From Aureococcus anophagefferens (lineage: Eukaryota > Sar > Pelagophyceae > Pelagomonadales > Pelagomonadaceae): a stretch of DNA of 64,000 nucleotides. The position numbers and the translations under genes are program-made. Numbering within the stretch: the stretch's first letter is position 1; every line of letters starts with the position of its first letter. The stretch covers positions 196,282-260,281 of the forward strand of contig NW_008705574.1 in NCBI RefSeq assembly GCF_000186865.1, read 5' to 3'. The notes under the pieces were generated by a model that was given only the letters and a program-made list of their open reading frames with translations, was not told where the DNA came from and ran no database searches. Below are positions 1 to 64,000 of this stretch, in pieces.

Positions 1-1665
1 CGGACGGCCGTGGGCCTCGCGGTGTCCTGCGCCGCCCTCGTCCTCCTGGGGCGCTACCTCTCGTCGCTGGGCTCCGACGCGGCGGCGACGAAGCGCGCCG
101 TCGCGACGGGGCGGCTCATGAACAAGCTCAAGTCCAAGTGGCGCATCATGTTCGTCGCGTTCCAGATCGTCTACTCGCAGCCCGCGCTGCTGCCGGACGT
201 GTCGCTGCCGTCGGTCCTGGAAAAGCAGTACCACGCGCTCGACGTCGTCTCGCTGGACTTTGGCGCCCTCTTTCCCTTCCGCTGTAGTGGCGGCGACTAC
301 TACACGGGCCTGCTCTTCGCGACGCTCGCGCCGATCGTTTTTGTAGCGGCGGTCTCCGGGGCCACGTGGCTCCGGTCGCTCCTCTCCGACCGCGTCGCCG
401 ACGGGGACGTCAAGGTCGCGACGGCCACCGTCGGCGTGCTCGTCACCTACGTCGTGCTCCCCGCCGTGACGACGGAGATTTTAGCGATCTACGACTGCGA
501 GGCGCTCGACGGCCGCGACGGCGACGGCGCGACGCCCTACATGCGCCACGACTACAGCGTGCGCTGCGAGGGCTGGACCTACGCCTGCTACCGCGCCTAC
601 GCGACGCTCATGATCCTCGTCTGGCCCCTGGGCGTGCCCCTGCTCTACTTCGCGCTCCTCTACCGGCGGCGCCGCGACATCGACCCGCCCGTGAGCGTCG
701 CCCCTACGGACGAGAAGCGGCGCCGCGCGTCGATGACGCGGAGCGCGGCGGGCGACGTGCACCGCGTCTACGGCCGGGCGTCGGCCGACGAGGGGCGCAT
801 GCTCGACGAGGACAGGCTCGCGCTGCAGATCCGGACGCGCGGCGCGAACCCGGACGTCCGCCACCTCACGCTGCTCTTCGCGCCCTACGAGCCGCCGCGG
901 TGGTGGTGGGAGGTCATGGAGATCGCCCGGCGCCTGCTGTCGACGTCGTTCTTGCTGCTCTTCCACGGCTCGAAGACGCGCATCTTCTTCGCGGTCGTCG
1001 TGTCACTCGCGTCGATCAAGCTCTACAGCACGTACGCGCCGTTCATCTCCGACTCCGACGACCTGCTGGCGGAGTCGCTCCAGTGGCTCGTGACGCTGAA
1101 CCTGCTCTGCCTGCTGATGATCGAGACCGCGGGCACGGACGCGCCCGTGGCCTACGCGTCGATCGCGCTGCAGGTCGCGGCGCTTTTGGGGTCGTTGGCC
1201 TTGGTCCGCGCGGACCTCGCGCGCGAGCGGCGGCTGCTGAACCAGGCCATGGGCGAGTTCGCCGAGGAGATGAGCCACGCGCGGGAGAAGATGCACGAGC
1301 TCGAGGCGTCCGCGCGCCAGGGCCTCGACGCCGCGACGGAAAGCGTGCGGCATCGGGAAAAGTCGATCGAGCGCGCGCTCGCCGCGCTCCGCGTCGGCAG
1401 CGTCGCCGGCAAGCGGGAGCCACCGCCGGGGCTCGAGGTCGCGCCCCAGCCCCGGAGGACCGTCGACTTCGAGGCGCTCGTCGACGACGACGACGATTCG
1501 GATTCGGACGACGACCCCGCGCCGATCGTCGTCGGCGGCGTCGACGACGCGGCGGCGGGCGACGGCGTCGAGTGCGGCGCCTGCGGCCTCTTCCTGACGC
1601 CTGAGAAGGCCGTCGTCGACGCGCCGGAGCACTTTCCGGATCCCGACGAGGACCTCGAATTGTGA
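1..1665 (+). CDS. Multi-pass membrane receptor-like protein, C-terminal part (5' end outside window)
   Basis: The open frame runs in from the left edge with no start, so the N-terminus is missing. What is visible begins in a membrane helix, followed by a basic stretch (LMNKLKSKWRIMFV), several hydrophobic segments, a Cys-containing loop and a segment LMILVWPLGVPLLYFALLY, then a cytoplasmic tail with a coiled coil, an Asp-rich run and a CGACG pair. The same order of motifs occurs in the C-terminal half of the gene at 26461-30181 (KLRLKWKSLFV, ILMVFVWPVGAPALLYAL), so the two are paralogues and this gene probably also had an extracellular sensor and Cys-rich region. Plasma-membrane location and signalling are inferred; no ligand can be named. 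Confidence 0.7.
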   Translation, partial: RTAVGLAVSCAALVLLGRYLSSLGSDAAATKRAVATGRLMNKLKSKWRIMFVAFQIVYSQPALLPDVSLPSVLEKQYHALDVVSLDFGALFPFRCSGGDYYTGLLFATLAPIVFVAAVSGATWLRSLLSDRVADGDVKVATATVGVLVTYVVLPAVTTEILAIYDCEALDGRDGDGATPYMRHDYSVRCEGWTYACYRAYATLMILVWPLGVPLLYFALLYRRRRDIDPPVSVAPTDEKRRRASMTRSAAGDVHRVYGRASADEGRMLDEDRLALQIRTRGANPDVRHLTLLFAPYEPPRWWWEVMEIARRLLSTSFLLLFHGSKTRIFFAVVVSLASIKLYSTYAPFISDSDDLLAESLQWLVTLNLLCLLMIETAGTDAPVAYASIALQVAALLGSLALVRADLARERRLLNQAMGEFAEEMSHAREKMHELEASARQGLDAATESVRHREKSIERALAALRVGSVAGKREPPPGLEVAPQPRRTVDFEALVDDDDDSDSDDDPAPIVVGGVDDAAAGDGVECGACGLFLTPEKAVVDAPEHFPDPDEDLEL

Positions 1666-1720
1666 TTCTAACGTGGTTGAACTTGATGTTGAAGGGGCTG
1701 CTCGATCGAGGCTCTCCGTG

Positions 1721-2662
1721 ATGGCAGCCCTGGATGTCGACGACGAGCAAGACGAAATGAGCAAACTGATCGGGAGACGTGCGCAGGACCACTCGGCCCA
1801 GGAATACTCGGCCGAATCGATCGCGCGCGCCCTCGCGCTCCGCGTACGCCCGACGGACGTCTTCATCGCCACAGCACCAAAGACGGGCACGACCTGGCTC
1901 ACGATGATCTGCCACCAGCTGCGAACGGGCGGCGATTTGGATTTCGACGACATCTACCAGGTCGCGCCGTGGCCGCCGCTGAGCTGGGACCTGGGCATCG
2001 ACTGCGACGCGGACCAGGTCGCGGCGCCGCGGCTCTTCAAGACGCACCAGCGCCTGTCCGCGCAGCCGCGCGGCGGGCGCTACCTGTGCACCGTGCGCGA
2101 CCCGGCGACGACGATCCTGAGCTGGTGGCACTTCCTGGGACCCGCGGGCAAGGACATCCCACCGCTGCGCAAGTACGCGAACGCGTCCCAGTTCTGCCGC
2201 GACGAGCGCTTCGTCGTGGAGAACATGCGCTTCGGCGCGGCGCTCTGGGACTACTACGTCGAGTTCTGGGAGTGCCGGCACCTCGAGAACGTGCACGTCG
2301 TGGCGTTCGAGGACCTCGCGGAGGACGCGCGCGGCGCGCTGCCGGCCCTCGCGGCGTTCATGGGCCTGGAGCGGTCGCCGGCGGAGCTCGACGCCGTCGC
2401 GGCGCTCTGCACGCGCGAGGCCATGCGCGCGCACGCGTCCAAGTTCGACGAGTCCTGGACCTACCGACGGCTCGTCGACGTCGGCCGCATGGGCGACCCG
2501 TCGTCCTACGTGCCGTCGGACCGCGTGCGCGCCGCGACGGCGGCGACGGCGGCCTTGGACGCGGACGCGGTCGCGTTCCTGGACCGGCAGTGGGCCGAGC
2601 GGGTCGCGCCGCGCACGGGCCACCCGACCTACGCGGACTTCGCGGCCGCGCTCCCGCGGTAG
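1721..2662 (+). CDS. Cytosolic-type sulfotransferase
   Basis: Protein of 313 residues of the sulfotransferase_1 family, which transfers sulfate from PAPS to a hydroxyl or amine. The 5'-phosphosulfate loop is seen as PKTGTTWL near residue 50, and a VRDP motif matching the 3'-phosphate-binding region lies near residue 126. There is no signal peptide or membrane segment, so a soluble enzyme is likely. The first ATG at 1721 follows a stretch with two TTGAA motifs (about 1677-1695). It converges with the HD-domain gene at 2680, with 17 bases between stops. The acceptor is unknown. A second, unrelated-looking sulfotransferase domain is in the fusion gene at 59599. Confidence 0.85.
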   Translation: MAALDVDDEQDEMSKLIGRRAQDHSAQEYSAESIARALALRVRPTDVFIATAPKTGTTWLTMICHQLRTGGDLDFDDIYQVAPWPPLSWDLGIDCDADQVAAPRLFKTHQRLSAQPRGGRYLCTVRDPATTILSWWHFLGPAGKDIPPLRKYANASQFCRDERFVVENMRFGAALWDYYVEFWECRHLENVHVVAFEDLAEDARGALPALAAFMGLERSPAELDAVAALCTREAMRAHASKFDESWTYRRLVDVGRMGDPSSYVPSDRVRAATAATAALDADAVAFLDRQWAERVAPRTGHPTYADFAAALPR

Positions 2663-2679
2663 TGCTGGTATGTTAACGT

Positions 2680-4158
2680 CTAGCACTCGACGGAGGTACA
2701 GGGGGTCAGCGACACGGCGGGGTAGGCGTCGAGGTGGCTCTGCCACCGGGCGTGGTGCGTGTCGAGGTCGATGTTGAGCTTGGCGAGCGTGGAGTCGAGG
2801 TTCGCGGGCGCGGCCGCGGTCATGAGCGCGTGCTTCGCGGCGCCGGGCAGCAGCCGCCCGCCGCGCGGCAGGAGCGTCTCGGAGCACAGGTCCAACAGCT
2901 CCTCGTAGATGGGCGTGATGCCCATCTTCCGCGCCAGGGGCACGAAGAGCTCCATCGTCTCCTTGGCCTTCTTGATGCGCTTCTCCTTGGGCATGTGCTT
3001 GAGCGTGCGCATGTTGTGGAGGCGGTCCGCGAGCTTCACCAACGCGACGCGCCACTCGGAGGACATGGACAACAACAGGTCCTGCTGGTTTTCACTATCG
3101 ATCTGCGTCGGCTCGTCGGTGACGCCCTCGACGATGCGCGCGACGGCGTCGCCGAAGGTCGCCTGGATGTCGCCCACGGTCAGCGACGTGTCCTCGACCG
3201 TGTCGTGGAGCAGCCCGGCCATGACCGTGTCCGCGTCCATGCGGAGATCCGCTAACACGGTCGCGACGTGCAGGGGGTGCACGATGAAGGGCTCGCCGGA
3301 CTTGCGGCGCTGGTGCTCGTGGGCCCTGGCCGCGACGTCCACGGCCTCCCGTAGCGCGCCGCCGGCGTGGCGGTCGAGGTAGGCCGCGGACTGGTAGAAG
3401 CGCGCGACGTGGCCGTTCGGCGCCGGGTACGTCGGCACCTCGCCGAAGACGGGCGCGACGGGCTTCGAGAGCATGAAGCGGCCGGGGCCCTTGACGTGGA
3501 GGAGGCTCAGGGGCGCCATGGAGAAGGCCGACGCGCCGGAGACGACCGCGAACGCGACCGTCGCCGCGAGGAGCCGCGCGTCGACGGACACCGTCGTCCG
3601 CCGCCGCCGGTCGCACGTGATGGACACGCGGCGCCGGCGGCCGGACGCGGCCCCGCCGCAGGTCTCGAGGGCCACGCTCAAACGCGGGATGGCCGACGGC
3701 GCGAGGTGGGCGGGGAGCCAGTCGGTCTTGACCTCGATGAGCTTCCGGCGCGGCGTCGACAAGACGAAGTCCGACTCGGCCCGGGGGCGCCGCGGGATGG
3801 GGCGCTGCGTCACGGGGGGCGACATGGTCGCCGCCCGGGGCCGCTTCACGGCCGTGCCGTGGGGGCCCGTCTCCATGGGGCGGCTCCGGCTCCGGAACCG
3901 GGCCGTATCCGCGCAACTGTTTAAGATCCGGTTCTCCTCGGCGATGAGCGCGGCCTCGCGGGCGGCCTCGGCGAGGTCGGGGTCCGAGCGGTCGTCGGCG
4001 TGGGGGGCGGGGCACATAAAGTGGGCCGGGGGGCTCTCGACGCGAGGTAGCAGCAGCGCCGACGCTGATGTCGGCGACAGCGCGGCTCGGCTCCGCCGGC
4101 GGGATGAGTTCAACGACTCAGGAGTTCTCACCGCCAACTCATTTGGTGTTTGCATCAT
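2680..4158 (-). CDS. RelA/SpoT-homologue HD-domain hydrolase, probably plastid-targeted
   Basis: The C-terminal half (about residues 255-430 of 492) is an RSH-type HD phosphohydrolase domain: VHPLHVATVL, LLHDTVEDT and LADRLHNMRTL carry the metal-binding H..HD..D residues. In this family the domain hydrolyses (p)ppGpp. No RelA/SpoT synthetase domain or ACT/TGS region follows, so it looks hydrolase-only. A hydrophobic stretch ending in GASAFS near residue 205 resembles the plastid signal cleavage motif of red-lineage algae, yet about 200 Arg-rich residues precede it; the true start may be internal or the N-terminus may be mis-modelled. ATG 4158 is used because it is the first in-frame ATG pair and follows a CTTCAAG motif; ATG 4017 is an alternative. 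Confidence 0.7.
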   Translation of the reverse strand: MMQTPNELAVRTPESLNSSRRRSRAALSPTSASALLLPRVESPPAHFMCPAPHADDRSDPDLAEAAREAALIAEENRILNSCADTARFRSRSRPMETGPHGTAVKRPRAATMSPPVTQRPIPRRPRAESDFVLSTPRRKLIEVKTDWLPAHLAPSAIPRLSVALETCGGAASGRRRRVSITCDRRRRTTVSVDARLLAATVAFAVVSGASAFSMAPLSLLHVKGPGRFMLSKPVAPVFGEVPTYPAPNGHVARFYQSAAYLDRHAGGALREAVDVAARAHEHQRRKSGEPFIVHPLHVATVLADLRMDADTVMAGLLHDTVEDTSLTVGDIQATFGDAVARIVEGVTDEPTQIDSENQQDLLLSMSSEWRVALVKLADRLHNMRTLKHMPKEKRIKKAKETMELFVPLARKMGITPIYEELLDLCSETLLPRGGRLLPGAAKHALMTAAAPANLDSTLAKLNIDLDTHHARWQSHLDAYPAVSLTPCTSVEC

Positions 4159-4371
4159 GCTTGAAGCGACTTTGCGCGCAAATCCAAGGCCTCGCAAAAC
4201 GCCCGAGTCGGGGGTCACCCAACAGTCGCAAAGCAGCAAGCACCGCGCACGCGAGCAGAGCCGCGACATCACCGCCGCCCACGCGACGCGGCGACGGGCT
4301 ACCGCGCCGGCCCGCCGGCGTGGCAGCACCAGAACACACTATACACATTACTGTACACTTCTACACAACCT

Positions 4372-5071
4372 TCAGAAGAAGAAGGCCGACATGATCCCGA
4401 AGTTCGACGAGGCCTCGGCGCAGACCGCCTTCGCGGGCCACGGCGTCGAGTCGCCGCCGTCCGAGTCGCGGTCGTCGCCCGGCAGCCGCACGCGGAGCTC
4501 GAAGCGGTCGTAGCCGAGGGACACCACAGGCAGCGAGAACTCGAGGATCTCGCGCCACGTGTCCGGCTGGAAGCGCAGGCGCAGGCCGACGAGGAGCCAG
4601 GCGTGCAGGTCGTGCTTGACGCGCGAGAGGATGGCGTTCTTGGCGCAGCTGGCGTCGCACTTGCCGCGGTGCGCCGTGTCCTTGGACTCGCAGCACTTGG
4701 CCATGCCTAGACGAGCGACGGATCAGATTCGGACGCAAAACGTCGGACGCCGCGTCGATACAGGCCCACTCGACGACCTTGCGCGAGCGCTCCTGCACGG
4801 TCCAGGCGCAGGCGTCGCGGTCCTCGCACACGGCGTCCAGCCGCGCGTGGACGGCGTCCAACTCGAGGGCGCTCGCGTCGCGGTCTGCGGTGCGCTCCGC
4901 GTGGTCCCACATGCGCGCCCGGACGCGGCGCGTCTCCTGCTCGCGGACGCGCGCCTCCTGCTCCGCCTTGAGGCGCGACACGGCCGCCTCCGCCGCGGCG
5001 AGCGAGCGCTCCTCGCTTAGCAGATTGAGCCACGCGCCGGCGCTGTCGAAGCCGCGGTCGCGGCGGAGCAT
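4372..5071 (-). CDS. Unknown coiled-coil protein, two exons
   Basis: Two exons, 5071-4762 and 4706-4372, join across a 55-base GT-AG intron to give 214 residues. Splicing turns the codon T|GC into Cys and keeps the frame (VEWAC then MAKCCE). The N-terminal half is Glu/Ala/Arg-rich with heptad-like spacing (residues 20-95, coiled coil). The C-terminal half has four clustered Cys (KCCESKD, KCDASCAKN) and then a mixed alpha/beta region. No family is recognised. It ends in three Phe before the stop. Confidence 0.6.
4707..4761 (-). other. 55-base spliceosomal intron
   Basis: It begins GTATCG and ends TCTAG on the minus strand. Removing it joins two otherwise out-of-frame open frames. No flanking duplication is seen, so it is not of the introner type. 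Confidence 0.6.
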
Positions 5072-5347
5072 CCTTGGATTTTCTTCGGCCGCGAAGACGA
5101 CGACGGCGCGACGATTTCCGCGAGAGCTTTGGCTTTGGAGCGCAGCGCAGTTGCTGTGGCAGCTTTTGATGTCTACACGGCGCGAGTCGAGGCGTCGGCG
5201 GGTCGCGCGGATTGCGTTCGCGCGCGCGCCGAAGGTTTGGACGCCAGGCCGGCGTCACTTTTCTTGAGGGCCACTCGTTCGAAATCTGTTCGACAAGACG
5301 CCTACGGCATCTTGCCCCTGCCGGGGGGGCTTGCCTGCGGCGCGGCG

Positions 5348-5371
5348 AGAGCGCGCCCTTCGGGCGCGCTC
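5348..5371. repeat. Perfect GC hairpin with TTCG loop
   Basis: Arms GAGCGCGCCC and GGGCGCGCTC flank TTCG, an unusually stable loop. It lies upstream of the gene at 5697 and could sit in its 5' UTR or near its promoter; function unknown. Confidence 0.6.
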
Positions 5372-5484
5372 GCGCGAGCTGAGCCACTCATTCCCGTGTC
5401 AATGCTTCCCTCTGCACCGCTCGCGCGACGACAGCCATTTAATTTCCGTACGGCGGGGGAACCGGCACGCACAACTCACGCATC

Positions 5485-5491
5485 TATATAT
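5485..5491 (+). promoter_or_regulatory. TATA-like box
   Basis: TATATAT inside CATCTATATATGGAAG is the clearest TATA-type sequence in the window, about 205 bases before the ATG at 5697. Its use as a promoter is inferred from position and from the GC-rich background. Confidence 0.4.
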
Positions 5492-5696
5492 GGAAGCCAA
5501 GGGCAACCGGTTCTGGAGCTCATTTTTTTGGGCAGCCTCGATTCTCAGCTCTCGATGTCCGAACAAAAAGCAAAGCACAGCGACGCAGGTCGCAATAGGC
5601 ACGACGAGTCGTCGATCCTCGGACGCGTCGTCGCGGCGGCTCATCCTCCAGCAGCTCGCCGCCTCTCGCGCGAGCTACGAGGTCCGCTCCTCGAGG

Positions 5697-6200
5697 ATGG
5701 GATGCAAGCCGAGCAAGAGCGATGGGGTGCCGCAGAGCAGCAAGCCCATGTACGACGACGACTCGCTCTACTGCCTCGAACCGCGCCTCAGGTCGCGGCG
5801 CGTCTTCTCGCCGCGGCGCCAGGTCGCCTCGCGCATCAAGTCGCCGCGCTACGCCGTCGTGCTCGAGGAGACCAAGGAGGACCCGTCGCTCGCGCCGTGC
5901 CCGCCCGCGCCGCGGCCGAGCCCGGCGACGCCGCGCCCGCCCGACGTCGTCGAATTCTCGTCCGTGTCGCCGTCGATGATCGGCTGCCGCGCGAAGCAGC
6001 TCGTCGAGCTCCAGGTGCCCTGCGACTTCGAGCACGAACACGGCGAGGAGCGCGAGTACGCCGCGGCGCGCTACGAGCACAAGAGCGGCGACGGCGACTT
6101 CGAGAGCGACTTCGACTCGGAGGAGTCCCACGAGGCGCCGTCGCTGGCGTCCTACCTGGGCTGCCTCATGCTCGAGGACAACGTCAGCGACGAACCCTAG
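5697..6200 (+). CDS. Small acidic protein with N-terminal myristoylation/palmitoylation signal
   Basis: 167 residues beginning MGCKPSKSDG: Gly2, Cys3 and Ser6 fit a dual N-myristoyl/S-palmitoyl membrane anchor. The middle is rich in Arg, Ser and Pro (SRRVFSPRRQ, RIKSPRY, Pro-rich run). The C-terminal third is acidic (DGDFESDFDSEESHE). The pattern suggests an inner-membrane-attached adaptor or signalling peptide; no domain is recognised. The start is fixed by the MGC signal; the upstream open frame lacks such a feature. Confidence 0.6.
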   Translation: MGCKPSKSDGVPQSSKPMYDDDSLYCLEPRLRSRRVFSPRRQVASRIKSPRYAVVLEETKEDPSLAPCPPAPRPSPATPRPPDVVEFSSVSPSMIGCRAKQLVELQVPCDFEHEHGEEREYAAARYEHKSGDGDFESDFDSEESHEAPSLASYLGCLMLEDNVSDEP

Positions 6201-6283
6201 GAAGACGCCCACATAACACACTGCTTGCTTACGAGGCACGTCCCACTGGCGCGCTTGAGAGACCTACACTGTCCTCCTTAATA

Positions 6284-8438
6284 TCACACCTCGAAGGTCG
6301 GCGCCGCGGCGCCGGACGCGGCCTCGTAGGGCAGGCGGAGGAGCGGGTTCTCGTAGGCGTCGCCTTCGCGCTTCTCGAGGAGCCAGTCGATGGAGCCCCG
6401 GCACGCGTCCCGCGCCTCGGCGTAGACCGCCGCGCAGGCGTCCTTGTCGTTGGCGTCGAGGTCCGCCGTGGCGATGACCTCGCCGAAGCCTACCAAGCAC
6501 GTCGGTGACGATTTCTCTTCGTTTTCCCGGTCAAAATCTCTCGAAAATCGTCACGGCCGCAGGACGCTGGGTAGAGCGGAAGTAGAAGCGCCGCGGCGAC
6601 GTCGGCACCGCGAGCGGGAACCGGAAGTCCTCGGTGCGGTTCGCCCAGCGCCGCGCGGACGGCACGCTCCCCGCGCCGCCGCGCGGGTCGCCCCCGCCGA
6701 AGGGCAGCGGCTCGTCCTTGTCGCGAACGATGGTGAAGGAGTCCGCCGCGCCGACGGCGCCGAAGGGGACGATGTCCGCGCCGTATTTCGCCGCGACGCG
6801 CACGAAGTCCGTCTCCTCGGGCCAGAAGAGCTCGTAGGCCTCGTCCTTGCCGTGGTTCGACTCGCGGACGCCGCCGGGGAAGAGGAGCACCGCCGCGTCG
6901 TCGCGCATGAGGCGCACGAAGTTCCGGGGGGAGACTTCCACGGCTCCGAAGGTCTGGAAGAACGTGTCGCCGTCCGCCGCGCCGCCGAAGCCCCGGTCGC
7001 GCCGCGGCGAGTCGGCCCAGTAGTCCGGCGGCCCCGTCGCGTCGCTTTGCGCGTCGAAGAGGCTCAACGCGTTCGTCGCGACGGGGTGCGCCAGGCCCCG
7101 GATCAGCAGGTCGCGGTCGCGGAGGAACTCGTCCACTAAGACGCTCAGGTCGATGCCGAAGAGCTGGTGGTTCCCGACGAGCAGCACGGGTCGCTTTTCG
7201 CCCGGCGACGGCACGCCCTTTAGTCCACGGACGGGGACCCCGTCGACCGTGGAAAAGAACACGGGCGACACGAGGCGCCGGAACGGGTCGACGACCGATC
7301 GCCGCGACTCCGCGATCTGCGTCGCGTTCGGAGGAACGAAGTCCTCGACCCAGCGCTGGGCCCTGCGCGCCTTGGCGGCGCGGAGCTCCGCGCCGTAGAG
7401 CGCCCGGGACCTGCGGAGCGCCACGGAGAGATCCAGCCGCTCGTCGTCGACGAGGACCGCGTGGCCGCCGCGCGGCAGGATCACGGCCTCGCAGCCGGGG
7501 AGCTCCTTCTTCAGGCGCGCGGCCTCGGAGGCCGACGGCAGGAAGCGGTCGTCGCCGCCGGCGAGCACGAGGACATTCGTGCCGCGTTCCTTGCGTCTTA
7601 ACCGCCAGAGCTTGCCGTTCGTCGCCGCGCAGCCCCGGTCGAGCCAGTCGACGACGCGGTGCCTCAAAGTCTGGGGCGGCACGAGCTCGCTCAGCGCCAT
7701 GGCGCCGCTCGCCGCGCGGGCCAGGTTGGAAAAGTCCAGGTTCTGCCACTCCGCCGCGGACTTCTCGACCATCGACGCGTCCGACGCCAGCAAGCCGACG
7801 GCCGCGGCGATCGCGCCCGCGTAGGGAATCCCCGCGGGCGCCGCGCTCACGACGCGCCCGCCGACGGACCAGGACGTGCGGTCGTAGGACGTCGCGGGGT
7901 TCACGAGGGCGATGCCCCGGAGCTCGTGCAACGCGTTCTCGTCGCTCAATTCGACGGCGGCCGCCGTCGCGAACAAGCCTCCGAGCGACTCGCCGACGAT
8001 GATTCCGTCGCGCAGTTCCCGCTTCGCGAAGGTCGCGATGGACGTCACCACGTCCTCGAAGGGCGTTCTCCCGTCGCCGTCGAGCCAGCAGTACCAGGGA
8101 TCGAAACCGTTCGCCGCGAGGCGCGGGAGCTGGGCCGCGATGGAGATGCCGCGGAATTCGATGCCCGGCACGTAGAGCAGCGGCTCGCCGGTGGACGCGT
8201 TGTCGTAGCGCGTGAAGCGCAGGCTGCCGATGCGCAGCGTCTCCTCCGACGTGACCATGGACTCGGCGGCGTCGATCATCTCCGTCGTGGACGTCGTCGT
8301 GGCCAGAGCCGGCGTCAGGCGCGGTCGGAAGGCGCGCGACGGCTTCGACACAGGCCGCATCGCGCGGTGCGTCTGGAAGCCGGTCGCGGTGGCGAGAAGC
8401 GCGAGGGCGGTGCAGAGGCGCGTTGCATTGGGACGCAT
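6284..8438 (-). CDS. Phytyl-ester-synthase/diacylglycerol-acyltransferase-like protein, plastid
   Basis: Two exons, 8438-6566 and 6489-6284. An N-terminal alpha/beta hydrolase half carries the nucleophile motif GESLGG and a late GGHAVLVDD histidine; a lysophospholipid-acyltransferase-like half has GNHQLFGIDL and LLFPGGVRES. This order is that of plant PES1/PES2, which make phytyl esters and triacylglycerol in plastids from free phytol and fatty acids. The N-terminus is a signal peptide ending ATGFQ, fitting plastid import. The second exon (DWLLEKREGDAYENPLLRLP) matches the end of the family and is needed to complete it; the splice choice (GTCCTG ... GGTAG) is the best in-frame one. Confidence 0.8.
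6490..6565 (-). other. 76-base intron
   Basis: Inferred from the need to join FYFRSTQ to RFGEVIATADL of the acyltransferase; GT-AG, phase 1. The exact donor is the least certain part. Confidence 0.5.
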
Positions 8439-8597
8439 CGTCGCTGAGCGGCGCGTCGAGCTGGCGCAAAGTCGTCGGACCATAAATGCCAGCGCAGAGG
8501 CAACATGTCGACCTTTCGCTTTTGTTGACCCATACCCAAGCCCTTGAGCTGCCCGCCTCGCGCTGCCCGGCGCGCACAGCGCCCCGCGAAAAGTCGA
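8439..8597. promoter_or_regulatory. Shared promoter between two divergent acyltransferase genes
   Basis: 159 bases separate the starts of the PES-like gene (minus) and the LPLAT gene (plus). A shared bidirectional control region for lipid remodelling is inferred. No clear box beyond CATAAA at 8480 is visible. Confidence 0.4.
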
Positions 8598-9863
8598 ATG
8601 GCGCCGAAGATCATACCCGTCGCGACACCTCCGCCGCCGAAGAAGGCGCCGCCGACGAAGGCGAGCATCTTGAAGGCCATCGAGACGAAGGCCTACCCGC
8701 TCGAAGACAACGCCCAGGACCCGCTGGCCAACTCCACCGTTTCGCTCTTCGCGGACCCGCTCCGCGCGGCGACGACTCTCGCTATTTTGCCGCTCGCCAT
8801 GATCCGCATCTGCGTCTTCCTCGTCGTCTTCGTCTCCTCGGGCCTCTGCGCGTCCGCGGCGTCGTGCTGCCCGCTCCGGTCTCCACCCCAGCGCTTCTTC
8901 CTCTGGGCGTCGATGCGCCTCGTCCGCGCGGGCCTCTTCTGCCTCGGCTTCCACCGCGTCGAGGAGCGGGGCGCGCCGGCGCCGCGGGACGCCGCGCCGA
9001 TCCTCGCGTCGAACCACACGTCGTTCGTCGAGGCGTTCTATCTGACGCAGCGGTTCCGCGCTTCCGGCATGGCCGCGGAGGACCTGGCGGCGATCCCCAT
9101 GGTCGGCAACGTGCTGCGGGCGTTGGAGTTCGTGCTCGTCGACAAGGCCGACGACGCGTCGCGGCGCAAGGCCGCGGAGGATTTGAAAAAGTCGCTGAGC
9201 GACCCGAGGGCGCCGCGGTTCCTCGTGTTCCCCGAGGGCCAGACGAACAACGGGTCGAGGCTCATCGGCTTCAAGGACGGCGCCTTCCGCCTCGGCCACG
9301 GCGTCCAGCCCGTCGCCGTGACCTACGAGCCCCGGGGCGACTACGACCCGACGAACATCGACGACATGGTCTGGCACTTCGCGCGCCCGTGCTTCGATCT
9401 CTCGCACCCGATGCGCGTGACCTACCTCCCGGCCATGGCGCCGGAACCCGGCGAGGCGCCGCGGGCCTTCGCCCAGCGCGTGCGCGGCGCGCTCGCCGCG
9501 GAGCTCGGCAGGGCGACGACGGAGCACGGCCACGACGACGAGCGGCTCCAAAAGCACGCGCGGCGCCGTTTGAAGCGGCGCGGCGCGCCCCGGGAGGACC
9601 TCGCCTGGGCGCTCCCGGAGACGGGGCTCGTGAAATCCGTGCTGGGCTTCGACTGCGCCGAGGCCAAGGGCCACCTCGACGCGTACCTCGACGCGCGCGC
9701 CGCGGCCGTGGAGAAGCCGGCGTCGTACTTTGCCGCGCTGCGGGCGGACGAGAGCCCCGAGCTCCGCGCCCTCTACGACCGCCGCGTCGCCGCGGGCCTC
9801 GGGCCCACGCTCACGTTCCGCGAGTTCCTCGCGGCCAAGGCGCTCGCGAGGGAGGGGGGCTAG
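8598..9863 (+). CDS. Lysophospholipid acyltransferase (LPCAT/LPEAT type)
   Basis: 421 residues. Hydrophobic segments occupy about residues 50-115; the acyltransferase signature NHTSFVEAF follows near 138, with Glu where most members have Asp after the His. FPEGQTNNGS near 213 is the substrate-binding motif typical of LPCAT/LPEAT. The family reacylates lysophospholipids from acyl-CoA in the ER. The C-terminal 120 residues are charged and resemble no domain I recognise. The ATG at 8598 is chosen as the first in frame before the Pro/Lys-rich N-terminus. It is divergent from the PES-like gene. Confidence 0.8.
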   Translation: MAPKIIPVATPPPPKKAPPTKASILKAIETKAYPLEDNAQDPLANSTVSLFADPLRAATTLAILPLAMIRICVFLVVFVSSGLCASAASCCPLRSPPQRFFLWASMRLVRAGLFCLGFHRVEERGAPAPRDAAPILASNHTSFVEAFYLTQRFRASGMAAEDLAAIPMVGNVLRALEFVLVDKADDASRRKAAEDLKKSLSDPRAPRFLVFPEGQTNNGSRLIGFKDGAFRLGHGVQPVAVTYEPRGDYDPTNIDDMVWHFARPCFDLSHPMRVTYLPAMAPEPGEAPRAFAQRVRGALAAELGRATTEHGHDDERLQKHARRRLKRRGAPREDLAWALPETGLVKSVLGFDCAEAKGHLDAYLDARAAAVEKPASYFAALRADESPELRALYDRRVAAGLGPTLTFREFLAAKALAREGG

Positions 9864-10047
9864 CGTAAGTGCTAACGTGGCAGTCGTACTACCGAGCTCG
9901 GCGCCGGCGTGCGTTGTCTGGAAGGCGACGCCCCGACGTCGCCGACGCACAGCGGAGCGTTACTCCTCGCCAGGTCGTTTTTTTGTGTGGGGCGAATCGA
10001 GCGCGAGAGCGGGGGATGGTCGGATTTCCGAGGGCGCCGGCGTCCCC

Positions 10048-11918
10048 TCAGGAGAGGAAGAGGAAGTCGGCGATGAGCATGGTGTGGTCGGAGGGGTACC
10101 TGGGCAGGACAAGGGTGATTCAACGTCGCTTCAACGTGAGTGTTCCGCGCGCGCGCGTTCCGGGAAAAGCATTCACGCTTCGAGACCGTTCCGAGAGATG
10201 ATCGCTCGTCCAAAAATCAGCCGAAACGAGTGGAAAACGGCCGAGAAAGGAGCCTTTGAAGTTGGGAATTTCGCTCTCTTGTCCTGCCCTGAGGGGTACT
10301 GGGGGTTGGGGAGCGCGTCGCCCGCGCGCGTGAGCGCGTCCACGGTCGGGATCGTCGCGACGGCGGCGCAGCGGAGCATGGTCTGGTCGAACCAGATGTA
10401 GTCGAGCGTGCCGCGGAAGCCCATGGTGTAGTTCGTGAACTCGGGCTCGGCGCCCGCGACCGTCGCGTAGGCGGACCCGAGCGGGAGCCGGTGCGAGATC
10501 TGCCGCGCGTCCGGCAGCACGTTGACGGCGCCGAACTGGCCCACGCGCGGCGCGAGGTCCGGGTGCCGCGGGTTGATGGCCTGCGTCGAGATGAGCTCGT
10601 AGACCGAGCTGTCCGGCCCGGAGTTGAGGTCGCCCGCGAGCACGAGGGGCAGCGTCTCGCGCGACCGGTTCGCGAACGACTCGAGCGCCCGCAACAGGCA
10701 CAGGGACTGCCAGAGCTTCGTGTCGGGGAAGTCCTTGTGGCTGTAGAGGTGCGTGTTCGCCATGGCCAGGCGCCGCGACCGGTGGCCCGGCGCCGGGTAG
10801 TCCTCCAACACCACGAGCTGCGCGACGTTGTCCTTCACGAGCCGCGTCAGGTACGCGTGCTCGTCGCGCTCGCTCAGGTTCGCGTTCTGCGCCTCGGCGT
10901 AGGCCAAATCGTTGAAGGAGACGTTGCGCTGCTCCGCGACGCGGTACTTGGTCGTCTTCCAGAACATGGCGCAGCCGTCGACCTTGCCCGCGGCGCCCAT
11001 GGCCTCGCGCGACTTCTGCGTGAAGAGGCCCTCGTAGCCCGCGGACTTCATGGCCGGTTCGACATCTCTTTCGAAGTGGTCCCGCTGGGCCTCCTGGAGG
11101 CAGATGACGTCCGCGTTCGTGTCGATGAGCTCCTGGATGACGACGCGCGCGCGGTACTGCCACTCGAGCGCCCAGCGCTCGCAGTAGGGGTAGGCGTGCG
11201 CCGTCGCGTAGATCTCCGCGAGGATGTTGTAGGACGCCACGCGCAGCGACGGGTCCACGCCCTCGGTGGACTCGCCGATGAAGGACCGGGGCAAGGGCGC
11301 CATCGGCGCGCCGAGCACCGCGTCCGTGTGCGCGACGCCGCGGGCGCGCAGCTGCTCCTCGCGGCCCGTGGGCCGCACGGCGTAGCACTCGATGCGCAGC
11401 CGCCGGCCCACCTCCGACTCCGAGGGCACGAACTCGGCGACGTTCTCCGCGACGATCTCCCAGAGGCTCGCGTCGTCGCTCAGCCAGTGCGGCTCGTCGT
11501 CCTTCCGCGCGAGGTCCCCGAAGGACCCCTTGTCGCCGGACGCGGCGGACTCCATGGTGCCGGCGCGGGACCGCGCGTGGTTGTGGCAGCGGCGGTGCTC
11601 GGGCCAGGCCTCGACGAAGCACACCGCGGAGCAGAACGTCAGCGTCTCCGGCGCGCGCTGCTCCTTGAGGCAGATCGCGCACTGGAGCGCGACGCCCCGC
11701 CGGTTCCGGTTCACGGGGTCGTAGTCGTGCGCGAAGTCGCAGGACGGGCAGGCGCAGTTGGCGACGACGTCGCGGCTCCGCAGCCACCGCCACCGGAGCT
11801 CGACGCCGTCCTCGTGCGGGCCCGACGACCGGAGCACGCCCTGCGGCCGCAGAGCGCAGCCCTCGACGGGCCGGCCCGCGCGGATCTTCACGTGCGGGTG
11901 CGACGCGTAGGAGGCCAT
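10048..11918 (-). CDS. CCR4-type endonuclease/exonuclease/phosphatase with N-terminal Cys/His-rich region
   Basis: Exons 11918-10300 and 10099-10048 give 556 residues. The second half is an EEP-fold nuclease: SYNILAEIYA, ICLQEAQRDHF, VLAGDLNSGPDS and, after splicing, YPSDHTMLIADF carry the catalytic Asn, Glu, Asp-Asn and His. These match CCR4/nocturnin deadenylases. The N-terminal third has Cys pairs (CACPSCDF, CAICLKEQ, FCSAVCF, RRCHNH), perhaps a zinc-binding unit. The intron is an introner: without splicing the last 17 residues, including the catalytic DH, are lost. The other reading frames across it are shadows. Confidence 0.85.
10100..10299 (+). mobile_element. Introner copy A (200-base intron, 8-bp target duplication)
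   Basis: In the minus-strand gene the intron starts with GTACCCCT (10299-10292) and the same 8 bases recur just after its end (10099-10092). The element's ends are near-perfect inverted repeats, CAGGGCAGGACAAG against CTGGGCAGGACAAG. The 5' splice GT comes from the target duplication and the 3' AG from the element. The family core TCCAAAAATCAGCCGAAACG lies on the plus strand, so the element is antisense to the gene. Confidence 0.85.
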
Positions 11919-12314
11919 GGTGCCGGGTGCGCCGCGCGGCGTTTGCCGTCTGTTAGCGCTGGAAAGGGCAGTTGTGCCGCCGCTGGGGCTCGCCGGCCCC
12001 GCAGCTGTTTTGGCGGCGCTTTTTCGCGTTCTTTGTGCTACCGGTGCGGTCGCGACACGTGCGCCGGCGCCCGGGAGCACTACAGCACGGCGCGACCCAC
12101 CTACAGGCTCGAACCCGCCGACGACGGCGTCGGGACTCGAGGCACCAACACCTCGTCGCCCGCCTCGGACGCCAGCACCGGTGCCAAAGTCCGAGACGTC
12201 CGAGCGTCCGGCTCTCTGTCCTCCGGACAGGCCCTTGCAGCTAGCTCGTTCGACCACTTCTGCGCGTCTACACACGCTCTCGACATCACAGACAGTCGCA
12301 GCATTCATATAAAC
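11919..12314. other. Intergenic region between divergent genes
   Basis: 396 bases between the CCR4-like start and the mitochondrial small-protein start. A CATATAAA stretch lies immediately before the ATG at 12315. No gene is recognised. Confidence 0.4.
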
Positions 12315-12668
12315 ATGCTGCGCGGCGCCGGAGCTGTCATTTTGCGACAAAATTTCGCCACAAGCCGCCGCACCCTCTGCGCCGCGCCGAAGAAGCCCGA
12401 CAAGAAGAAGGCGGACCCCGTGCAGGACGCGATCCGCGAGGCCGCGGCGCAGAACGCGCCGCTCTTCGGCTTCTCGTCGCTGACGCTGAGCTCGCCGCTG
12501 CTCTGGGCGGCCGCGGCCGCGGTCTGCGTCATCCACTTCGCGTCCGAGCACTTCAGCGAGCCGGCGCCGGAGGCGGAGGAGGTCGCGCGCAACGACACGG
12601 CTCGCGCGCTGGAGAACTACCGCGCGAGCCGGCGGGAGGGCCAGCCGCCGCGCGAGGGCGCGGCGTGA
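12315..12668 (+). CDS. Small mitochondrial membrane protein, unknown
   Basis: 117 residues. The N-terminus MLRGAGAVILRQNFATSRR is basic and amphipathic, with an Arg-rich run before LCAAP, a typical mitochondrial presequence. A Lys-rich stretch follows, then one hydrophobic segment (SPLLWAAAAAVCVIHFA, about residues 58-76) and a charged tail. It could be an accessory subunit of a respiratory complex, but no family is recognised. Confidence 0.6.
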   Translation: MLRGAGAVILRQNFATSRRTLCAAPKKPDKKKADPVQDAIREAAAQNAPLFGFSSLTLSSPLLWAAAAAVCVIHFASEHFSEPAPEAEEVARNDTARALENYRASRREGQPPREGAA

Positions 12669-12726
12669 CGGGACGCCGCTGGTAATTTTTGCCGCGAGTG
12701 GGAACGCCCGCACTCCTATAAACGCC

Positions 12727-13296
12727 TTACCCGTCGCGAAAGTCCGGCGCCGTCCATCGCTCGAGCGTGATGCGCCCCTGGTCGTCCGTGCCGACCTTGG
12801 CGAGCTTGAGCGAGCTCGGCGCGGGGCCGCGCGCGACCGCGCCGTTCCGGAGGTACTCGGAGCCGTGGCAGGGGCAGACGAAGCGCTGCGAGAGCGGGTT
12901 GTAGGGCCCGACGAGGCAGCCGAGGTGCGTGCACTCGGCCTGGATCGCGTAGTCCGCGAGCTTGCCGTCCTCGACCAGCAAAATCGTCGGCTCGCCGCCC
13001 AATCCCGCGACGAGCTCCGTCGGCCCGTCGGGCCGCCCGGACAGGAAGTCGTCCGTCGATAGCGGCTTGCCGCGCTTGTCCGTCGCGACCTCGGGCGGCG
13101 CGGGCTTCGCGGCGGCGACGCCGGCCGTCGTGGTGAGGGCGCCGGCGGCGGTCGTGCCCAGCGCGCGCCGCGACAGGGCGTCGGCCGGCGCGAGGCTTTC
13201 AGCGCGTGCGAGGAGCGCGAAGAGGACAAGCGTGCGCGTCGCGACGCGCTGCGGGCGGGTGCCGGCGGGTTGCGCCCGTGCGCGGGACCGAGCCAT
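12727..13296 (-). CDS. petC: Cytochrome b6f Rieske iron-sulfur protein
   Basis: 189 residues. The 2Fe-2S ligands are in CTHLGC and CPCHGSEY (about residues 122-148), separated as in the plastid Rieske protein, which passes electrons from plastoquinol to cytochrome f in the thylakoid. The N-terminus has a signal peptide with an ESLAP plastid motif, followed by SRRALGTTAAGALTTTAG, a twin-Arg plus hydrophobic segment like the Tat signal/anchor of PetC. ATG 13296 is used; 13320 is possible. Only 91 bases separate it from the divergent gene at 13388. Confidence 0.85.
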   Translation of the reverse strand: MARSRARAQPAGTRPQRVATRTLVLFALLARAESLAPADALSRRALGTTAAGALTTTAGVAAAKPAPPEVATDKRGKPLSTDDFLSGRPDGPTELVAGLGGEPTILLVEDGKLADYAIQAECTHLGCLVGPYNPLSQRFVCPCHGSEYLRNGAVARGPAPSSLKLAKVGTDDQGRITLERWTAPDFRDG

Positions 13297-13387
13297 CGAC
13301 GACTGTGAGGGCCAGCTCATGCCCTGGGAGCGCAGGAAAGATGGCCTCAACGTCGATGTTGCCGTCCAGGGCTGCCATCGATCGGAG

Positions 13388-14356
13388 ATGATGGGCCATC
13401 GATTGCTGCTCCTCGCCGTCGCGCTCGCATCCGCAAGCGCACTCGCATCAACCAAAAAAAAGGAGAAGAAGGCCACGGCGCCGGCGTCCTCCGAGCGCCA
13501 GGAGCTCTGCGATTCCTGCATGAAGCGGCGTCCCGTGACATTGTCCGACTCCTGTGGCCACGAAACAGAGTCATGATGTCTGGTAGGCATGAAGCTGGCC
13601 GGTTCCCTCACCGTGTACGTGATCGCCGCCGTCCAGAAGGGCATCGACGTCGACCAGGCCACGTGGCTGAGCGTCGTCAAGGACGGCTGCGCCGGGTCGA
13701 GCGTCTGCGAGGCGACGATCGTGAAACACCACGGGTCGCAGATCGCGGAGGAGCTCGCGGACATGGTCGAGGAGATCGACGGCGACGCGTCGGACTCGCA
13801 GCTCACGGACCCGCGGACGCTGCCGGACCTGCTCTGCGCGCCGCGGTCCGTCACCGAGGCCTGCCCGGCGAAGCTCTACAAGCGGCCCGACCCGACGCCG
13901 CCGCGCGAGACCGTGTCCACGGCGTTCTGGAACGCGCGGAGCAAGCGGACCAAGGGCGGCGGCGACGTCGAGGTGCACCTCATCAACGACAAGGAGACCA
14001 TGGACTGCGGCCCGACGGAGAAGGCGTCGCTCGCGGCGCGCTTCAAGGACCCGTCCGTGCGGCGCATCAAGCCCGGCGAGGAGAAGCTCGTGTCCGTCGG
14101 CGTCGTCGCGAACGCGCAGGTCGCGCCGCCGACCCTGCGCGTCAAGCCCCTCGGCGCGCCCTGCGGCGACGGCGTCGACGTCGAGGTCGACTTCGCGAAC
14201 CCGTGGCGGGTCTACGAGGTCACGACGAACAAGGCCTTCGAGGAGGAGTCGCCGCGGTCGCCGGCGAACCTCCCGCTCCTCGTGCGCCTCATGGACGACC
14301 GCGACGCGCGCGACGCGCTCCCGAAGGACCACCCGGCGGCCAAGGGCGAGCTCTAG
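13388..14356 (+). CDS. Secreted saposin-B-like protein, two exons
   Basis: Exons 13388-13553 and 13587-14356 give about 311 residues. A clean signal peptide (MMGHRLLLLAVALASASALA) is followed by Lys-rich residues and a Cys-spaced helical region (LCDSCMK, DSCMKLAG, DGCAGSSVC, DMVEEID) resembling a saposin-B fold, which binds lipids. The rest is Asp/Pro-rich with CGP and APCGDG motifs and unknown fold. The splice joins out-of-frame parts through an unusually short 33-base intron; an alternative is that translation starts at 13589, without a signal peptide. Confidence 0.55.
13554..13586 (+). other. Candidate 33-base ultrashort intron
   Basis: GTGGCC ... TGGTAG, phase 1. It joins SDSC to MKLAG and preserves Cys spacing. 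The length is near the lower limit known for spliceosomal introns. Confidence 0.45.
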
Positions 14357-14427
14357 GCGGGTAAGCTCCTCGGTTGAACTCCTCGTTGAAGGCGGGTTGC
14401 CGTCGAGAATTTGAGAAGCGCTTGAGG

Positions 14428-15009
14428 ATGGTCGCGCGCCGCGCCGTGGCGCTGTGCCTGCTCGTCGGCTGCGTCGAGTCTTTTCTGCCGCCGCGTTCCA
14501 CGCGCTCGCTGCAGACCTTGGCGCTGCTCTCGCGCCTGAGCCCGCGTCGCGTGGCGGCGAGCGACGAGCTGGTGGACAAGGGCGCGTTCATGGCCGCCGT
14601 GGACGTCCTCATGAGCGAGAGCGCCAAGGCCAGCGGCGCCGCGCCGCCGCGGCCGCTGGCGGAGGCGGAGGCCGCGGGCGAGGTCGCCTACGCCATCGGC
14701 AAGACGACGGCGACGCTGCCCCTCTCCGAGGCGGAGGGGCTCGGCCTCGTCGAGGCGACGTACCTCGTCCTCGTCTCGGGCGTCACGCCGAAGCTGGCCG
14801 AGTCCGGCCTGCAGGTCAAGGACACCATCACGAGCGTGTCGGTGGAGGGGACCGACCTCTTCGAGAGCACCCGGGCCATGGACATGGGAGCGACGGCGGA
14901 GCGGCTCACGGTCGCGATCCAGACCGCGGAGGCCAAGGGCGTCGCGGAGATCGGCCTCGAGCTGAATCGGCTCGTGGAGCTGAAGTTCGACCCGTCCGGC
15001 GAGCTCTAG
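14428..15009 (+). CDS. Plastid-targeted PDZ-like protein
   Basis: 193 residues. The N-terminal signal (MVARRAVALCLLVGCVESF then LPPRSTR) has the Phe-containing cleavage site and Arg/Ser-rich transit peptide of complex plastids. The C-terminal region (about 125-190) with VKDTITSVSVEG and ERLTVAIQTAEA looks like a PDZ-type fold. Role unknown. The start is preceded by paired TTGAA motifs (14373-14394) and follows the previous stop by 71 bases. Confidence 0.55.
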   Translation: MVARRAVALCLLVGCVESFLPPRSTRSLQTLALLSRLSPRRVAASDELVDKGAFMAAVDVLMSESAKASGAAPPRPLAEAEAAGEVAYAIGKTTATLPLSEAEGLGLVEATYLVLVSGVTPKLAESGLQVKDTITSVSVEGTDLFESTRAMDMGATAERLTVAIQTAEAKGVAEIGLELNRLVELKFDPSGEL

Positions 15010-15106
15010 GCGGGGGCTAAGACCTGGTAGGAATTTCTGGCCTCAGTTGAAGCGACTGATTGAAGGCAAGTTGTACGAGGCAAGCGGCAAAAGCACACTT
15101 CCAGCG

Positions 15107-15880
15107 ATGGGCCCGACATTGAAAGAGAAGAGACGCCAGAAGAAGCTCGCTGCTGCACAAGCGGTCGCAAAGGAGGACAGCAGCAGCTCCGATAGCTCCG
15201 ACAGCTCCGACGACGACAGCTCCGTCGCTGAGGCGGCGCCGCAGAAGCAGCCGCCGGCCGAAGCCGCCAAGGAGGAGTCGGCCGACGAGAGCGACAGCGA
15301 CGACGACGAGCACGCACCCGCGCCGCAGCCGGAGAGCGACGACGAGCACGCACCCGCGCCGCAGCCGGAGAGCGACGACGACGACGGGCCGCGCGCGTTG
15401 GAACGGCCGCGCGCCTCCAAGGCGCAGGCGCACATCCGCACGGTCTTCGTCGGGAACCTGCCCTTCGCCGCCACCGAGGCGCCGCTCTGCGACCTCTTCT
15501 TCCCCGGCGGCGAGGGCGCGGAGCACGAGGAGACGGACGTGGAAGTCAAGCGCGACGTCGAGTCGGGCAAGAGCCGCGGCTTCGCTGTAGTGACGCTGCC
15601 GGACGCGGACGCCTGCCTGGCCTTCGTGGACAAGTGGGCCGACGCCGACTTCGAGGGCCGGAAGCTCGTCGTCCGCCTCGAGCGCAAGGGCGTCAAGGCG
15701 CGGCCCGGCAAGCCGAAGCGCCGCCGCGACGACGCGGACGCCTCGGAGCCGGCGCCCGGGGACGCCGCCGCGCCGCCGCGCAAGGCCCGGAAGCGCCGCT
15801 CGAAGAACATGTCCGACGCGCGCCGCGCGAAGAAGGAGGCGCGCGCGCAGCGCCTCGCCGAGGCCCGCGCGGCGGCGTAA
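15107..15880 (+). CDS. RRM RNA-binding protein, nucleolar type
   Basis: 257 residues: a Lys-rich N-terminus, a long Ser/Asp/Glu stretch with a perfect internal repeat (DDEHAPAPQPES twice, about residues 66-90), one RRM with RNP2 VFVGNL (about 112) and RNP1 KSRGFAVV (about 153), and a basic C-tail (RKRRSKNMSDARRAKKEAR). Acidic tract plus RRM plus basic tail recalls nucleolin and Nop12/RBM34-like ribosome-biogenesis factors. The start ATG follows paired TTGAA motifs at 15048-15064. Confidence 0.75.
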   Translation: MGPTLKEKRRQKKLAAAQAVAKEDSSSSDSSDSSDDDSSVAEAAPQKQPPAEAAKEESADESDSDDDEHAPAPQPESDDEHAPAPQPESDDDDGPRALERPRASKAQAHIRTVFVGNLPFAATEAPLCDLFFPGGEGAEHEETDVEVKRDVESGKSRGFAVVTLPDADACLAFVDKWADADFEGRKLVVRLERKGVKARPGKPKRRRDDADASEPAPGDAAAPPRKARKRRSKNMSDARRAKKEARAQRLAEARAAA

Positions 15881-16121
15881 GCGTGGTATCACCAGTGGCC
15901 TATGGCGGAGCCAAGTGCGGAGAAGTGCGGAGCCCGTCGCGTCCTTCAACAAGTCAGTGTTTCCGGTATACGGAATGTGCATGTATTTGCAACCCTAAAC
16001 TTTTGGGTCCTCAAGCCTGCAAGAGAGCCCGAACTTCGTGCTGCGCCTCTGCGAGCCGCGGACCCACGCCCGTCTCAACCACTGCTCGCTTCGGACCGCT
16101 CCCTGCTCGACCACCAGTACC

Positions 16122-17198
16122 ATGTCGACGCTCGCGCGCGAGATCAAGGACGTGCTCGGCAAGGGCTGTACGATCTGCGGCGTGACCGGGAAGCTCCTGG
16201 CATGCCCGTGCGCTACGACGAAGTATTGCTCGGTCGCGTGCCAGCGCGTCGACTGGAAGGCGCGCGGCCACAAGAGCGTCTGCGCCAAGATCCGCGCGCG
16301 CGCCGAGGCGGCGGCGCAGCACGACGACGCGCGGCGCGACGCGGCGTTGGCCGACGCGATGCCGGAGGAGGAGCTGGTGTCCTACGGGCCCGCGCCGCGA
16401 TCGCGCGCGGACGAGGCGCGCGCGCGCATCGCCGCGGCGCACGAGGCCGCGCGCGCGCTGCGGGAGGCGCAGCCGGAGAAGGCGCCGCTGTCCGCGCGGT
16501 ACGGCTCGCGCTGCCCCATCTGCCTCGAGGACTGGGACGTGAATGCCACAACCATCACTAGAGCCTGTTGCTGCCGGCAGATCTGCGAATCATGTGAGGC
16601 CAAGATTGGTGATGGGCCGTGTGCTCTTTGTCGATCGCCGGTCGTGGCGAACTCGGAATATGTGTCGCACCTGAAGCGCCACATTGAAAACGGAGTTCCG
16701 GAAGCCATGAACGAACTGGGCGAAGCATATGTTGACAGAAAGTGTGCAAAATCGTTCCGCCTCGTCCTGTCCGCGAAGCGCGCGGTCAAGCTGTGGGAAA
16801 AGGCCGCGCAGCTTGGAAACGCGGAGGCAATGTACAATCTGGCGTTTTCGTTTGAGAAAGGGCGTGGTGTTAAGCTGAATTTGAAGAAAGCGATGCACTT
16901 CTATCGCATGTCCGCGGATATGGGCGACGCGGTTTCGCAAAAGCGCCTTGGCGTGCTGCTTTGTAATCTGAAGAACTTCGAGGAAGGGTTCCGCTACATC
17001 AAGCTGTCCGCGGAGCAGGGCTGGACACCTGGTGAGAGAGAACTCGGCTGGTGTTACGAGCTTGGAGATGGCGTCGAGGCCGACGTCCAGGAAGCCAAGC
17101 ACTGGTTCATGCGCGCGGCCGTCAAAGGCGACGAGTTTGCCAAAACCAAGCTCGCGGAACTTGGCCGGGCGGAAGTCGATGTCCTCGACGATGAGTAA
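16122..17198 (+). CDS. MYND-RING-Sel1 repeat protein
   Basis: 358 residues. A MYND zinc finger is at about 16-53 (CTICGVTGKLLACPC, YCSVACQ), then a helical Ala/Glu linker, a RING-like domain at about 128-170 (CPICLEDWD, CCCRQICESC, CALCRSP) and at least four Sel1 repeats to the end (ALKLG-type helices such as AEAMYNLAFSFEKGRGV). RING suggests ubiquitin-ligase activity and Sel1 repeats a scaffold. Base composition changes sharply near 16543: the part before is GC-ending like its neighbours, the RING and Sel1 part is much poorer in GC3. Confidence 0.8.
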   Translation: MSTLAREIKDVLGKGCTICGVTGKLLACPCATTKYCSVACQRVDWKARGHKSVCAKIRARAEAAAQHDDARRDAALADAMPEEELVSYGPAPRSRADEARARIAAAHEAARALREAQPEKAPLSARYGSRCPICLEDWDVNATTITRACCCRQICESCEAKIGDGPCALCRSPVVANSEYVSHLKRHIENGVPEAMNELGEAYVDRKCAKSFRLVLSAKRAVKLWEKAAQLGNAEAMYNLAFSFEKGRGVKLNLKKAMHFYRMSADMGDAVSQKRLGVLLCNLKNFEEGFRYIKLSAEQGWTPGERELGWCYELGDGVEADVQEAKHWFMRAAVKGDEFAKTKLAELGRAEVDVLDDE

Positions 17199-17224
17199 GT
17201 AGAACCTAAGCGATCCGAGGCCCC

Positions 17225-19846
17225 TTAGTTGAGCCCCAGCGCGCGGTCGACGGCGGCGGCGACGGCGGGGGCGGGGACGTCGAGCTTGCCCCGGAGGTCC
17301 GACGCCTGGAGCACGTCGGGGAGCTCGGCCGCGGGCGCGGACCGCGCGATGCCCGGGAGCGCGCCCGCGGCCGCGTTTTCGTAGGTGGCCCTGAGGTCGT
17401 ATAGCGTCCCGAGGGCCGCGTCGCGGTAGGCAACGGCGTCGGCCGAGTCGTCGCCGTCGCGGTCGCAGAGGCCGCGCGCGAGGCGCGAGCAGATCTCGAG
17501 CGCGACCTCGCGCGCCTCGTCGAGCTGCGCTCGTACGACGCCGTCCGTCGCCGCGTCGGCCCCGCGCGCCGCCGCCGACGCGACGGCGGCGCTCAGGAGG
17601 TCCAGGCTCCGGTCCACGGCGACCTGGAGGAGCTCGTGGGGCTTGAAGGACGCGCCGACGTTCGACCCCGCCCAGGGCGACTCGTTGCGCGGGTCGAGGA
17701 CCCACGCGGCGACGGCGCGGCAGCGGACGACGCCGCGGCGCACGAGGGCGTCGGCGAGCAGGGCCACGTGCTGCGCCGACGCGGCCCAGACGTCCGCGAG
17801 GGCGTCGAGCGCCGCGGCCTCGCAGTCGTCGTCGTCGCGGACCAGGTTCCGCAGCGCCGCCGACAGTTCCGCGTCGTCGAGCGGCGCGAGCGCGTGCGTG
17901 AAGCTCGCCGCGCCGCGCGCGAAGACGCCCCGCATGACCGCCGCGGCCTTGGCCGCGTCGTCGCCCAGGGCGTCGAAGGCCGCCGCTAAGGCCGCGTCCG
18001 CGGGCCGCGGCTCGCGGGCCTCGCCCGCGGCGTCCTCCGGCGGGTCGACGACGCGCGCGAGCGCCGCCTCGTCGGCGTCGCGCGCGAGTTGCGCCGCGGT
18101 TTCTTCTTCCCCCAACGCCCGCGCCTCGGGGAGCGCCGGGAGCAGCGCGTGGAGCGCCTCGGGGAAGCCGTCGGCGCATTTCACGCGGTCGACGTACGTG
18201 AGGCGCACGCAGTGCTCGAGGAGACACGCCACAAAACGCCGCTGGGCGTCGCACCCGTCCTCGTCGGCGACGGCGGCCCAGTAGGCCCAGTAGGGCCAGG
18301 CGAACTTCGTGTTGGACAGGAAGTGGGCGAAGAACTCCGCGACGCGGCGCGCGGCCGGCGCCGCGACGTCGTCGAGCTCCCGGAAGAAGAGCTCGACGGC
18401 GTTGGCGAACTTGGGCGCGAAGCCCGTCGGCGACAGGGCGCAGAGCTCGAGCACGGCGTGGAGCGCGTCGAGGCCCGGGTCCGCGCGGCCCCGCTTCGCG
18501 GGCGCGTCCGTCGACGCGAAGCCCGCGTCGACCGGCGCGCCCGCCGCGACGACGGCGAGTAAAGCGTCCGCGACGACGGCGGCGACCTGGGGCCCCAGGG
18601 CGCCCTTGACGTCGTCACTCAGGAGCTCGTCGACGGCGTCGAGCTGGTGGGCCGTCGCCGCCTTGGAGCCGAGGACGATGCCGTCCCAGCGCGCGCCGGG
18701 GCGGAAGCACGCGACGACGTCGACGGCCGTCTCCGCGAGCACGGCCTTCTCCAGCGCCGAGAGCCCGCCGTCGTCGTCCATGGCGTCCTCGGCCACGGGC
18801 AACGTCGGCAGCACGCCGGACGCGCAGGACGCCCAGGCGGGCACCGTGAACGCGCACGCGACCTCCGGGAGAGGGCTCGGCGCGTCGAACGCGGCGACGT
18901 CGACGGCGTCGAAGCGGCACGCGGCGCAGTCCCGGAGCCCGAAGACCAGCGCCTCGAGCGAGTCGACGGGCGCCGACGTCGCCGGCGCGTCCAGGGCCCG
19001 GAGCCGCGCGGACGCCGCGCGCCGCGCCGCGACGTGGCGCTCGAGCGCGGGGACGAAGCCGCCCGGCGCGCCCGCGGCCGCGGCGGCCGCGACGAGGCCC
19101 GCGCAGAGGTCCGCGCGGTCGCGCGCCGCGGACGACGCCGGCGGCTCGTCGAAGGCGTCCGCGAGGCGCCGCAGCAGGGACTCGAGGCCGCGGTCGCCGT
19201 CGGTCTCCACGACGCCCCGCGCCGCTAAATCGACGAGGAGCAGCAGGCACAGCTTCGCGTCGACGCGCCGCGGCGGGTCGCACGTCAGCGCCGCCATGAA
19301 GGCCTCGCCCGCGGCGTCCGCGACCATCGTCGCCCAGCCCTCGCGCTTCGCCGCGAGCAGGGCCGCGAGCGCGCCGAAGGCGCGGGCGCCGAGGGGCGAC
19401 GCGCGCGCGACGAGCACGAGCTGGCCCGCGACGCGGCGGCCGTCGTCGAGCTCCTTGTCGGCGATGGCCCCGGCGAGGGCGTCCAAGTTGTCCGCGAGGG
19501 GGATCTCGGCGTCCGTCGTCTTCCGCGCGCGCGCGTCGGCGACGCGGACGAGGAGCTGCACGAGCTTTGACGACGCCGCGCCCATGTCGACGGCCGGCGC
19601 GGCGTTCAGCTTCGGCCCGCCGCCGCCGCCGCCGTAGTCCGTGCGCCGCCGCTTCGTGTTGCGGTAGCCGCCGCCGCGGTCGTTGCGGTGGTCGTTGCGG
19701 TAGCCCCCGCCGCCTCCCCCGGAGCGGCGGCGCCGGTCGTTGCGGTAGCCGCCGCCGCCGCCGCCCCGTCGGTCGTAGTCGCGGTGGCCGCCGTAGTCCC
19801 GGTTCGAGCCCCGGTTGTAGTGGCCGTCGTCGTCCTGGTAGCCCAT
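17225..19846 (-). CDS. NCBP1: Nuclear cap-binding protein subunit 1 (CBP80)
   Basis: 873 residues. After an RG/YRND-rich N-terminus (about residues 25-80, a possible RNA-binding tail) comes an alpha-helical MIF4G-like protein. Family landmarks are FLSNTKFAWPYWAYW, SFTHALAPL, and the late segment with DVWAASAQHVALLADALVRR and VAAWVLDP. CBP80 with CBP20 binds the m7G cap of nuclear transcripts and links capping to splicing and export. Ala/Asp substitution is heavy, as in the rest of this genome. The single long frame is intronless. Confidence 0.8.
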   Translation of the reverse strand: MGYQDDDGHYNRGSNRDYGGHRDYDRRGGGGGGYRNDRRRRSGGGGGGYRNDHRNDRGGGYRNTKRRRTDYGGGGGGPKLNAAPAVDMGAASSKLVQLLVRVADARARKTTDAEIPLADNLDALAGAIADKELDDGRRVAGQLVLVARASPLGARAFGALAALLAAKREGWATMVADAAGEAFMAALTCDPPRRVDAKLCLLLLVDLAARGVVETDGDRGLESLLRRLADAFDEPPASSAARDRADLCAGLVAAAAAAGAPGGFVPALERHVAARRAASARLRALDAPATSAPVDSLEALVFGLRDCAACRFDAVDVAAFDAPSPLPEVACAFTVPAWASCASGVLPTLPVAEDAMDDDGGLSALEKAVLAETAVDVVACFRPGARWDGIVLGSKAATAHQLDAVDELLSDDVKGALGPQVAAVVADALLAVVAAGAPVDAGFASTDAPAKRGRADPGLDALHAVLELCALSPTGFAPKFANAVELFFRELDDVAAPAARRVAEFFAHFLSNTKFAWPYWAYWAAVADEDGCDAQRRFVACLLEHCVRLTYVDRVKCADGFPEALHALLPALPEARALGEEETAAQLARDADEAALARVVDPPEDAAGEAREPRPADAALAAAFDALGDDAAKAAAVMRGVFARGAASFTHALAPLDDAELSAALRNLVRDDDDCEAAALDALADVWAASAQHVALLADALVRRGVVRCRAVAAWVLDPRNESPWAGSNVGASFKPHELLQVAVDRSLDLLSAAVASAAARGADAATDGVVRAQLDEAREVALEICSRLARGLCDRDGDDSADAVAYRDAALGTLYDLRATYENAAAGALPGIARSAPAAELPDVLQASDLRGKLDVPAPAVAAAVDRALGLN

Positions 19847-20337
19847 GGTGTGCGAGCGCGGACGATGGACGGGCGGACGAAGTTGTACGCGCTCGTCTGG
19901 ATGTCGTCGGCGACCTGCTTCTGGAGGTACCTGGCGACCTCGCGCTCGTCGCTTTTGGGCGGGCAGGCGAGGCGGTCGTCGACTTCGAGCCGGCGAGCGA
20001 GCTCGAGCTCGAGGTGGGCTCTACACCGCGGATTTTGGCCGGGGTGCGCCTTGCCGACGCCCCTCCCCGACGCCCTGCAGGCGTCGCTCAGTCCTCGGAT
20101 GTGCCAAGGACCGGAACGTCCGGAAGACGAAGCTGCGTGGACCCGTAGTCGACACCTGTGGGGCGGTGGGAGCCCGGCCACAGACGGAGGCAAAACCCCC
20201 GGCGCACCCTTGTGGAGCCGCGCTCCACTCAACACCACGAGATCATCGAGAGCAGCACCGACTGCTGCGTCAGGACCAAGAGCACCACCCGCAAGCACAC
20301 CGCTGCGTCAGGACCAAGAGCACCACCCGCAAGCACC
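19847..20337. other. Divergent intergenic region
   Basis: 491 bases between CBP80 and the thylakoid small-protein gene. Its last 74 bases are a two-copy tandem repeat (separate entry). Nothing else is recognised. Confidence 0.5.
20264..20336 (+). repeat. Two-copy 35-base direct repeat in the 5' UTR
   Basis: The sequence starting GCTGCGTCAGGACCAAGAG is present at 20264-20298 and again, identical, at 20302-20336 (period 38), ending one base before the ATG. Being just before the start codon it probably lies in the leader and could affect translation. Confidence 0.8.
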
Positions 20338-20733
20338 ATGAAGCTCGCCATCACGTCCCTGCTCCTCGCCTCGGCTAGCGCCCTCGCACCGGCGCCCAAG
20401 AAGTTCGACCTCAAGCTCAAACCTGCCGTCGCCGGAGCAATCACCTCCGCCGCATTCCCCGTCGCGGCGGCGCTCGCGGCCGACGACTACCAGCGATGAC
20501 ACCGCGTCCCATGCATGCAACGCGCCCGCCCCCGCGACGCGAACGCTCCTAGGTACGGCGCCGTCGCCGCGCCCGGCTGGATCCTCCCCGCCGGCGCGGT
20601 GCTCGCGATCGCGACGGCGGGCCTCGTGCCGCTCGCGCTCCAGTCCGGCGACGACGCCCAGAAGCAGATGGCCGAGGACTCCAAGGACTCCTGGGGCAAG
20701 TCGAACCAGGACACGCTCAACAAGCGCCGTTAG
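20338..20733 (+). CDS. Small thylakoid-lumen/membrane protein with bipartite plastid signal
   Basis: Exons 20338-20492 and 20553-20733 give about 111 residues. MKLAITSLLLASASALAP is a signal peptide with a plastid-type site; a second hydrophobic stretch ends AALAA/DDYQ, a lumenal-type cleavage. The mature part has one membrane helix (GWILPAGAVLAIATAGLVPLAL) and a charged tail. The architecture fits a small photosystem subunit; identity unknown. The first frame stops at 20496, so an intron is required; the best junction is GC-AG (CA|GCGATG ... CCTAG|GTACGG). Confidence 0.55.
20493..20552 (+). other. Candidate 60-base GC-AG intron
   Basis: No GT lies between the hydrophobic lumen signal and the in-frame TGA at a usable place. 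GC at 20493 and AG at 20551-20552 join DDYQ to YGAVAAP in frame. Confidence 0.45.
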
Positions 20734-20793
20734 GCGGAACGGCGCGCGCGCCGGTAAACTTCTGGAGCGACGGGGCGGCTCCAGAACGAGGTC

Positions 20794-23149
20794 TTAGAGG
20801 CTCCAGACCCCCGCGCGCCGCAGGATGGCCTCGGGGTCGAACTTGGCCTTGTAGGCCGCGTACGCCTCCCGCCGCCACCGCGCGAGCGCCGCGGCGCCGC
20901 CGTCGAAGAGCCGCTCCTTCGTGGCCTCCGTCCAGCCGCGGCCGTCGCAGAAGTCGGCCTCCTCGAGGAGCATGCCGGCGAACTCGGCGCGGTCCGCCGC
21001 GAGCGCCGGCTCGGAGACGACGACGGCGCCCAGGGACAGCAGCGCGGAGAGGCGCACGGCCTCGAGCGGCGCGTCCGCGTCGCCGGCGGCCTTGTGCATG
21101 TTGAGGAACGCCGTGTCGTCGACGCGCTTCGCCACCTGCTTCCAGGCCGTCGGCGACCAGACGTCGCGGCGGCTCTCCGCCTTGCCGCGCGTCTTCGGGT
21201 TCTTCGTCGCGAGCGCGTCCCAGCACGCGCGCCGCGGCTTGCCCCAGGCCGTGCCGAGCCAGAGGAAGCTCGCGACGGCGACGCCCCTGGACGCGCGCAC
21301 GCGGTCGTCGACCTGCGCGGGGTCGACGATCGCGGAGGACCGGAAACACGAACGACGCGGTGCCACCTTGTCGTCCACCGGCGCGTAGCCCGGCGGCGCG
21401 TACCTCGCCCAGTCGTGCGCGCGCGTGTAGGTCCACAGCTCGCGGATGCCCGGCGGCGGCCGCTTCGACTTGTCGTGCGCGTCGCGGCCCTTGGGCTCCG
21501 TGACGTAGTGGACGCACGCGTAGTCGCGGCGCTCGCAGTCCGCGGCGAAGGGCTGCCAGAGCACCTGGGCGGGAACGGGTCGATTCACGTTCCGCGCGCG
21601 CGTTCCAGAAAAAGCATCCACGCTACGAGGGCGCTCCGAGGGATAATCGCTCGTCCAAAAGTCGGCCGAAGCGAGTGGAACACGGCCGAGAGAGGAGCTG
21701 AAGTTGCGCCTCCTTTTCCTCGCCCGGCCAGAGCACGCCGATGAAGATGGCCGTGTCGCCGCGCCGCAGCTCCTTCTTCGCCGCGCGGTAGCCCGACAGG
21801 GCCCGGACCGTGTAGCCGCACGCGGCCGCGCGCGCCTCGAGGCCCCTCGTGAGCGTCTCGCGGACGGGGCGGTACATGGCCCAGAGATCCCGGTCCAGGT
21901 CGCGCGCCTCCTGGAGCACGAGGATGCGCGCCGCGCCGTTCGGGTCGCACCGGATGAGCGCCGTCTCCCGCGCCTGCTGCGCGCCGACGCTCAGGTCGAC
22001 CTTTTGCCGCGCGGCGAACGACCGGAGGTGGCCGCGCGCGATCGCGTCGGGTTGGCAGCGGAGCGCGGACCGGACGCCGCGGTCCGCGAGGGCGACGGTC
22101 AGGGCCGCCGTCGCGCGGAACCGCGCGCAGACCTCGCGGAGCGCGGTCCGCGACGCGCACTCGACCGCGCCGTGGTAGTCCTTGAGCGCGGCGCAGGTCG
22201 CGGTCTCGTTGGCCGCGGCGACGCGCGCGGGCGCCGGGCAGGCGCGCGGCGCCCGTCGCTTCGGCGCCCCCCGGAGCCAGGCGGCGAGCAGCGGCGACCC
22301 GCGCTCCGAGAACGCGCCGGCCGACGGCCCTTCCGGGTCGCAGGCGAAGGACCGGCGCACGGGGACGCCCGCGCGCTCGAGCGCGGCCTCGCAGGGGCCG
22401 CCGCGGCGCCAGCAGGTCCGCGGGTGGTGCGTCTCCAGCAGCGCGGCGACGTCGCGGAGCGCGCAGGCGTGGCGCCAGGGCACCGCGAGCGCCGCGTCGC
22501 CGCCCGCGCGCGCGGCCTCCTCGACGTCGAACGACAGAAAGTCGACGGGCGCGGCGTCGGCGCTGGGGTCCTCCGGCGCGGCGACGGGCGCGAGGACGGC
22601 CGCGTCGAGGCGCAGGGCGACGGCGGACCGGTAGCCGCGGCCCGCGCGCCGCGCCTCGGCGAGCGCGGCTTCCGCGCCTTCCCGCGCGGTCTCGCGCGGC
22701 CCGAAGGGGCCCGAGGCGTCGCGCGCGTACTTCACGCGCCGCGCGCCGTAGGCGTCGGCGAGCGCGTCCCAGTAGGTCCGGGCCGTGCCGTTGGCCACGC
22801 CCGGCGCGCCGCGGCAGCCGGAGCCCACGAGGAACACGTCGACGCGGACGCCCCGTTTCTCGAGCGGCTCGACGACGTTTTTCACGTGCGTCTTCGCGAC
22901 GGCGAGCTGCAGGGCGAGCGACGCCCCCGTGCAGCCCAGCGCCTGGCGCAGGAGCCGGCCGTCGACGTGCGTGCGCACGACGGGGTCGGCGATCTGCGCC
23001 TCGACGCCGGGCAGCCCGCGGAACGCCTCGCCGCGCAGGATCAGCGCCACGGCGTCCGTGGACACGGCGACCGTGCCGCAGTCCTGGCGGATGGCCTCGC
23101 CGTCGGCGACGGCGCAGAGCGCGGACAGCACGAGCAGGCGCGCAGTCAT
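20794..23149 (-). CDS. Secretory-pathway glycosyltransferase-like protein with introner
   Basis: Exons 23149-21737 and 21564-20794 give 727 residues. A signal peptide (MTARLLVLSALCAVADG) is followed by a Cys-containing lumenal region with fragments such as VDVFLVGSGC and VALRLDAAVL that resemble the GT-A-like proteins common in stramenopiles. The C-terminal part (FLNMHKA, LSALLSLGAVVVSE, EFAGMLLEEADF) resembles the end of GT-B-type glycosyltransferases. Enzyme class is not certain. The intron is a perfect introner; spliced, the frame reads FIGVLWQPFAAD. Confidence 0.55.
21565..21736 (+). mobile_element. Introner copy B (172-base intron)
   Basis: Minus-strand intron starting GTGCTCTG (21736-21729), the 8 bases being repeated after the 3' splice site (21564-21557). 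Inverted ends are CCGGGCGAGGAA and CTGGGCGGGAA. The core TCCAAAAGTCGGCCGAAGCG is on the plus strand, so it is again antisense to the host gene. Phase 0. Confidence 0.85.
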
Positions 23150-23290
23150 GGTCGCGCCATCGTCATTTTTTGAGGTTCAACCTGCCACATTTACTTCTTT
23201 AGCGTATCCGCAAGGCCATGAACACATTCGACATCCTGACTGGGCAAGTACGAATGATTCCCCTCGCTTGCAGCAAGTTACGCGATGCGG

Positions 23291-24649
23291 TTACGCGCTC
23301 GGCCGCGGCGCGTTCGGGTCGCCGATGCCGTACCAGCCGCCGAGGCGCTGGTGGCGCTTCTTGCCCCAGGCCGTGACGCGCTTGAGGATGTCCGACTCCG
23401 CGCGGTACGTGCGGTCGAGAACGTCGGGCTTCGCGAGCTCCGACGGCGCGTAGAAGCAGGTGTCGTAGTCGAGCAGGTCGTCCACGATCTCGCGCGAGAT
23501 GGTCGCGCCCTTGTCGAGGTTCGCCTTGCGCAGGAGGAGCTGGAGGCCCTCCATGCGCGAGACGCGGCGCGTCGCGCCGTTCGGCGCGCCGGCGACCCAC
23601 GCCGGGTCCTCGTCGAGGCGCCAGGGCGCCGCGAGCTTGGCCGCGTCGCCGCAGAGCTGGGCGCCCGGGTAGCGGAGCGACAGGGCGATGATGTGGTCGA
23701 ACTGGGTCTCGCGGGCGTCGACCATGGTCTTGCGAATCCGCATCGGGACGGTCCTCGAGAGCATCTCGTCGAGCTCCGACGAGCCCAGGCCCGTCATCGC
23801 GCGCAGCACCTTCATCAAGAACTCCACGGACGACGCGCCGGTGAGGAGCTCGCAGTTCGCCACCTCGGGGTACCCCGCCTCGCCGGGCAGGATCCCGTCG
23901 GGGAACAAGTTTCTCAGGGCCGACGCCGCGAGGTTCCCGAGTAACCCGCGGCCCACGCCCTCGCCGGCGCACATGCAGTAGCCGGTCCGCGCGCCTTCGC
24001 GACCGCACTCCCGGCAGCGCGGCGGCGCCTGCTTCGCGAGCCACTTGTAGAAGACTGCGGGGCCGTCCCGCTCGAGCCCAGGGCGGCGCCCGTGCCCGGC
24101 CGCGACCTGCTTCTGCCGCTTGCTTCCGTCGTAGGCGTCGTCGCCGACGCAGGATTTGAGCTGCCACGCGTTCTGGCGCTCGTTGAGCTCGTACGATCGG
24201 GAGGCGAGGTAGTTCGGGTGCGCCTTCTTCTCCTGCCCCCTGATGACGCGGAAGCTCTTGTAGAGGTCGGGGTCATCGATGACGGCGCAGGGGTCGAAGA
24301 CGTGGTGCGCGGGGATGAGCTGGACGGCGCCGTCGGGCGGGCTGTAGTAGGCCTCGAGGTCGATCTCGACCTCGACGAGGTCGTCCTCAACGTCGCCCGT
24401 CGCGCGCGCGTCGTAGTACGTGTTCTCGTAGAGGACCTGGACCGGCTCGCCCGCCTTGCGCTCCTTGTGGGGCGCGGGCCAGAGGCGGCTCGCATCGACG
24501 ACCCCGTGGGAGCCGTCCTCGTAGCGCACGCGCCATTGGCCGTTGATGCACTCAACCGTTGTTACGACCGGCCAGTATTCGTGGTCCTCGCTGTTCCCGA
24601 AGAGGTGGTACTGTTGGAACTCGTGGATCTCGTCGTTATGCTGAGCCAT
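23291..24649 (-). CDS. Unknown protein with Cys-rich zinc-like motif
   Basis: 452 residues. The N-terminal 65 residues (WPVVTTVECINGQWRVRYED, GSHGVVDASRLWP) resemble a Tudor/Agenet-like beta barrel, followed by a second similar acidic segment. A CRECG ... GYCMCAG cluster near 235 may bind zinc. The C-terminal half is helical (FLMKVLRAMTGLGSSELDEML, FDHIIALSLRYPGAQLCG). No family is recognised; a reader of modified proteins is only a guess. It is divergent from 24910 with 260 bases between starts. Confidence 0.5.
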   Translation of the reverse strand: MAQHNDEIHEFQQYHLFGNSEDHEYWPVVTTVECINGQWRVRYEDGSHGVVDASRLWPAPHKERKAGEPVQVLYENTYYDARATGDVEDDLVEVEIDLEAYYSPPDGAVQLIPAHHVFDPCAVIDDPDLYKSFRVIRGQEKKAHPNYLASRSYELNERQNAWQLKSCVGDDAYDGSKRQKQVAAGHGRRPGLERDGPAVFYKWLAKQAPPRCRECGREGARTGYCMCAGEGVGRGLLGNLAASALRNLFPDGILPGEAGYPEVANCELLTGASSVEFLMKVLRAMTGLGSSELDEMLSRTVPMRIRKTMVDARETQFDHIIALSLRYPGAQLCGDAAKLAAPWRLDEDPAWVAGAPNGATRRVSRMEGLQLLLRKANLDKGATISREIVDDLLDYDTCFYAPSELAKPDVLDRTYRAESDILKRVTAWGKKRHQRLGGWYGIGDPNAPRPSA

Positions 24650-24909
24650 AATTGCGCCGGCGCGGAGCGGCGCGGAACGTCGAGGCGGCGCACGAGCGGA
24701 CGAGGCTGAGGAGTGGCTGTTGCAACCAGCCCGTTTTACGTTCACCGTGCCGCCGGCGGAAACCACAGCGCGCTGCCGATGGTTACTGCCTAGGCCGCCG
24801 GGCAGCCCTCGCGTCGTCGTCGTCGCTCGTCGGCCCGCCGCTTCGTCGTCGTGCGGCAGCAGCGCCGCTTCGCGTCGCTGCGGCCAGCGGCGCCCGCGCC
24901 CGGACCGCC

Positions 24910-26301
24910 ATGTCGCCGCCGCAGCCCGCGGGCGGCGGCCACGAGCACTGCTTCCCCTTCCGCGGGGAGCTGGAGGACGACGAGTCGCAGGCCGAGTGGC
25001 GCGAGCTCTGCCAGGCTGTCGTCCACGAGGCGCGCGCGAAGCACTACACGTCCGTCGGCGGCGACCTCGCGTCGCTCGTGCACCTCGAGCGCCTCGACGT
25101 GTCGGCGAACGAGATGGACCGCTTCCAGCCCGGGGCCCGGGCCGACGCGCTCCAGATCCTCCAGGCCTACAGCAACCGCTTCGCGTCGCTCGGCACGCTG
25201 CCGAGCCTGCCCGAGGCGCGGTTCCTGGGCTTCGGCTTCAACGAGCTGTCCGCGCTGCCCGCGGATCTGGGCCGCCGCTGCCCGAACCTGGCGTCCCTGG
25301 ACCTGGCCTTCAACCACCTCCTGTCCCTCGACGACGTCGTCGCGTGCCTGCGCAAGTGCCGGAAGCTCAAGCAGGTCTTCCTCGCGGGGAACCCCTGCAG
25401 CCTGCTCCCGAACTACCGCGTCCGCCTCGTCACGCAGCTCCCGGCGCTGGAGACCATCGACGACGCCGAGGTCACGGCGGCGGAGCGCGAGGAGTACGTG
25501 CTGCCCGAGGGCGGCTTCAAGGAGGACCTCGACGGCTTCGTCACCATCGAGGTCGCGCTCAAGTCGCTCTCGGGCCTCCCGGCGCCCGAGGGCGCGGACT
25601 CGGCGCCGAACTCGCGGCCGGGCACGGGCAAGAAGGACGAGAAGCGCAAGTCCATCAAGAAGGACAAGAAGAAGGACGACGAGGGCGAGCCCGCCGCGGC
25701 GCCGCGGCCCGACCCGGCGAAGGAGGGCTGCTACGTCGACCTCCTCGTCGTCGGCGCGCCGCCGGAGACGAAGGCGCGCACGGCGCGCCTCTTCTGGCGG
25801 CCGTCGCCCGTGAACGCGGCGAGGAAGGTCGAGGACGGCGTGCTGCCGCCGCCGCCCGTCGTCGCGAGGCTCCGCGTGCCGGCGACGGTGGAGCTCCGCG
25901 ACGGCCTCAAGTTCCGGGGCCTGCTCGTGTCCGTGCTCAAGGCGACGCCGCCGACGGCGGAGGCCATCGCGGACCACGCGGCGGCGGTGAAGGCGAGGGA
26001 GGCCGACGGCGACGCGCCGGAGCCCGGCGACGCGCCCGCGGAGCGCTTCGACGTCGTCGCGGCGACGACCGTGCCCCTCCACTCCCTGCTCGAGCCCCAG
26101 TTCGGCGCCGACATCCCGGGCAACAGCGACCGGGAGCAGATCAAGCTCGTCGAGGCCGCGAAGCTCGACTTCAACGGCGACTTCCTCGCGTCCCTCGAGC
26201 CGCCGCCGGAGGACGGCTCCGCGGAGCCGGACAAGAAGAGGTCCAAGCCCCGGGGGACCATCACCGTCGTCGTCCGCCTCAACCCGGGCGACGACGACTG
26301 A
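24910..26301 (+). CDS. Leucine-rich repeat protein, possibly LRRC43-like
   Basis: 463 residues. About five LRRs at 45-170 (LASLVHLERLDVSANEM, LPEARFLGFGFNELSALP, LASLDLAFNHLLSL, LKQVFLAGNPC) end in an LRR cap with NPCSLLPNYRVRLVTQLPAL. A Lys-rich linker and a beta-rich C-terminal part (VDLLVVGAPPE, ARLRVPATVELRDG) follow. The order LRR, cap, C-terminal beta region recalls LRRC43-like axonemal proteins, but this is weak. Intronless. Confidence 0.6.
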   Translation: MSPPQPAGGGHEHCFPFRGELEDDESQAEWRELCQAVVHEARAKHYTSVGGDLASLVHLERLDVSANEMDRFQPGARADALQILQAYSNRFASLGTLPSLPEARFLGFGFNELSALPADLGRRCPNLASLDLAFNHLLSLDDVVACLRKCRKLKQVFLAGNPCSLLPNYRVRLVTQLPALETIDDAEVTAAEREEYVLPEGGFKEDLDGFVTIEVALKSLSGLPAPEGADSAPNSRPGTGKKDEKRKSIKKDKKKDDEGEPAAAPRPDPAKEGCYVDLLVVGAPPETKARTARLFWRPSPVNAARKVEDGVLPPPPVVARLRVPATVELRDGLKFRGLLVSVLKATPPTAEAIADHAAAVKAREADGDAPEPGDAPAERFDVVAATTVPLHSLLEPQFGADIPGNSDREQIKLVEAAKLDFNGDFLASLEPPPEDGSAEPDKKRSKPRGTITVVVRLNPGDDD

Positions 26302-26460
26302 GAGCCGCGCGCCGTGACACGCTCTTACCTTCCTTAGCCGGCGCCTGGTGTTTCAAGTTCTTTTTGGTGGTTCAAGATGCAGCACTGCACTGGCAAAACA
26401 TATACAACCTGGGCTGGCCGATGGGAACATCGACCCTGGTGCATTCACGCGGCTAGGCCG

Positions 26461-29400
26461 ATGCGCCGCGTCGCGTGGGCGGTCCTCGCGGCCGCCGGGG
26501 CGGCGGCGCCGCGCGCCGTCGACGTCGCGCGCTACGAGCGGCAGGCGGCGCGCTTCATGGCGGACGCCGGAGGCGGCCGGCGCCTCGGCGGCGGGTCGCC
26601 GTCGGACGGCCCCGCGGACGCCATCGACCCGAACTGGGAGCTCGTCAAGAAGTCGCTCGAGGGCCTCATGATCAAGGAGGTCTGGCTCACGCTGTCGACG
26701 ATCGCCTACTACTCGCGGCTGTCGCTGAGCTACCAACTCGACCGCTTCTGCGGCTCGGACGGCCAGGCCAGCGCCTACAAGGCGCTCATCGCCGAGGGCA
26801 TGCTCCCGGCGGCGGCGGGCGCGCGCATGTCCCAGTGCAACGAGATCGGCCGCGGCCTCATCTGGGCCCAGATCGAGAGCATCGGGACGGACTACTACTA
26901 CGTCTGCCTCGTCACGGGCGAGTACTGGGAGTACACGAACACGCTCGGCAACCGCACGGTCTACGGCAGCGCGAACGCCGAAGCCGAGGCCTCGGACTTC
27001 CACGCGGCCTGCGCGGCCGCCTGCGCGGCGGCGAACGTCACCGCGTTCTGCTCGTGCTACTACGAGACGGACGACCTCGGCGCGCCGACGGGCCTGCTCC
27101 ACGGCGACGGGTACCCGGAGTCCTGGGACTGCCGCGAGTCCACGCTCTACCCGGCGGCCGAGGAAACCGGCGCCTGGTCGCTGCCCGTGTGGGACGAGTG
27201 CGTCGGCTGCCCGGACGCGGGGCTCGTCGTCGCCGCGACGCAGATCTTCGACGAGAACGGCACCGCGGTCGGCGTGGCGGGGTCGGACGTGTCCATGGAC
27301 TCCTTCTCCGTGCTCCTGAAGTCCTGGCGCGACGTCTTCGCGCCGCACCACGTCGTCTTCATCGTCTCCGGCGCGGGCGGGCGCGTCGACCCGGACGGCT
27401 ACCTCGTCGGCACGTCGGAGAGCGCGCCCGTCGTGGCCTGGGCGAACGGGACCGAGCACGGCAACGGGACCAAGTACCGCGTGCGCGCCGTCGACAGCGC
27501 CAGCGCGGTCGTCGCGGACGCGGCGCGGTGGTTCGCGGGCCGCGACTACGAGGACGACCGGCTCTACGTCGTCGGGGGCGCGTTCGTGCGGTCCATCGCC
27601 CTCTACTTCGACGTCTACCAGGGCCCGCTGGACTGGCACATGGTCTTCGTCCAGGACGTGGCCTGCGCGGGCTTCACGTACGCGGACCCGGGTCTCGGCC
27701 GGTGCGAGCCGTGCGAGTGGCCCTACCTCTCGCGGTCCGGCGTCGACTGCGACATGTGCGTCGCGGGCTACTACTACGTCCCCTGCCAATCGGGCACGTC
27801 CTACGAGCCCGGCGTCGGCTGCGTCGCGTGCGCGGCGGGCGAGGCGTGCCCGCGGGGCGTCACGGACGTCGGCGTCTGCGAACCCTGCCCGGCGCACGCG
27901 ACGTGCGACGAGGGCGCCGAGGTGGCGACGCTCAACCTGGACCGGGGCCGCTGGCGGCCGCACCGGGGGAGCCTCGACGTCTTCCGCTGCGACGTCCGCG
28001 AGGCCTGCGCCGGCGGCGCGATCCCGGACGGCGGCGGCGCCGGGGATTTGTGCGGCTCCAAGTACGAGGGGCGGCTCTGCTCGGCCTGCGGCGGCTACCG
28101 CTGGAAGACCATGGCCGGCAAGTGCCGCAACTGCGGCGCCTACGAGGCCATCGCGTCCATCGCGCTCTACTTTGTGGGCACCGTCGCCGTCGTCCTGCTC
28201 CTCCTGAGCCTGTCCGTGACGGAGCTGCCGGGCCACACGATGCTCCAGCGGCGGGGGGGCGTCCACGTGAGCCAGCGGCGGGGGCTCGCCGACGGCGCTC
28301 CGGCGCCCGACGCGGCACCGCGCGCGGACGACGCGCCGGCGGCGGAACGTCGGACCGCGCGCGCGCCGCGCGCGCTCCGGAATCTGCTGGCGGTCCTCGC
28401 GACGCCGCTGGGGCCGCGGCGGCCCGACAGCCCGGACCGCGTGTCCGCCGCGCGCCTCGAGGAGCTCTACCGCGTCTTCCGGCGGCCCCTGCCGGCGAAC
28501 GGCCGCGCGGAAATCGACCGCCGGGTCGCGACGTCCCGACCAAACTGTGACGTGCTCGAGCTCGGCCACATCGACGTCGATGCGGCCGAGTTTTGAACGG
28601 ATCGATCGCTCTCGTCGAGTCCTCGAAGCGGGGCCGAAGCGCTCGTGTCGAACCGTTCGAATACGCGCACGTTGAAGTCGCGTCGAAGATTCGAGTTCCG
28701 CGCAGGCGAACGGCGCGTCGACGGAGGAGCAGCAGCAGCGCGTCCGCGTCATGCGGCTCACGACGAAGCTCCGGCTCAAGTGGAAGTCGCTCTTCGTGAC
28801 GATGCAGATCTTGGGCACGACGGCCGTCAACGCCTTCTCCTGGCCGCCCATCTTCGGCACGCTCGTGACCGTCGCGAACGTCCTGAACAAGCCGAGCTTC
28901 CTCGGCGCGCTCACGTGCGTCGTCGACCTCACGCCGGGCCGGGTCTCGTTCTACACGGAGTACGTCGCGACGACGCTGGGCCCCATCGTCGCCGTCGTCG
29001 CCTTCGACCTCGGGCTCCGGTTCCTCGCTCCGCCGGCGCACCGGCGCCGGTACAGCTCGACGGCGTTCGCCGTCGTCGTCGTCTACTGCATCTTCCCGGG
29101 CGTCTGCGCGCTCGTCGTGCGCTACTGGAGCTGCCGCACCTTCGACGACGGCGTCTACTACCTCGCCGACGACCTGGCGATCCGCTGCGGGGGCCGCGCG
29201 TACCGGGCCTACGAGGCCTACGCGATCCTCATGGTCTTCGTCTGGCCCGTGGGCGCGCCGGCGCTGCTCTACGCGCTGTGCTGGACGCACCGGGGCCGCA
29301 TCGACCCCTTCGGGTTCCGCAAGGGCGTCGACCTCGAGCGCGCGGCGCTCCACCTGCTCGTGAGCCCGCGGGAGATTTTAGACCGCGCGGACGCGATCCG

Positions 29401-30181
29401 CGAGAACGACCCCGTCATCGGGCCGACGCGCATGATCTGGATCCCCTACGAGCCCGAGTTCTGGTACTTCGAGTCCGTGGAGACGATCCGGCGCATGGGC
29501 TACACCGTCGCGTCGGCCGTGATCCCCGAGGGCGGCATGCTCCTCGTCTTCCTCGTCCTGTTGACGTGCGCGTCGCTCAAGGTCTACGGCGGCTACCGGC
29601 CCTTCGACGACGAGACGGACAACCTCCTCGCGGAGAACCTGTCCTGGCTGCTGCTGGCCATCTACCTCATCGCGCTCGCGTGCGTGCTGCGCGACGACGC
29701 GTCGAACGCCGCCGTCGACGCGATCCTCAACTCGCTCGTCGCGCTCGCGTTCTGCTACGGCATCGCCGTCGTCGCGGCGGACCTCACGCGGGAAAAAAAG
29801 ATCGTCGCGATCGTCTGGGCCCGCGCGCGGCGCGCGAAGCCCTACGTCGTCGAGCGGCTCCGGCGGGCGCCGCGCGCCGCGCCCGCGGCGGAGCCGCCGC
29901 CGCGCGCCGCGCCGCGCGCGAAGCTCGCGCGCGGCTCCGTGGAGCTGGGATCGACGGCGTACCTCCGGGGCGCCAAGTCCGACGAGCCCGCGGCGCCGGG
30001 CCTCGCGCGGCCCGCGCTCCGCTCGGAGACGTCGGAGTTCCTGGGCACGGCGAACCCGCTCAACAGGCACGTGCACCGCGTCGCGGCGCTCAAGGCGACG
30101 GCGTCCCGGCTCTTCCCGCGGCCCGACGCGCCGGGCGCGGCGCCCGCGGCGCTGCCCGAGCTCGCCGAGGAGGAGGAGTAA
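26461..30181 (+). CDS. Cache-domain multi-pass membrane receptor with introner
   Basis: Exons 26461-28494 and 28706-30181 give 1169 residues. Signal peptide; extracellular dCache-like sensor (about 55-390; IFDENGTAVGVAGSDVSMD is a typical membrane-distal Cache strand-turn, with several N-glycosylation sites); a Cys-rich region at about 405-560 (CEPCEWP, CVACAAGEACP) like GCC2/GCC3 repeats; a membrane helix (ALYFVGTVAVVLLLL); a cytoplasmic loop; a further group of helices shared with the gene at 1-1665; and a basic, Ala-rich tail. A chemosensory role is inferred. Splicing of the introner restores LPANGASTEEQQQ before the second group of helices. Confidence 0.75.
28495..28705 (-). mobile_element. 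Introner copy C (211-base GC-AG intron)
   Basis: Target duplication GCGAACGG at 28495-28502 and 28706-28713. Inverted ends CCGCGCGGAAATCGA and CTGCGCGGAACTCGA. The interior aligns with copies A and B read antisense: ...ATCGCTCTCG, CCTCGAAGCG, CACGTTGAAG. As the duplicated target starts with GC, the exact splice is GC-AG; it keeps the frame. More diverged than A, B and E, so an older insertion. Confidence 0.75.
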
Positions 30182-30201
30182 CATAAGCTTTTTAATCACA
30201 G

Positions 30202-30330
30202 CTTGAAGTTCAAGTTGAACAGTTCTTGAATGGGGAAAGCGGCGAGGCATGGCCACGTTCTCGCTTGACATGTACAGAAACTTGAAGTTCAAGTAGGCCT
30301 TCGGGGGCGGAAAGCGGCGAGGCATGGCAA
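30202..30330 (+). repeat. Imperfect tandem duplication of leader and start-codon context
   Basis: CTTGAAGTTCAAGT occurs at 30202 and 30281, and AAAGCGGCGAGGCATGGC at 30236 and 30311. The second copy holds the ATG of the next gene; the first ATG (30249) opens a 15-codon uORF ending TAG at 30294-30296. A local duplication of a promoter/start region is the simplest reading. Confidence 0.75.
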
Positions 30331-31283
30331 AGTTCGTGCTCCTGCTCGCGGCCGCCGCGGCGCTCGTGCCGCCCGCACCCCGGCGCAGTTCGCGCACGAA
30401 ACGCTTCTATCTGGAGGAGGTCGTGCGCGCGAAGCTCGCCGAGGTCGAGGGCCTCAACGCGAAGCACGCCTCCGGGCAGGACAGCGACGTGCGGTCGCGG
30501 CTCGCCTTCGGCGCCACGAAGGGCAACACGCGCTTCAGCGCCGCGCTGCGGCGCACGCTCGACGACGGGTCGCGCCAGCTCTCCGTCGTCGCCGACGTCA
30601 AGCGCCGGTCGCCGCACGGCGGCCGCGACGGCGGCGGCGCGACGCTCGCGTCGTTCTCGGACGCGGGCAAGGTCTGCGAGGAGCTGGCGAATTGGCCCGT
30701 GGACGCGCTGTCGGTCTGCGCCGACGGCCCGGCCTACGGCGGCGCGCTCGAGGACGTCGCCGCCGCGCGGCGCGCCGTGGCGGGCCTCGGCGACGCGCGG
30801 CCGCCGATCCTCTTCAAGGACTTTGTGGTCGACCCGATCCAGATCGCGCTGGCCGCGGAGCTCGGCGCCGACGCCGTGCTGCTGTCGACGACGGTGCTCG
30901 GCGGGCGCCTCGTGGACCTCCTCGACATCGCGACCGTCTGCGGCGTCGAGTGCGCCGTCGAGGTCCACACGCCGAACGAGTGCCAGTTCGCGCTGCACGC
31001 GGGCGCGACGCTCCTCGTCTGCACGAACGTGGACCGCACGACGGGCGTCAACCACGACAACCAGGCCCTGGGGCTCAAGGGCCTCATCCCGCCGAACGTC
31101 GTCGCGCTCGCCGCGGCCGCGGCGACGGACGCGCCGTCGGCGCGCGCGCTCGCGGCCGCGGGCTACGACGGCGTCCTCCTCGGCCGCCGGCTCCTCGCGG
31201 ACCCGAGCGGCGCGAAGCGCCTCGTCGCGCAGATCCGCGACATCGCCGTCGCGCCCGCGGACATGCTCGCGTACGGCGGCTAA
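30324..31283 (+). CDS. Indole-3-glycerol-phosphate synthase-like protein
   Basis: 319 residues. A TIM-barrel of the TrpC family: VVADVKRRSPHGG (catalytic Lys loop), ILFKDFVVDPIQI (second Lys), AVEVHTPNE (Glu) and LVCTNVDR (Asn). The family closes CdRP to indole-glycerol phosphate in tryptophan synthesis. The usual ESGI motif after strand 7 is absent: the sequence there reads NVVALAAAAATDAPSARA, so an active-site Glu/Ser appears lost. The N-terminus is a short hydrophobic signal (MAKFVLLLAAAAALVPPAP), probably plastid import. It ends two bases from the convergent ferredoxin gene. Confidence 0.75.
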   Translation: MAKFVLLLAAAAALVPPAPRRSSRTKRFYLEEVVRAKLAEVEGLNAKHASGQDSDVRSRLAFGATKGNTRFSAALRRTLDDGSRQLSVVADVKRRSPHGGRDGGGATLASFSDAGKVCEELANWPVDALSVCADGPAYGGALEDVAAARRAVAGLGDARPPILFKDFVVDPIQIALAAELGADAVLLSTTVLGGRLVDLLDIATVCGVECAVEVHTPNECQFALHAGATLLVCTNVDRTTGVNHDNQALGLKGLIPPNVVALAAAAATDAPSARALAAAGYDGVLLGRRLLADPSGAKRLVAQIRDIAVAPADMLAYGG

Positions 31284-31285
31284 CG

Positions 31286-31795
31286 CTATCGGTGTAAACT
31301 CGAAAAGGCCTCGGGCGCGAGGAGGCGCGCCCGTCGTCGGCGCGCGCGCTCGACCTTCGCCGGGTCCGCGCCCGCCGCGCGCTGCTCCGCGTCGAGCGCG
31401 GCGGCGAGCAGCGCCGCGCCCTCGCGCGTCGACGCGCGGTCCGGCCGGGACAGGAGCTTGAGCGCGCGGAACCGCATGCCCGCCGCGCGCTTCTGCATGA
31501 TGCCGTCGCGCGCGATCGCCGGCGTCGCTCCGAGGCGCAGCCGCGCCGCGGCCGCGTTGACGACGGCGGCGCACTCCGCGGGGCCGTCGACCCGGCCGTG
31601 CAGGTCGCCGCCGCGGTGCACGTTCGGCGAGGACGTGCACTGCTGCGTGCACGCCGTCGTGCCGACGGAGAGGACGTCGGCGCCGGCGCACGACGACCGC
31701 ACCTCGGCGCAGAGCTCCTCGATCTCCACGAGCGTCGCGGCGCTGCCGAGGCCCGCGCAGTCGACGCCGCGGCAGACGAGGATCGCCGGGGACAT
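31286..31795 (-). CDS. Thioredoxin-like 2Fe-2S ferredoxin domain protein
   Basis: 169 residues. The first 85 residues carry the pattern CRGVDCAGLGSA ... TTACTQQC ... PNVHRGGDLHGRV, typical of thioredoxin-like ferredoxins (the NuoE-like family). Four Cys can hold a 2Fe-2S cluster. The C-terminal half is Arg/Ala-rich and helical. The ATG at 31795 directly precedes the domain; an upstream ATG at 31927 would add a Gly/Arg-rich stretch. Redox role inferred. Confidence 0.7.
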   Translation of the reverse strand: MSPAILVCRGVDCAGLGSAATLVEIEELCAEVRSSCAGADVLSVGTTACTQQCTSSPNVHRGGDLHGRVDGPAECAAVVNAAAARLRLGATPAIARDGIMQKRAAGMRFRALKLLSRPDRASTREGAALLAAALDAEQRAAGADPAKVERARRRRARLLAPEAFSSLHR

Positions 31796-31928
31796 GAAAG
31801 TGCGGCGGCTCAGGACATGGCAGGAAGCCTGCTGCAACACGCCATTGCCTCGGCCTCCCTCGCCAACATCGGTTTTTTTACCCACAGCGGCCCGCAGCGG
31901 CAGCCCACGAGGTTCGCGATCGAACACG

Positions 31929-32675
31929 ATGGTGAACGTCCGCTGCGACGAGGAGGAGGATGAGGACTACGAGGTGCGGAAGATCGCCGCGCGCGTCATG
32001 GCCAAGGCGCCGGGCCGGCAGCCCGAGACGAAGCGCGAGGGCTTCGGGAGCAAGATCGCCCAGGACATCTACGACGAGCTCGAGATGGAGGTCAACTACG
32101 TCATGGAGGCGCGGGGCTGGGCGCGCGAGGCGCAGACGGACAGCATCGAGGTCTGCGTGCACAAGCTCGCCGAGGACCAGGGCGTCGAGGTCAAGGACCA
32201 CGTACAGGCGACGATGAACCTCCTGCGGGACACGATCGTCTACAAGAAGGCCGAGGGGCGCATCGCGGCGGAGAAGAAGCGGCGCGCCGCCGTCGAGGAG
32301 GCGAAGCGCCGGGCGCTCGAGCTCGAGGCGCCGCCGCCGCCGCCCGCGGAGCCCGACGAGCCGCCGTCGCCGCCGACGCCGCCCGGGCGGAAGGTATCGC
32401 TCAAGGAGGCGCAGAAGCTCTACGCGGACTACAAGAAGGCGGAGATGGGCAAGCTCCGCAAGGCGAACCCGGGCAAGGGGCCGAGCGACCTCCGGGACAT
32501 CATCTACCAGAGCTGGCAGGGCAGCGACGAGAACCCGAAGAACTGCCGCGGCAAGTGGGCCGCGCTCGCGGCGCCGAGCCCCGCGCCGGCCTTCGACGCG
32601 GCCGACGTCATCGCGCCCGTCGACGACGACGAGCCGACGGTGGAGTGGGTCGACGAGTCGGACGCCGCGGACTAG
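31929..32675 (+). CDS. Unknown charged protein
   Basis: 248 residues: an acidic N-terminus, a helical region with KIAQDIYDELEMEVNYVMEA, a basic coiled coil (KAEGRIAAEKKRRAAVEEAK), a Pro-rich linker and a C-terminal helix-rich piece (SLKEAQKLYADYKKAEMGKL; IIYQSWQGSDENP), then an acidic tail. It may be a chromatin- or RNA-associated protein; no family recognised. Its last codons and stop are repeated downstream (32652-32811). Confidence 0.5.
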   Translation: MVNVRCDEEEDEDYEVRKIAARVMAKAPGRQPETKREGFGSKIAQDIYDELEMEVNYVMEARGWAREAQTDSIEVCVHKLAEDQGVEVKDHVQATMNLLRDTIVYKKAEGRIAAEKKRRAAVEEAKRRALELEAPPPPPAEPDEPPSPPTPPGRKVSLKEAQKLYADYKKAEMGKLRKANPGKGPSDLRDIIYQSWQGSDENPKNCRGKWAALAAPSPAPAFDAADVIAPVDDDEPTVEWVDESDAAD

Positions 32676-32811
32676 GAGCTAACATATCCCGCCGGTGCAC
32701 GTGTGACGAGTCGGACGCCGCGGACTCGGAGCTAGCATATCCCGCCGGTGTGGCGAGTCGGACGCCGCGGACTAGGAGCGAGCTCCTAGGAGCCAACATA
32801 TCCCGCCGGTG
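32652..32811 (+). repeat. Three tandem copies of a gene's 3' end
   Basis: A 46-base unit starting GACGAGTCGGACGCCGCGGA and ending in CATATCCCGCCGGTG spans the stop codon. Copies are at 32652-32697, 32705-32750 and 32753-32811. Copies 1 and 3 keep the TAG; copy 2 has TCG. Copy 3 has an extra palindrome GCTCCTAGGAGC and ends one base before the stop of the convergent gene. Confidence 0.85.
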
Positions 32812-33825
32812 TTATCGCGCCGACGCGTCCGCGCTGGGGAGCTCGGGGACGGAGAGCGGGAGCGCGGGGAGCACGGCGACGGCCTCGGGCGCGGCCGGCG
32901 CGAGCAAGCCCTGCTTCAGCAGCTTGGCCATCTCCGCGGACGACGCGGGCCGCGCCGCGCGGCTCGCCGAGTTGACGCTCCGGTCCCGCGTCGTCGTCAC
33001 GACCAAGTTGCCCGCGTCGTCCTTCGCCGTCCGCTTCACGACGGTCTGCGTCTCGACGCGCTCCTGGGGGTTGCTGTTGGACCGCGTGGACCGCTGGCGC
33101 TGGACGCGCGTCACGGCCTGGCCGTCGTCGCCCTTGAGCTTCTGGGTCACCGTCGTCGACGACTCGACGTAGAACGAGTCGCCGGCGAGAGGCCGCGCGT
33201 CGCCCGCGTGCGAGAACGCCGCCGCGAAGAAGAGGGCGTTCGCGAGGATGGCGCCGCCGGCGAGCGTCGACGCGAGGGGGCGGCTCCTGACGGCGGCGAG
33301 GACCGTCGCGGGGAACTCGGCCGCGTCCGCGACGGCCGCCGGCGCCGCCGCGCCGGCCGCGGGCGCGCCGAGCCGCACGAGCTCCCCGCCGAGCGTCTCG
33401 ACGTACCGGCGCTCCAGCAGGCCGCCGCCGTCGAGCACCGACGTGCGCGTCACGACGAGCGTCGTCGCGTCGCCGTCGAGCGCGCCGACGTACGCGCTCT
33501 CGCCCTCCGCGCGCCAGTCCTCGAGCGTCCGCGGGTCCGGCGGGCAGTCCCGGTCGAGCGCCGCGAGCCGCCGCCGCACGTCGCCGGCGCTGCGGCCGCT
33601 CAGCGCCGCCGACGTCGACCGGAGCTCGTCGTAGAAGAGGTAGGGGCCCGCCGCGCCGCGCCGCGTGAAGGCGTCGACGTTGTCGAGGAGCGCCCAGTCC
33701 TCGCGCGGCTCCCAGTCGTCGCCGGGCGACGCGCGGAGGGACCGGCGCTGCGGCGGACCCTGCGGCCTCAGGAAGGCCGTCGCGGGCGCCGCGACGACGC
33801 ATATCCACGCGCAGAGCGGCCTCAT
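32812..33825 (-). CDS. Plastid-targeted membrane protein, unknown
   Basis: 337 residues. MRPLCAWICVVAAPATAF then LRPQGPP is a signal peptide with a plastid-type cleavage motif. One likely membrane segment at about 185-205 (TLAGGAILANALFFAAAF). The region after it is rich in Thr/Gln/Arg (VTQKLKGDDGQAVTRVQRQR), the C-terminus in Ala/Pro. No domain recognised. Confidence 0.55.
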   Translation of the reverse strand: MRPLCAWICVVAAPATAFLRPQGPPQRRSLRASPGDDWEPREDWALLDNVDAFTRRGAAGPYLFYDELRSTSAALSGRSAGDVRRRLAALDRDCPPDPRTLEDWRAEGESAYVGALDGDATTLVVTRTSVLDGGGLLERRYVETLGGELVRLGAPAAGAAAPAAVADAAEFPATVLAAVRSRPLASTLAGGAILANALFFAAAFSHAGDARPLAGDSFYVESSTTVTQKLKGDDGQAVTRVQRQRSTRSNSNPQERVETQTVVKRTAKDDAGNLVVTTTRDRSVNSASRAARPASSAEMAKLLKQGLLAPAAPEAVAVLPALPLSVPELPSADASAR

Positions 33826-34042
33826 CGAGTCCTGCCGTGGCTGTCCAGGCTGTCACAGTGCACGAGGCCGATCGAATCGCGCATCGTTTGTGGCAACTCC
33901 GCTGCAGTGCAGACCTCGGGCCGTCGCAGAGGACGCTGTAGCTCTCCGCGAAGGCCGTAACTACACCGGCGGTCCGCAGGCCTCGCTCGCTCTTTGACAC
34001 CGGGTATCGCCCCGCGCGCGCCCCACCGGTTCCGCGGGCCCG

Positions 34043-34702
34043 ATGTCGTCGGCGGCGCGGCGGCGCCTCGTGCGCGACTTCAAGCGCCTGCAGAGCGACT
34101 CGCCGTCGGGCGTGACGGCGGCGCCGAACGACAACAACATCCTCAGCTGGCAGGTGCGTCGCCCGTCGCCGCCGCCGCCCGCGCGCGCGCGCCGGACGCC
34201 GCCGGGCGGCGTTTCGAGACCCGCGCGCGCGCAGGCGATCATCTTCGGACCGGACGACACGTCCTGGGAGGGCGGCACCTTCAAGCTCGAGCTCACGTTC
34301 ACGGAGGACTATCCCAACAAGGTGCGTCGACGCGTCGGGGGGTGGGGGTTCTCTGGGCGGCGGAGGGCGCGAGCGCGCGTCGCGCGCGGCCGATCGAGGG
34401 GACCGTCTCGATACGTCGCGCGTCCACGCCGCGCGCCCCAGGCGCCGGCCGTGCGGTTCACGACGCGCATCTTCCACCCGAACATCTACAACGACGGCCA
34501 GATCTGCCTCGACATCCTCCAGAACCAGTGGAGCCCCATCTACGACATCTCGGCGATCCTCACGTCGATCCAGTCGCTCCTCAGCGACCCCAATCCGGCG
34601 TCGCCGGCCAACTCCGAGGCCTCGAAGCTCTTCAGCGAGAACAGGCGCGAGTACAACCGCCGCGTCCGCGAGGTCGTCGAGCAGAGCTGGGACGACGGCG
34701 AG

Positions 34703-34748
<46 letters not shown>

Positions 34749-34753
34749 CCTAG
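34043..34753 (+). CDS. RAD6: Ubiquitin-conjugating enzyme E2, RAD6/UBC2 type
   Basis: Three exons, 34043-34153, 34235-34321 and 34442-34753, encode 169 residues. [34 protein letters not shown] (catalytic Cys), [13 protein letters not shown] and a C-terminal run of Asp are hallmarks of RAD6, which ubiquitinates histone H2B and PCNA. The acidic tail occurs in yeast RAD6 and is lacking in animal homologues. Both introns are multiples of three (81 and 120) and contain no in-frame stop, so the unspliced frame is open throughout. Confidence 0.9.
34154..34234 (+). other. 81-base intron of RAD6 gene
   Basis: GTGCGTCG ... GCGCAG, phase 0, joining LSWQ to AIIFGPDD. Length divisible by three, no stop in frame. 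Confidence 0.8.
34322..34441 (+). other. 120-base intron of RAD6 gene
   Basis: GTGCGTCG ... GCCCCAG, phase 0, joining DYPNK to APAVRF. It starts with the same eight bases as the first intron. Also 3n and open. Confidence 0.8.
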
Positions 34754-35060
34754 GACGGGGACCCGCCGCATCGACCTCGCGACGAAACCTGCATATATTC
34801 TTGCCTCGTTCGCGCGTTCGCGCCCGGGACGACGTCGTCGCGGCGGCCGCGGCAAGTGCCGCTGCGCGCGGACGCCGTGTGGCGCCGTCGCCGGCGCTCT
34901 CCGAGTCGCCGGCGGCCGAGCTCTCCAGCCCGCTCCGAGTCTCCGAGGGCTCCTCGCTCAAGTGCGCGCCCGCGACCACCGCTGCGACGCGTGCGCGGCC
35001 GCAGTACCTCGAAGAACAGCTGTGCGCGTCGCAGCGTTGGCGACGACCCGCGCCCTCGAA
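34754..35060 (+). other. Intergenic region with A/T island
   Basis: 307 bases. CATATATTC at about 34790 is a possible TATA-type element for the next gene. Nothing else seen. Confidence 0.35.
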
Positions 35061-35420
35061 CCCATGCCTTCCCTGGTCGCCCGCGACTGCCGCGTCGAGC
35101 TCGCCGCGCCGACGCTCCAGCGCGGCGCGGCCGTCGGCGACATCAACGGCGTCGAGACGCACTGCCTCTGCTGCAAGTTCGGCGACTACTCGACGGTCTT
35201 CTTCACGCAGAACGGCGGCGTCGGCGCCGTCGTGACGGCGGCCGGCGCGGCGACGAGCACGAAGATGGGCTCGCGCGGCGACGACGGCCTCGCGGACCTC
35301 CTCGCGCGCAAGCTCTCGGGGCTCGTCGACCAGCGCATCGTGCTCACGCTCGCCGTGCGGAAACTGAGCACGATCGCCGACGTCAGGGCGCTCGTCGCGC
35401 TCTTCGAACGCGCGAGGTAA
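35061..35420 (+). CDS. Proteasome assembly chaperone 3-like protein
   Basis: 119 residues, the size of PSMG3/Pba3 (about 120). A beta-rich fold with GVETHCLCCKFGDYSTVFFT, GGVGAVVTA, and a C-terminal helical part LVDQRIVLTLAVRKL, DVRALVALFERAR fits the PSMG3 family, which guides assembly of the 20S alpha ring. ATG 35061 gives the family length; the upstream frame adds no homology. Confidence 0.55.
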   Translation, partial: PMPSLVARDCRVELAAPTLQRGAAVGDINGVETHCLCCKFGDYSTVFFTQNGGVGAVVTAAGAATSTKMGSRGDDGLADLLARKLSGLVDQRIVLTLAVRKLSTIADVRALVALFERAR

Positions 35421-35432
35421 GCGCTTCCTAGA

Positions 35433-38400
35433 CTACCGCGCGGGCAGCCACGCGAGGGCCGCGGCGAGCTTCGCGAGGCGCCCCGCGGCGGCGTCGCGGT
35501 CCGCCGGCGGCGCGGACCGGTCGCGCGCGGGGAGCGCGGCGACGGCGGTGACCGCGCCGTCGACGCGGAGCGCCCGCGCGAGCGCCGCGAGGGCCACGAA
35601 GACGCCGTCGCCGTAGATCGCGGCGTCGTCGAGGAGCGTCTCGTCGTCCGGGTCCCGGGCCGCCGCGCAGGGCGTGCCCGCGGCGCCGAACGCGGCGAGC
35701 GCGGCCGCGACGCCGCGCGCGGCGCCGTCGTGCGGCGCGCCGAGGGGCTCGCCGTTCGCGGAGGGCCAGGCGCCGCCGCCGGCGCGGGGCGGCTTCGGCC
35801 GGGCCTCGGCCGCCGCCGCCACGGCGTCGAGGAGCGCCGGGAGGACCGCGCCGCCGCGCGCCGCGCCGAACAGACCCGCGGCTTCCGCGTCGCGGGCGAA
35901 CGCGACGGCGTTGCCGAGCTCGCGGCAGCGCTGGAAGGCGGCCCGCGTCGCGTCGTTTCCGCGGTCGTGGAGGAGCGCGAGCAGCGCGTCGAGGGCGCCG
36001 TCAGCCGCGGCCGCGCCGTAGGCGACGAGCAGCCGCGCGACGAGCGGCCCGCCGCCGCCGGGCGCGAGTAGCTGCCGCGCCGCGGCCCAGTGGCCCCGCC
36101 CGAGGAAGGCGCGCTCGAGCTTCCAGGCGTCGTTGACCGCGTCGCGCGCGGCGGGCGCCAGCAGGGCCGCGGCGCCGTAGCGGAGCGTCGCCTTCGAGGG
36201 CGCGGGCCGCGGCGCGCCCCGCTCGCGGTCGTCGACGGTCTCCAGGGGCGCCCGCGTGAAGCGCGCCGTCGCGAGGGCGTAGCACCACTTGGGGAACACG
36301 TCTTCGGCGAGCGACCGGGCCAGGGCCGCCAGGACGCGGCCGCCCGGCGCGGCGCCGCCGCCGCCGTCGCGCGGCGCCCGGCCGTCGGCGGCCGCGAGCA
36401 CCTCGTCGAAGGCGTCGAGGGGCGCGCCCCAGGCGCGCCGCGCCGCGTGGAGGACCGTCGTCGCGCGCAACGCCTCGGGCGCCGCGCAGCACCCGAGCTG
36501 CTCCAGCGTCTTGATCGCGAACTCGACGTCGTCGGCCAACTTGTCGTCGACGCGGACGGCGACGAGGCGCGCGACGTCGACGCAGCGGCCGAGGCAGCGC
36601 AGCTGCCTCCGCGCGTCGAGCAGCTGGCAGGGCCTCGCCGCCGCCTCGAGCTCCGCGAGACGTTTTCGAGGGAGCCGGCGCGCGTACTCCGAATCGAGCA
36701 GCGCGAGCGCCGCGCGGTCCTTGACCCGCGCGTAGCAGGCGTCGCCGACGAGAAAGACGAGCTGGTCGAACGCTAAATTCATCTCCGCCTCGATCTCGCC
36801 GTAGAGGTGGCGCTTCCCGAGGTCGCGGAGCGCGGTCGCCGCCGCGTCGTCGTAGACGTCCAACGCGTAGGGCAGCGCGGCGAGGAGCCGGTCCGCCGGC
36901 ACGGCGTCGGAGCCCGGCCCGCCCCTGGCCGCGTGCTCCGCGAGGATCCAGGGCAGGGAGAGCTCGATGGGGAACTGGATCTGCTGCGAGAGCTCGAGGT
37001 AGAGCTCCCGGTACCACAGGAACCCAAAATCCGCGCTCGAACGCGCGGTCTTGGCGAGCGCGAGCACGGCGCCGGCCCACTCGAGGACCTCGTGGACCTC
37101 GTCGTACTCGTCGGCCGCCGGCGCCGCGGGCGGCGGCGCCTTCGAGGCCCCGAAGAAGACGGACGGCGCGGCCGACGGCGACGACGTCCACCGCGTGCTC
37201 CGGGCGAAGAAGCTCCGCGTGCTCGCGCTCGACGCCGGGCTCGTCGGCTCCTCCTCCTCCTCCTCGTCGCTCGCGACGAGGAGCTCCTCGGCCTTGGCCA
37301 CGCGCCAGCCCCGGAGCTTCGTCCGCGTCGGCCGCCCCGGGAAGAGCTCGTCCGCTCCTAGATGCCCGCAGACGCTCCGCACGTGGGCCTCGCACTTGGT
37401 CGCGAGCCCGGGCGCCGCGTCGGCGAGCGTCTGGGCGAGCGACTTGGCGAGGCAGATGGCGTCGACGAGGACCGACTTCTCGCGGCCGCTGTAGTTGTGG
37501 AGGAGCGCGGCCGCGAAGGGCACCGTCCGCTTGTCGTGCGCGGACCCGTCCTCGAGGCCGGAGATGGACGGGTGCGTGAGCTTCCAGTAGTACTCGTCGG
37601 CGACGGCGCGGCGCAGGTCGCGCAGGAGCTCGAGGCAGGCCCGGGCCGCGGCGAACGCGGCGCGCGGCGCCTCCGGCCCGTCGTCGTCGTCCGCGCCGGC
37701 GCTTTGGAGGTTCGCGACGGCGAGGCCGACGACGTCGCGCGCGGCGCGCCACGTCGGCTCGAGGGCGGCGTTGCGGCAGACGCCCTCGTCGCGCAGATCG
37801 AGGCGCTGCTTGTGCTTGCCGTAGTTCGGGGTGAGACCCAGAACGGTGTGCGCGGCGACGGACATGTCGCCCGCCAAAGGGCAGACGGGCCGCCGCCGGA
37901 GCGCGGCGAGGAGCGCCGCCTGGTCCACGCGGGCGTCGGCGTAGGCGTCGACGTCGCGGCCGTCCCAGGGCCCGTCGAGGAGGAAGAGGAGGAACGGCAG
38001 CCGCCGCGAGAGCGCCGCGGCGCCCTCGGCGCGCGCGCCGCCGCCGCGCCGCAGCGTCGCCAGCGTCGCGTCGATCGCGGCGGCGACCAGGGCGTCGGCG
38101 CGGGGCGCGGCGAAGGCCAGGTCCTCCCGCAGCCGCCGCGCAAGCCGGCCCTGGTAGGACCGGATCGTCGAGTCCTCGTCGTGGTGCACGACCAAGGCCT
38201 CCGTCAGCTCCTCGAAGTCCGACGCGCTCAGCGGGCCCGCGTTGGCCTCGCCCGTCGCCGGCCAGCCGTCGGGCATGGCCTGCTGGAGCCGCTTGATGTC
38301 CTGGGTCAGCGTCGCGGGGAAGAAGGCCTTCATGTCTTTCAGGAGGTCCAACGTGAAGACGGCGTCCGCGGCCGCCGCGAAGGTCTCGACGTCCAGGGCG

Positions 38401-38816
38401 CCGCAGCCGCCGTCGAGGGCGCGGTCCGCGGCCTCGACGCAGAACTCGACGGCGCGGTCCGCGAAGCGCATCGCGTCGAGGACCGGGGCGAGCGCGTCGC
38501 CGAGCGTCGCGACGATGAGGCCCCGCACGCGCGCCTCCTCCTCGCCCGCGTAGTAGGGGATGGCCTTGCTCACGGACCGGTAGCTGTACAGCACGGCGAC
38601 GTGCTCCTCGTGCTCCGCCAGCAGGTCCTCGCAGCGCCGCGCGAGCGCCACGGGCTCGCGGCGCAGGGCCGCGGCGTCGAGCTTGCCCCCCAGGTCGTCG
38701 ACCTCGAGGCCGCCGTAGCCGACGGCGCCGGACTCGACGAAGGACGCGGCGAGCTCGTCGATGCCGCATCGGATGTGCAGCGACGGCGCGCCGACCTTGC
38801 CCGCGAAGACCACCAT
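35433..38816 (-). CDS. CYFIP: CYFIP/Sra-1 subunit of the WAVE regulatory complex
   Basis: 1127 residues. Landmarks: VLYSYRSVSKAIPYYAGEEE, FPATLTQDIKRLQ, HNYSGREKSVLVDAICLAKS, FLWYRELYLELSQQIQFPIE, YGEIEAEMNLAFDQLVF and GRCVDVARLVAVRV, in the order seen in Sra-1/PIR121. The family binds Rac1 and holds the WAVE complex, which activates Arp2/3. An Asp/Glu/Ser-rich insert lies at about 490-540. ATG 38816 is chosen because the longer frame overlaps the SDHA start; the protein is about 120 residues shorter at the N-terminus than animal CYFIP. Intronless. Confidence 0.85.
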   Translation of the reverse strand: MVVFAGKVGAPSLHIRCGIDELAASFVESGAVGYGGLEVDDLGGKLDAAALRREPVALARRCEDLLAEHEEHVAVLYSYRSVSKAIPYYAGEEEARVRGLIVATLGDALAPVLDAMRFADRAVEFCVEAADRALDGGCGALDVETFAAAADAVFTLDLLKDMKAFFPATLTQDIKRLQQAMPDGWPATGEANAGPLSASDFEELTEALVVHHDEDSTIRSYQGRLARRLREDLAFAAPRADALVAAAIDATLATLRRGGGARAEGAAALSRRLPFLLFLLDGPWDGRDVDAYADARVDQAALLAALRRRPVCPLAGDMSVAAHTVLGLTPNYGKHKQRLDLRDEGVCRNAALEPTWRAARDVVGLAVANLQSAGADDDDGPEAPRAAFAAARACLELLRDLRRAVADEYYWKLTHPSISGLEDGSAHDKRTVPFAAALLHNYSGREKSVLVDAICLAKSLAQTLADAAPGLATKCEAHVRSVCGHLGADELFPGRPTRTKLRGWRVAKAEELLVASDEEEEEEPTSPASSASTRSFFARSTRWTSSPSAAPSVFFGASKAPPPAAPAADEYDEVHEVLEWAGAVLALAKTARSSADFGFLWYRELYLELSQQIQFPIELSLPWILAEHAARGGPGSDAVPADRLLAALPYALDVYDDAAATALRDLGKRHLYGEIEAEMNLAFDQLVFLVGDACYARVKDRAALALLDSEYARRLPRKRLAELEAAARPCQLLDARRQLRCLGRCVDVARLVAVRVDDKLADDVEFAIKTLEQLGCCAAPEALRATTVLHAARRAWGAPLDAFDEVLAAADGRAPRDGGGGAAPGGRVLAALARSLAEDVFPKWCYALATARFTRAPLETVDDRERGAPRPAPSKATLRYGAAALLAPAARDAVNDAWKLERAFLGRGHWAAARQLLAPGGGGPLVARLLVAYGAAAADGALDALLALLHDRGNDATRAAFQRCRELGNAVAFARDAEAAGLFGAARGGAVLPALLDAVAAAAEARPKPPRAGGGAWPSANGEPLGAPHDGAARGVAAALAAFGAAGTPCAAARDPDDETLLDDAAIYGDGVFVALAALARALRVDGAVTAVAALPARDRSAPPADRDAAAGRLAKLAAALAWLPAR

Positions 38817-38955
38817 CCCAGGCTGCCCGTTCCCAGCCTGCGGCCGGGCAGCCTCAAAGCTGAGGTTTGCGCTCGCCGCACGATCGGCGAAAGCTTTAAA
38901 GATGCATCGCCGCAAGAATTGCGCCAGGTGGTTTGGCCTTCCGTGATCGACCAAA

Positions 38956-40845
38956 ATGCAGGCTGCGCGCGCCGTCCAGCGCGTCTCGCGGTCGCGCAAT
39001 GCGCGCGCCCTGTCCACGGTGTCCGGGCTCAAGGGCGACTACACGGTCGTGGACCACAGCTACGACGTCTGCGTCGTCGGCGCCGGCGGCGCGGGCCTGC
39101 GCGCGGCCATGGGCGCCGCCGAGGCGGGCTTCAAGACGGCCTGCGTCACGAAGCTCTTCCCCACGCGGTCCCACACGGTCGCCGCCCAGGGCGGCATCAA
39201 CGCGGCGCTCGGGAACATGAGCGAGGACGACTGGAAGTGGCACATGTACGACACCGTCAAGGGCAGCGACTGGCTCGGCGACCAGGACGCGATCCACTAC
39301 ATGTGCCGCGAGGCGCCCCAGGCCGTGCTCGAGCTCGAGTCCTTCGGCCTCCCGTTCTCGCGCACGGACGACGGCAAGATCTACCAGCGCGCGTTCGGCG
39401 GCCAGTCGCTCGACTACGGCAAGGGCGGCCAGGCGTACCGGTGCTGCGCGGCCGCGGACCGCACGGGCCACGCCATGCTCCACACCTTGTACGGCCGGTC
39501 CCTGGCCTTCGACACGACCTACTTCCTCGAGTACTTCGCCCTGGACCTGATCATGGACGACGAGGGGTCGTGCGTCGGCATCGTCGCCATCAACATGGAG
39601 GACGGCACGCTCCACCGCATCAACGCGTCGAACACGGTGCTCGCCACGGGCGGCTACGGCCGCGCCTACTTCTCCTGCACGTCGGCGCACACGTGCACGG
39701 GCGACGGCAACGCGATGGCGCTGCGGGCGGGCTTGGCCGCGGAGGACCCGGAGTTCGTCCAGTTCCACCCGACGGGCATCTACGGCGCCGGCTGCCTCAT
39801 CACGGAGGGCTGCCGCGGCGAGGGCGGCATCCTCCGGAATTCCGAGGGCGAGCGCTTCATGGAGCGCTACGCGCCGTCCGCGAAGGACCTCGCGAGCCGC
39901 GACGTCGTCTCGCGCGCGATGACGATGGAGATCCGCGAGGGCCGCGGCGTCGGCAAGGACGCGGACCACTGCTACCTCCATCTTGATCATTTACCCGCGG
40001 AGTTGTTGGCCGAGCGGCTCCCGGGCATCTCGGAGACGGCCGCGATCTTCGCGGGCGTCGACGTGACCAAAGAGCCCATCCCCGTGCTCCCGACGGTCCA
40101 CTACAACATGGGCGGCATCCCGACGAACCACCTCGGCGAGGTCATCCGCCAGGTCACGGGCCCCGACGGCTCCGTCATCGACCACGACGAGGTCGTGCCC
40201 GGCCTCTTCGCGGCCGGCGAGGCGGCCTGCGCGTCCGTGCACGGGGCCAACCGCCTCGGCGCCAACAGTCTCCTCGACATCGTCGTCTTCGGCCGCGCCT
40301 GCGCGCTGCGCATCGCCGACATCGCCGAGCCCGGCGCGCCCGTGCCGCCGCTGCCCGCGGACGCCGCGGAGAAGACCATCGCGGACGTCGACGCGATCCG
40401 CTTCTCCAGCGGCCCGCGGCCCACGGCCGACGTGCGCAAGGACATGCAGAAGACCATGCAGGACCACGCCGCCGTCTACCGCACGGCCGAGAGCCTCGCC
40501 GAGGGCTGCGAGAAGATCCAGAAGAACGTCGAGGCCTTCGCGGACATCGGCGTCACGGACCGGAGCCTCATCTGGAACACGGACCTCATCGAGACCATCG
40601 AGCTCCGCAACCTGCTCCCCAACGCGGCGACGACCATGTTCGCCGCCGAGGCGCGCAAGGAGAGCCGCGGCGCGCACGCGCGGGAGGACACGCCCGACCG
40701 CCTCGACGACGAGTGGATGAAGCACACGATGTGCTACTTCGACGAGGCGACGAACAAGACGACGGTGACCTACCGGCCCATCCACTACGAGACCCTCGAC
40801 GCCGACGAGTGCCCCGTCGTGCCCCCCGTCGCCCGCGTCTACTAG
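38956..40845 (+). CDS. SDHA: Succinate dehydrogenase flavoprotein subunit
   Basis: 629 residues. Mitochondrial presequence ([19 protein letters not shown]). FAD-binding Rossmann motif [14 protein letters not shown], the flavin-linking His in [15 protein letters not shown], active-site region [21 protein letters not shown], and [16 protein letters not shown]. Complex II subunit: oxidises succinate and passes electrons to the iron-sulfur subunit. Complete length. 139 bases separate it from the divergent CYFIP start. Confidence 0.95.
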
Positions 40846-40927
40846 GGCGACGCGGCTCCTGAAAGTACATAACACACCTGCTGAATCACTACGGCGCTGC
40901 CGGTGGTTAGCGCCGGGGGGGATGGCC

Positions 40928-42655
40928 CTACTTCTTCTTCGCCTTCGCGTAGACGTGGAAGTCCTCGAGGATCTTCTTGTAGTCGGGCGTCACGCAGAAG
41001 CGCTGGAGGTTGCCCCGCAGGTTGTTCGAGATGCACTTCTGGAGGCCGTCCCAGAGGTCGCGGGGCGGGCCCCCCGGCGGGGGCTCGTCGAAGTGCTTCT
41101 TGAGGCCCTTGGTGGCCTTCGCGGACATGTTGATGAGCTCCTCGGTGTCGGTGACGATGAAGCGCTTGTAGATGGCGTCGGCGAGGACGTTCAGCGCGTC
41201 GGCCCCCGGCGCCGTGTCGAAGGCGGCCTTGTACTGCTCGGCGAGGTCCCAGCAGTGGTAGTTCTCCGAGGAGAACTCGTCGTCGAGCGTCTTCGTGAGC
41301 AGCGGCCGCGTCCGCGGGTGCGCGAGCAGCGCGCCGACGCCGGCCTTGGTGCCCAGCGCCTTGATCTCGAACTCGGCGGCCATCTCGGGCGACTCGAGGC
41401 AGAGCTGCTTGAAGTTCTCGCCGGGGATGCAGACGAGCGTCGCGTCCGCGGACGCCGCGATCGTCGCCGCGCACGGGTCCGACCGCAGGAGGCTCATCTC
41501 CCCGAAGTAGTCGCCCTTGGTGTTCAGCTCGACGTGGATGCCCGTCTCCGAGTCGATCTTCACGGCCCCGTTGACGAGCACGTAGAAGAAGTCGCCCGCC
41601 TGGCCCTCCTTGACGATGACGTCGCCTGGGCCGTACGTGTGGATCTCGAAGACGGAGGTGAAGAGCGCGATGGCCGCGGGCCGCATGGCGTCGAACAAAG
41701 TCAGGTTCATGGCGAGGAGCTGGGCCGTGATCCGCTCCTTGATGTACTCGTCGATCTGCCTCGTCACCGAAGGCATCGTCTCGATGACCTCGCGCATCTT
41801 GTCCGCGTCGAAGTAGATGAAGAGGCACTCGCTCTCCGTCGTCACGGACGCCGTGGACCCCAGGGGCAGGAAGCCGTGGTCCTTGTCGTCCTTGTTCAGC
41901 AGGCTCGACTCGCCGAAGAAGTCGCCCGATTGCAAATGGCCGACGGTGATCTCGTCGCCGCGCGAGTCGTGGCAGTGGACCCGCAGCGCGCCCGACAGCA
42001 CGACGTGCAGCTTGCTGAGCTTGGCGTCCTGGGCGACGACGAGCTTGTCCTCGAACTCGGACTTGAAGTGCGCGACGTTCGCGAACTTGTTCATGCACTC
42101 GTCGTCCAAACCGGACAGGACTTTCACTTTCCGCAGCCAGTCGACGACGGACGCGCGCGTGAGCGCTTCGAGATTATCGCAGAACAGCTTCGCCGCCTTG
42201 TCGCCCGTGTTCGTCAGCAGGTTCTTCAGGTAGACCTCCTGCGAGAGCACGAGGAGCGCGGCCTTGCCCACCGCGCAGACGTCCGTCGGGTACTCGCCCG
42301 TGGACGCGTCGCGCTCGGCCTCGACGTTGCGCACGAGCTCCATCATGCCCATCATCTCGCCCTGGGCGACCATCTTGATCAGCGGCCGGTCCTTCTTGTG
42401 CTTCTCGCCGTGGCACGAGACCATGCGGAGCTCGCCCTTCTCGACGATCAGCATGTCGCGCCGGCCTACCTTCGACTCGAAGATGGACTTGCCGTCGGGG
42501 ACGACGACGCGCACGAAGGACGCGGCGACCTGCTCCTTGGCCTTGATCGCCTCCTCCTCGGGGAGGCCGTCGTAGCACGCGAAGATGGGCGTGTGGTCGC
42601 ACGCGTCCAACGCGCCGCCGCCGCCCTCGGCGGCCTTGCCCTGGCCGCCGCCCAT
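40928..42655 (-). CDS. Triple cyclic-nucleotide-binding-domain protein with C-terminal RGS domain
   Basis: 575 residues. The N-terminus MGGGQGK is a likely myristoylation signal. Three cNMP-binding folds lie at about 20-165, 175-310 and 315-425; the second and third have FGESSLLNKDD and FGEMSLLRSDPCAATIAA. The invariant Arg that holds the cyclic phosphate (PRAAT) is Cys here, and the other two domains also lack it. Residues about 445-565 form an RGS domain (FSSENYHCWDLAEQYK, ADAIYKRFIV, LQKCISNNLRGNLQRF, YKKIL), which accelerates GTP hydrolysis by G-alpha. The combination is unusual. Confidence 0.8.
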   Translation of the reverse strand: MGGGQGKAAEGGGGALDACDHTPIFACYDGLPEEEAIKAKEQVAASFVRVVVPDGKSIFESKVGRRDMLIVEKGELRMVSCHGEKHKKDRPLIKMVAQGEMMGMMELVRNVEAERDASTGEYPTDVCAVGKAALLVLSQEVYLKNLLTNTGDKAAKLFCDNLEALTRASVVDWLRKVKVLSGLDDECMNKFANVAHFKSEFEDKLVVAQDAKLSKLHVVLSGALRVHCHDSRGDEITVGHLQSGDFFGESSLLNKDDKDHGFLPLGSTASVTTESECLFIYFDADKMREVIETMPSVTRQIDEYIKERITAQLLAMNLTLFDAMRPAAIALFTSVFEIHTYGPGDVIVKEGQAGDFFYVLVNGAVKIDSETGIHVELNTKGDYFGEMSLLRSDPCAATIAASADATLVCIPGENFKQLCLESPEMAAEFEIKALGTKAGVGALLAHPRTRPLLTKTLDDEFSSENYHCWDLAEQYKAAFDTAPGADALNVLADAIYKRFIVTDTEELINMSAKATKGLKKHFDEPPPGGPPRDLWDGLQKCISNNLRGNLQRFCVTPDYKKILEDFHVYAKAKKK

Positions 42656-43193
42656 GGCTCACGGGCGCGCCGGGCCGCGGAGCGGTTCGGTCGCGGACCG
42701 CCGCGGCGACGCGGCGCGCGCGGGCGCCGGCGCCAGAAAACCCGGGACCCGCGCCGCGCGGCGGACCGGACCGCGCCGGCTGGCCGCCGCGGGCGCCGCG
42801 ACCGCGACCGGCGTCGGCGCCGCGCCCCCGCGGACCGCGGGATCGACGAGGCGGCGGACCGGGCCTAGAGCGGCGGCGGCGACGCGGCGCACCGCGATGG
42901 AACGCAGCCCATCCTAGCTGTGGCTGCTCGTTATCCCAGCCGTGGGTGCAAGTACTGGAGATTCGTACTTCATCAACTAGAAAGGCACGACCATTTACAT
43001 TCAAACGTTGAATATTCTTCAGGCTGCATGCCGCGAAAGTATCTTGACGTAGAGCCTGCACCATCGGCCCCGCCGGGAGTACGGGGGTCGAGCATTGCCG
43101 AGGTCTACGTCGCTCGGGTCCTGCGCCCCCCTCCTCCACCCCCACGCCCGCGGTCTGGACAGAGCTTAGGCACGGGGCACGCGACCCCGCCGC
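42656..43193. other. Intergenic region
   Basis: 538 bases between the CNBD-RGS start and the ARMC2-like stop. The part at 42930-43045 is notably A/T-richer, with TTCAAACGTTGAATATTCTTC, likely regulatory. No supported gene. Confidence 0.4.
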
Positions 43194-45431
43194 TCAGGCC
43201 TCGTCGAGGATGAGCTGGAGCGCGCGCGCCGCGGCGAGGAAGTCCGTGCAGCCCGCGTCCGGCTCCGCGCCCGGCGTCTCCGCGGCGATGGTCGCCGCGT
43301 CCTCGGCGGCGTCGACGAGCTCCGCGAGCGTGTCGCGGAGGCGGCCATGGACCCGCGCGCCCAGCAGCGCCGCCGCGCCGCCGACCTCCGCCTCCAGCAG
43401 CAGGTTGTGGAGGGCCTTGCAGGCGACGGCGGCTAGAGCCAGGTCCTGGAGCCCCGCGCGGCGCACGATCTCCACGAGCTCGCGCGTCCCGCCGAGGTCG
43501 TCCCGGAGGAGGATGCCCTTCGTCGCGGGATCCGCCGCGACGTTCACGAGCGCGCCCGCGGCGGCGAACGCGACGTCGCGCGACGTGTGCACGAGGAGCA
43601 GCACGAGCGCCTCGTCGGCGCCGACGTCGCGCATGATTCTTCGCGCCGCGGCGTCCCGCGAGAAGTTGCCGAACGCGCGCGCGGTCTCCGACACGGCCTC
43701 GCTGTTGTCGTGGAGCAGCGCGTCGAGGAGGCCGCCGCACGTGGCGCCGTGGTCCGCGAAGAGGGACTCGTCCTCCTTGAAGCCGTAGGCCCGCGGCGGC
43801 CGGTGCGTGACGTAGTAGGACAGGTTCGTGATCGCGGAGACGATGTTGAGCACGAGCTCCTCGCGCGACCGGTCGAGCGCGACGCGGAGCAGCCGCGTCA
43901 GCGACCGCACGCCCGGCGCGTTCGCGACGAGGACGCCGACGTCCGGGTTGATGCTCATGTTCGCCACGAGCCGGATGAGCTTGATGAGCACCTGCTCCGC
44001 GTCGTCGCCGCCGCCGCCGGCGAGGAACGCGGCGCCCGACTTCTCGAGCATCGCCACGAGGGGCAGCGCGCCGCCGTGGTCGATGCCCAGCACGACCCGG
44101 TTCGCGTCGTTCGACGCCGTCAGGTTGCCCAAAGCGAAGGCCAGCCGGAGCACGACGGCCGGCATCGGCGCGAGCGCGTCCGACGGCTCCGCGGTTCCCC
44201 CCAGCGCCAGGGCGCCCTCGTGGGCGGCCTCGAGGGTCGCGAGCACGTCGCCGAGCCGCTTCGGGTCGCCGTGGAGCGCCGTGCGCGTCGGCTCGTGGAG
44301 GCTGAGCTTCGCGAGCGCGCGCGCGACGTTCAGCGTCAGCTCCCAGTACCGCGTCCCAAAGGGCCGGAGGCACGCCGCGAGCGCCGTCGCCGCGCGCGCG
44401 GCGCCGAGCTGGCGCAGCTGGCTCTTCTCCGCGCACATGTTCCGCAGCGCGCCGGAGACCTGGACGAGGAGCTGCGCGACCTGCTTCTTCCGCGTGTCGA
44501 AGCGCCGCTTTTCGGACGCGTCGTCCACGGTGCGCTTCTCCTCGTGGCGGTGGTGCGCGACGGCGGCCCGCAGCAGGTCGCAGAGCGTGCAGATGATGCC
44601 GAGCTGGCCCAGGGGCCGCAGGTGGCCGTCGTGGTTCGTCAGGTTCTTGATCGTCCCCGCGGCGTAGATCAGCGGCTCGAGGGCCGCGGGCGCGGCGCGC
44701 TGCCGCGCGCGGTCCTCCTTCCTCGCCGCCGGCGCGAGCTTCTGGGCCGCCCGGGCCAGCGCGGCGAGGAGCACGGCGACGAGCTTCACGTCGAAGAAGA
44801 GGGGGTCGTTCGCGGGCGTCCTCGAGGCCTGGAACGCCGCTCGGAACGTCGCGGCCTCGCGCGGCCCGTCGCCCGCCAGGACCGTGCCGTCGAGGAGGCG
44901 CAGCGTCTCCCGCGCGATGATCAGGCGGCTCCGCAGGTCGTCGTGGTCGAGGCCGCGCACGAGCGCCTCGACGACGGCCGTCCGCGCCGCCGACGGCGCG
45001 TCGTTGAACGTCTGGCTCTCGAACCAGGAATCGAGGACGCTCAGCCGGTCGCTGACGTCGTCGGGCTCCGCCGCGCTCAGCCGGTCCAGCGCCGCCGCCG
45101 CCCGCCGCAGGCGCTCGGCCCGGGGGTCCGCGTCGTCGTCGTCGTCGCCGCCGTCGTCCTCGGGCCCCGGCGGCGCGCGCGCGGGCGGCGGCGCCTCCCG
45201 CCGCTCGCTTTGGCGTTGCTCGCGCTTCGTCGCCTGCTGCGTGACGACGCTCCGCCGGAGCGACGACCCCAGCGAGTCGCCCCGCGCGCCCGACGGGTCC
45301 TCGAAAAATAAGGCGCGGTTTCGCGTCATCGCGGCCGGCGTGAAGGGCCGGCTCGGGTCCTTGAGCGACGCGCGCGCCTCGCTGATGGCCGACGCGATGG
45401 TCCCGCGCACGGGCTTCCGCATGTCCATCAT
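43194..45431 (-). CDS. Armadillo-repeat protein, ARMC2-like
   Basis: 745 residues. An N-terminal segment (RKPVRGTIASAISEARASL, RNRALFFEDP), an Asp-rich linker, and armadillo repeats from about 170 to the end (AGTIKNLTNHDGHLRPLGQL, VSGALRNMCAEKSQL, VANMSINPDVGVLV, AITNLSYYV, AFGNFSRDAAARRI, AALVNVAADPATKGIL). Overall order resembles ARMC2, which in animals and Chlamydomonas is needed for radial-spoke transport and flagellum function. ATG 45431 is the first ATG; a longer frame has only GTG. Confidence 0.65.
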   Translation of the reverse strand: MMDMRKPVRGTIASAISEARASLKDPSRPFTPAAMTRNRALFFEDPSGARGDSLGSSLRRSVVTQQATKREQRQSERREAPPPARAPPGPEDDGGDDDDDADPRAERLRRAAAALDRLSAAEPDDVSDRLSVLDSWFESQTFNDAPSAARTAVVEALVRGLDHDDLRSRLIIARETLRLLDGTVLAGDGPREAATFRAAFQASRTPANDPLFFDVKLVAVLLAALARAAQKLAPAARKEDRARQRAAPAALEPLIYAAGTIKNLTNHDGHLRPLGQLGIICTLCDLLRAAVAHHRHEEKRTVDDASEKRRFDTRKKQVAQLLVQVSGALRNMCAEKSQLRQLGAARAATALAACLRPFGTRYWELTLNVARALAKLSLHEPTRTALHGDPKRLGDVLATLEAAHEGALALGGTAEPSDALAPMPAVVLRLAFALGNLTASNDANRVVLGIDHGGALPLVAMLEKSGAAFLAGGGGDDAEQVLIKLIRLVANMSINPDVGVLVANAPGVRSLTRLLRVALDRSREELVLNIVSAITNLSYYVTHRPPRAYGFKEDESLFADHGATCGGLLDALLHDNSEAVSETARAFGNFSRDAAARRIMRDVGADEALVLLLVHTSRDVAFAAAGALVNVAADPATKGILLRDDLGGTRELVEIVRRAGLQDLALAAVACKALHNLLLEAEVGGAAALLGARVHGRLRDTLAELVDAAEDAATIAAETPGAEPDAGCTDFLAAARALQLILDEA

Positions 45432-45717
45432 GCTCCGCTGCCGCCCGCCCCCGGGCGCCGTTGACGACACAATCGTGCACCGAGGGCCGCCGCGGGCGCG
45501 ATGAGGCCGCCCCCACGCGCGCGCGACGCTGCCTTTCTCGGGCCGGCGGTGGCCGCCGCGGCCGGCAGGGGACGGCGGCGGCCGCGGGAGCCTCGGCGAC
45601 CGGCGGCGACGACCGTGCTGTGGACAACGGTAGACGTCGAGCTGCCCGCCGAGGTTAAGGTTGGATTACGTGCACTTCACTCGCTTCAACTTTGGCCGCC
45701 CCTTTCTCGATCTTATT

Positions 45718-46344
45718 ATGGAGGCTGCTCGATGGTTGCTCGTCATATTCGCCGCTGCCGCCGCTGGCGATGATGGTGTGGCGACCTTCGATCCGACGTC
45801 TGTGCTCCGCGTCGAGCTCCTCGCGCACGCAGCCGTCGTCCATCTGACGTCTCCAACGTGCAAGAACAAACCCTGCGACGGCAACTGGACGCTGCCTGTG
45901 AGTTCGGCCGACCTCGCCGTCGACGCCAGCCTGCGCGCGACCGTCACCTTCACGGGGCCAGCAAGGACGTGGTCCATCGTTCCCGGCGCCGTGACCGATA
46001 GCTGGTGGGAGGTGTTTTTCGACCTCGCGGACGTCAACGCCACGGGCTTCTCCTACGCCTTCGCCGCGCGTCTGGACGGCGCGAGCCTCGTCGAGGTGAA
46101 CCGGACGACCCTGGGCGCGGGGAACTGGACCGTCGACCCGGCGCACAGCGAGGGCGGCTACATCGACGCGGGCGTGGACCTCGTCCTCGACGACGCGGCG
46201 TCTCGGGCCTCGGTCCGCGTGCCCGACGTCGAGAACTGGGTCGACTACGCCTACGTCCGGGCGAGCACGGACATCACTTTCGACGGCGCGGCGCGCCGGG
46301 CGACCTTCGCCGGCCTCGTCCGCGTCCCCGCGCCGGCGAGGTAA
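45718..46344 (+). CDS. Secreted glycoprotein, unknown
   Basis: 208 residues. A signal peptide (MEAARWLLVIFAAAAAG), then a beta-rich region with a Cys pair (SPTCKNKPCDGNWTL) and four N-glycosylation sites (NWT, NAT, NRT, NWT). No domain recognised. Preceded by a CGCTTCAAC motif at about 45680. Confidence 0.55.
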   Translation: MEAARWLLVIFAAAAAGDDGVATFDPTSVLRVELLAHAAVVHLTSPTCKNKPCDGNWTLPVSSADLAVDASLRATVTFTGPARTWSIVPGAVTDSWWEVFFDLADVNATGFSYAFAARLDGASLVEVNRTTLGAGNWTVDPAHSEGGYIDAGVDLVLDDAASRASVRVPDVENWVDYAYVRASTDITFDGAARRATFAGLVRVPAPAR

Positions 46345-46430
46345 GTCGGTTCGGAAGGTACTGTGCCCGTCGCCGACGCGCCTCGTCGGGGCGCGGGTGC
46401 GATGGGCCCTTACGACGCGTTGCGACCCCC

Positions 46431-47075
46431 TCAGCGCTTGGCGAAGGAGAGCGCGAGCGTGTCCGTCGGCGTGAGTTTGAAGTTGTCGAGGCCCTGGAGC
46501 GCGAGGGACGCCTGGGTCTCGTCGGCGAACTCGACGAAGGCGATGCCCTTCTTGCCCGGCACCATGCGGACCTCCTTGAAGCCGCCGTACTGCTGGAAGA
46601 GGATCGAGAGCATCATGTCGTTGCAGTCGTCGGGCAGGTCCTGCGCGAACAACACGTTCGACGGCGTCGCGTTCTTGTCGGCCTTGGCCGCCTTGGCGGG
46701 CTTGGGCGCCTCCAGGGCCTCCGTCGCCGGCGGGGCCTTGGGCGGCGGCGCCTCGCGCTTCCGCTTCTCGCGCGCGACGAAGCTACCGTCGGCCTTGGAG
46801 ACGACGTCGCTCTTCGCTTTCGCGAACGCGATGCGCATGGGCTTGTCGAAGAAGGGGAAGCCCTGCATCTGGCGCAACGCGTTCGTCGCCGCGCCGACGT
46901 CGGCGAAGACGACCCAGGCCTGGCCCCGCAGCTTCAGGCCCCGGCAGCAGACGACGTCGAGGATCTTGCCGAACTGCGAGAAGACGGAGTAGATCGACTT
47001 CTTCAGGGCGTCCTTCTTGATCTTCTCGTTGAGGTTGTTGATGTACACCGTCTGGTTGGGCTGGACCGACGCCAT
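46431..47075 (-). CDS. U1A/U2B'' spliceosomal protein (SNF family)
   Basis: 214 residues with two RRMs. The first (about 9-85) has VYINNLNEKIKK and RGQAWVVF; the second (about 142-214) has LFAQDLPDDCNDMML and GIAFVEFADETQA. The Lys-rich linker KSDVVSKADGSF and spacing match U1A/U2B''/SNF, which bind U1 and/or U2 snRNA stem loops. One gene of this type serves both roles in many unicells; which one cannot be told. Confidence 0.9.
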   Translation of the reverse strand: MASVQPNQTVYINNLNEKIKKDALKKSIYSVFSQFGKILDVVCCRGLKLRGQAWVVFADVGAATNALRQMQGFPFFDKPMRIAFAKAKSDVVSKADGSFVAREKRKREAPPPKAPPATEALEAPKPAKAAKADKNATPSNVLFAQDLPDDCNDMMLSILFQQYGGFKEVRMVPGKKGIAFVEFADETQASLALQGLDNFKLTPTDTLALSFAKR

Positions 47076-47464
47076 CGCCGCCGCCGGGCCGGGGCGCGAG
47101 GCGCGGCGCGCTCTCTTAAAGAGGAGCTCTTGGTGAACACCGCGCCGGTGAACGCGCGCGCGGTGTCGTTGTTTAAATTCTGAAAGGGCGGCGCTCTGTG
47201 TGACCTCCGCGCTGCGCGAAACGGGTCCGAGCGAGAGAGCGGCGCGGCTGAGGCTCGACGAGGGGCGAGCACAGACGCGACTCCAGCGAGGCGCGCGCGG
47301 CTGATCGGCCGACATGGCCGACCTTGACGTCCGAGCCGAGACGATGCCGTCGTTCACGATCGATTCGATTGCGGGCAGCCACTGCGCCGCAAGGCAGCCA
47401 CCTTTCTGGCCGCGACCTGCCGCCGCGTTTCGGCGGGAGGGCGGCCGTCGCTCCCGCCGGCGCC

Positions 47465-49085
47465 ATGGCGACCAACGTCGAGAAGAAGGACGACGGCGCC
47501 AAGAAGAGCTCGGGCCTGCGGTCGACGCGCAAGCTCTTCGCCAGGTGGACGGGCCTGCGCCACGCGGTCAAGCGGACGACGAAGGCGCTCGTCGGCCCGC
47601 GGGAGCCCGCGCGCGAGCCGCCGCGCATCCTCATCGACTCGACCTACGCGAAGCGCACCTTCAAGAAAGCGGAGCTCGAGAAGCTCTTCGAAAAACGAAA
47701 AAAACGGGTCTACGACCTCGCGCCGGCGCCCGCGGACCTCGAAAAGGCCGTCCCCGACGACGTCGAGGCCGTCGGCGAGGACGCTACCGTGGTCATCGAC
47801 GCCGGCTCCTTCCTCACGCGCATCGGCCTCACGGGCGAGGGCGAGCCGCGCATGGTCGTCGCGTCCGTAGTCGGCTTCGCCGGCGGCCCGAAGACGCCCG
47901 ACGCGCACGCCGCGGGCGCCGCCGGCGCGGCGGCCCACCCGGACTGCTACGTGCGGCCGCTCTACCGCAACGCCTACGCCGACTGGGACGCGGCGGAGAA
48001 GCTCTGGAGGCACGCGCTCTTCGCGACGTGCGGCGACGAGGGCGCGCGCCGGGGCGGGACACGTAGTACTTCAACGCGAGCGCATGCGACGGTCTCGACG
48101 CGGATGCGTCTCGCCTTCGTCGAGCACCCGACGAGAGGCAACGACGCGTCCAAAAATCGGCCGAAACGACGTCGAGAGAGAGGCGTTCGACGTTTCGCCG
48201 GACCGGCCCGGCCCACCGGTCGTTTCCGACTCAGGCGCGGGCCGCGTCGTCATCACGGTGCCCGTGCTCCAGCCCAAGGCGACGATCCAGCGCATGGTGG
48301 AGATCGTCATCGACGAGCTCGGCGCCGAGGAGTGCCACGTCGGCGTCGCTCCCGTGCTCGCGCTCTACGGCCAGGGCTACACGACCGGCCTCGTCCTCGA
48401 CGTCGGCGCGCAGTCCGCGCGGGCCCTCCCCGTCATCGACGGCTTCGCGACGCCCCACGCGCTCTGCGTCGACGCCGAGCTCTCCGGCGACCGGCTGAAC
48501 GCCTACGCCGCGGACTTCCTGCGGGCCAGGGGCTGCGCCTTCGCGTCGAATCGCGCCGCGAACGCCGCGGGCGAGGCGCTCAAGCGCACGCGCGGCGTCG
48601 TCGCCTGGAGCGACCGCGACCCCGTGACGGAAGCGACCTTCGAGGTCACGGCCGCGTGGACGGCCGAGCCCAAAACGATCGCTTTAACGCCCGAGGACCG
48701 CAAGCTCCTCGGCGAGCCCCTCTTCAACCCGAAGAAGGTCGACAAGCAGGCCAAGACCAAGGGCCTCGCGGCCCTCATCAAGCAGTCGATCTACAAGTCC
48801 GAGGAGGACATGCGCGTGACGCTCTGGGGCGGCGTCCTCCTCGTCGGCGGCGGCTCGAGCCTCAACGGCACGCCGGAGCGCCTCGAGGAGGACCTCTTCA
48901 TCATCTCGCCGGACACCATCGACGTCGCCGTGACGGCGTCGCCGGGGCGGGACGTCATGGCCTGGCAGGGCGGCGCGTACCTCACGACGCTGCCCGAGTT
49001 CGAGAACAACTGGATCCACGTCGAGGACCGCGAGGACCCGGAGCTCTTCAAGCAGCGCCTCAAGGACACGGAGTACAACTGTTAG
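47465..49085 (+). CDS. Divergent actin-related protein with introner
   Basis: Actin fold: VVIDAGSFLTRIGLTGEGEP (first phosphate loop), VVITVPVLQPKATIQRMVEI, TTGLVLDVGAQSARALPVIDG (second phosphate loop), LLVGGGSSLNGTPERLEEDL and WQGGAYLTTLPEF. About 85 basic/helical residues precede the fold. It does not match a standard ARP well enough to number it. Exon 1 is 47465-48041 (GC donor) or 47465-48062 (GT donor); exon 2 is 48235-49085. Both keep the frame. Confidence 0.7.
48042..48234 (+). mobile_element. Introner copy D (193 bases by the duplication model)
   Basis: It carries the family core TCCAAAAATCGGCCGAAACG at about 48150, here in the sense orientation. Near-duplicated flanks GCGCGCGC (48042) and GCGCGGGC (48235) suggest an 8-bp target with one change, giving a GC-AG intron; a GT donor at 48063 is the alternative (172 bases). 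Inverted ends are not well kept, so this copy is older. Confidence 0.6.
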
Positions 49086-49243
49086 ATCGCCGCCGCGGAG
49101 GTGGCCGCGTTACTCCGCGCAACTGTGGGACGCCGTGGACGCGGCCTAATTCGGCCACTGCAACCTGGCGGCGCCGGGCAACGTTTTTTGTTACGGCAGC
49201 AACGCGGCTTTGAACGATGATGGGCAGCTAAACACACACGACC

Positions 49244-51799
49244 ATGGGCCGCGAGACGGTCGTCAACGACCTGCTGGACCGGGGCCAGATCGTCGACACG
49301 CAGGAGGTGTCCGACGCGCTCGAGGCGTCCTACGTGGACAAGAAGAAGGCGACGAACGTCCACGACCGCCTCGCCACGGAGGAGGCCAACGAGTGGGCCA
49401 AGCTCTCGGACCGGCGCAGCGCCGTCATCTCGCTGCTGCGCTCCGTCTGCGACCAGCTGCGGAAGATCGACAACCCGCCCCTGAGCCGCAGCGACGAGGC
49501 CGAGGGGACGACGTGGGCGGCGCAGACCAAGTACGCGGGCGCGACGTCCGCGGACTGGAGCGGCCGCCAGCGCCTGAGCTGGCGCGGCGTCGAGCTGGCG
49601 GAGACCCTCTTCGACCACTTCGACACGGACGGCGACGGCTGCTGGACCTACGGCGACTTCCGGCGGTACTTGGAGGGCGTCGGCCGGCCGGGGGAGGTCG
49701 ACGCGCACGTCATGGCGCACCGCGAGGTCTGGCGCTGCTACATGGACGACCTCTTCGGCACGTCCCACGAGGGTTTGGTGTGCCTCGAGCACTTCGTGAA
49801 CTACCGGGAGTACGTCGAGCACAGATTCCCCGTGGAGAAGGACGTGCTCGCGCTGGGGCTTCTGGCGACGCCGCGCGATTTGGATCGGTGGCGCACGTGC
49901 CTCGAGCGCTTCGACGAGCTGGACCGGGAGCTGAACAAGGAGGTCTACGGCATCGACGAGCCCACGGGCAAGGTCGCCGCGACCTCCTTCCAGCAGCTGT
50001 GCTACGACTGCGGCGAGTGCCTCTCCTACGAGGAGTGCGCGCTGAGTTTGAGGGTCCACCTGCGGAAGAACGCGCTCATGACGACGCTCCGCGAGGACTA
50101 CAAGGCGCGGCACTTGTTCTCCTTCCACCAGGAGAGCCGCGTCGACGGCCGCGACGGCCAGCGAATTTATAGAGACGCGTTCGCGGCGTGGTGGCTGTCG
50201 TCGCGGGAGACGCTGCGGCCGTTGGCGCCGTTCGCGGGCTCGTGCTGCGGCGCGCTGCTGGGTTTCAGGACGTGGCTGCGGCGGTCGAAGCGCAATGTCG
50301 GCCGCGTCATGGGCTTGATCGCGTCCTTCGTGGACCGGGGCCTCATCACGCCGGAGCGGCTCGCGCGGCTCAAGGAGGACCACGCGAAGTGGGACTTTGC
50401 GGTGGAGATCGGCGACGAGGCCGCGGACTTCGCGGACGCCGACGGCAACATGTCCATCGAGGTCGAGTACGAGCACGTCGACGACCCGGGCGAGTTCCAC
50501 GCGAAGATGCAGGTGCCGGGGACCTGCGGGTCGTCGATCTGCGTCGACTTCCCGGCCAAGGACGGCGCGGACCCGCGCGAGGTCATGCGCCTGCGGAAGC
50601 TCGTCGTGGACTTCATCCACGCGCACCTCGAGGACGACCTCGCGAAGCTGCCCTACTTCCACGGCGTGCGCGTCATCCGCCCCGTGGGCGGCGCGGAGGA
50701 CGAGGGCTTGTTGTTGCGGCTCCAATTCCTGTGGAAGAAGGAGGGCAACCTCGACAACATCCTGCGGAACGTGCTCAAGCTCGGCCAGGGCCTGCGGTCT
50801 TTGATCCCCGAGATGCAGATGAGCGCGCGGAGCGGCCTGAGCATGGAGGATTTGTACGAGTCGACGAAGATCGTTTTAGGGTACGACGCGTCGATCCGTT
50901 TGTCGGGCCGCGCGACGCTCGCGCGGTCCGCGCTCGCGCTCCTGCTCGAGGAGCTGCTCCACGCCGGGGAGGAGGCCCGGGCCGTGGAGCGGAGCGAGAA
51001 GGAGCTCAAGTGGAAGGCCCACGAGTTGGCGAAGGCGCGGACGCTGAAGAGCCACGGCGACCTCCTCAAGCCTGGCGAGCTCCCGCTGACGGGCATCACG
51101 GGCCACGTCAAGCCGGAGCACGAGGCGACGGACGTCCACGACGCCGCGCGCGCCGCCGAGGACGCGACGTGGACCGAGCACCTCTGGGCGCTCTGCCGGG
51201 GCCTGAAGGCGACGCGCGCGACGTCGCTCGAGTTCTCGTTCCACAGCCTCAACGAGCTCTTCCTCGGCAACAGCGCCGTGCTGTCGGCCCTGCCCGCGGC
51301 GGCCCTGCCGGGCCTGCGCGCCTTCCTCGAGCCCTACGGCGGGCCCGCCTTATGCTGGGCCGCGTTCAGGGACCGGCTCTCGAACGAGATCGCCGCGTCG
51401 TGGGCCGCCGTCGACGAGGCCGAGGCCGCCGAGGCCGCGCGCCTCGAGGCCAAGGCCAAGGCCGACGCCGACGCCTGGGCGGCCATGACCCGCGAGGAGA
51501 AGCGGCGCCAGCGCTTCATCCAGGAAAAGGCGGCGCTCCAGGCCAAGTTGGGCAGCCGCGTCGCCGACGCGACGGGCGACGCGCGCGACGAGGTCCAGGT
51601 CGACGAGGAGAAGGAGTCGGACGTCCACTTCGCGCAGCGCATGCGCCAGGACCACGCCCGCCACCTCCGCGAGGCCCTCGAGCTCTACCGCCTCGCCGCG
51701 GCGACGCTCTACGGCGTCTCGCAGGTCACGCTCCACTCGAACAAGTCCAAGGTCGAGATCGCCATCGAGGGGCTCGACATCTTCGACCCCCTGCCGTAA
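49244..51799 (+). CDS. Large EF-hand protein, unknown
   Basis: 851 residues. A clear EF-hand loop DTDGDGCWTYGDF occurs near 127; another loop-like segment (DADGNMSIEVEYE) near 402 is part of an acidic region. Long helical stretches, two sites of Arg/Lys-rich coiled coil (REEKRRQRFIQEKAALQAK near 750), no membrane segment, no signal. Calcium binding likely; role unknown. The gene is intronless and begins after the TTTTTTGTT-containing spacer at 49180. Confidence 0.55.
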   Translation: MGRETVVNDLLDRGQIVDTQEVSDALEASYVDKKKATNVHDRLATEEANEWAKLSDRRSAVISLLRSVCDQLRKIDNPPLSRSDEAEGTTWAAQTKYAGATSADWSGRQRLSWRGVELAETLFDHFDTDGDGCWTYGDFRRYLEGVGRPGEVDAHVMAHREVWRCYMDDLFGTSHEGLVCLEHFVNYREYVEHRFPVEKDVLALGLLATPRDLDRWRTCLERFDELDRELNKEVYGIDEPTGKVAATSFQQLCYDCGECLSYEECALSLRVHLRKNALMTTLREDYKARHLFSFHQESRVDGRDGQRIYRDAFAAWWLSSRETLRPLAPFAGSCCGALLGFRTWLRRSKRNVGRVMGLIASFVDRGLITPERLARLKEDHAKWDFAVEIGDEAADFADADGNMSIEVEYEHVDDPGEFHAKMQVPGTCGSSICVDFPAKDGADPREVMRLRKLVVDFIHAHLEDDLAKLPYFHGVRVIRPVGGAEDEGLLLRLQFLWKKEGNLDNILRNVLKLGQGLRSLIPEMQMSARSGLSMEDLYESTKIVLGYDASIRLSGRATLARSALALLLEELLHAGEEARAVERSEKELKWKAHELAKARTLKSHGDLLKPGELPLTGITGHVKPEHEATDVHDAARAAEDATWTEHLWALCRGLKATRATSLEFSFHSLNELFLGNSAVLSALPAAALPGLRAFLEPYGGPALCWAAFRDRLSNEIAASWAAVDEAEAAEAARLEAKAKADADAWAAMTREEKRRQRFIQEKAALQAKLGSRVADATGDARDEVQVDEEKESDVHFAQRMRQDHARHLREALELYRLAAATLYGVSQVTLHSNKSKVEIAIEGLDIFDPLP

Positions 51800-51855
51800 G
51801 TTGTGAGTCTTGATTTAGCGGCTTCTTGTGCCATTCTTTCGGGAGGGCCGGGCGC

Positions 51856-51873
51856 GCCCCGGACGTCCGGGGC
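51856..51873. terminator. Perfect 18-base palindrome between convergent genes
   Basis: GCCCCGGACGTCCGGGGC lies between the stops at 51799 and 51943. A strong hairpin in the shared 3' region; a role in 3'-end formation is inferred only from place. Confidence 0.4.
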
Positions 51874-51942
51874 GGCGCGCGGCGGCGGTGGTGGGGGCGG
51901 TCCGCTCCGCGGAGGGCCCCGCTCTTGGTCGCGGGCGCGCGC

Positions 51943-52519
51943 TCACGCGCGCGGCCGCTTGCGCAGGGGCCGGCCGCAGACGACGACGCTCCTGTCGCCG
52001 AGGAGGCCCTCGGAGACCTCGCCGAGGACGTCGAGCGCGACGGACGTCTGGTTGCCGCCGACGACGAGGGGCCCGCCGAGGGGCGCCGCGGACCGCGGCG
52101 GCCGGCCGGCGACGGCCTGCAGCGCGCCGCGGAACCGCCTCCTCGAGTCGTCGTCGAGGAGGTCGTGGAACGACACGTTCTCGAGAGACTCCGACGACGC
52201 GAAGCGCAGCGACGCCGCCGCCGCGCGGTTCGCGTAGCCCACGCGCAGGTCCGGCCCGTCGAGGGCGAGGAAGACGTCCGGGTGGCACGCGAGCACATTC
52301 TGCGCGAGCTGGAACTCGGCCTACGAAAAGACAGACGTTCGATTTCGATCGTTTCGAGTCCGCGGGGGCGCCGGGGCGCGCGTTCTTCGCCTTGAGGTCC
52401 TCGATGAACGCCTTCTTGCGCTGGCGGCTCAGCTGGGCTGACCGGCGATTCGCTTCCCGCTTCAAGCGCTTCTTGCGCTCCTGCTCGTCCCCGACATCCA
52501 CGGTTGCCATCGAGGCCAT
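51943..52519 (-). CDS. bZIP-PAS transcription factor
   Basis: Two exons, 52519-52382 and 52320-51943, about 171 residues. A bZIP basic region (KKRLKREANRRSAQLSRQRK) is followed by a short zipper, then a PAS domain (FLALDGPDLRVGYANRAAAA, FHDLLDDDSRRRFRGAL) and a basic end (RPLRKRPRA). Fused bZIP-PAS factors are typical of stramenopiles. It is not an aureochrome: the LOV motif with its photoactive Cys is absent. No GT donor lies in the exon-1 frame before the junction; a GC donor (GCGCGC or GCGAAG) with the 3' site TTTTCGTAG fits. Confidence 0.65.
52321..52381 (-). other. Candidate 61-base GC-AG intron
   Basis: It ends with a pyrimidine tract and CGTAG. The only GT upstream leaves a 16-base gap, too short, so a GC donor is favoured (at 52381 or 52390); both keep the frame. 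Confidence 0.5.
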
Positions 52520-52892
52520 TTTTGGTGTTGGGGCGCCCGTTTTTTTGGCTCTAGCGGGTCCTGGGGCCCTCGGCGAGCCTCCGGGGTGCTCAGTGGCGCT
52601 GGGTAGGGGCGATTCGGGGGCGCACCACAACCTCAACCGCGGTGGACAGCGGGCTCCGATGACAGGAGCTGTATGACCGGATCCGGACGCTCTGAAGAAA
52701 GGTTGGCCTTGCAGGCTCCTTGCATGTCACGGTGCCGCCGGCACGATGGCCAGACGGTCGAGATCCCATTGGGCAGCTTTCGCCTGAGGACGAGCCCGAA
52801 ACCACGGTGCCGGCGGGGTCTGTTCCGTCTCTTAAGTGCGCTCGCGCCGATTTTCTTCTTCTCTTTCCATCAACATGTATGGAACTTGCACC
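52520..52892. other. Intergenic region containing repeat copy
   Basis: 373 bases between the bZIP-PAS start and the stop of the next gene. It includes one copy of the inverted repeat pair (52781-52877). No gene recognised. Confidence 0.4.
52781..52877 (+). repeat. Inverted repeat, left copy
   Basis: About 95 bases from CGCCTGAGGACGAG through CTCTTAAGTGCGCTCGCGCC to CTTTCCATCAACA, matched in reverse complement at 54474-54567 with a few changes. The two copies enclose the type II membrane protein gene and the lipase fragment. Confidence 0.8.
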
Positions 52893-53957
52893 TTAGGGCA
52901 GCCGATTGTGGTGCGCGTGCTTCGGCGGCCGCTTGTCCCGCCTCTTCTCGCGGTCCCGAGCCTGCTGCTTCTTCGCCCAGGCCGCCAGCGGCGGCGCCTC
53001 GCCGGGCGGCGCGAGCTTGCGGCAGTCGGCGCGGCACGTCCGCCGCAGGCTCAGGCTGCAGTATTTCAGGCACGCGTCGTTGTCGGCGACGTCGCCCGAG
53101 GCGCGGACGCGCTGGGCGCGCGCCTCGAGGAAGGCGAGGTCGAAGCCGTGGTGGTCGCACACGGCCCACTTCAGGAACGACTCGGAGCGGAGGAACGTCT
53201 CCAGCGCGTAGCCCGCGGCCAGCTCGATGCGGTTCCCGAAGGCCGCCGCCGCGCGGGGCCGCCCGATGGCGACGCGGTCGTTCAGGCCGCTCCACTGGTG
53301 CCAGTAGGGCGTGAGGAAGTCGTTCTCCCGCAGCGTCAGCGCCTGCGTCGCGTTGACGTCGTCGAGGAACAAGAGGTCGGGCCGCGCGTAGATGACCGCC
53401 GCGTAGTGGGTCTCCGCGTGGGCGCCCATGGACCGCCAGAGCGCCGTGACGCGCCGCAGGGACTCGAGCTGGCGCATCAAATTGACGAAGTTCGGGCCTC
53501 CGTAGCGCCGGTCCAGCGTTTTGTAGTACGACGCGTTCGACGCGGCGTCGAAGGCCGCCTGGTCCGTGACGGCCGACTTGGCCACGAGATCGCCCAGCAG
53601 CGCCCGCATCTCCGCGGCGCCGCCGATGCGCACGGCCTCGCGCTCGCCGCCCGCCTTGCCCGTGTCCTCGAGCGTCTCGAGCGACCACGTGTGATAGAAG
53701 ACGTCGACGCGGGCGCAGGCGGCGCGGAGCGGCGCGACGAGGTGGCGTCGGATGGACTCGTGCGTGTGGCGCAGGGCGCGGTTCAGGCCGTAGAAGCACA
53801 GGGCCACGCGCACGGTCGTGGGGCAGCCGTCGTCGGGTGGTCGCGTCGGCTTCGCAACAACGACCTCCTGCGCCGGCGCCTCGACGCGCCGGTGCAGCAG
53901 AGCGTGCAGCGACAGCGCGACGGCGCAGCCCGCGAGGATCCAGCGCGCGGCGCGCAT
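52893..53957 (-). CDS. Type II membrane protein, glycosyltransferase-like
   Basis: 354 residues. An N-terminal anchor (ARWILAGCAVALSLHALL) and a lumenal region with VALCFYGLNRALRHTHESI, VDVFYHTWSLE, YAAVIYARPDLLFLDDV and FLTPYWHQWSGLNDRVAIG. This set recurs in stramenopile Golgi-type proteins with a glycosyltransferase-like look (a D-x-x-x-D-like site after ARPD). Activity unproven. It sits between two inverted repeat copies. Confidence 0.5.
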   Translation of the reverse strand: MRAARWILAGCAVALSLHALLHRRVEAPAQEVVVAKPTRPPDDGCPTTVRVALCFYGLNRALRHTHESIRRHLVAPLRAACARVDVFYHTWSLETLEDTGKAGGEREAVRIGGAAEMRALLGDLVAKSAVTDQAAFDAASNASYYKTLDRRYGGPNFVNLMRQLESLRRVTALWRSMGAHAETHYAAVIYARPDLLFLDDVNATQALTLRENDFLTPYWHQWSGLNDRVAIGRPRAAAAFGNRIELAAGYALETFLRSESFLKWAVCDHHGFDLAFLEARAQRVRASGDVADNDACLKYCSLSLRRTCRADCRKLAPPGEAPPLAAWAKKQQARDREKRRDKRPPKHAHHNRLP

Positions 53958-53986
53958 GACATCTCAGCCCCCCATAAGCAACCTCT

Positions 53987-54472
53987 TTAAGTTGCAGTCA
54001 TTACGTCGTCGCCGGGGGTCGCGAGCGCGGCCGCGACGGCCGCGTAGTACGTCGCCTCGCGGTGCGCGTCGAGGGCCGCGCCCGTGAGCACGGCCGCCAG
54101 CAGCGACGCCTCGGCGAGGACGAAGCGCAGGGCTACGGGCAGCGGCCGCCAGTCGCGCACGTCGACGGGGAAGACGCCGCGGTAGCCCGGATCCTGCTCC
54201 GCGGCCGGGTCCGCGCCGACGACCTCGGGCCGCGTCGCCTCCAGGCGCCAGGATTTCCGTTTCTGTGTGAGCACGAGCGTCCGGCAGCAGTGCCGGAAGT
54301 CCAGGATCCGGTTCGCCAGCGTCCCGCGCGGCAGCCGGGGGACGACGTCGCCGGCGGTCACGACGCGGACGGCGTCGCCGCACGTCTCGCAGAAGGACGA
54401 CGCAAAGAGCGCATCCCCCACGCGCGGACAGCCAAACGTCACGAGCCGCCCGCCCGACTCGGATGCCGCGAG
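53987..54472 (-). pseudogene. Class 3 lipase, C-terminal fragment
   Basis: About 160 residues with RLVTFGCPRVGD, AVRVVTAGDVVPRLP (the catalytic Asp region) and a C-terminal HREA His. The upstream half with the nucleophile GxSxG is absent: the frame runs into the inverted repeat copy at 54474-54567, beyond which is another gene's 3' end. Either a truncated relic or a gene whose front part was replaced. An ATG at 54511 inside the repeat could allow expression of an inactive protein. Confidence 0.55.
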
Positions 54473-54473
54473 T

Positions 54474-54567
54474 GTTGATGGAAAGAGAAGAAAAAATCGG
54501 CGCGAGCGCACTTAAGAGACGGAACAGCCCCCCCCGCCGGCACCGTGGTTTTGGACTCGTCCTCAGG
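54474..54567 (-). repeat. Inverted repeat, right copy
   Basis: Reverse complement of 52781-52877. Its outer edge coincides with the stop codon (54565-54563) of the Cys-rich secreted protein; its inner edge is the break point of the lipase homology. Confidence 0.8.
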
Positions 54568-55466
54568 CGAGGACGAACACGAAAGCCGCGAGGATGGCGA
54601 GGGCCGACGCCCGCGCGCCGGCGCGCGCCGCGGTGGTGTCGTCGCTGCCCGGGTCGCATTTGCACCATCCCACGTAGGTTCCGGAGGCGTCCGCGGCCTC
54701 GCACCAGGGGCCGTCTTCGATGATGCAGCCCCGGTGCACGCCCGGATAGAAGTCGTATTCCTCTATATTCGCGGCGCTGTACTCCCAAGACGTCGCGCAG
54801 TAGTAGGCGCCGTCGACCTGCGAGCCGGGGCGACGGATCTCAGTTCGGAACGGGGCGACGTCTCCCGGTCTTCCTCGACGCGCGTCAGCGACGATTGATT
54901 TCCGCGCGGCCGTCGACGGGCCCGTACGGGTTATAATCCTCCTCCTCGGGAGCCGGGATGCACGCCTCTCCCGTGTTCGTCCCGTCGAAGCTCTCGAAGC
55001 CGTATGCGAGCACGTCGGCGTCGCCCGCCGCGTCGTCGTCCGAGCAGTAGCACCACCCGGTGTGCTCGCCGTCGGCGTCGACGGACTGGCACCACGGGTC
55101 GCCCCCGTCGCAGCTCTGGCATCCAAAGTTCGCCTGCCCGTAGCACCCAGGCGAATTGTAGCCCCAATCGTCCTCCGGGTCGGAGCGGATGTAAAACGAC
55201 AACGCGCAGCTGCCGGTCGTCTGGAATGTATCGTCGTCCCAGACCTCGAGGTATGAGTAGCTCATGACGTTGAGGCAGGTGGAGGTCGTGATTGACACAT
55301 CCACATCTTGGCCCCAAAAGTCTTCGGCCTCCGCCGCGCCAGCGAAGAATGCCGCGAAGAGCAGCGCTCGCAAGTTGCACGGCTGCCAGTGCGGGCGATA
55401 CGCGCGTCGATGACACGGTCCAAATGCACTGGGGGCTGCCCGGTAGCGGAGCATTCTCGTGAGCAT
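54563..55466 (-). CDS. Cys-rich secreted protein with GPI-like tail, two exons
   Basis: Exons 55466-54918 and 54817-54563 give 267 residues. A hydrophobic signal (LRALLFAAFFAGAAEA) lies about 30 residues in. Two related Cys-rich modules follow (GDPWCQSVDADGEHTGWCYC and GPWCEAADASGTYVGWCKC), and the C-terminus is hydrophobic (SALAILAAFVFVLA), as in GPI-anchored surface proteins. The splice joins the modules exactly at a duplicated GTCGACGG. Confidence 0.6.
54818..54917 (-). mobile_element. Possible introner copy F (100-base intron, diverged or different subfamily)
   Basis: The intron starts GTCGACGG and the same bases (plus C) recur after its CAG. The left end after the duplication, CCGCGCGGAAATC, is identical to the left end of copy C. 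The interior lacks the family core and the right end pairs poorly, so it may be an internally deleted copy. Confidence 0.55.
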
Positions 55467-55566
55467 TAAATACTGCTGTTCGCGCGAGCATTAAATACTG
55501 CTGTTCGTGCGAAGAAGTGCAAGCGCGACTTCAACCCGTCGACCTTTGACCGCGGGGGGGGGCACG

Positions 55567-56520
55567 ATGGGCATCACCAATCGACCAAGACGCGCTGCGT
55601 CGCTCGCCGTGCTCGCCGCGACCGCAGCGCTGGCCAACGATGACTGTCCAATGGTGCTCGCGCCGAGTCCCGTCGCCGGCGGCGGCCTCGGCGTCTTCTC
55701 CGGGCGCGCCGTGCCCAAGGGCAAGGCCCCCTACGAGATCTGCCCGTCCATCGCCGTGCCCTACTCGGCGACGGAGGCGACGGCGCTGAACCACTACGTG
55801 TTCGGTTTCAACGACACGCACGCCACCGTGTCCTTCGGCCTGGCGATGATGTACAACCACTCGCCTCGTCCTCACCTGCACAACCAGTGGACGCTCGCGC
55901 ACGAGCGACGAAACGCGCCGAAGGACGACGGGCCCGTCGACGTCGCCTTCCGGCCCACGGACCGCGCCGTCGCGCGCTACGAGGAGGTCTTCGACTCCTA
56001 CGGCGGCGAGCAGTGGTTCGGGGGACGGGGCATCGACTACAAAGACGCGGACGCGCACGAGACCGCGACGGCGTTCCCGCCGGGCGTCCTGCCGGGCTGC
56101 GGGGGCACGGACGTCGACGTGGTCGAGTGGGTCGCCGTCGCCACGAAATTTTACGCCGTCGGCGACGTCGTCGAGGTCTCGCGCGGGCTCGTGCTGCCGC
56201 TCGGCCGCTTCGACGGCACGCTCCTCCGCGAGTTCCTGCTGCCGCTGGACGGCGACCTCGCGCTGCTCCTCCTCGGCAAGGGCGCCATCTACGTGGGCGA
56301 CGGCAACGACCGCGGCGACGCGCCGAACCTCGAGCTCCACCCGTGGCCGGACGCGGCGGAGACGCCGGCGAGCCTCGCCGCGGCGTTCCGGCGCGCCGGC
56401 GCGGAGGAGCAGGGCACCATCCTCGTCGCCGCGACGGCGGCGGCGCCCATCAGTCCCGGCGACAAGCTGACGCTCGACCGCGGCGCCTGGGGGCTGCGTT
56501 CGCGCGCGGAGGACCTGTAA
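55567..56520 (+). CDS. Secreted SET-like domain protein
   Basis: 317 residues. A signal-like N-terminus (AASLAVLAATAALAND), then a SET-type pattern: GGLGVFSGRAVPKGKA, ALNHYVFGF, MMYNHSPRPHLHNQ and ARYEEVFDSYGGEQWF. The second half (KFYAVGDVVEVSRGLVLP, SPGDKLTLDRG) repeats the start of such a fold. A secreted or organelle SET-like protein is unusual; a methyl-transfer role is not assured since the full NHS/GEEL pair is only partly kept. Confidence 0.55.
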   Translation: MGITNRPRRAASLAVLAATAALANDDCPMVLAPSPVAGGGLGVFSGRAVPKGKAPYEICPSIAVPYSATEATALNHYVFGFNDTHATVSFGLAMMYNHSPRPHLHNQWTLAHERRNAPKDDGPVDVAFRPTDRAVARYEEVFDSYGGEQWFGGRGIDYKDADAHETATAFPPGVLPGCGGTDVDVVEWVAVATKFYAVGDVVEVSRGLVLPLGRFDGTLLREFLLPLDGDLALLLLGKGAIYVGDGNDRGDAPNLELHPWPDAAETPASLAAAFRRAGAEEQGTILVAATAAAPISPGDKLTLDRGAWGLRSRAEDL

Positions 56521-56630
56521 TAAGAATATCTTCAACAACCGCCTTCTCGAATCATTTATTGGACGCCGCGGCTCGACACAGGGCTGCCCTTCCTGTTGGG
56601 CGTCCGCGCGGGCGGTCGCACCGGGCGACC

Positions 56631-57569
56631 ATGCTCGCCCAGGAGTCCGAGTACTGGGGCATGCGCGCGCGCGGCGTCCACGATGACGGCGCCGGCATCG
56701 ACGGAGGCGGTCCCATCGCCAGGTACCTGGGCTCCAAGTCCTACCGCATGACGCTGACGCTGCGGCGCGCGGAGATCGAGATCCTCGAGGGGTCGGGCCT
56801 CTCCGCGTCGACGCTGGATCCCTACGTCGTCGTCTACGTCGGCGCGGCGCCGGCGCCGCGCGCTCCGCGCGGCCGCGCGATCGCGGCCCGGCGCGCGCAG
56901 GTCAGGACAGACAGGGCACGAAGCAGAAGACGCCGATCTGCCGGAAGACCCTCGAGCCCAACTGGGAGCACAGCCTGCTCTTCCTCGGTGCGCGGCGCGC
57001 GGCGCTTCCTTTCTTCCGGCGACGGGGTCCTTCGCAGGCATCGACTACCTCGACGCGGTCACGCTCGAGATCAAGTCCGAGCCAGGGCAGCAAAAGGGTG
57101 ATTCAACGTCGCTTCAACGTGAGTGTTCCGCGCGCGCGCGTTTCGGTAACAGCACCCACGCTTCGGGAGCGCTCCGAGAGATGATCGCCCGTCTAAAAAT
57201 CAGCCGAAACGAGCGAAAAACGACCGAGATAGGAGCCTTTGAAGTTGGGAATTTCGCACCCTTTTGCTGCCCAGGTCCGAGCGGCAGTTCCAGGCCAACG
57301 AGCTCATCTGCGGCACGGAGTTCACGGTCCACGACGTCATGGGCATGTCCTGCGACGACGACGAGCCGCCGTCCTTCAAGCTCACGGGCGAGAAGGCGCA
57401 CGGCGTGCTCCGCGCGACGTTCGAGTTCGACCCGCCCGTGCCCTGCGACGTCGTGAGCTCGACGGCCCACCCGGTCGGAGAAGATGGTCTGCTCGTGGAC
57501 GATCCGGTCTATCTCGACGTCGAGGACGGCTGCGCCTGCATCATGCTCGACAGCGGCGTGCGCATCTGA
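56631..57569 (+). CDS. C2-domain protein with four exons and an introner
   Basis: Exons 56631-56837, 56906-56987, 57038-57074 and 57275-57569 give 206 residues. The C2 fold is split over the exons: LRRAEIEILEGSGL, DPYVVVYDRQGTKQKTPICR, TLEPNWEHSLLF, DYLDAVTLEIKS, HDVMG. It resembles C2 domains that bind phospholipid with Ca2+, though few acidic Ca ligands are visible. The last intron is introner copy E. Three introns in 0.9 kb is exceptional for this window. Confidence 0.65.
56838..56905 (+). other. 68-base intron
   Basis: GTCGGCG ... CAGGTCAG, phase 0, rejoining DPYVVVY to DRQGTKQK. The 3' site inside CAGGTCAG is the choice that keeps the frame. Confidence 0.55.
56988..57037 (+). other. 50-base intron
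   Basis: GTGCGCGG ... TTCGCAG, phase 1, with a pyrimidine-rich stretch (TTCCTTTCTTCC). It joins LLFL to GIDYLD. Confidence 0.7.
57075..57274 (+). mobile_element. Introner copy E (200-base intron, 8-bp target duplication)
   Basis: GTCCGAGC at 57075-57082 is repeated at 57275-57282. Inverted ends CAGGGCAGCAAAAGGGTG and CTGGGCAGCAAAAGGGTG. The interior is close to copy A and the length is the same 200 bases, but here the core lies in the sense strand of the gene. Phase 2; restores LEIKSERQFQ. Confidence 0.85.
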
Positions 57570-57864
57570 GCCGCGCGCCTCGTCGTCCGCCTCCCGCCCC
57601 GAGTTTCCTAGGAACGCCGATATCCGCGGTGAATGAAGGCCGAGCGCGAAACGCGGCACGTGGCGAATGGACCCGCGCGTTAACCCGCGCGGCCTCGTGA
57701 TTGAGGTTTCACGTTGAATATCACGTGGAACTTTCGCGGACACGTGGGCAGATGCTGCCCTCCTATCGTGGCATCCCATCGTCTCGATCGCAGTGCGAAA
57801 CCGGACCTTCGCGGCGGCCCCGGGCGCATGCGACAGTGCGCCCTGGGCGGGCCGCCGCGGTCGG

Positions 57865-59341
57865 ATGTACGTCGACACCCCGTTCATCTGCGCGCAGCTG
57901 CGCGCCCAGGGATCCTATGGGACGAATCCCCCGATTAATTACGTGACGCCGCCGGAGCCCGTGTCGCCGGAGACGCCCGTGCGGCCGGACCTCGGGGCCC
58001 TCTTCGCGTCGCGGAGCACTCTCAGCCCGACGGCGGTCCAGGACCTGTCGGGCACGCCGCCGCCCGGCGCGGCCCCCGCGGCGACCGCCGCGGCGACCGC
58101 CGCGGCGGCCGCGCCGCCGACGCTGGCGGTCACGGCGCCCATGATGCTGCCGGTCACGGCGCCCATGATGCTGCCGGTCGCGCACGCGGCCCTGCACCCC
58201 GCGCCGCGCGCGCTGCCGCCGCACTACGTCCGCGCGCCGCCGCCGCCGCTGTCCGCGTCCGGCGCGCGCGCGACGGTGCCCGTGCCCGGCGGCGGCCGCG
58301 CCGTCGTGTCCAGCGTGGTGCCGTCGGCGGCGGACGGCTGGGTCGCGAGCGAGGAGCCCTGGAAGGTCGCCGCGCAGCTCGAGGCGCGGCGGCGCGCGCA
58401 GTCGCGCGCGCGGTCCGAGGCCGACGCGATGGCGCGCGGCGCGGCGGCGCTCCGGCGCGTCCTGGGCGACGAGGCCGGCGCGCCGCCCGTGTCGCCCCTG
58501 GGCCGGCGCGCGCGGCGCCGGCCCTTCCCGGCCGGCGCCGCGGCGCCGCCGGCGTCGCCCCGGCGGCGGCCGGCGCGGCGCGAGGGGCCCGAGGGCCCCT
58601 GGACGGCGGAGGAGGACGCCTACGCGCGGCTCCTCGGGAGCCTGTGGGTCGCGGGCGTCCACGACGCGGACAAGTCCGCGGCGGACGTCGCGAACGACCT
58701 GTGCGCGGAGCTCCGGTGCTCGCGGGACCGCGTGCTCCGCCACTGCCCCTGGCTCCGCCTCCCGGACGCGCTCCGCCTCGACCGGCCGCGGACGAAGAAG
58801 CGCACGCGCGGCGACGTCGCCGACATGGCCCGCGACGCGCTCCGGGCGCTGAGGGACGACCTCGCGGCCGTCGTGCCGTCCGCGCCGCCGACGCCGCCGA
58901 CGCCCGCGCGCGCGCCGCCGCCGCCGCCGCCGCCCCAGATGCTCACGGGCTTCCCCTGCTCGCCCCTGACGCGACACACGGTCATCCGCAGCCCCTCGCC
59001 CCGGCCGGCGCAGCCGCGCGCCGTCGGCGGGCGCGGCGAGCCGCCGCCGCCGCCGCCGCACCGCGCGCCGCCGCCGCCGGAGCTCCCCGCGGACCTCGCC
59101 GCGCCCGCGGCGCTGGACGCGGCGAAGAAACTCCAGCCGGGGGCGAACGTCGACGACGTCGAGTACCTCGACATGCTCTCGGACATGGCACGCGAAGCCG
59201 CGTCCCGCGCGTTCGTTTCCCGCGATCGACCCCTTCCCCCGTCCGCAGGTCTACTCCGAGGACGGCCTGCCGAACCTCGGCGCCCACCTCGACAGGCCCC
59301 CGGACCCTGTCGCCGACGACGACACTACCTGGTTCCACTGA
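57865..59341 (+). CDS. Myb/SANT-like protein with low-complexity flanks
   Basis: Exons 57865-59214 and 59249-59341 give 480 residues. Ala/Pro-rich N-terminus with a perfect duplication (VTAPMMLP twice near 93), a Myb-like helix set near 235-295 (GPWTAEEDAYARLLGSLW, ADVANDLCAELRCSRDRVLR) of the kind spread in stramenopile genomes, a Pro-rich region, and a C-terminal helix. Likely nuclear and DNA-binding. The last exon (VYSEDGLPNLGAHLDRP, DDTTWFH) is reached by a 34-base intron. Confidence 0.6.
59215..59248 (+). other. Candidate 34-base ultrashort intron
   Basis: GTTTCC ... TCCGCAG with a pyrimidine tract, phase 0. Without it the frame runs on through low-complexity residues past the apparent 3' end. 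Confidence 0.5.
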
Positions 59342-59598
59342 GCCGCCTCCTCCCGCGCCTCCGAGTCCGCCCGCCCTCGCCCACCACCTTGATCTCGTGC
59401 TTTCGCCCCGATCGAAGGCGTTATCCGCCTAAGACTCCCCTGATGCACACGGGGCCCTTCGCAAGGCTGGGTGGCTTTCTTGAACTTCAAGCGCGCCTTC
59501 ATGATCAACCGTGACCCTGGAAGCGCGATCACGATGAGACGATAAAAAAAAGCATGAGGCGGGCAGCCCGCGAATGACTTGCTTTGCATTTGTCTAAC

Positions 59599-62500
59599 AT
59601 GTTTCGCGCGCTGTGGCTCCTCGGCGCGCTCGAGGCGGCGCGCGCGAGCGAGACGGCGAGCGAGACGTGCTCCGTGGAGCATTGGATGTCCACCTTCGAG
59701 GCCGGCGGCACGCTGCCGCTGCACTGCTGCGGCGCGGAGATCGGGCCCGTGCGCGGCTGGTACGGCATTTTGCGCAAGTGCGAGCCGGGCTCCGCCTGCG
59801 AGGCGAACGCCTGCGACGCCATGGAGCGCTCCGGGTGGGCGCCGGCCGGCTACCTCTCGCAGTTCGGGCAGGACCAGTGGCTCCGCGAGGCCATCTTCGG
59901 CGGCCGGCGCGACGGCGTCTTCGTCGAGCTCGGCGGCTACGACGCCGTCGTCGCGTCGAACACGTGGTTCTACGAGCGGTGCCGGGGCTGGACGGGCGTC
60001 GTGATAGAACCGCAGGCGCCGCGGCACGCGGGCTTCCTCCGGCTCCGGCCGAACGCGTCCCTGGCGCCGCACTGCGTCTCCGACGTGCCCGGCGAGCAGG
60101 TCACCTTCGTCTCCCTGCCCGGCGGCACGGGCCTGGCGGGCGTCGAGTCGGCGAGCCTCGAGGACGCGATCGACCGCCTCGACAAGCGCGGCCGGGCGGC
60201 CATCGTGAAGGACACGAAGACCTGCCACCGCGTCGCGTCGATCCTCGCCCGTCGCCGGGTGACCCACGTCGACTTCTTCAGTCTGGACTGCGAGGGCTGC
60301 GAACTCAAGGCCGTCAGGTCCATCGACTTCGACGCCGTGACCGTCGACGTCTTCACGATCGAGCAGAGCGCCGCGGGCGTCGCGGCGGCCAAGTTCCTCG
60401 TCGACGAACGGAACTACGTCAACGTGGGCCGCCTCAGCGCCGACGTCGTCCTCGTGCGCGGCGATTTACGCATGCCCTGCGCCGCCCGCGCGCCCCTGCC
60501 TTCGCGCTTCGCGAAACTGCCGGCGTTCCCCGACGCGCAGAAGCTCGCCGCGGCGGCCGCGGCCGAGGGCTCGGGCCACTCGCGGGACGCCGTCGAACGC
60601 GCGCGGGAGATCGCGGGCCCCCTGGACCGCCCCGTCGCGTACGACGCCGTCGACCGGCCGAATCTGGTGCTCGTGGTTTTAGACGACGCGTCGCCGGACA
60701 TGTTCCCCGACGCCTACCCCGAGTACGCCTCCGAGGCCTGGCAGTCGGCGCGCTACGGGTCCCCGAAGACGCCGTCCATCGCCGCGCTCGCGCGCGAGGG
60801 CGCCGCGTTCCGCGCGGCCTACGCGCCCGCGCTGTGCGGTCCGTCGCGCGCGTCCCTGCTCACGGGCCGCTACCCGTCCGAGACGGGCTACCTCCACAAC
60901 CAGCTGCGCATGGCGTCGCCGGCGGCGGCGGCGGCCCACGCGCTCCTGCCGGCGCTCCTCAAGGGCGCGGGCTACGCCACGGCGATGGCGGGCAAGTGGG
61001 GCGTCGGCCCCTCGAAGCAGGGCATCCCCGGCGACCTGGCGGCGGCGCGCTTCGACACCTACCTCATGCACGACGCGGGCCTCTCGGAGCACAACGCCAA
61101 AGACTGCGGCGGCGACGCGCACGTCGACGCGCGCGTCGCCAACCCGCTCGCGACGACGACGTACCTCAGCCGCTACTGGGCGCCGTGCTACCGGCGCTTC
61201 CCGCCGGACCCGGCGACGGACTCGCCCCTGGGCTACGTGCGGACGACGCGCGCGGACTTTGGGCCGGATTTGGAGGAACAATTCGTCGCGACCTTCCTCG
61301 GGAAACAGACGCCGGCGACGCCCTTCTTCCTCTACTACCCGACTGTCTTAGTCCACGAGACGGAGAACCGGACGCTGCCGCGCGCCGACGCGCCCGGCGA
61401 CAACGGCCTCAAGCCGACGACGGACCGCCTGCGGCCCGGCGGCTACTGGCTCGCGCGCATGAAGCGCCTCGTGGAACGCGCGGACGTCGCCGTCGGCAAG
61501 CTGCGCGGCGCGCTCGCGGCGAACGGCCAGCGGCCGTCGACGATCGTCTGGGTCGTCTCCGACAACGCCGCGGCCTACCGGGGCAAGGGCCGCGGCGTCG
61601 AGCGCGGCGCGTCCGTCGTGTCCGTCGTCGCGGGCCCCGGCGTCCGCGCGCGCGGCGCCGTCGACGGTCTCATGGACTCGACGTGCCTCTTCCCCACGCT
61701 CCTCGACTTCGCGTCCGTGACGCACGACCGGCCGCGGTCCCTCGCCGCCTACCTGCGCGGCGCCCGCAACGACGTCGGCTTCCGCTTCGTCGCGGCGGAG
61801 ATCGGCGGCTCGCGCGTGATCCGCGCCAACGGCACGCTCCTCGAGGCGTCCAACGGTCTCCTGGGCGTGGCGCCGGGGCGGCTCTACGCCACGACCGGCT
61901 TTTCGCCGGCCGACGGTGTCGGCTACGAGCGGTGCCTCGCGGGCGACGAGTCGCGCGCGTGCGAGGAGGCGCGTCTGGACGTCGCGCGCGCGGCCGCGGA
62001 GCTCCCGGAATCGCCCCAACGCGGCGACGCCTACTTTGCGACGCCCGCGGGTCAAAAGTTCCTCGCGTTCCACGAGTTCGAGGCCATGGAGCACCTTTCC
62101 TCGCCGCCCTGGTACAAGCGGAAGGACGAGAGGAGCGACCCGGCGTGCCCGTCGCCGCTCGGGTTCTGCCCCCGGAACAACTCCGCGGGCCGCGCCGTCG
62201 ACTTCATGAACACGTACGGCCTGCCCGTGCTGCGGCCCGAGGCCGACGCGGACCGCGCGCTGCTCGTCCTCGTCGCGTCGCCGCGCGTCGGGTCGACGCT
62301 CCTGGAACGGCTGCTGGACGCGGCCCCCGACACGACGATGCACAACGAGTGCTTCCACTGGAACGACACGCAGTTCGGCGCCTGCGGCCCGAACGGCGGC
62401 AAGTACTCCCACTTCTCGCCGAAGCTCCGGGGCGCGTGCCCGCCGGCGGCCGCGTTCGCGGCGCGCCACGAGACGCCGGCCCCGCTCCTCGCGTGGGCCA

Positions 62501-63075
62501 CGGCCGCGGCCCGCACGGCCGCGAGCGGCTTCAAGCTCATGCCGGGCCACATCCGCGGCGTGAACAACGTCGGCGCGCCGCGGCCGGGCGCGCTCGTCGA
62601 CGCGGTCCGCGCCGCGGGCCCGTTCGCCGCGGTCGTCTTCGTCACGTTGCGGCGCCGGTGCGCGGTGGCCCAGTTCCTGTCGCTGCAGCGGGCCATGAGG
62701 ACGGGCGGCTGGGGCCAGTCGACGGCGCCGTCGTCGGCGGTCGCCGTCGACGTGGCCGCGCTCGAGGCGCACGTCGCGGGCGAGGCGCTCTACGAGCGCA
62801 CCGTCGCCTCCGCGCTCGCGACCCTACAAAAGGACGCGCGGAACGTCGCGGCGCTCGACCTCTTCTACGAGGACGACCTGTCGTCGCCCGCCGCCGCCGA
62901 GGACGCCTGGCGCCGCGTGCGCGCCGCGCTGCGCCTCCCGATGGTCGACGCGACGCCGACGATGGCCGCGCTCCACGCGCGGCACCGCCGGCGCCGCGCG
63001 CCCCTCCGGGAGGCCGTGTCCAACTGGGCCGCCCTCCCCGCGGCGCTGCGGGACGCGTGTACATCTGAGAATTAG
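59599..63075 (+). CDS. FkbM-type methyltransferase / sulfatase / sulfotransferase fusion protein
   Basis: 1158 residues in one uninterrupted frame. A signal peptide (MFRALWLLGALEAARA) is followed by Cys-containing residues. Residues about 84-285 are FkbM-like (FGQDQWLREAIFGG, DGVFVELGGYDA, GVVIEPQA, VDFFSLDCEGCELKAV). Residues about 353-770 are a sulfatase (NLVLVVLDDASPD; CGPSRASLLTGRYP with formylglycine Cys 413; SDNAAA at about 655). Residues about 885-1158 are a sulfotransferase (VASPRVGSTLLERLL PAPS loop at about 892, MHNECFHW). The sulfatase GKWH motif reads GKWGVG (465-470). Probable substrate: sulfated glycan in the Golgi or outside. The stop overlaps the convergent gene. Confidence 0.85.
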   Translation: MFRALWLLGALEAARASETASETCSVEHWMSTFEAGGTLPLHCCGAEIGPVRGWYGILRKCEPGSACEANACDAMERSGWAPAGYLSQFGQDQWLREAIFGGRRDGVFVELGGYDAVVASNTWFYERCRGWTGVVIEPQAPRHAGFLRLRPNASLAPHCVSDVPGEQVTFVSLPGGTGLAGVESASLEDAIDRLDKRGRAAIVKDTKTCHRVASILARRRVTHVDFFSLDCEGCELKAVRSIDFDAVTVDVFTIEQSAAGVAAAKFLVDERNYVNVGRLSADVVLVRGDLRMPCAARAPLPSRFAKLPAFPDAQKLAAAAAAEGSGHSRDAVERAREIAGPLDRPVAYDAVDRPNLVLVVLDDASPDMFPDAYPEYASEAWQSARYGSPKTPSIAALAREGAAFRAAYAPALCGPSRASLLTGRYPSETGYLHNQLRMASPAAAAAHALLPALLKGAGYATAMAGKWGVGPSKQGIPGDLAAARFDTYLMHDAGLSEHNAKDCGGDAHVDARVANPLATTTYLSRYWAPCYRRFPPDPATDSPLGYVRTTRADFGPDLEEQFVATFLGKQTPATPFFLYYPTVLVHETENRTLPRADAPGDNGLKPTTDRLRPGGYWLARMKRLVERADVAVGKLRGALAANGQRPSTIVWVVSDNAAAYRGKGRGVERGASVVSVVAGPGVRARGAVDGLMDSTCLFPTLLDFASVTHDRPRSLAAYLRGARNDVGFRFVAAEIGGSRVIRANGTLLEASNGLLGVAPGRLYATTGFSPADGVGYERCLAGDESRACEEARLDVARAAAELPESPQRGDAYFATPAGQKFLAFHEFEAMEHLSSPPWYKRKDERSDPACPSPLGFCPRNNSAGRAVDFMNTYGLPVLRPEADADRALLVLVASPRVGSTLLERLLDAAPDTTMHNECFHWNDTQFGACGPNGGKYSHFSPKLRGACPPAAAFAARHETPAPLLAWATAAARTAASGFKLMPGHIRGVNNVGAPRPGALVDAVRAAGPFAAVVFVTLRRRCAVAQFLSLQRAMRTGGWGQSTAPSSAVAVDVAALEAHVAGEALYERTVASALATLQKDARNVAALDLFYEDDLSSPAAAEDAWRRVRAALRLPMVDATPTMAALHARHRRRRAPLREAVSNWAALPAALRDACTSEN

Positions 63076-64000
63076 TGGCACGCGCGCTTCACGCGGCGTA
63101 TGCGGTCGTGCTGCTTCGACGGCGCCAGGACCTCGAAGCCGCCGAGGCACGCGGGGGGCTCGCCGACGCGCCGCGGCGCGGCCCCCGGGAGCAGCGCGTT
63201 CAGGTCGCCGGCGAGGTGGGCCTCGCGCGCGTCCGCGGCCGCGGCCGCGTCGGCCGCGGGCGCGTCCGCGCGGGCCGACCGCCGCGGCGCCGCCAGGAGC
63301 CGCTCGCCCGTCTCCGCGGCCTTGAGCCGCTTGTCGAAGACGTCGACCAAGGCGTCGCGGTCGTAGGGCACGGGGTCCACGAGGTTGATGACGTCGCGGA
63401 TGCACCGCTCCTTGACGTCCGCGTCGAGCGACGTCTCGCGCGCCATCGACGGCGACGCGTTGACCTCGATGAGCCAGCACCGCGAGTCCGCGTCGATGAG
63501 GACGTCGTAGCCGAAGAGTTCGAAGGAGTTGGGCTGGTGCGGGATGGAGTCCTCGACGCAGACCAGCGATTTCAGGACCAGCTCGCGGACGCCGTCCCAG
63601 ACGCGCGCCTCGTCGAACGTCGGGTCCTCGCGGCGAAGCCGCCGCCAGAGAAAGTCCAACGAGCATTTCGTGCCCCCGGCCTCGTCGGGCCCGGCGCCGG
63701 CCAGGGGCCCGTAGAGCTCGCCCTTCTCCTGGCCGCCGTGCTTTTGAATTGAAGCGTTTGTCAGATGCACGAATTTGTCGCCGTTGTCGTCGCCCGGCGC
63801 CGAAAAGGGCTTCGTCGCCACGCGCGCGAAGCCCTCCCGGTAGAGGAACGCCTCCAGGGGCGCGAAGGACGTCACGAGCACGTACAACCGTAGATCGAAC
63901 TTGTGGCCGCCGAGGAGCCGCGGCCGGTCGAGGTACGCCTGCACCACCACCGGGTCCGCGTACGTGACGTCCTCGATGGACGACACCACGCTAATCCCGC
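63072..64000 (-). CDS. Tubulin tyrosine ligase-like protein (5' end outside window)
   Basis: Frame open to the right edge, so the N-terminus is missing; the visible part starts GISVVSSIEDV. TTLL motifs: PRLLGGHKFDLRLYVLVTS, KFVHLTNASIQKHG, FELFGYDVLIDADSRCWLIEVNASPS (ATP/Mg site with Glu and Asn). The family adds Tyr, Glu or Gly to tubulin tails, mostly in axonemes. C-terminal 80 residues are Ala/Arg-rich. The subfamily cannot be settled from this part. Confidence 0.8.
   Translation of the reverse strand, partial: GISVVSSIEDVTYADPVVVQAYLDRPRLLGGHKFDLRLYVLVTSFAPLEAFLYREGFARVATKPFSAPGDDNGDKFVHLTNASIQKHGGQEKGELYGPLAGAGPDEAGGTKCSLDFLWRRLRREDPTFDEARVWDGVRELVLKSLVCVEDSIPHQPNSFELFGYDVLIDADSRCWLIEVNASPSMARETSLDADVKERCIRDVINLVDPVPYDRDALVDVFDKRLKAAETGERLLAAPRRSARADAPAADAAAAADAREAHLAGDLNALLPGAAPRRVGEPPACLGGFEVLAPSKQHDRIRRVKRACH

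Follow-up and report, generated by a model that had tools for sequence, protein, structure and literature searches.

An FkbM methyltransferase–sulfatase–Stf0 sulfotransferase fusion, very probably a single polypeptide, in Aureococcus anophagefferens

A 64,000-nucleotide stretch of the genome of the brown-tide alga Aureococcus anophagefferens (hereafter the window) contains an open reading frame in which three known enzyme families, an FkbM-type methyltransferase, a sulfatase and an Stf0-type sulfotransferase, follow one another in a predicted protein of 1158 residues (P0001). As judged by sequence comparison, this is a new combination of known families, documented in two proteins and shared by two organisms or more. 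Very probably the three domains do belong to one polypeptide and were not brought together by an accident of assembly. In the explanation that we favour, to which we give slightly less than an even chance, the protein would be a secretory-pathway enzyme whose three domains edit a cell-surface glycan by changing its sulfate and methyl groups. To our knowledge, enzymes that write sulfate and enzymes that erase it are normally separate proteins.

The frame runs through 1158 codons and a stop codon with no internal stop in its translation. An in-frame TGA lies upstream at 59575–59577, and the next ATG is the one at 59599. The length of the frame is by itself weak evidence, since the DNA is GC-rich (68–77% across the window in 2-kb steps) and another forward frame over the same bases stays open for 1151 codons. 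The GC content by codon position is 0.712/0.554/0.961, and third-position GC remains between 0.911 and 1.0 in all overlapping 90-codon windows, those at the domain junctions (0.944 and 0.933; 0.922 and 0.989) falling within the range found inside the domains. Neither the 1151-residue frame nor an antisense frame of 474 residues over the same bases matched any Pfam family (E ≤ 0.1).

Scanning of the 1158-residue protein against Pfam placed all three families above their gathering cut-offs: FkbM (PF05050, E = 2.7e-7, 31.3 bits against 22.7), Sulfatase (PF00884, E = 3.7e-29, 102.4 bits against 25) and Stf0 (PF09037, E = 4e-7, 30.2 bits against 22), in the order proposed by an earlier note on this DNA (Table 1). 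Two further matches overlap these domains, namely PF01663 (phosphodiesterase, residues 390–436, 25.6 bits against a cut-off of 23) within the sulfatase, and Sulfotransfer_3, which is below its cut-off (18.7 against 27 bits), over Stf0. When the protein was split in three, each piece kept its own family (3.2e-8 for FkbM, 3.9e-30 for the sulfatase and 3.2e-8 for Stf0), and the sulfatase covers positions 1–299 of the 301 in the PF00884 profile.

Table 1. Features of the fusion gene, in window coordinates
Feature	Position	Strand	Evidence
Whole fusion ORF, 1158 residues and stop	59599..63075	+	Frame; third-position GC 0.961; collinear P0003
N-terminal hydrophobic segment, possible signal peptide, residues 1–17 (end guessed)	59599..59649	+	Hydropathy, weak; strong counterpart in P0003
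Cys-rich N-terminal region, residues 24–86	59668..59856	+	C24, C43, C44, C61, C67 and C72 kept in P0003
FkbM methyltransferase domain, residues 115–258 (Pfam stretch)	59941..60372	+	PF05050
Linker 1, residues 291–352	60469..60654	+	52.5% identity to P0003 over 59 aligned residues
Sulfatase domain, residues 354–705, CGPSR with C413	60658..61713	+	PF00884; residues common to P0003
Linker 2 / C-terminal sulfatase part, residues 721–885	61759..62253	+	45.7% identity to P0003 over 162 aligned residues
Stf0-type sulfotransferase domain, residues 890–1044	62266..62730	+	PF09037; profile matches PDB 9vki and 1tex
C-terminal part, residues 1045–1158	62731..63072	+	35.1% identity to P0003 over 114 aligned residues

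A protein search (E ≤ 1e-5; 7989 scored candidates) returned four proteins: the fusion itself (in a cluster of 3 members whose longest contig has 4131 bases), P0002, which is the NCBI model of the same locus, a protein that has the sulfatase alone and spans 12% of the query, and P0003. This last protein, of 1282 residues, is collinear with the fusion; the alignment takes in 98% of the query, and 600 of its 1230 positions are identical (49%). Among aligned residues, identity amounts to 47.7% for the N-terminal 86 residues, 59.2% for the FkbM domain, 60.4% for the sulfatase and 53.2% for Stf0. The FkbM domain of P0003 scores 45.8 bits, above the PF05050 cut-off of 22.7; its Stf0 region falls below the Pfam cut-off (16.9 against 22 bits), a point against our favoured explanation. 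The precomputed domain list of P0003 omits Stf0, and the alignment to the fusion passes straight through this region. Searched against the window's own genome (49.05 Mb in 86 contigs), P0003 found the fusion gene as its sole full-length match; the other 32 matches were single-domain pieces, which indicates that P0003 comes from another organism. Conservation of linkers at such a distance is expected of one polypeptide, and the collinearity of P0003, the conservation of both linkers and the retention of 23 of the 25 cysteines together make a single polypeptide very probable. The observation made in the earlier note therefore holds and gains in strength. The earlier note had named the absence of any related fusion, combined with assembly errors at the junctions, as evidence against its proposal; a collinear, 49%-identical relative exists.

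P0002 differs considerably from the frame described here. This 903-residue model, named 'sulfatase [Aureococcus anophagefferens]', agrees letter for letter with the window frame over long blocks (420 residues at 59863–61122 are one example), skips in-frame stretches at 59749–59862, 61471–61530, 61918–62058 and 62266–62373, and elsewhere enters frames +1 and +2; a few short parts of it match no frame. No Stf0 match was found in it (Pfam, E ≤ 1), which fits its bare 'sulfatase' name; the stretch 62266–62373 contains both the PAPS loop and the glutamate of Stf0. All four skipped stretches start with GT, end with AG and have a length that is a multiple of three, and we considered them as introns. 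This was rejected, as the fusion ORF holds 201 GT..AG pairs of 60–150 nt with a length divisible by three, and all four stretches align to P0003 without gaps, with 21/38, 7/20, 17/47 and 20/36 identities (35–56%). The remainder of the fusion has 544 of 1003 residues identical to P0003, an average that two of the skipped stretches do not reach. Probably, then, the four stretches are coding sequence called as intron, and the frame changes in P0002 may be assembly or annotation errors. The intron-free frame of the earlier note agrees with these alignments and with the unbroken coding signal.

The public model also bears on whether two or three adjacent genes have been read as one through an assembly error or a missing stop codon. 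Its skipped stretches, frame shifts and lack of an Stf0 match would fit separate genes, but P0003 carries the domains in the same order on a single chain, its linkers are conserved, the coding signal shows no break, and the stretches that P0002 omits match P0003 ungapped. We regard separate genes as extremely improbable and discarded this explanation on these grounds.

To look for further fusions, a profile search was run (E ≤ 1e-10; 7993 candidates), which returned five proteins, P0001–P0003 and two sulfatase-only proteins. The sulfotransferase part of P0003 used as a query returned P0003 alone from 7398 candidates; since this search missed even the window protein, a clear relative, its silence says little. 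Such protein searches depend on shared words and limited candidate sets, and may well overlook fusions that are rarer or more distant. With two short peptide patterns each, 61 and 30 stretches were picked out in viral contigs and 70 and 24 in bacterial and archaeal genomes, none of them confirmed as relatives, in searches whose coverage may lack records close to the genome of the window. No paper on an FkbM, sulfatase and sulfotransferase fusion was found in the open-access literature. The earlier note knew of no described enzyme with this trio; given the limited reach of the searches, the rarity of the trio is weakly supported and uncertain.

Within the same genome, matched stretches number at least 33 for FkbM, at least 95 for PF00884 and at least 2 for Stf0, where pieces of one gene may count apart. 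Besides the fusion, the scan for the Stf0 family gave one other frame (C39); a third Stf0 (C23, at L009) came from the protein search and has a Pfam score of 34.8 bits. Of 15 kin regions, Pfam was run on frames from ten, which it assigned to FkbM (five), Stf0 (two) and sulfatase (two), with one lacking a match; one Stf0 frame had weak matches to other sulfotransferase families and the sulfatases had weak matches to related ones. None of the ten combined two of the three families. No second open frame with two families was seen by eye among the genome match coordinates, where introns could hide one.

Each domain resembles its free-standing counterparts. The FkbM domain carries FVELGGYDA at its start (residues 108–116) and SLDCEGCEL at residues 228–236, and shares SNT and SLDxEGxEL-like motifs with most aligned paralogues; it differs from the family in its Cys-rich N-terminal extension, the joined sulfatase and a score below the NCBIfam cut-off (TIGR01444, 22.3 against 37.7 bits), the last weighing against our favoured explanation. 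The sulfatase shares the CxPSR motif, Asp pair and DN motif of S1-family (formylglycine) sulfatases such as N-acetylgalactosamine-4-sulfatase (1fsu), but lies between a methyltransferase and a sulfotransferase. The Stf0 domain has the PAPS loop, MHxExFH and R..Q..S...A...W in common with Stf0/NodH-type sulfotransferases (1tex, 9vki), but is the C-terminal domain of a large protein and not a free enzyme. The motifs PR.GS..L, MHxExFH and R...Q..S...A also recur in two stand-alone sulfotransferase frames of the same genome, relative to which the fusion has extra short segments.

Most catalytic residues are present. The formylglycine motif CxPxR reads C413-G-P-S-R417 in the fusion and C-A-P-A-R in P0003, and C413 and R417 are the same in both proteins, as are the candidate metal and substrate residues D362, D363, K466, H586, D655, N656 and K663. 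Activation of C413 would require a formylglycine-generating enzyme, and this genome has a homologue of one (five matches, the best with E = 3.8e-71). In the Stf0 domain, R896 and S899 (within SPRVGSTLL, residues 894–902), E917, R1019 and S1028 are shared with P0003, and the two paralogues have identical residues at the aligned positions; they correspond to the PAPS loop, the catalytic Glu and the 3'-phosphate Arg and Ser of the family. Classical sulfatases have a His in a GKWH motif, and its replacement by Gly468 in both the fusion and P0003 weighs against the favoured explanation. At this position of GKWxxG, seven distinct frames of the genome, including the fusion, have His in three, Asn in two and Gly in two; the pattern had caught 12 frames, from which three duplicates and two without GKW were dropped, and it missed some sulfatase frames.

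An alternative is that the fusion is real but only one or two of its domains are catalytic, the others binding glycan or holding the protein together. The substituted Gly468 and the low family scores (FkbM in NCBIfam, Stf0 of P0003 in Pfam) speak for this alternative. On the other side, in each of the three domains the residues of the core motifs are identical between two proteins that are only about half alike, and decay would be expected to strike just these residues. We consider partial loss of catalysis unlikely, though worth keeping in view.

Regarding the substrate, the sulfotransferase profile gave nine matches among solved structures (E ≤ 1), led by 9vki, an 'LPS sulfotransferase NodH' (6.7e-12), followed by Stf0 1tex (7.7e-4, a match in which no single stretch is significant alone); these two point to carbohydrate acceptors. 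The solved sulfatase matches are led, in the best 60 of 70, by N-acetylgalactosamine-4-sulfatase, and among the matches listed carrageenan sulfatases rank above choline- and steryl-sulfatases. The presence of the latter counts against the favoured explanation, as does the best NCBIfam match, which is choline-sulfatase, far below its cut-off; a sugar is thus a candidate substrate. On balance the solved-structure matches suggest sugar acceptors. A profile of the FkbM set, from a loose alignment with long paralogue tails, matched no solved structure, and an AlphaFold2 prediction from a two-row alignment (pLDDT 29.3, pTM 0.23) was unusable.

The same three activities might instead serve some small compound, for instance a sulfated lipid, a sterol or an osmolyte. 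Trehalose is one of the small acceptors on which Stf0-type enzymes also act, and together with the choline- and steryl-sulfatases among the solved matches and the sub-cut-off choline-sulfatase match this favours such a substrate, but several carrageenan sulfatases and N-acetylgalactosamine-4-sulfatase outrank the choline- and steryl-sulfatases, and the best sulfotransferase match is an LPS/Nod-type enzyme. A small-molecule role is, in our estimate, decidedly unlikely.

The earlier note also described the polypeptide as secretory. A signal peptide is no more than plausible: by hydropathy the N-terminus is strong in P0003 (2.09) and weak in the fusion (best 19-residue mean 0.54, best 9-residue mean 1.56), and this weakness counts against a secretory enzyme. 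The 23 conserved cysteines and the N-glycosylation-type motifs (five in the fusion, seven in P0003) fit a secretory protein.

Combining these observations, we infer an ER/Golgi location, all three activities, a glycan substrate and an order of steps, as follows. One intronless gene would give one three-domain protein that enters the ER, where C413 would be converted by the cell's formylglycine-generating enzyme. In the Golgi lumen all three domains would work on one and the same glycan while it is being made for the cell surface: the sulfatase would take off a sulfate, the FkbM domain would use SAM to methylate a hydroxyl, and the Stf0 domain would transfer sulfate from PAPS to a different position. 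Both cofactors, PAPS and SAM, occur inside cells and in the Golgi lumen but are not usefully present in sea water, so action on a nascent glycan in the Golgi is likelier than digestion outside. This argues against a scavenging role, with the enzyme secreted to break open dissolved sulfated polysaccharides that the cell could then take up, in which the PAPS- and SAM-using domains would lack their cofactors outside the cell; the many sulfatases of the genome (the at least 95 PF00884 stretches, again with pieces of one gene possibly counted apart) would suit scavenging, which we nevertheless hold to be very unlikely.

The proposed Golgi enzyme has a parallel in heparan sulfate N-deacetylase/N-sulfotransferase, a bifunctional Golgi protein that removes a group from, and adds sulfate to, a nascent glycan. 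Both would join group-removing and sulfate-adding domains in one protein; the heparan sulfate enzyme differs in having a deacetylase in place of a sulfatase, no methyltransferase and a sulfotransferase of another family. The further idea that one polypeptide relocates marks on a glycan, with sulfate erased, a hydroxyl capped with methyl and sulfate written elsewhere on the same chain, in an arrangement kept in at least two organisms, is possible but rather doubtful. For the 'editing machine on sulfated mucilage' of the earlier note, activity, substrate and compartment are putative.

Passages of PMC10756674 describe a coat of extracellular polysaccharide on Aureococcus, which inhibits feeding by bivalves and is likely to hamper grazers, and passages of PMC5917014 describe a fibrous glycocalyx absent from virus-infected cells. 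The composition of the glycocalyx is said in PMC7507832 to need further work. The passages of these three papers contain no mention of sulfation of the polysaccharide that we could find, and 'sulfat' occurs nowhere in PMC10756674 or PMC5917014, a further point against the favoured explanation.

The locus illustrates that a public gene model can mask such an architecture by omitting conserved coding stretches. A conserved fusion of writer, eraser and methyltransferase would offer a handle on how this alga patterns its surface polysaccharide, which is discussed as a grazer defence (PMC10756674) and as lost on virus infection (PMC5917014).

The fusion gene, which joins FkbM methyltransferase, sulfatase and sulfotransferase domains, and the tubulin-tyrosine ligase-like frame beside it are arranged tail to tail with an overlap of 4 bases, and the latter frame continues past the window edge. 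On two contigs of the same genome (G000), C10 and C13, a sulfatase was located close to the end of a long open frame, at loci L025 and L024, respectively. The sulfatase of L025 is followed by a Sulfatase_C match below the cut-off (24.6 versus 30.9 bits). A Pfam search (E ≤ 0.001) of the last 2065 aa of the L024 frame detected no family besides sulfatase.

Features at the fusion locus and on contigs C10 and C13
Feature	Location	Strand	Basis
NCBI protein P0002, same locus as fusion gene	window 59599-62732		frame comparison with window
Tubulin-tyrosine ligase-like frame	window 63072-63998	-	PF03133, 1.2e-53
Sulfatase in open frame listed at 5,030 aa	G000:C10:1173000-1182900 (= L025 2-4990)	plus	Pfam
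Sulfatase in 15,563-aa open frame	G000:C13:177703-183900 (= L024 3704-9901)	minus	six-frame scan (frame length) and Pfam

The Aureococcus virus AaV is reported to carry genes for a carbohydrate sulfotransferase, glucuronyl hydrolase and pectate lyase expressed immediately after infection (PMC5917014).

The public model of the fusion locus, P0002, is a mosaic of reading frames, and the four stretches that it skips can all be aligned to P0003, the collinear protein of another organism. Other Aureococcus gene models may contain similar faults.
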